Shown piece after piece: positions 1 through 10,454 of a stretch of DNA of 10,454 nucleotides (the stretch's first letter is position 1; every line of letters begins with the position of its first letter). Position numbers and translations under genes: made by a program. The stretch comes from Promethearchaeota archaeon. Lineage in GTDB: Archaea; Asgardarchaeota; Lokiarchaeia; Sigynarchaeales; SOKP01. The notes beneath the pieces were generated by a model. It was not told the origin of the DNA and ran no database searches. It worked only from the letters and a program-made list of their open reading frames with translations. Where the stretch lies: NCBI GenBank assembly GCA_030668025.1, contig DAOUUT010000117.1:1-10454 (forward strand), read 5' to 3'.

Positions 1-347
1 AAAGTTATAAAAATCGAGTTTTTATAACCGCTTTTGTAAAAAACCTTGATTAGCAGTGCGATAACTATAAAATTTATAATTAACACCACTACCGAAATGA
101 TAACGTTAACAGATGCAATTAAATTCAAATCTACGCCAATATTAATTAAATAACCCGTTATCAAATTGTTTAAAAAGCTTAAAACAAAGAGCAAAATTAA
201 AATCCAGATCGCATTAACTAATACTGCAGTTTTATATGGTTTACGACACTCAAATTTGTCTGTAAAAAATTTAGTTAAAAAAATACCTCCAAAAAGGATT
301 ATATAACTAAAAATTACATATATAGTAATAAACAGTAGATTTGACAT
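1..347 (-). CDS. Multi-pass membrane protein, partial (C-terminus off the left edge)
   Basis: An open frame of 115 codons runs from an ATG at 347 to the window edge without a stop, and an in-frame TAA lies 25 bases upstream (372-374). The translation has three strongly hydrophobic segments, at about residues 4-25, 41-64 and 77-102. A short Lys/Arg-rich loop (CRKPYK, 34-39) sits between the first two, and a basic stretch (KVFYKSGYK) follows the third. This is the pattern of a small polytopic membrane protein. I recognise no family motif. There is no clear Shine-Dalgarno sequence before the ATG, so it may have a short leader or be leaderless. It reads in the same direction as the sugar operon and lies beyond that operon's last gene, but a 263-base gap and its own TATA-like box suggest separate transcription. 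Confidence 0.7.
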   Translation of the reverse strand, partial: MSNLLFITIYVIFSYIILFGGIFLTKFFTDKFECRKPYKTAVLVNAIWILILLFVLSFLNNLITGYLINIGVDLNLIASVNVIISVVVLIINFIVIALLIKVFYKSGYKNSIFIT

Positions 348-390
348 AATTTTATGAATATCTTGTACGAGTTATAAGAATTCTCTTCTT

Positions 391-406
391 TAAATAAATA
401 TAAAAT
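391..406 (-). promoter_or_regulatory. Candidate TATA box for the membrane-protein gene
   Basis: On the minus strand this reads ATTTTATATTTATTTA, a TATA-like stretch about 45-60 bases before the ATG at 347. That would place a start site near 365-370 and give a short leader. The whole region is AT-rich, so such matches are common by chance. Confidence 0.25.
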
Positions 407-522
407 TATTTAAAAAGATTTTCTTAATCTTATCGTACAAAAAACCCCATTAAATTCCCCTAACCTTTAATTAGTAAATTTGAATTAATATTCTTACTAA
501 ATAAAAATAGACATATTATAAA

Positions 523-587
523 TTACATAGTACCAAGATCAAGAGTTTTATCTCGGATTTGATTATCATCACTAATTTTGCTATTTG
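523..587 (-). pseudogene. Orphan C-terminal fragment of the sugar nucleotidyltransferase gene
   Basis: Read on the minus strand, this encodes the last 20 or so residues of the neighbouring nucleotidyltransferase (compare its 3' end at 1887-1954). Two differences stand out: Ile becomes Asn once, and the tail ends in GTM-stop instead of GTNI-stop. The TAA stop is at 523-525. An in-frame TAA at 601-603 closes the frame upstream and there is no suitable start, so the fragment cannot be a gene by itself. It begins about 24 bases past the stop of the GH57 gene. It is best explained as the displaced original 3' end of the nucleotidyltransferase, or as a duplicated copy of it. Confidence 0.75.
528..587. 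repeat. 60-bp direct repeat, left copy
   Basis: This stretch matches 1895-1954 in the same orientation at 59 of 60 bases; the only difference is T at 563 against A at 1930. Similarity ends sharply at both edges. The pair flanks the GH57 gene, with the two copies 1367 bp apart start to start. Confidence 0.95.
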
Positions 588-610
588 TACCTAGAATAGA
601 TTACTATTTT

Positions 611-1813
611 TTATAGCGATAAAATAATTTTATTTTGAACTTTTAACATATCCTCCATAATTAGTTCCATAGCATCTTTAATATCTGGCGCATTGTCTGG
701 AATACTTCTCTTAGCATTGATACTTGCCATTAATACTTCGTTTAACCCTCGTAGAATCATATCTGGAGAATACCAAGGCCTTTTAGAAGCCCACCATTGC
801 TGACAGCTGTGAATCCCTCGATCTAACAAATTTCTCGCATTGTCAAAAATTGATCTTTTTTCATCATCCATGCTATTTCGATATTTATTTGATAAATGGA
901 TTAAAGTCAGAGCATACATAAAAAACCGGTGCTGTTCAATGTGAATTTCATTGTTAGGATTAAACCAAAGAGGAAAAGGAATGTCGTGAGCTATATCATA
1001 AGGCATAGTTGACCAAGAAGATGCTCGTGGATTCTGTGTATTGCCTTTAGGGAACTTATCTATGATTTCTGAAATATTACATAACTTAACATCGTTACGA
1101 TGAGGGAGAGCATCAAAAAGGGGTATCAAAAAATTATTTATAGCATGTTTTACATGATGCCCGAACGTTTCCCCATCCATAGCGAGAATTACATAATAAT
1201 CCTCTGATGTTTGTTTGTAATGTAATCGATTTATAAACGCATCAACAGTATTAATTTTATCAAATGCACAATCAATAGAGATATAGTCGTCTCTAAATAG
1301 TAAATTTAAACCGTTAGGATGTTGTGATATAAAAGTTGTAGGAAATTCGGGCAAAGTATTTGCTATACCGCTCATAATAATCCAATCGTAACCCATTTCT
1401 TCTACAACCGATAATACTTCTTCAGAAACAGCCATTTCAGGAGGGAAAAAACCTCTCGGTTTATATAATTCTCCAAAAAATTGTTGATTCGTTTCATAAT
1501 TCAATTCAATTTGGCGTCTAATTTCTGGTGATGGAATAAGAGGTAATAGAGGATGGAATTTTCCAGAACCAGCAAATTCTACTTGACCTCTAGATGCAAG
1601 TGTTGTTAACCCTTCTATGATATCTATATATCCAAAATCATTTAATTGTTCAGTCAAGGTACCATTAATATTTAAAGTTATTTTCGCAGAGGGATGATTT
1701 CTTAAAGCTTCAATTATTGGTCTATAAGATTCATTTGCAATTTGTTTGATTACAAAGGGTAATTGCACTGGTGGTTGATAGATATGAAATAAAAACGCAA
1801 AATATACAACCAT
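611..1813 (-). CDS. Glycoside hydrolase family 57 protein (alpha-amylase / glucanotransferase type)
   Basis: This 400-residue protein shows the GH57 conserved regions in order. The first is HIYQPP at 10-15, at the end of the first strand of the barrel. The second is GSGKFHPLLPL at 82-92. The third is FPPEMAVS at 123-130, with Glu126 the likely nucleophile. The fourth is AMDGETFGHH at 211-220, with Asp213 the likely acid/base. A CQQWWASKRPW stretch (337-347) lies in the C-terminal helical part. Family members cleave or transfer alpha-1,4- or alpha-1,6-glucan bonds; which reaction applies here cannot be read from sequence. There is no signal peptide, so it should act in the cytoplasm. The ATG sits just before motif 1 and an in-frame TAA lies five codons upstream. 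A GGGAG Shine-Dalgarno-like element is rather far, about 16 bases away. It is the last gene of the putative operon, 73 bases after the nucleotidyltransferase, and is bracketed by the 60-bp repeats. Confidence 0.9.
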   Translation of the reverse strand: MVVYFAFLFHIYQPPVQLPFVIKQIANESYRPIIEALRNHPSAKITLNINGTLTEQLNDFGYIDIIEGLTTLASRGQVEFAGSGKFHPLLPLIPSPEIRRQIELNYETNQQFFGELYKPRGFFPPEMAVSEEVLSVVEEMGYDWIIMSGIANTLPEFPTTFISQHPNGLNLLFRDDYISIDCAFDKINTVDAFINRLHYKQTSEDYYVILAMDGETFGHHVKHAINNFLIPLFDALPHRNDVKLCNISEIIDKFPKGNTQNPRASSWSTMPYDIAHDIPFPLWFNPNNEIHIEQHRFFMYALTLIHLSNKYRNSMDDEKRSIFDNARNLLDRGIHSCQQWWASKRPWYSPDMILRGLNEVLMASINAKRSIPDNAPDIKDAMELIMEDMLKVQNKIILSL

Positions 1814-1886
1814 AATACTAGATATTTATCTCCCTTTCTTTATTTTTATTTAGTTAAAATTAGTGGAAAATTATTTTATTATTTAA

Positions 1887-3035
1887 TTATATATTAGTAC
1901 CAAGATCAAGAGTTTTATCTCGGATTTGAATATCATCACTAATTTTGCTATTTGGGGCAACAATCGCGTTATGTAGAACAACATTATCGCCGATTTCACA
2001 ATTATTACAAACGATCGAATTATCAAAATGACAACCAGCTCCAATCTTTACGTTGTCCCAGATAACGCTTTTCTCGATTACCGTATCTTCTCCGATTGTA
2101 ACTTGGGATCCAATTGAACATAACGGTTTAATTTTTACTCGATTAAGTAATTCTACAAATTCACCAAAACAAGACGGTTTTTCGATCGATACATTTTGTC
2201 CCGAATTAATAACGCCCATTACATAAATTCCATCGTATTCCTCACCATTTGGGGTGATCGGCCACGAATATTTACGTAACAAGTCCCAATTTGCCCACAG
2301 ATAGGTTTGAGTGTTTCCACAGTCAAGCCAATAATAATTTTTAACAAATCCATATAAATCGTAATTATTATCAAGGAGATAAGGGAAAACTTCCCCCCCA
2401 AAATCCATTAAGCCCGTTTCTTGTAAGATACTATCAATCTCTTTATTAAAGCAATAAATTCCTGTGTTTATTATGTTTGTATGTAAAAATAAATCGGTTC
2501 TTTGAGCCATACTACTTAAATACAGTTCCATAGGGGCAGGTTTTTCTAAGAAGAGATAAATTTTTCTATTTTGATCGAGAAGCACAACTCCATATTGACT
2601 CGTATGACTTTCGCTGGTTTTCATGGAAATAGTAGCAGTTCCCATTTTTTCTGAATGGAAATCCATAAAATCCCTCATTGGGAGGTTTGTTACGATATCT
2701 GCCATGCCAACAACAATCTTTTCGGAATCAATCTCATTAGCTAATAATCGGTAAGCATCGGCCGTACCATGACTCTCTTGAATCATACATTCAAGTTCAA
2801 CATCTCCTAACTTATCGGGGGTCCATGTTTTTTCCACGTATTCTTTTAATTCTTTACCCATATAAGCTAAAGCAAGAATTATATGCTTGATATCCGCAAA
2901 TATTAAGTGAGCAATAGAATAATCCACCATAGCTTTATTAGTTACTTTTACAAGCGGTTTTGGAACGAGTGATGTTAAAGGCATCAACCTCGATCCCTTT
3001 CCTCCCGCTAATATTATGGCAGACCATTCTCGCAT
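1887..3035 (-). CDS. Sugar-1-phosphate nucleotidyltransferase with left-handed beta-helix tail
   Basis: The protein makes an NDP-sugar from a sugar-1-phosphate and an NTP. The N-terminal Rossmann-like domain starts with LAGGKGSRLMPLT (9-21) and PKP at 25-27, the nucleotide-binding signature; Ser replaces the commoner Thr in GGxGTR. Further motifs are GMAD (Asp113, likely metal ligand), LEKP at 163-166 (sugar binding), NTGIY at 190-194 and YWLDCG at 235-240. Residues about 305-375 are imperfect hexapeptide repeats (IGSQVT, IGEDTV, IGAGCH, IGDNVV), predicting a left-handed beta-helix as in GlgC/GlmU-type enzymes. At 382 residues it is of normal length. The base and sugar specificity (ADP-, UDP- or dTDP-glucose, or GlcNAc) cannot be decided. 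A GTGAGAG element lies about seven bases before the ATG. It is followed by the GH57 gene and preceded by the GalT-like gene, and its last 60 bases are duplicated at 528-587. Confidence 0.92.
   Translation of the reverse strand: MREWSAIILAGGKGSRLMPLTSLVPKPLVKVTNKAMVDYSIAHLIFADIKHIILALAYMGKELKEYVEKTWTPDKLGDVELECMIQESHGTADAYRLLANEIDSEKIVVGMADIVTNLPMRDFMDFHSEKMGTATISMKTSESHTSQYGVVLLDQNRKIYLFLEKPAPMELYLSSMAQRTDLFLHTNIINTGIYCFNKEIDSILQETGLMDFGGEVFPYLLDNNYDLYGFVKNYYWLDCGNTQTYLWANWDLLRKYSWPITPNGEEYDGIYVMGVINSGQNVSIEKPSCFGEFVELLNRVKIKPLCSIGSQVTIGEDTVIEKSVIWDNVKIGAGCHFDNSIVCNNCEIGDNVVLHNAIVAPNSKISDDIQIRDKTLDLGTNI
1895..1954. repeat. 60-bp direct repeat, right copy (live 3' end of the nucleotidyltransferase gene)
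   Basis: This stretch encodes the last 20 or so residues of the nucleotidyltransferase, up to two codons before its stop. It is matched at 59 of 60 bases by 528-587. Because one copy is functional coding sequence, recombination between the two would keep a full-length enzyme, ending GTM instead of GTNI, and remove the GH57 gene. Confidence 0.95.
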
Positions 3036-3168
3036 GTTGAATCTCTCACAAAATTACTAATAATTAATTAATAATAGTTATAAATCTAGTTTTAATTGAA
3101 ATTTAAATATTGAGATTATTTACAAAAATGAATATTTGAGTTATAAGAAGATGAAATATAGATTATAT

Positions 3169-4449
3169 TTATTGGTTTAGATATTTTTCTAACGATTTCC
3201 TAACTTCTGCTGCCGCTATATGGGGTAATTTTCTTGCAACTCTCATATCGTCTGCCATTTCTGCCCCACCAATAATTTCGTGTGGAATTATATCAACAAA
3301 CATATGAAAATCCGCATCATAACCGTACGGACAACAATTAAATAAAATATTTCGGTTCTTATCAATTGAGGTATCATCTAAAGCTTGGAAGACCATCTTG
3401 ATTGCATTTGAAAAATCGTTGATTTGGTTTATTTTCAATTGAGTAAACCGTCTAATATGCTCGTGTGGATATGCGCGAATGTGATAATTTCTTACAGGAC
3501 TTCCCGTTGCATAAAAAGTCCAAAACTCCGTCTTTAAAATTATGCGATCACTATCCCCATGAGTAGTTTGACATAAATGACAATTATCTCCCATTTCTTT
3601 AAAAGCTTCGAGGTGTCCTTCTAATCGACTTCCATGACCGTCCATGTTTAAATCGATATAAGTCTGGCCGTGAATACGAGGTTGAGAACCACCAACCTTA
3701 GTTCCTATGTTAAAAAACGGTGAAACGGTAATATCATAATAATCTTTATCAATTGCTTCTTGGACGCAATAAAGAATTGCCGCTTTCATAGATAAAAAAA
3801 TACCGGCTAAAACATCTTCTGGAATTAAATTAAAACACAATGCAGGATAAAAATGCCTTGAGAGGGTAACTAAATTAATGCCCCGTGAGAGCTTTAAATG
3901 AAGAGGTATATTATCCTTAATCTCTTTTTCAGTATCAGAATCCACTATTCGAGCCATAGAAGGGTATCTATTTATTAATGTTAGTGCTTTACAAGAATCA
4001 GGAATTTTTTCTATTTGGTGCGGTGTTTCTAAAAAGGGATTGTCTCTTTTTTTTTCGTCTTCAGTAATAATTATTGTAAAGCCATCACCAATTTGCTTCC
4101 CCCAATCATCGTATATTGGTTTTCCCTCTGTTATCGATGTAAATACATCTTTAAACTTGGATTTTATTTTCCTTGAACAATCATAAAATTGGTCTTTCCC
4201 TTCTTCAGTTTTAAAACCTTTAGGTCTCTTTCCACGAATAGGGCTTAAATAAGCGTAGTGACCGTAGTATCTTACTCGTTCTTTTCTAAAACCAAAGCCC
4301 TTAGTTTGTATGATAACTGTAGATAAAGGGTCCCATCTCTTAATAGGTACATCGTAAGTAGTTTTACCTATAAAATTTTCCTTGCTTATTATGCCCCACT
4401 CCATAAAGTCTGGGAAATCTTTTTTGTTTGGAATTATATCAACACCCAT
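3169..4449 (-). CDS. GalT-like nucleotidyl/phosphoryl transferase (HIT superfamily)
   Basis: This 426-residue protein has the layout of galactose-1-phosphate uridylyltransferase and its ADP-glucose phosphorylase relatives. RWDPLS at 38-43 and SPIRGKRP at 69-76 match the N-terminal GalT signature. INRYP (159-163) matches the substrate-binding NK(F/Y)P loop. GGSQPRIHGQ (253-262) matches GalT's CSNPHPHGQ, keeping the nucleophile His260 and the following Gln262. The second half has CHLC (290-293), a DRIILKTEFW strand (301-310), YPHEH (327-331) and FH at 381-382, together resembling a zinc site. The first-half zinc ligands appear lost: there is no CxxC after the RP motif, and the zinc-binding His of HPH is Arg258. 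The exact substrate is unknown. With the nucleotidyltransferase 133 bases downstream, it probably interconverts hexose-1-phosphates and NDP-sugars. The ATG has no strong Shine-Dalgarno sequence; an out-of-frame ATG lies 14 bases upstream. Confidence 0.82.
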   Translation of the reverse strand: MGVDIIPNKKDFPDFMEWGIISKENFIGKTTYDVPIKRWDPLSTVIIQTKGFGFRKERVRYYGHYAYLSPIRGKRPKGFKTEEGKDQFYDCSRKIKSKFKDVFTSITEGKPIYDDWGKQIGDGFTIIITEDEKKRDNPFLETPHQIEKIPDSCKALTLINRYPSMARIVDSDTEKEIKDNIPLHLKLSRGINLVTLSRHFYPALCFNLIPEDVLAGIFLSMKAAILYCVQEAIDKDYYDITVSPFFNIGTKVGGSQPRIHGQTYIDLNMDGHGSRLEGHLEAFKEMGDNCHLCQTTHGDSDRIILKTEFWTFYATGSPVRNYHIRAYPHEHIRRFTQLKINQINDFSNAIKMVFQALDDTSIDKNRNILFNCCPYGYDADFHMFVDIIPHEIIGGAEMADDMRVARKLPHIAAAEVRKSLEKYLNQ

Positions 4450-4770
4450 AGTTTCTTGATCATATTTTGATTGGATTATACTATTATTAAATATTTAACT
4501 TATAACTTCATAGTAAATTATCACTTTATTCACATATTAATTCATCAAAATTAATTAATCAAAAACATATTTATACAAATTACAATTTATTTAATAAATG
4601 TTAAAATTTGTTCAATCTAACAATATTCAGTCTTTACACAAAAATGTAAAGTATCTATTATATTTTAATTCATTTTCAAACTAGTAAATTAAAAAAAGAA
4701 AAAAAAATTAAGAACTCTATACTGCTAATGGTTAAATTAAATATTTTACGATACTAATTATTAAATGGTG
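4450..4770. other. Gene-free AT-rich spacer, likely holding the promoter of the sugar operon
   Basis: I see no convincing ORF or RNA gene in these 321 bases. On the minus strand, TTAAATATTTAATAATA (about 4482-4498) is a TATA-like stretch about 35-50 bases before the GalT-like ATG and is the best guess for the operon promoter. The stretch also holds the inverted repeat at 4632-4651. Confidence 0.4.
4632..4651. repeat. Inverted repeat, 7-bp arms with 6-base loop
   Basis: CTTTACA and TGTAAAG flank the loop CAAAAA. It lies 120 bases after the RHH gene's stop and about 180 bases before the GalT-like start, all on the minus strand. It could be an RNA hairpin in the RHH gene's 3' region or an operator of the sugar operon. 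No T tract follows directly, so an intrinsic terminator is not strongly supported. Confidence 0.4.
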
Positions 4771-5061
4771 TTAGTGTTCTAATCTCTTTATAATTTTGTA
4801 AGTTTTAAATTCGCGTACTGGTTCAGCTTTCTCATTTATGCTTTCTATTGGTACGCGTACAAAATTTTCATCGTCAAAATCATCAATTTCAGTCTCATTA
4901 TATTTAGCCATATTGTTAGCCAACTTAAGTTCTTTTAAAAGGAAATCTCGGACGGCACACCTAATCAATTCTGAGCGGCTGGGATACAATCCATTTTCTC
5001 CTATTAATTTATTTATAGCACCTATATAACTTTCAGGTACATTAACGGTTACAATCTTCAT
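4771..5061 (-). CDS. Ribbon-helix-helix (CopG/NikR-like) transcriptional regulator
   Basis: This 96-residue protein has the usual archaeal RHH layout. A beta strand KIVTVNVP (2-9) pairs in the dimer and contacts DNA bases. Helix 1 is about 10-23, a GLYPSRSELIR turn and second helix (24-34) follow, and an AVRDFLLKEL helix extension runs to about 45. The PSRSELIR stretch is typical of the family. The tail from 50 on is acidic (ETEIDDFDDEN) and then mixed-charge, and I recognise no ligand domain there. It probably binds DNA as a dimer or tetramer at short inverted repeats. Likely targets are its own upstream region (see 5301-5321) or the downstream sugar operon, but neither is shown. An AAGGCG element about seven bases before the ATG is a plausible Shine-Dalgarno sequence. 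A plus-strand ORF over the same stretch is its antisense shadow. Confidence 0.9.
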   Translation of the reverse strand: MKIVTVNVPESYIGAINKLIGENGLYPSRSELIRCAVRDFLLKELKLANNMAKYNETEIDDFDDENFVRVPIESINEKAEPVREFKTYKIIKRLEH

Positions 5062-5300
5062 TCAATCGCCTTAACCTTAAATTTTTTAGATTTTACTTTA
5101 TATAATTATTTATTGCAAACTGATATATAAATATTGTTTTTTAGTGGGTTAATATATTTTCATAAATATGTTTTTTACCCAATTATAGATTAAAGAGAAA
5201 TTTACCACCAATCATCCATCTTAGGCGTAAAAATAGACAAAAAGGGATAATTCTCAATTTTAATACTTTTTATGAAAATATTTTTGAAAATTCTTTATAG

Positions 5301-5321
5301 TATCTGAAAATCTTTCAGATA
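5301..5321. repeat. Perfect inverted repeat, 9-bp arms with 3-base spacer
   Basis: The arms are TATCTGAAA and TTTCAGATA around ATC. It lies 240 bases before the RHH start and 290 bases after the dehydrogenase stop, both on the minus strand. The short spacer and perfect arms suit a binding site for a dimeric regulator such as the RHH protein. As RNA it would form a weak stem with a tight loop. Confidence 0.5.
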
Positions 5322-5366
5322 GTTTAAGAACTAAGTAAAAATAAAAAATAGTCAATTTTTAAATTT

Positions 5367-5380
5367 AAAAAAAAAAAAAA
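5367..5380 (-). terminator. Candidate oligo-U terminator of the dehydrogenase gene
   Basis: A run of 14 A on the plus strand gives U14 in a minus-strand transcript, about 230 bases after the dehydrogenase stop. Archaeal RNA polymerase stops at oligo-T stretches without needing a hairpin. In such an AT-rich spacer the run may also be neutral. Confidence 0.35.
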
Positions 5381-5610
5381 TATCCTATTTTTCACAAGAA
5401 TATTTGGAAATCATTAAATAAAGCTAATGTATGCACAAAATTTTTAAATTCTAATTAATATGCATGTTTTTAAAATAAACTCTTTAAAAATTAAAAGATT
5501 ATTTTTTAAAACATTAAATCTTAACCAAAAATTTGTTTTTAATTAAAATATTACAACATTTTTCTATTCGAAAATTATTTTAAGCTAATGATTTTTGTAC
5601 AACACAAAAC

Positions 5611-6636
5611 TTAATACTCTTCTTCGAACCTAACAACATTAATCAACTTTTTGCGCCCCTTTGCTATACGAGTAATATTTTCTATTACTTCGTTCCACCT
5701 AAGCAAATCACTGAAAGGAGAGTATCCTCTATGTGGAGATAAGATAATGTTATCTAGCGTATGAAAAGGAAATTTATAAGGGCGCTTAACACCGTCTTTA
5801 TCCGGATTTGGATGATAATCGTACCATACATCTATAGCTGCACCCGATATTATTCTATTTTTTAAAGCGTTGTAAAGATCTTTTTGGTTAATAATATCTC
5901 CTCTCGCAACATTTATCACCAGCCCATTTGCTCCTAATAAACTTATCTCTTTGATTTTTATTAATCCAGATGTTAAAGAAGTGACTGGAACAGCTATTAT
6001 TAAAATATCTATTTCTTTCAAAAATTCATAAAGTTGGTTAAAATTATATTTTTTTGCTAGAGTTGGTAAATCATCCTTTTGTTTATTCCAATTATTTCTT
6101 AAGATGTGGAATTTTACGTCAAAACCCGAGAGAAATCGATGTACCTTCTGATTAATCGCACCATAACCTAAAAGTCCTACTTCCCTAAAACGCAAGGGAA
6201 TTGAAGTCGCATCATCATCACCAGTCCGCCATCTTCCTTTTTTCATCCAATTATGATGGGGGACTGTTTTATTCATAAGAGTTAAAAGTAAAGCAACAGC
6301 ATGTTGAGCGACAAGATATGAATTTCCATGGCCATTAATCAGCGCTATCTTTCTTGTTTTATTTAATCCAATAAATAAATCTAAAAGATGGTTTACACCA
6401 GCACCGGGATTAATGAATACTTTTAGATTAGTTGCGTGATTTAAAATGTTTTTCGAAGGTCTCCATCCAATTAAAACTTCCGCTTCTGGAACTATTTTTT
6501 CTAAATATTCTTCGGAAGTGTTTTTAGGAAATATAATCTTTACATTCGAAAGGTTTTTTAAATTCTCTGTTAAGTAATTTTGAACTTCTTCAGATACACT
6601 AGAAATAAAACAGACAGTTATATTATTTGCATTCAA
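5611..6636 (-). CDS. D-isomer-specific 2-hydroxyacid dehydrogenase family protein (TTG start)
   Basis: This 341-residue NAD(P)-dependent oxidoreductase should reduce a 2-oxoacid to a D-2-hydroxyacid or run the reverse; the substrate is unknown. The nucleotide-binding domain has GLLGYGAIN (154-162), a GxGxxG loop with Asn162 as the third position. INVARGDIINQKDLYNAL (241-258) is the family signature and holds the substrate-binding Arg245. SPHRGY (300-305) provides the catalytic His302. The usual catalytic Glu of DVxxxEP is not evident: the sequence is IDVWYDYHPNPDKDG (268-282) with Asp273 one place early, a variant stretch followed by FPFHTLDNIILSPHRGY. The frame is closed by TAA five codons before the TTG, and the next Met is at 121, so TTG is the only sensible start. 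The nearby ATG at 6632 is out of frame and hits a stop after four codons. A GTGAAG element precedes the TTG. It is divergent from the zinc-ribbon gene. Confidence 0.88.
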   Translation of the reverse strand: MNANNITVCFISSVSEEVQNYLTENLKNLSNVKIIFPKNTSEEYLEKIVPEAEVLIGWRPSKNILNHATNLKVFINPGAGVNHLLDLFIGLNKTRKIALINGHGNSYLVAQHAVALLLTLMNKTVPHHNWMKKGRWRTGDDDATSIPLRFREVGLLGYGAINQKVHRFLSGFDVKFHILRNNWNKQKDDLPTLAKKYNFNQLYEFLKEIDILIIAVPVTSLTSGLIKIKEISLLGANGLVINVARGDIINQKDLYNALKNRIISGAAIDVWYDYHPNPDKDGVKRPYKFPFHTLDNIILSPHRGYSPFSDLLRWNEVIENITRIAKGRKKLINVVRFEEEY

Positions 6637-6771
6637 TTTATCTTCACATTAATCTTAAATTAATAATCTGTAATAACTACTATTGAAATAACCATGTTTT
6701 AAATAAATTTTTATATTCATTTCGTTGATATATTTATAGAAGAATTTAATTAAAATAGGTAGGTTTAGAAA
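6637..6771. promoter_or_regulatory. Divergent promoter region
   Basis: These 135 bases separate two divergently read genes and must hold both promoters. For the plus-strand gene, TATATTTATAG near 6728-6738 is a TATA-like box about 35-45 bases before the ATG. For the minus-strand dehydrogenase, ATATAAAAATTTATTTAAAA at about 6698-6717 is the best TATA candidate. Both matches are weak evidence in AT-rich DNA. Confidence 0.4.
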
Positions 6772-8196
6772 ATGTCTGAAATTAAATTGTTTGAAATCTT
6801 TGTAAATAGCCTTAACTTCGATGTGAGCGAATATTTAGTCGAAGAACTCACAGAACTTCAAAAAAAAATCGTTGACGATGCAGCTTTCATTCTAAAAGAA
6901 AATATCGTAGGTGACGACTCCCCCAAATCATATGGTGGTTCTGTTAAAAAAAATGAGGAAAAGTTCAAGGAATTAATGAAACAAGCTGAACTAGAACTAG
7001 AGAAAAATAAGTACAAAGATATTAAAAAGAATTTAAAAGAATATCTTAAAAAACTATCAGAATTAATTATTAAAACTTGTATTACAATTATCCCCGTAAA
7101 AGAATTGCCATGGACCAATGTTGTTTTTCGAACTATTCCACGGATTACATTCGACGATAAAGTCCAACTTTTAGATAACGCAATTGCCTATTATGGTGAA
7201 ATTAATTGTTTCATTGGTAGGACAACTATCTTTGGAAAGATGAGAGATCCTTCTAGTGAACCACTCTTTGCCCCTTTTATGGGAAATCTTGATTTAGGGG
7301 GATATAAGTTAGAAGAATCTCAAGATAAGCCTAAGTCTCAAGTGTTTTCTTATGTAAACGCTATAATTAATTCATTAGATTCCGCAATAACTAAAAGCCA
7401 ATTAGTTAAATATCACGAAGGATACCAAAGACATGGCGATCCAATCTGCGATTTCTTAATGAAAGATAACGAATTGCTTAATTCCATGGGAAAAATTACT
7501 ACTGCTATAGAATCAGAAAGAAACAAATCAGATATCGCAGTATGCAGTATTGCTGTTCCTTTACCCTCCGATAAAAAAAGTTTAATTATTACTACTGAAG
7601 AAGATCAGGGAAATAGTCGATTTGGTAATTGTTTCGAAGCTTTGTTAAAATTTTCTGCTGCGTGTTGTCAAGTGCCTTCACCAAGTCTAGAAGCCACCCC
7701 TCAAGCAGAACCTACCCCAGGACAAACGGGAGGGCAAGTTAGAACCCCTGGAGGACAAGAATTAAAAGTTTGGTCGGCAGAAGACCTCGCTAATGAAGCT
7801 CAAAAAAGGTTAGCGGAGCAACCAAATATCCCTTCCTGGTCAGAAGATGAATTAACTAAACTTGCTGAAAGTCGCGGATCCGGAATTCCTGAAGGCATGG
7901 AAGTTTGGAAAGAAGATGAGTTGCTGGAGTTAGCCGAAAAAAGGCAAAGCGGAGGATTGAATATACCTGAATGGCAACCTGACCAAGATATGACAGAATG
8001 TTCTAACTGTGGATATGGTTTAAGACCTGGTTGGGCAAAATGTCCTGTTTGCGATACTCCTGTTGGAGAAAAACCTTCTGAAGAAGTTAAAGAGGAACCA
8101 GAAGAACCTGAGGAACCAGAGGTATCATCTGATGAAAATCAAACCGAAGATAAAAACCAAGATCTAGAGCCTAAGGAAGTCGATCCCGATCTATAA
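6772..8196 (+). CDS. Unrecognised protein: coiled coil, Trp repeats, zinc ribbon, acidic tail
   Basis: I do not recognise the N-terminal family of this 474-residue protein. Residues 58-100 are rich in Lys/Glu and look like an amphipathic or coiled-coil helix. Residues 105-300 look like a folded domain of unknown type ending in ACCQ. A Pro/Gly/Thr linker follows (302-330). Then come four repeats centred on Trp334, 356, 379 and 401, spaced 22, 23 and 22; the first three fit W-x-x-[ED]-[DE]-L-x-x-x-A-x-x-R and the fourth keeps only the IPEW start. A zinc ribbon follows: CSNC (410-413) and CPVC (424-427), ten residues apart, with LRPGW between. The tail from 433 is Glu/Pro-rich. There is no signal peptide or membrane segment. 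The layout resembles an adaptor with binding motifs on a flexible stalk. The ATG follows an AGGTAGG stretch. It is 174 bases before the GTPase gene, same strand. Confidence 0.85.
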   Translation: MSEIKLFEIFVNSLNFDVSEYLVEELTELQKKIVDDAAFILKENIVGDDSPKSYGGSVKKNEEKFKELMKQAELELEKNKYKDIKKNLKEYLKKLSELIIKTCITIIPVKELPWTNVVFRTIPRITFDDKVQLLDNAIAYYGEINCFIGRTTIFGKMRDPSSEPLFAPFMGNLDLGGYKLEESQDKPKSQVFSYVNAIINSLDSAITKSQLVKYHEGYQRHGDPICDFLMKDNELLNSMGKITTAIESERNKSDIAVCSIAVPLPSDKKSLIITTEEDQGNSRFGNCFEALLKFSAACCQVPSPSLEATPQAEPTPGQTGGQVRTPGGQELKVWSAEDLANEAQKRLAEQPNIPSWSEDELTKLAESRGSGIPEGMEVWKEDELLELAEKRQSGGLNIPEWQPDQDMTECSNCGYGLRPGWAKCPVCDTPVGEKPSEEVKEEPEEPEEPEVSSDENQTEDKNQDLEPKEVDPDL

Positions 8197-8233
8197 ATAT
8201 CTCCTTTAAATTTTATAAATTAGCATAAAATAC

Positions 8234-8248
8234 TTTTTTCTGTCTATT
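8234..8248 (+). terminator. Candidate T-rich terminator of the zinc-ribbon gene
   Basis: TTTTTTCTGTCTATT begins 38 bases after the stop codon. Pyrimidine-rich T runs of this kind terminate archaeal transcription, and no strong hairpin precedes it. If real, the GTPase gene needs its own promoter in 8250-8340. Confidence 0.3.
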
Positions 8249-8353
8249 TATTAAGGGCTCAAAAGGAAAAAGTTTATAAGAAAGGATATCCATCTAATTC
8301 CAAACTTTTTTTAAGCATTTTTTATTAACATCCTTAAGGAAATAAGGAAATAA

Positions 8354-8395
8354 ATGATTAGGAAAATTTTTTGCTATCAAAAATATTTTTGTTAA
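8354..8395 (+). other. 13-codon ORF overlapping the GTPase start in another frame
   Basis: An ATG at 8354 preceded by AAGGAAATAA is better placed for initiation than the GTPase's own TTG at 8371. It opens a 13-codon frame ending with TAA at 8393-8395, inside the GTPase gene. It may couple or limit GTPase translation. Alternatively, one missing T in the T6 run at 8367-8372 would fuse this ATG to the GTPase frame as MIRKIFLLSKIF. Confidence 0.4.
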
Positions 8396-9408
8396 AACGG
8401 AAAGATTCTCACGCTCTAAACCGCTTCGATATCTACAGCTACCCAGAAGACATTGTAAAAAAAGGTAACAAAGATATCGTTTCAAAAATCATCTATGGTC
8501 ACGATCAAGGCTCTCTAATAGAACCTTGTGGTGAAAACATTAAAAAATTAGATGAATCTAATGTTATAAACAACAGTTCTAACCCGTTTGAAATTGGTAG
8601 CCCTATTCCGCAAATTATTGGCGACCAGAACATATATACTATTTGTATTAATTCAGAAATGCTAATTGGATTAATATTTGAAAAAGAAGATAACCCTTTT
8701 GATTACAAAGAAATTTTTGAAGATTTGACGAACGAATTATTAAATACGGAGAAAAGTTGCTCTTTCGAAGATCAGATGGAAATTGAGAATCTTTTGATAA
8801 CATTATTCATCGATATAAAAAGATACGGTGACGAAATCCTTGAAAAAGTGACAGAAACTTTCTTCCGACCGGCGGCCTTATTTACAAAAGTATTTCTATT
8901 TGGAATTGACGAAGTTGGAAAAAGCTCCTTAACAAGGAGATTAAAAACTGGTCAATTTAACGATAATTTTTTTACTCCAACAAGGAAGTTCAATATAGAA
9001 TACCTTCAAAAAAAACAAGGGGCGATGTCTTGGTGGGATATGCCTGGACAATCCTTATTCCGAAAAAAATGGCTAATTGGTCTACAAGATTCAAATATCC
9101 TCGTTTACATGATAGATATTGCAAATCAATTACGATTTGAGGAGTCTAAAAAAGAATTCTGGGACATTATAACGCGAAATGGTATAAAAGACATCCCACT
9201 CTTGATTTTAGGCAATAAAGTCGATTTAATTAATAACCTTAATCACGATAAAAAAGAACCGCTTGAAAGGACGAAGAAAGAGATTATAGACTTTTTCGAG
9301 TTTGAAAAATTAACAAATGGACGGTGGCAGTTCTTATACATTTCTGTCAAAACTAATCATAATATTGAAAAATTAATAAATTCAATTTTCACCTTAATTT
9401 CACCTTAA
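8371..9408 (+). CDS. Arf-family small GTPase with N-terminal longin-like domain
   Basis: Residues about 173-345 are an Arf-like GTPase with all G boxes. G1 is GIDEVGKSS (178-186, Lys184). The switch I stretch is TPTRKFNIE (202-210), matching Arf PTIGFNVE with Thr204 the Mg ligand. G3 is WDMPGQ (222-227, Gln227 catalytic) followed by FRKKW, equivalent to Arf's R-P-L-W. G4 is NKVD (282-285) and G5 is SVK (325-327). Residues 1-125 look like a longin-type profilin fold: a first strand LSKIFLL right at the N-terminus, a strand pair near IYTICINSEMLIGLIFEK (88-105), then a helix FDYKEIFEDLTNELL. A helical linker (131-165) joins the two. The start is TTG with AGGA 8-10 bases upstream; the frame is closed by TAG just before. 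There is no myristoylation signal or lipidation Cys, so the N-terminal domain may give the membrane or partner contact. The V4R gene follows after 147 bases. Confidence 0.88.
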   Translation: MLSKIFLLKRKDSHALNRFDIYSYPEDIVKKGNKDIVSKIIYGHDQGSLIEPCGENIKKLDESNVINNSSNPFEIGSPIPQIIGDQNIYTICINSEMLIGLIFEKEDNPFDYKEIFEDLTNELLNTEKSCSFEDQMEIENLLITLFIDIKRYGDEILEKVTETFFRPAALFTKVFLFGIDEVGKSSLTRRLKTGQFNDNFFTPTRKFNIEYLQKKQGAMSWWDMPGQSLFRKKWLIGLQDSNILVYMIDIANQLRFEESKKEFWDIITRNGIKDIPLLILGNKVDLINNLNHDKKEPLERTKKEIIDFFEFEKLTNGRWQFLYISVKTNHNIEKLINSIFTLISP

Positions 9409-9510
9409 TTATATACCTTAATTTATCTGATAGTAATTTATATCAACATCATTAAATTTATAACTTAACCAAATAAAATTCTATTATTATCGTAAATATT
9501 AAAGATAGTG

Positions 9511-9530
9511 TAATTTTAGATCTAAAATTA
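9511..9530. promoter_or_regulatory. 20-bp perfect palindrome upstream of the V4R gene (possible operator)
   Basis: TAATTTTAGATCTAAAATTA is its own reverse complement across all 20 bases. It ends 25 bases before the ATG and 11 bases before the ribosome site, so it overlaps the expected transcription start region. A dimeric regulator bound there would block initiation. Regulator unknown. Confidence 0.5.
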
Positions 9531-9541
9531 TTGAATATATT

Positions 9542-9546
9542 GAGGT
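9542..9546 (+). promoter_or_regulatory. Strong ribosome-binding site (GAGGT) of the V4R gene
   Basis: GAGGT lies nine bases before the ATG at 9556. It is the best match to the archaeal 16S 3' end in the window and fixes the start of the V4R gene. Most other genes here have weak or no such site. Confidence 0.65.
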
Positions 9547-9555
9547 AGTTAAATT

Positions 9556-10149
9556 ATGTTCAAACGATTAAAAAAAGAGCTCGAAATTAATATTGAAGAA
9601 AAAGAGGGGCAGTTATTTTTAGGCGAAAAAAATAAAGGAATGCGTCTAGTAATGCTACGTCCTAACGAAATCATGGAATTCTGTGAATTCGCAGGAACAA
9701 ATGCGGATGACATCCTAATTTGGACCGGAAAGACTTTAGGTAAATTATTTATGACAAAGTTCTTCTATGGTAAAGATTGGACCAAAGAAATAATGGCCAC
9801 TAAAAAAGAAGTTGTTTTTGGCACTCTTGAAGCGTTGATGCTCATGGGATATGGTGGTTTAGCTGGTATGTTTAAAAAAGATCATATTATTATAAACGCG
9901 TACGGATCTTTAGCCGTAACGGAAAAAGAAAATATCATGGCAAAAAATTTGTGCCTACTTTATCTAGGTATATTCAACGGCATTTTTGAAGAGTTAGGCA
10001 TCGATGTCGATGGCAAAGAAGTAGATTGTGTTCTAACAGGGGGAAAAAACTGTTCTTATAAATTCGATTTACTCACAGAAGAAATAGAGGACAGTTTAAT
10101 AGACGAAGATCTCTCTGAAGCGAAAGTATCAGACTTTTTGGCTTCTTAG
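9556..10149 (+). CDS. V4R-domain protein (Bet3/TRAPP-related fold)
   Basis: This 197-residue protein matches the V4R (4-vinyl reductase) type of domain. After a charged N-terminus comes RLVMLRPNEIMEFCEFAG (30-47), then a helix with a Gly-rich repeat (WTGKTLGKLFMTKFF, 56-70). A YGGLAGMFKKDHIIINAYGSLAV strand pair (99-121) follows, and the closing motif VDCVLTGGKNCSYKFDLL (156-172) has Cys158 and Cys166 seven residues apart. That Cys-Gly-Cys end is typical of V4R domains, where the cysteines can bind metal. The tail (174-197) is acidic. V4R domains bind small molecules or serve as partners, and the fold is related to the Bet3-type subunits of TRAPP, which activates small GTPases in eukaryotes. 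Its position right after a longin-like/Arf GTPase suggests a role with that GTPase. No membrane segment or signal peptide is visible. Confidence 0.75.
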   Translation: MFKRLKKELEINIEEKEGQLFLGEKNKGMRLVMLRPNEIMEFCEFAGTNADDILIWTGKTLGKLFMTKFFYGKDWTKEIMATKKEVVFGTLEALMLMGYGGLAGMFKKDHIIINAYGSLAVTEKENIMAKNLCLLYLGIFNGIFEELGIDVDGKEVDCVLTGGKNCSYKFDLLTEEIEDSLIDEDLSEAKVSDFLAS

Positions 10150-10356
10150 TAATATAATAACTTTTTAAACTCAATTACTTTCCTTATTTGAAACGAATTA
10201 ACTCACTAAATGGAATTTCACACTAATTTTTTGAAATTAATTAACCCATCTCTCTTTTCCAATCTTCTAAATACCTTTAAATTCACTAAATTATTCTCTC
10301 AATAGAAAAATATAAATTTTAAAATAATATCAAATATAATTCTATTTATAATTATT

Positions 10357-10373
10357 AAAAAAAAAAAAAAAAA
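10357..10373. repeat. A17 homopolymer
   Basis: Seventeen consecutive A lie 21 bases before the last ATG in the window, in the 245-base gene-free stretch after the V4R gene. I see nothing else supportable in that stretch. The exact length may be unreliable, as homopolymers are error-prone in sequencing. Confidence 0.8.
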
Positions 10374-10394
10374 TTGCAAAAATAAGTGAAAAAT

Positions 10395-10454
10395 ATGAGT
10401 AGGAAAGGCGCAAAATTAAAGATTGATAGCTACTCAGGTCCACTCGGCCAAATT
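10395..10454 (+). CDS. Start of an unidentified gene, partial (runs off the right edge)
   Basis: An ATG at 10395 opens a frame of 20 codons with no stop before the window ends. The product begins MSRKGAKLKIDSYSG. An AAGTGAAA stretch a few bases upstream could pair with the 16S 3' end. An in-frame TAA at 10383-10385 and a GTG at 10386 are the only other limits, so ATG is preferred. The base composition is clearly less AT-rich than the spacer before it, as expected for coding sequence here. The family cannot be told from 20 residues. It reads the same way as the GTPase and V4R genes. Confidence 0.55.
   Translation, partial: MSRKGAKLKIDSYSGPLGQI

Follow-up and report, generated by a model that had tools for sequence, protein, structure and literature searches.

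Our analysis revealed that a V4R protein related to TRAPPC3 lies beside GTPase genes in several Lokiarchaeal lineages, and that in one Lokiarchaeal family it forms a conserved run with an Arf-type GTPase and a repeat and zinc-ribbon protein. The window, by which we mean the whole stretch of 10,454 nucleotides under analysis, carries this run as three plus-strand genes, ORF1, ORF2 and ORF3 (Table 1). The ORF listing exactly matches the span 6772..10149 and the gaps of 147-174 bases given in the original prediction, with 174 bases between ORF1 and ORF2 and 147 bases between ORF2 and ORF3. The identities proposed there hold as well: ORF2 as an Arf-type GTPase with a longin-like domain, ORF3 as a relative of V4R and TRAPPC3, and ORF1 as a protein with repeats and a zinc ribbon; the gene starting at 10395, downstream of ORF3, is not thought to be part of the unit. 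As a tentative reading, to which we give a little less than even weight, ORF2 may be the GTPase, and ORF3 the docking subunit, of a platform resembling TRAPP, with a dimer of V4R proteins docked on a GTPase that carries a longin or roadblock domain. The domain architectures have already been published, while no report of the V4R-GTPase linkage was found. With this linkage recurring in other Lokiarchaea, definite pairs can be chosen for co-purification, and an archaeal origin of TRAPP-type GTPase control would become testable.

Table 1. Positions of the three genes, their domains and the conserved upstream blocks in the window
Feature	Position	Strand	Remarks
Promoter-like block before ORF1	6697..6718	+	TTTTAAATAAATTTTTATATTC; conserved in the window and 13 loci
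ORF1 ('ADA')	6772..8196	+	474 aa; ORF listing
ORF1 W..[ED].L...A..R repeats, three copies	7771..7944	+	residues 334-346, 356-368, 379-391
ORF1 zinc ribbon	7999..8052	+	C-x2-C-x10-C-x2-C; residues 410-427
Promoter-like blocks before ORF2	8267..8326	+	AAAAAGTTTATAAG at 8267-8280; AATTCCAAACTTTTTTTAAGCATTTTTTATT at 8296-8326; conserved
ORF2 ('GTP')	8371..9408	+	345 aa; longin-like/Arf-type GTPase; TTG start; ORF listing
ORF2 longin-like domain	8371..8841	+	residues 1-157; AlphaFold2 model
ORF2 G domain	8884..9399	+	residues 172-343
Promoter-like block before ORF3	9450..9464	+	CATTAAATTTATAAC; conserved
ORF3 ('V4R1')	9556..10149	+	197 aa; V4R/TRAPPC3-superfamily protein; ORF listing
Start of next co-directional gene	10395..10454	+	Prismane/CO dehydrogenase family in a relative

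When co-occurrence was scored across genomes, the neighbourhood proved to be kept far beyond a single one. All three genes are present in 55 of the 65 genomes of one Lokiarchaeal family, and in 48 of these 55 the complete trio is adjacent within 400 bases (one best place was counted per genome, the two V4R pieces of G008 were merged, and a second ORF1 piece in G018, a second GTP piece in G027 and weaker V4R hits were left out). The genomes therefore do not show the absence of any conserved neighbourhood beyond this one, which had been named beforehand as an outcome that would speak against the module. In three genomes the linkage is broken, yet each of them has retained the gene that moved, namely V4R in G032 and G072 and ORF1 in G036. 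In loci where the room exceeds 1500 bases, and for ORFs of at least 80 aa, the ADA-GTP pair is conserved in 43 of 44 and the GTP-V4R pair in 38 of 40. Flanking pairs without a GTPase role are as well conserved (GALT-RHH 35/35, DHD-ADA 30/30, NTPT-GALT 31/33), and thus synteny alone proves little. The joint absence of the three genes in seven of the 65 genomes is not specific either, because the contig ends cut through the region in three of them (G024, G031 and G034), while the remaining four have neighbouring genes that are likewise rearranged or not found.

These equally conserved neighbours favour an alternative that we consider a serious one, though on balance doubtful, namely that the trio stands together in a slowly rearranging chromosomal block with no common function. 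The GTPase would then be self-regulated in cis by its longin-like domain, V4R1 would be a ligand-binding protein, and ORF1 would belong with older neighbours such as the RHH regulator, the VWA protein, the TPR-like protein and the Rag-type GTPase. The same alternative gains from the conserved promoter-like block upstream of each gene, by which a single transcript is disfavoured; to judge from these blocks, ORF1, ORF2 and ORF3 are probably transcribed from separate promoters, and the earlier caution that co-transcription is uncertain was well placed. Moreover, outside the family, neither GTP nor V4R1 adjoins the ORF1 orthologues in L145-L148, where the neighbours are varying mixes of RHH, VWA, F11, F5 and proteasome-like genes, and neither ORF1 nor V4R1 adjoins the GTP orthologues in L139-L144. 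Against a mere bystander block, however, the ADA-GTP-V4R run is kept in L134-L137, divergent loci in which it is no longer flanked by GALT and DHD, and V4R1 is again found near GTPase genes elsewhere, as follows.

In three sister families, with 14 genomes in all, the trio is never adjacent, and one genome has all three genes, on three contigs. Since the arrangement was seen in a single family, and the V4R1 profile has no more than weak matches beyond the order (best E 2.6e-10, mostly within longer open frames), the idea of an ancestral unit finds no support. The proposed link between V4R and GTPase fares better in part: GTP itself never adjoins V4R1 in the sister-family genomes, but the V4R1 orthologue there adjoins different GTPase and roadblock genes, and the link is therefore supported indirectly. 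Six loci outside the family were inspected in which the hit is nearer V4R1 than V4R2 or other V4R proteins, and in all six the V4R1 orthologue is followed by V4R2. A GTPase and a roadblock domain stand beside this pair in four of the six: L153 and L154 have the order RB-X-MglA-V4R1-V4R2 on one strand, L166 has a roadblock/GTPase set convergent with V4R1-V4R2, and L155 has V4R1-V4R2 followed by a roadblock-Ras fusion. As for the other two, no GTPase or roadblock gene lies beside the pair in L156, and the stretch of L192 ends inside V4R2. By its sequence the GTPase of L154 is MglA (3t12, E 1.7e-27); MglA and V4R1 are 400 and 455 bases apart in L153 and L154, so that one transcript is uncertain in both. 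These loci are better evidence for the V4R-GTPase link than the trio. Seven stretches with weaker hits outside the family were inspected, of which L166 is counted among the six above, L167 is V4R2 (score 160 vs 32) with no GTPase-like gene labelled there, and L165 and L168-L171 encode V4R proteins of other kinds, 179-447 aa long; in L168, L169 and L170 GTPase-like genes lie at distances of roughly 1.4 to 5.4 kb.

The ORF3 protein of the window scores 23.0 bits against V4R (PF02830), under the curated cut-off of 31; V4R is matched at E<=1 by 19 of the 23 aligned ORF3 sequences (best 2.2e-8), and a precomputed PF02830 is found on most of 120 listed homologues. When the V4R1 family profile was compared with the PDB, TRAPPC3 ranked first with 9 distinct sequences (E 0.004-0.023), and MJ1460 (0.038), Thorarchaeal TRAPPC3 (0.04) and yeast Bet3 (0.27 and 0.29) were matched further; this set makes up 13 of the 14 matches at E<=10. 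The similarity to TRAPPC3/Bet3 is modest (best E 0.004) and spans positions 57-180 of the 198 in the profile, and the Pfam TRAPP model is barely matched, with hits in two of the 23 members and E 0.026 at best. By these sequence comparisons ORF3 is a member of the V4R/TRAPPC3 superfamily. V4R1 is paralogous to V4R2 over the full length (hhalign 98.9%, E 2.3e-17); the V4R2 profile gave no match to TRAPPC3.

The G domain of ORF2 matches the curated Arf family model (PF00025) at 90.4 bits, where the cut-off is 22.3, and has G1 GIDEVGKS (178-185), G3 D-M-P-G-Q (223-227), G4 NKVD (282-285) and G5 SVK (325-327). The catalytic Gln227 is retained in 45 of 47 sequences and N-K-x-D in all 47. Arf proteins carry a short N-terminal amphipathic helix ahead of the G domain, and their consensus has a WDxGGQ switch II together with an invariant switch I Thr. 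ORF2 departs from both, as its G domain starts near residue 172 behind a predicted folded domain instead of such a helix, its switch II is WDxPGQ (Pro225 in 44 of 47), and the switch I position 204 holds T in 25 of the 47 sequences, S in 11 and N in 10, a variability that is odd for a standard GTPase switch. It differs also from the Asgard ArfR GTPases (PDB 8ouk HodArfR1 and 8oum GerdArfR1) by the N-terminal longin-like domain and the G3 D-x-P-G-Q. For residues 1-157 AlphaFold2 gives E2-10, E19-24, H35-50, E79-83, E86-93, E97-104, H109-126 and H135-157, that is b-b-a-b-b-b-a-a, the longin order (mean pLDDT 74, pTM 0.52). No longin family model is among the Pfam families matched by 23 members at E<=1, the profile of this domain has zero PDB matches at E<=10, and the 50 VIA-align rows listed against solved structures span the G domain alone; it is by predicted strand order, and not by a sequence-family match, that the domain is predicted to be longin-like. 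ORF2 starts with TTG or GTG both in the window and, at the aligned position, in 13 relatives.

Longin and roadblock domains dimerise or fold back around small GTPases; in TRAPP, Bet3/TRAPPC3 flanks a longin pair, and TRAPPC3 pairs with TRAPPC6, to which the V4R1/V4R2 paralogy may be likened. In a TRAPP-like platform of ORF2 and ORF3, the longin-like domain would dimerise or fold back onto the G domain of ORF2, and the longin platform would be bound by a V4R1 dimer, or by V4R1 together with the unlinked paralogue V4R2. V4R1 would tune the nucleotide state according to a membrane or hydrophobic ligand, and ORF1 would be attached more loosely, probably as an adaptor or effector that acts through its zinc ribbon and W-repeats. 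The physical contact of ORF2 with V4R1, the direction of regulation and the membrane site are what we infer. The TRAPP core (Bet3/TRAPPC3-TRAPPC6 with the longin pair TRAPPC1/C4, on Rab1) is alike in that the V4R1 profile matches TRAPPC3 and that a longin-like domain and a small GTPase are encoded beside V4R1; unlike it, the longin-like domain here is fused to the GTPase, which is Arf-type and not Rab. A wider version, which we regard as unlikely, is a primitive Lokiarchaeal TRAPP, whose V4R1/V4R2 heterodimer would dock on MglA, roadblock-Ras and longin-Arf GTPases and would have been rewired between lineages by moves of V4R. Were it true, the Bet3-longin-GTPase partnership would have begun as an interchangeable archaeal GTPase-control module, one version of which lies close to a machine for type IV filaments or secretion.

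Similar domain types have been described in other Asgard archaea. PMC10933270 reports longin or roadblock domains fused to Rag/Arf-like GTPase domains, and longin-GTPase fusions and TRAPPC3/V4R proteins in MK-D1, Thor and Heimdall genomes, including a Heimdallarchaeal longin-TRAPPC3 fusion. According to this paper, MK-D1 has 74 small-GTPase-related sequences, a genome layout that hampers the matching of GTPases with GAPs and GEFs, and GTPase genes that generally do not share an operon with genes for roadblock, longin or TRAPPC3 proteins, whereas V4R1 here is repeatedly beside GTPase genes; the view taken there is that V4R proteins may simply bind ligands. The bacterial MglA-MglB system (a GTPase with its roadblock GAP/GEF) resembles the sister-family V4R1 loci, which hold an MglA homologue and a roadblock protein. 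It differs in that these loci add two V4R genes and protein X, and in that the GTPase of the window is Arf-type with a longin-like domain.

Another explanation, which we judge improbable, is that V4R1 serves mainly as a partner of V4R2 at a locus for type IV filaments or secretion, and that its adjacency to ORF2 reflects a relocation, after which it was rewired to a new GTPase or is idle. V4R2 does lie near a T2SSE-type ATPase gene in L159 (family f1) and L153 (family f2), and V4R1 is seen beside V4R2 only outside f1; however, V4R2 in L163 and L167 has other neighbours, and the direction of the V4R1 move is a supposition. V4R2 is also found without a GTPase neighbour in L160-L163 and L167, which speaks against the TRAPP-like platform. 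Quite improbable, finally, is a vesiculation module like the haloarchaeal ArvA-ArvB-ArvC operon, with the Arf-type GTPase driving budding, ORF1 restraining it as a GAP-like factor and V4R1 as the positive factor in the place of ArvB: both are archaeal sets in which a small GTPase is joined by a zinc-ribbon protein and by one more conserved gene, and knockouts of arvA and arvB lower vesicles while that of arvC raises them (PMC10927574), but V4R and longin-like domains occur here instead of DUF2072 and DUF2073, to which neither ORF1 nor ORF3 has a Pfam hit at E<=1, the word 'longin' is absent from the text of PMC10927574, and ORF1 is unlinked to the GTPase outside the family.

Returning to the TRAPP-like platform, ORF1 is the weakest member of the trio, and its proposed role as an adaptor in the unit is unsupported, given its different neighbours outside the family. 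The N-terminal alpha/beta domain (residues 1-300) is well predicted (pLDDT blocks 71-94), followed by helical repeats, the zinc ribbon and an acidic tail predicted with low confidence. CCDC47 (PF07946) was tried for the N-terminal domain and rejected, with 0 of 21 genomes above the cut-off; matches at E<=10 occur in 2 of the 21, on contigs other than that of ORF1, and in 2 of 14 control genomes alike. The W..[ED].L...A..R pattern, with copies starting at residues 334, 356 and 379, occurred at least once in 0 of 5000 shuffles of the protein. W334, W356 and W379 are invariant across 54 aligned sequences, of which, by a slightly looser pattern, 21 have three copies, 27 two and 6 one. Matches of the window ORF1 to Pfam zinc-ribbon models fall under the curated cut-offs, and the ribbon, taken as C-x2-C-x8-12-C-x2-C, is kept in 53 of the 54.

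As a gene arrangement, the trio formed by ORF1 (ADA), the GTPase gene ORF2 (GTP) and the V4R-like ORF3 (V4R1) belongs to the family level. The three plus-strand ORFs are found in the ORF listing of the AT-rich window exactly as in the original prediction, and each was searched in 79 genomes of the order, namely 65 from the window's family and 14 from three sister families. In the window's family all three genes are present in 55 genomes, none in 7, and one alone in 3, where the lone gene lies at a contig end every time; in 48 of the 55 complete sets the genes are neighbours on the same strand, no more than 400 bases apart, with median gaps between match ends of 191 and 137. In the sister families, with the thresholds used, ORF1 is detected in 8 genomes, the GTPase in 6 and V4R1 in 4, and the one genome with the complete set (G041) has it spread over three contigs. 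The linkage thus holds inside the family, and no linked trio is seen among the 14 sister-family genomes. Across the phylum, a V4R-profile search (180 genomes at least 80% complete, E<=1e-5) matched 61 genomes, of which the 13 that lie outside the order match weakly (E 2.6e-10 at best).

The Asgard assignment is correct: each of the 46 loci of the public genome set that encode an ORF1 relative has Lokiarchaeota or Lokiarchaeia in its title. Sources also attach the names Hermod-, Thor- and Hodarchaeota, and in one case a bacterium, to individual proteins, and these resemble loosely assigned MAG labels. The closest genome in the compared set has 24% of the window's sampled words in common.

As a synteny control, immediate gene pairs were counted across 46 loci. 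The trio pairs (ADA-GTP 43/44, GTP-V4R 38/40) are no tighter than the flanking pairs NTPT-GALT (31/33), GALT-RHH (35/35), DHD-ADA (30/30) and F5-VWA (26/27), and looser pairs also occur (RHH-DHD 24/41, V4R-CODH 21/37, CODH-F5 18/28, VWA-F10 12/18). The trio is kept in the divergent loci L134-L137, where NTPT, GALT and DHD no longer adjoin it. The conservation of the trio is real, and alone it is no proof of common function. When the sequences 5' of each trio gene are aligned between the window and 13 loci, a conserved AT-rich promoter-like block is seen in front of each, so three separate transcripts are likely.

Coordinates and arrangements of the features discussed
Feature	Locus or genome	Position	Remark
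Roadblock-X-MglA-V4R1-V4R2 run	L153	5567-9567	
Roadblock-X-MglA-V4R1-V4R2 run	L154	4822-8854	
Roadblock-X-MglA-V4R1-V4R2 run	L166	6537-10034	convergent
KYHExxQRHGxPICD block	window	7408-7452	ORF1 residues 213-227
Switch I threonine position	window	8980-8982	ORF2 residue 204
Putative sugar-metabolism genes	window	611-4449 (-)	divergent from trio
F5 and VWA	L093	16400-18994	
Non-adjacent set	G032, G072		V4R at other place
Non-adjacent set	G036		ORF1 at other place
Non-adjacent set	G085		ORF1 and GTPase on separate contigs, each close to contig end
Non-adjacent set	G037, G069		additional sequence between ORF1 and GTPase
Non-adjacent set	G060		partial match, gap of 407

The ORF2 G domain has a clear Arf-family match (Pfam, E 1.2e-25), its closest solved structures being Arl3, Arl8 and Asgard ArfR proteins. 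The P-loop, DxPGQ, NKxD and SxK residues are conserved in 44-47 of 47 aligned sequences, and the switch I position holds threonine in 25 of these, serine in 11 and asparagine in 10; the C-terminal residues KLINSIFTLISP contain no cysteine. Residues 1-157 have the predicted order b-b-a-b-b-b-a-a, the one described for longin versus roadblock domains, with the N-terminal helix lost and a C-terminal helix gained (PMC10933270). Since no sequence family recognises this domain in sequence-family and PDB profile searches, the predicted longin-like/Arf protein stands as an Arf GTPase by sequence and as longin-like by a fold-level call.

The V4R identity of ORF3 comes through its relatives: the window protein scores under the Pfam V4R cut-off, and a 23-sequence profile run against the PDB matches TRAPPC3, Thorarchaeal TRAPPC3 and MJ1460, a V4R protein from an archaeon, which places ORF3 by sequence in the V4R/TRAPPC3 superfamily. 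A second gene, V4R2, is paralogous to V4R1 over the full length. In all six sister-family loci inspected for V4R1 (L153-L156, L166, L192), V4R2 follows V4R1, overlapping or 2 to 17 bases apart, and is truncated at the contig end in L192. L153 and L154 carry on one strand the genes for a roadblock protein, for protein X (308-309 aa) and for an MglA-type GTPase, the last two overlapping, and, 400 and 455 bases further, V4R1 and V4R2; a protein of L154 has a second roadblock-like stretch with a weak match (E 0.013). The two groups lie tail to tail in L166, and in L155 a roadblock-Ras fusion lies 35 bases after V4R2. No GTPase-like gene is found within the fetched stretch of L156 or on the visible side of L192, and none is labelled beside the V4R2 gene of L167. 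This association was noticed post hoc and compared only with a rough background: of 126 ORFs surrounding the GTP and ADA orthologues that lie outside the family, 10 are GTPase-like, six being the query GTPase itself and three the ORF1-linked F5 family.

What the contexts seen here have in common is V4R1 in the vicinity of a GTPase system that bears a longin or roadblock domain. Because of this recurrence, and of the precedents of TRAPP, in which a GTPase is surrounded by longin and Bet3-type subunits, and of MglA bound by MglB-type roadblock dimers (PMC10933270), we favour by analogy a role in which V4R1 would be a docking or ligand-sensing subunit on such a GTPase platform. Ligand binding by Asgard V4R/TRAPPC3 members is favoured in section 12 of the same article, which also reports longin-GTPase fusions, V4R/TRAPPC3 proteins and a Heimdallarchaeal longin-TRAPPC3 fusion, and places MK-D1 GTPase genes generally outside operons with roadblock, longin or TRAPPC3 genes. 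Longin and Arf-like families are enriched in another Lokiarchaeon (PMC9834061), and ArvABC (PMC10927574) is the nearest tested gene set of GTPase plus zinc-ribbon; no prior report of the trio or of the V4R1-GTPase neighbourhoods was found in the open-licence literature.

In L153 the run is followed, after some 2 kb, by a T2SSE-type ATPase gene, and MglA acts on the type IV pili machinery in Myxococcus according to a published abstract. In the window's family, V4R2 occurs without V4R1 near a T2SSE-type ATPase gene in L159, with similar-looking neighbours in L160-L162 and different ones in L163.

ORF1 consists of a well-predicted N-domain without family assignment, followed by three helical W-repeats and a zinc ribbon. 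Its KYHExxQRHGxPICD block shows little or no variation across 54 aligned sequences, which suggests a putative binding or catalytic site. ORF1 is the weaker partner of the putative GTPase unit, since its sister-family orthologues have other neighbours: RHH, VWA (RING-like end), TPR-like, Rag-type GTPase (F5) and proteasome-like genes, varying, in L145-L148; in L149-L152 no RHH, VWA, TPR-like or Rag-GTPase gene is labelled beside ORF1, and a proteasome-like gene adjoins it in L150 and L151. Within the window's family, F5 and VWA are also located downstream of the trio, a few genes away (L093). On the minus strand of the window, a GH57 family enzyme, a left-handed beta-helix nucleotidyltransferase and a protein with a weak HIT-like match probably form a sugar-metabolism group.
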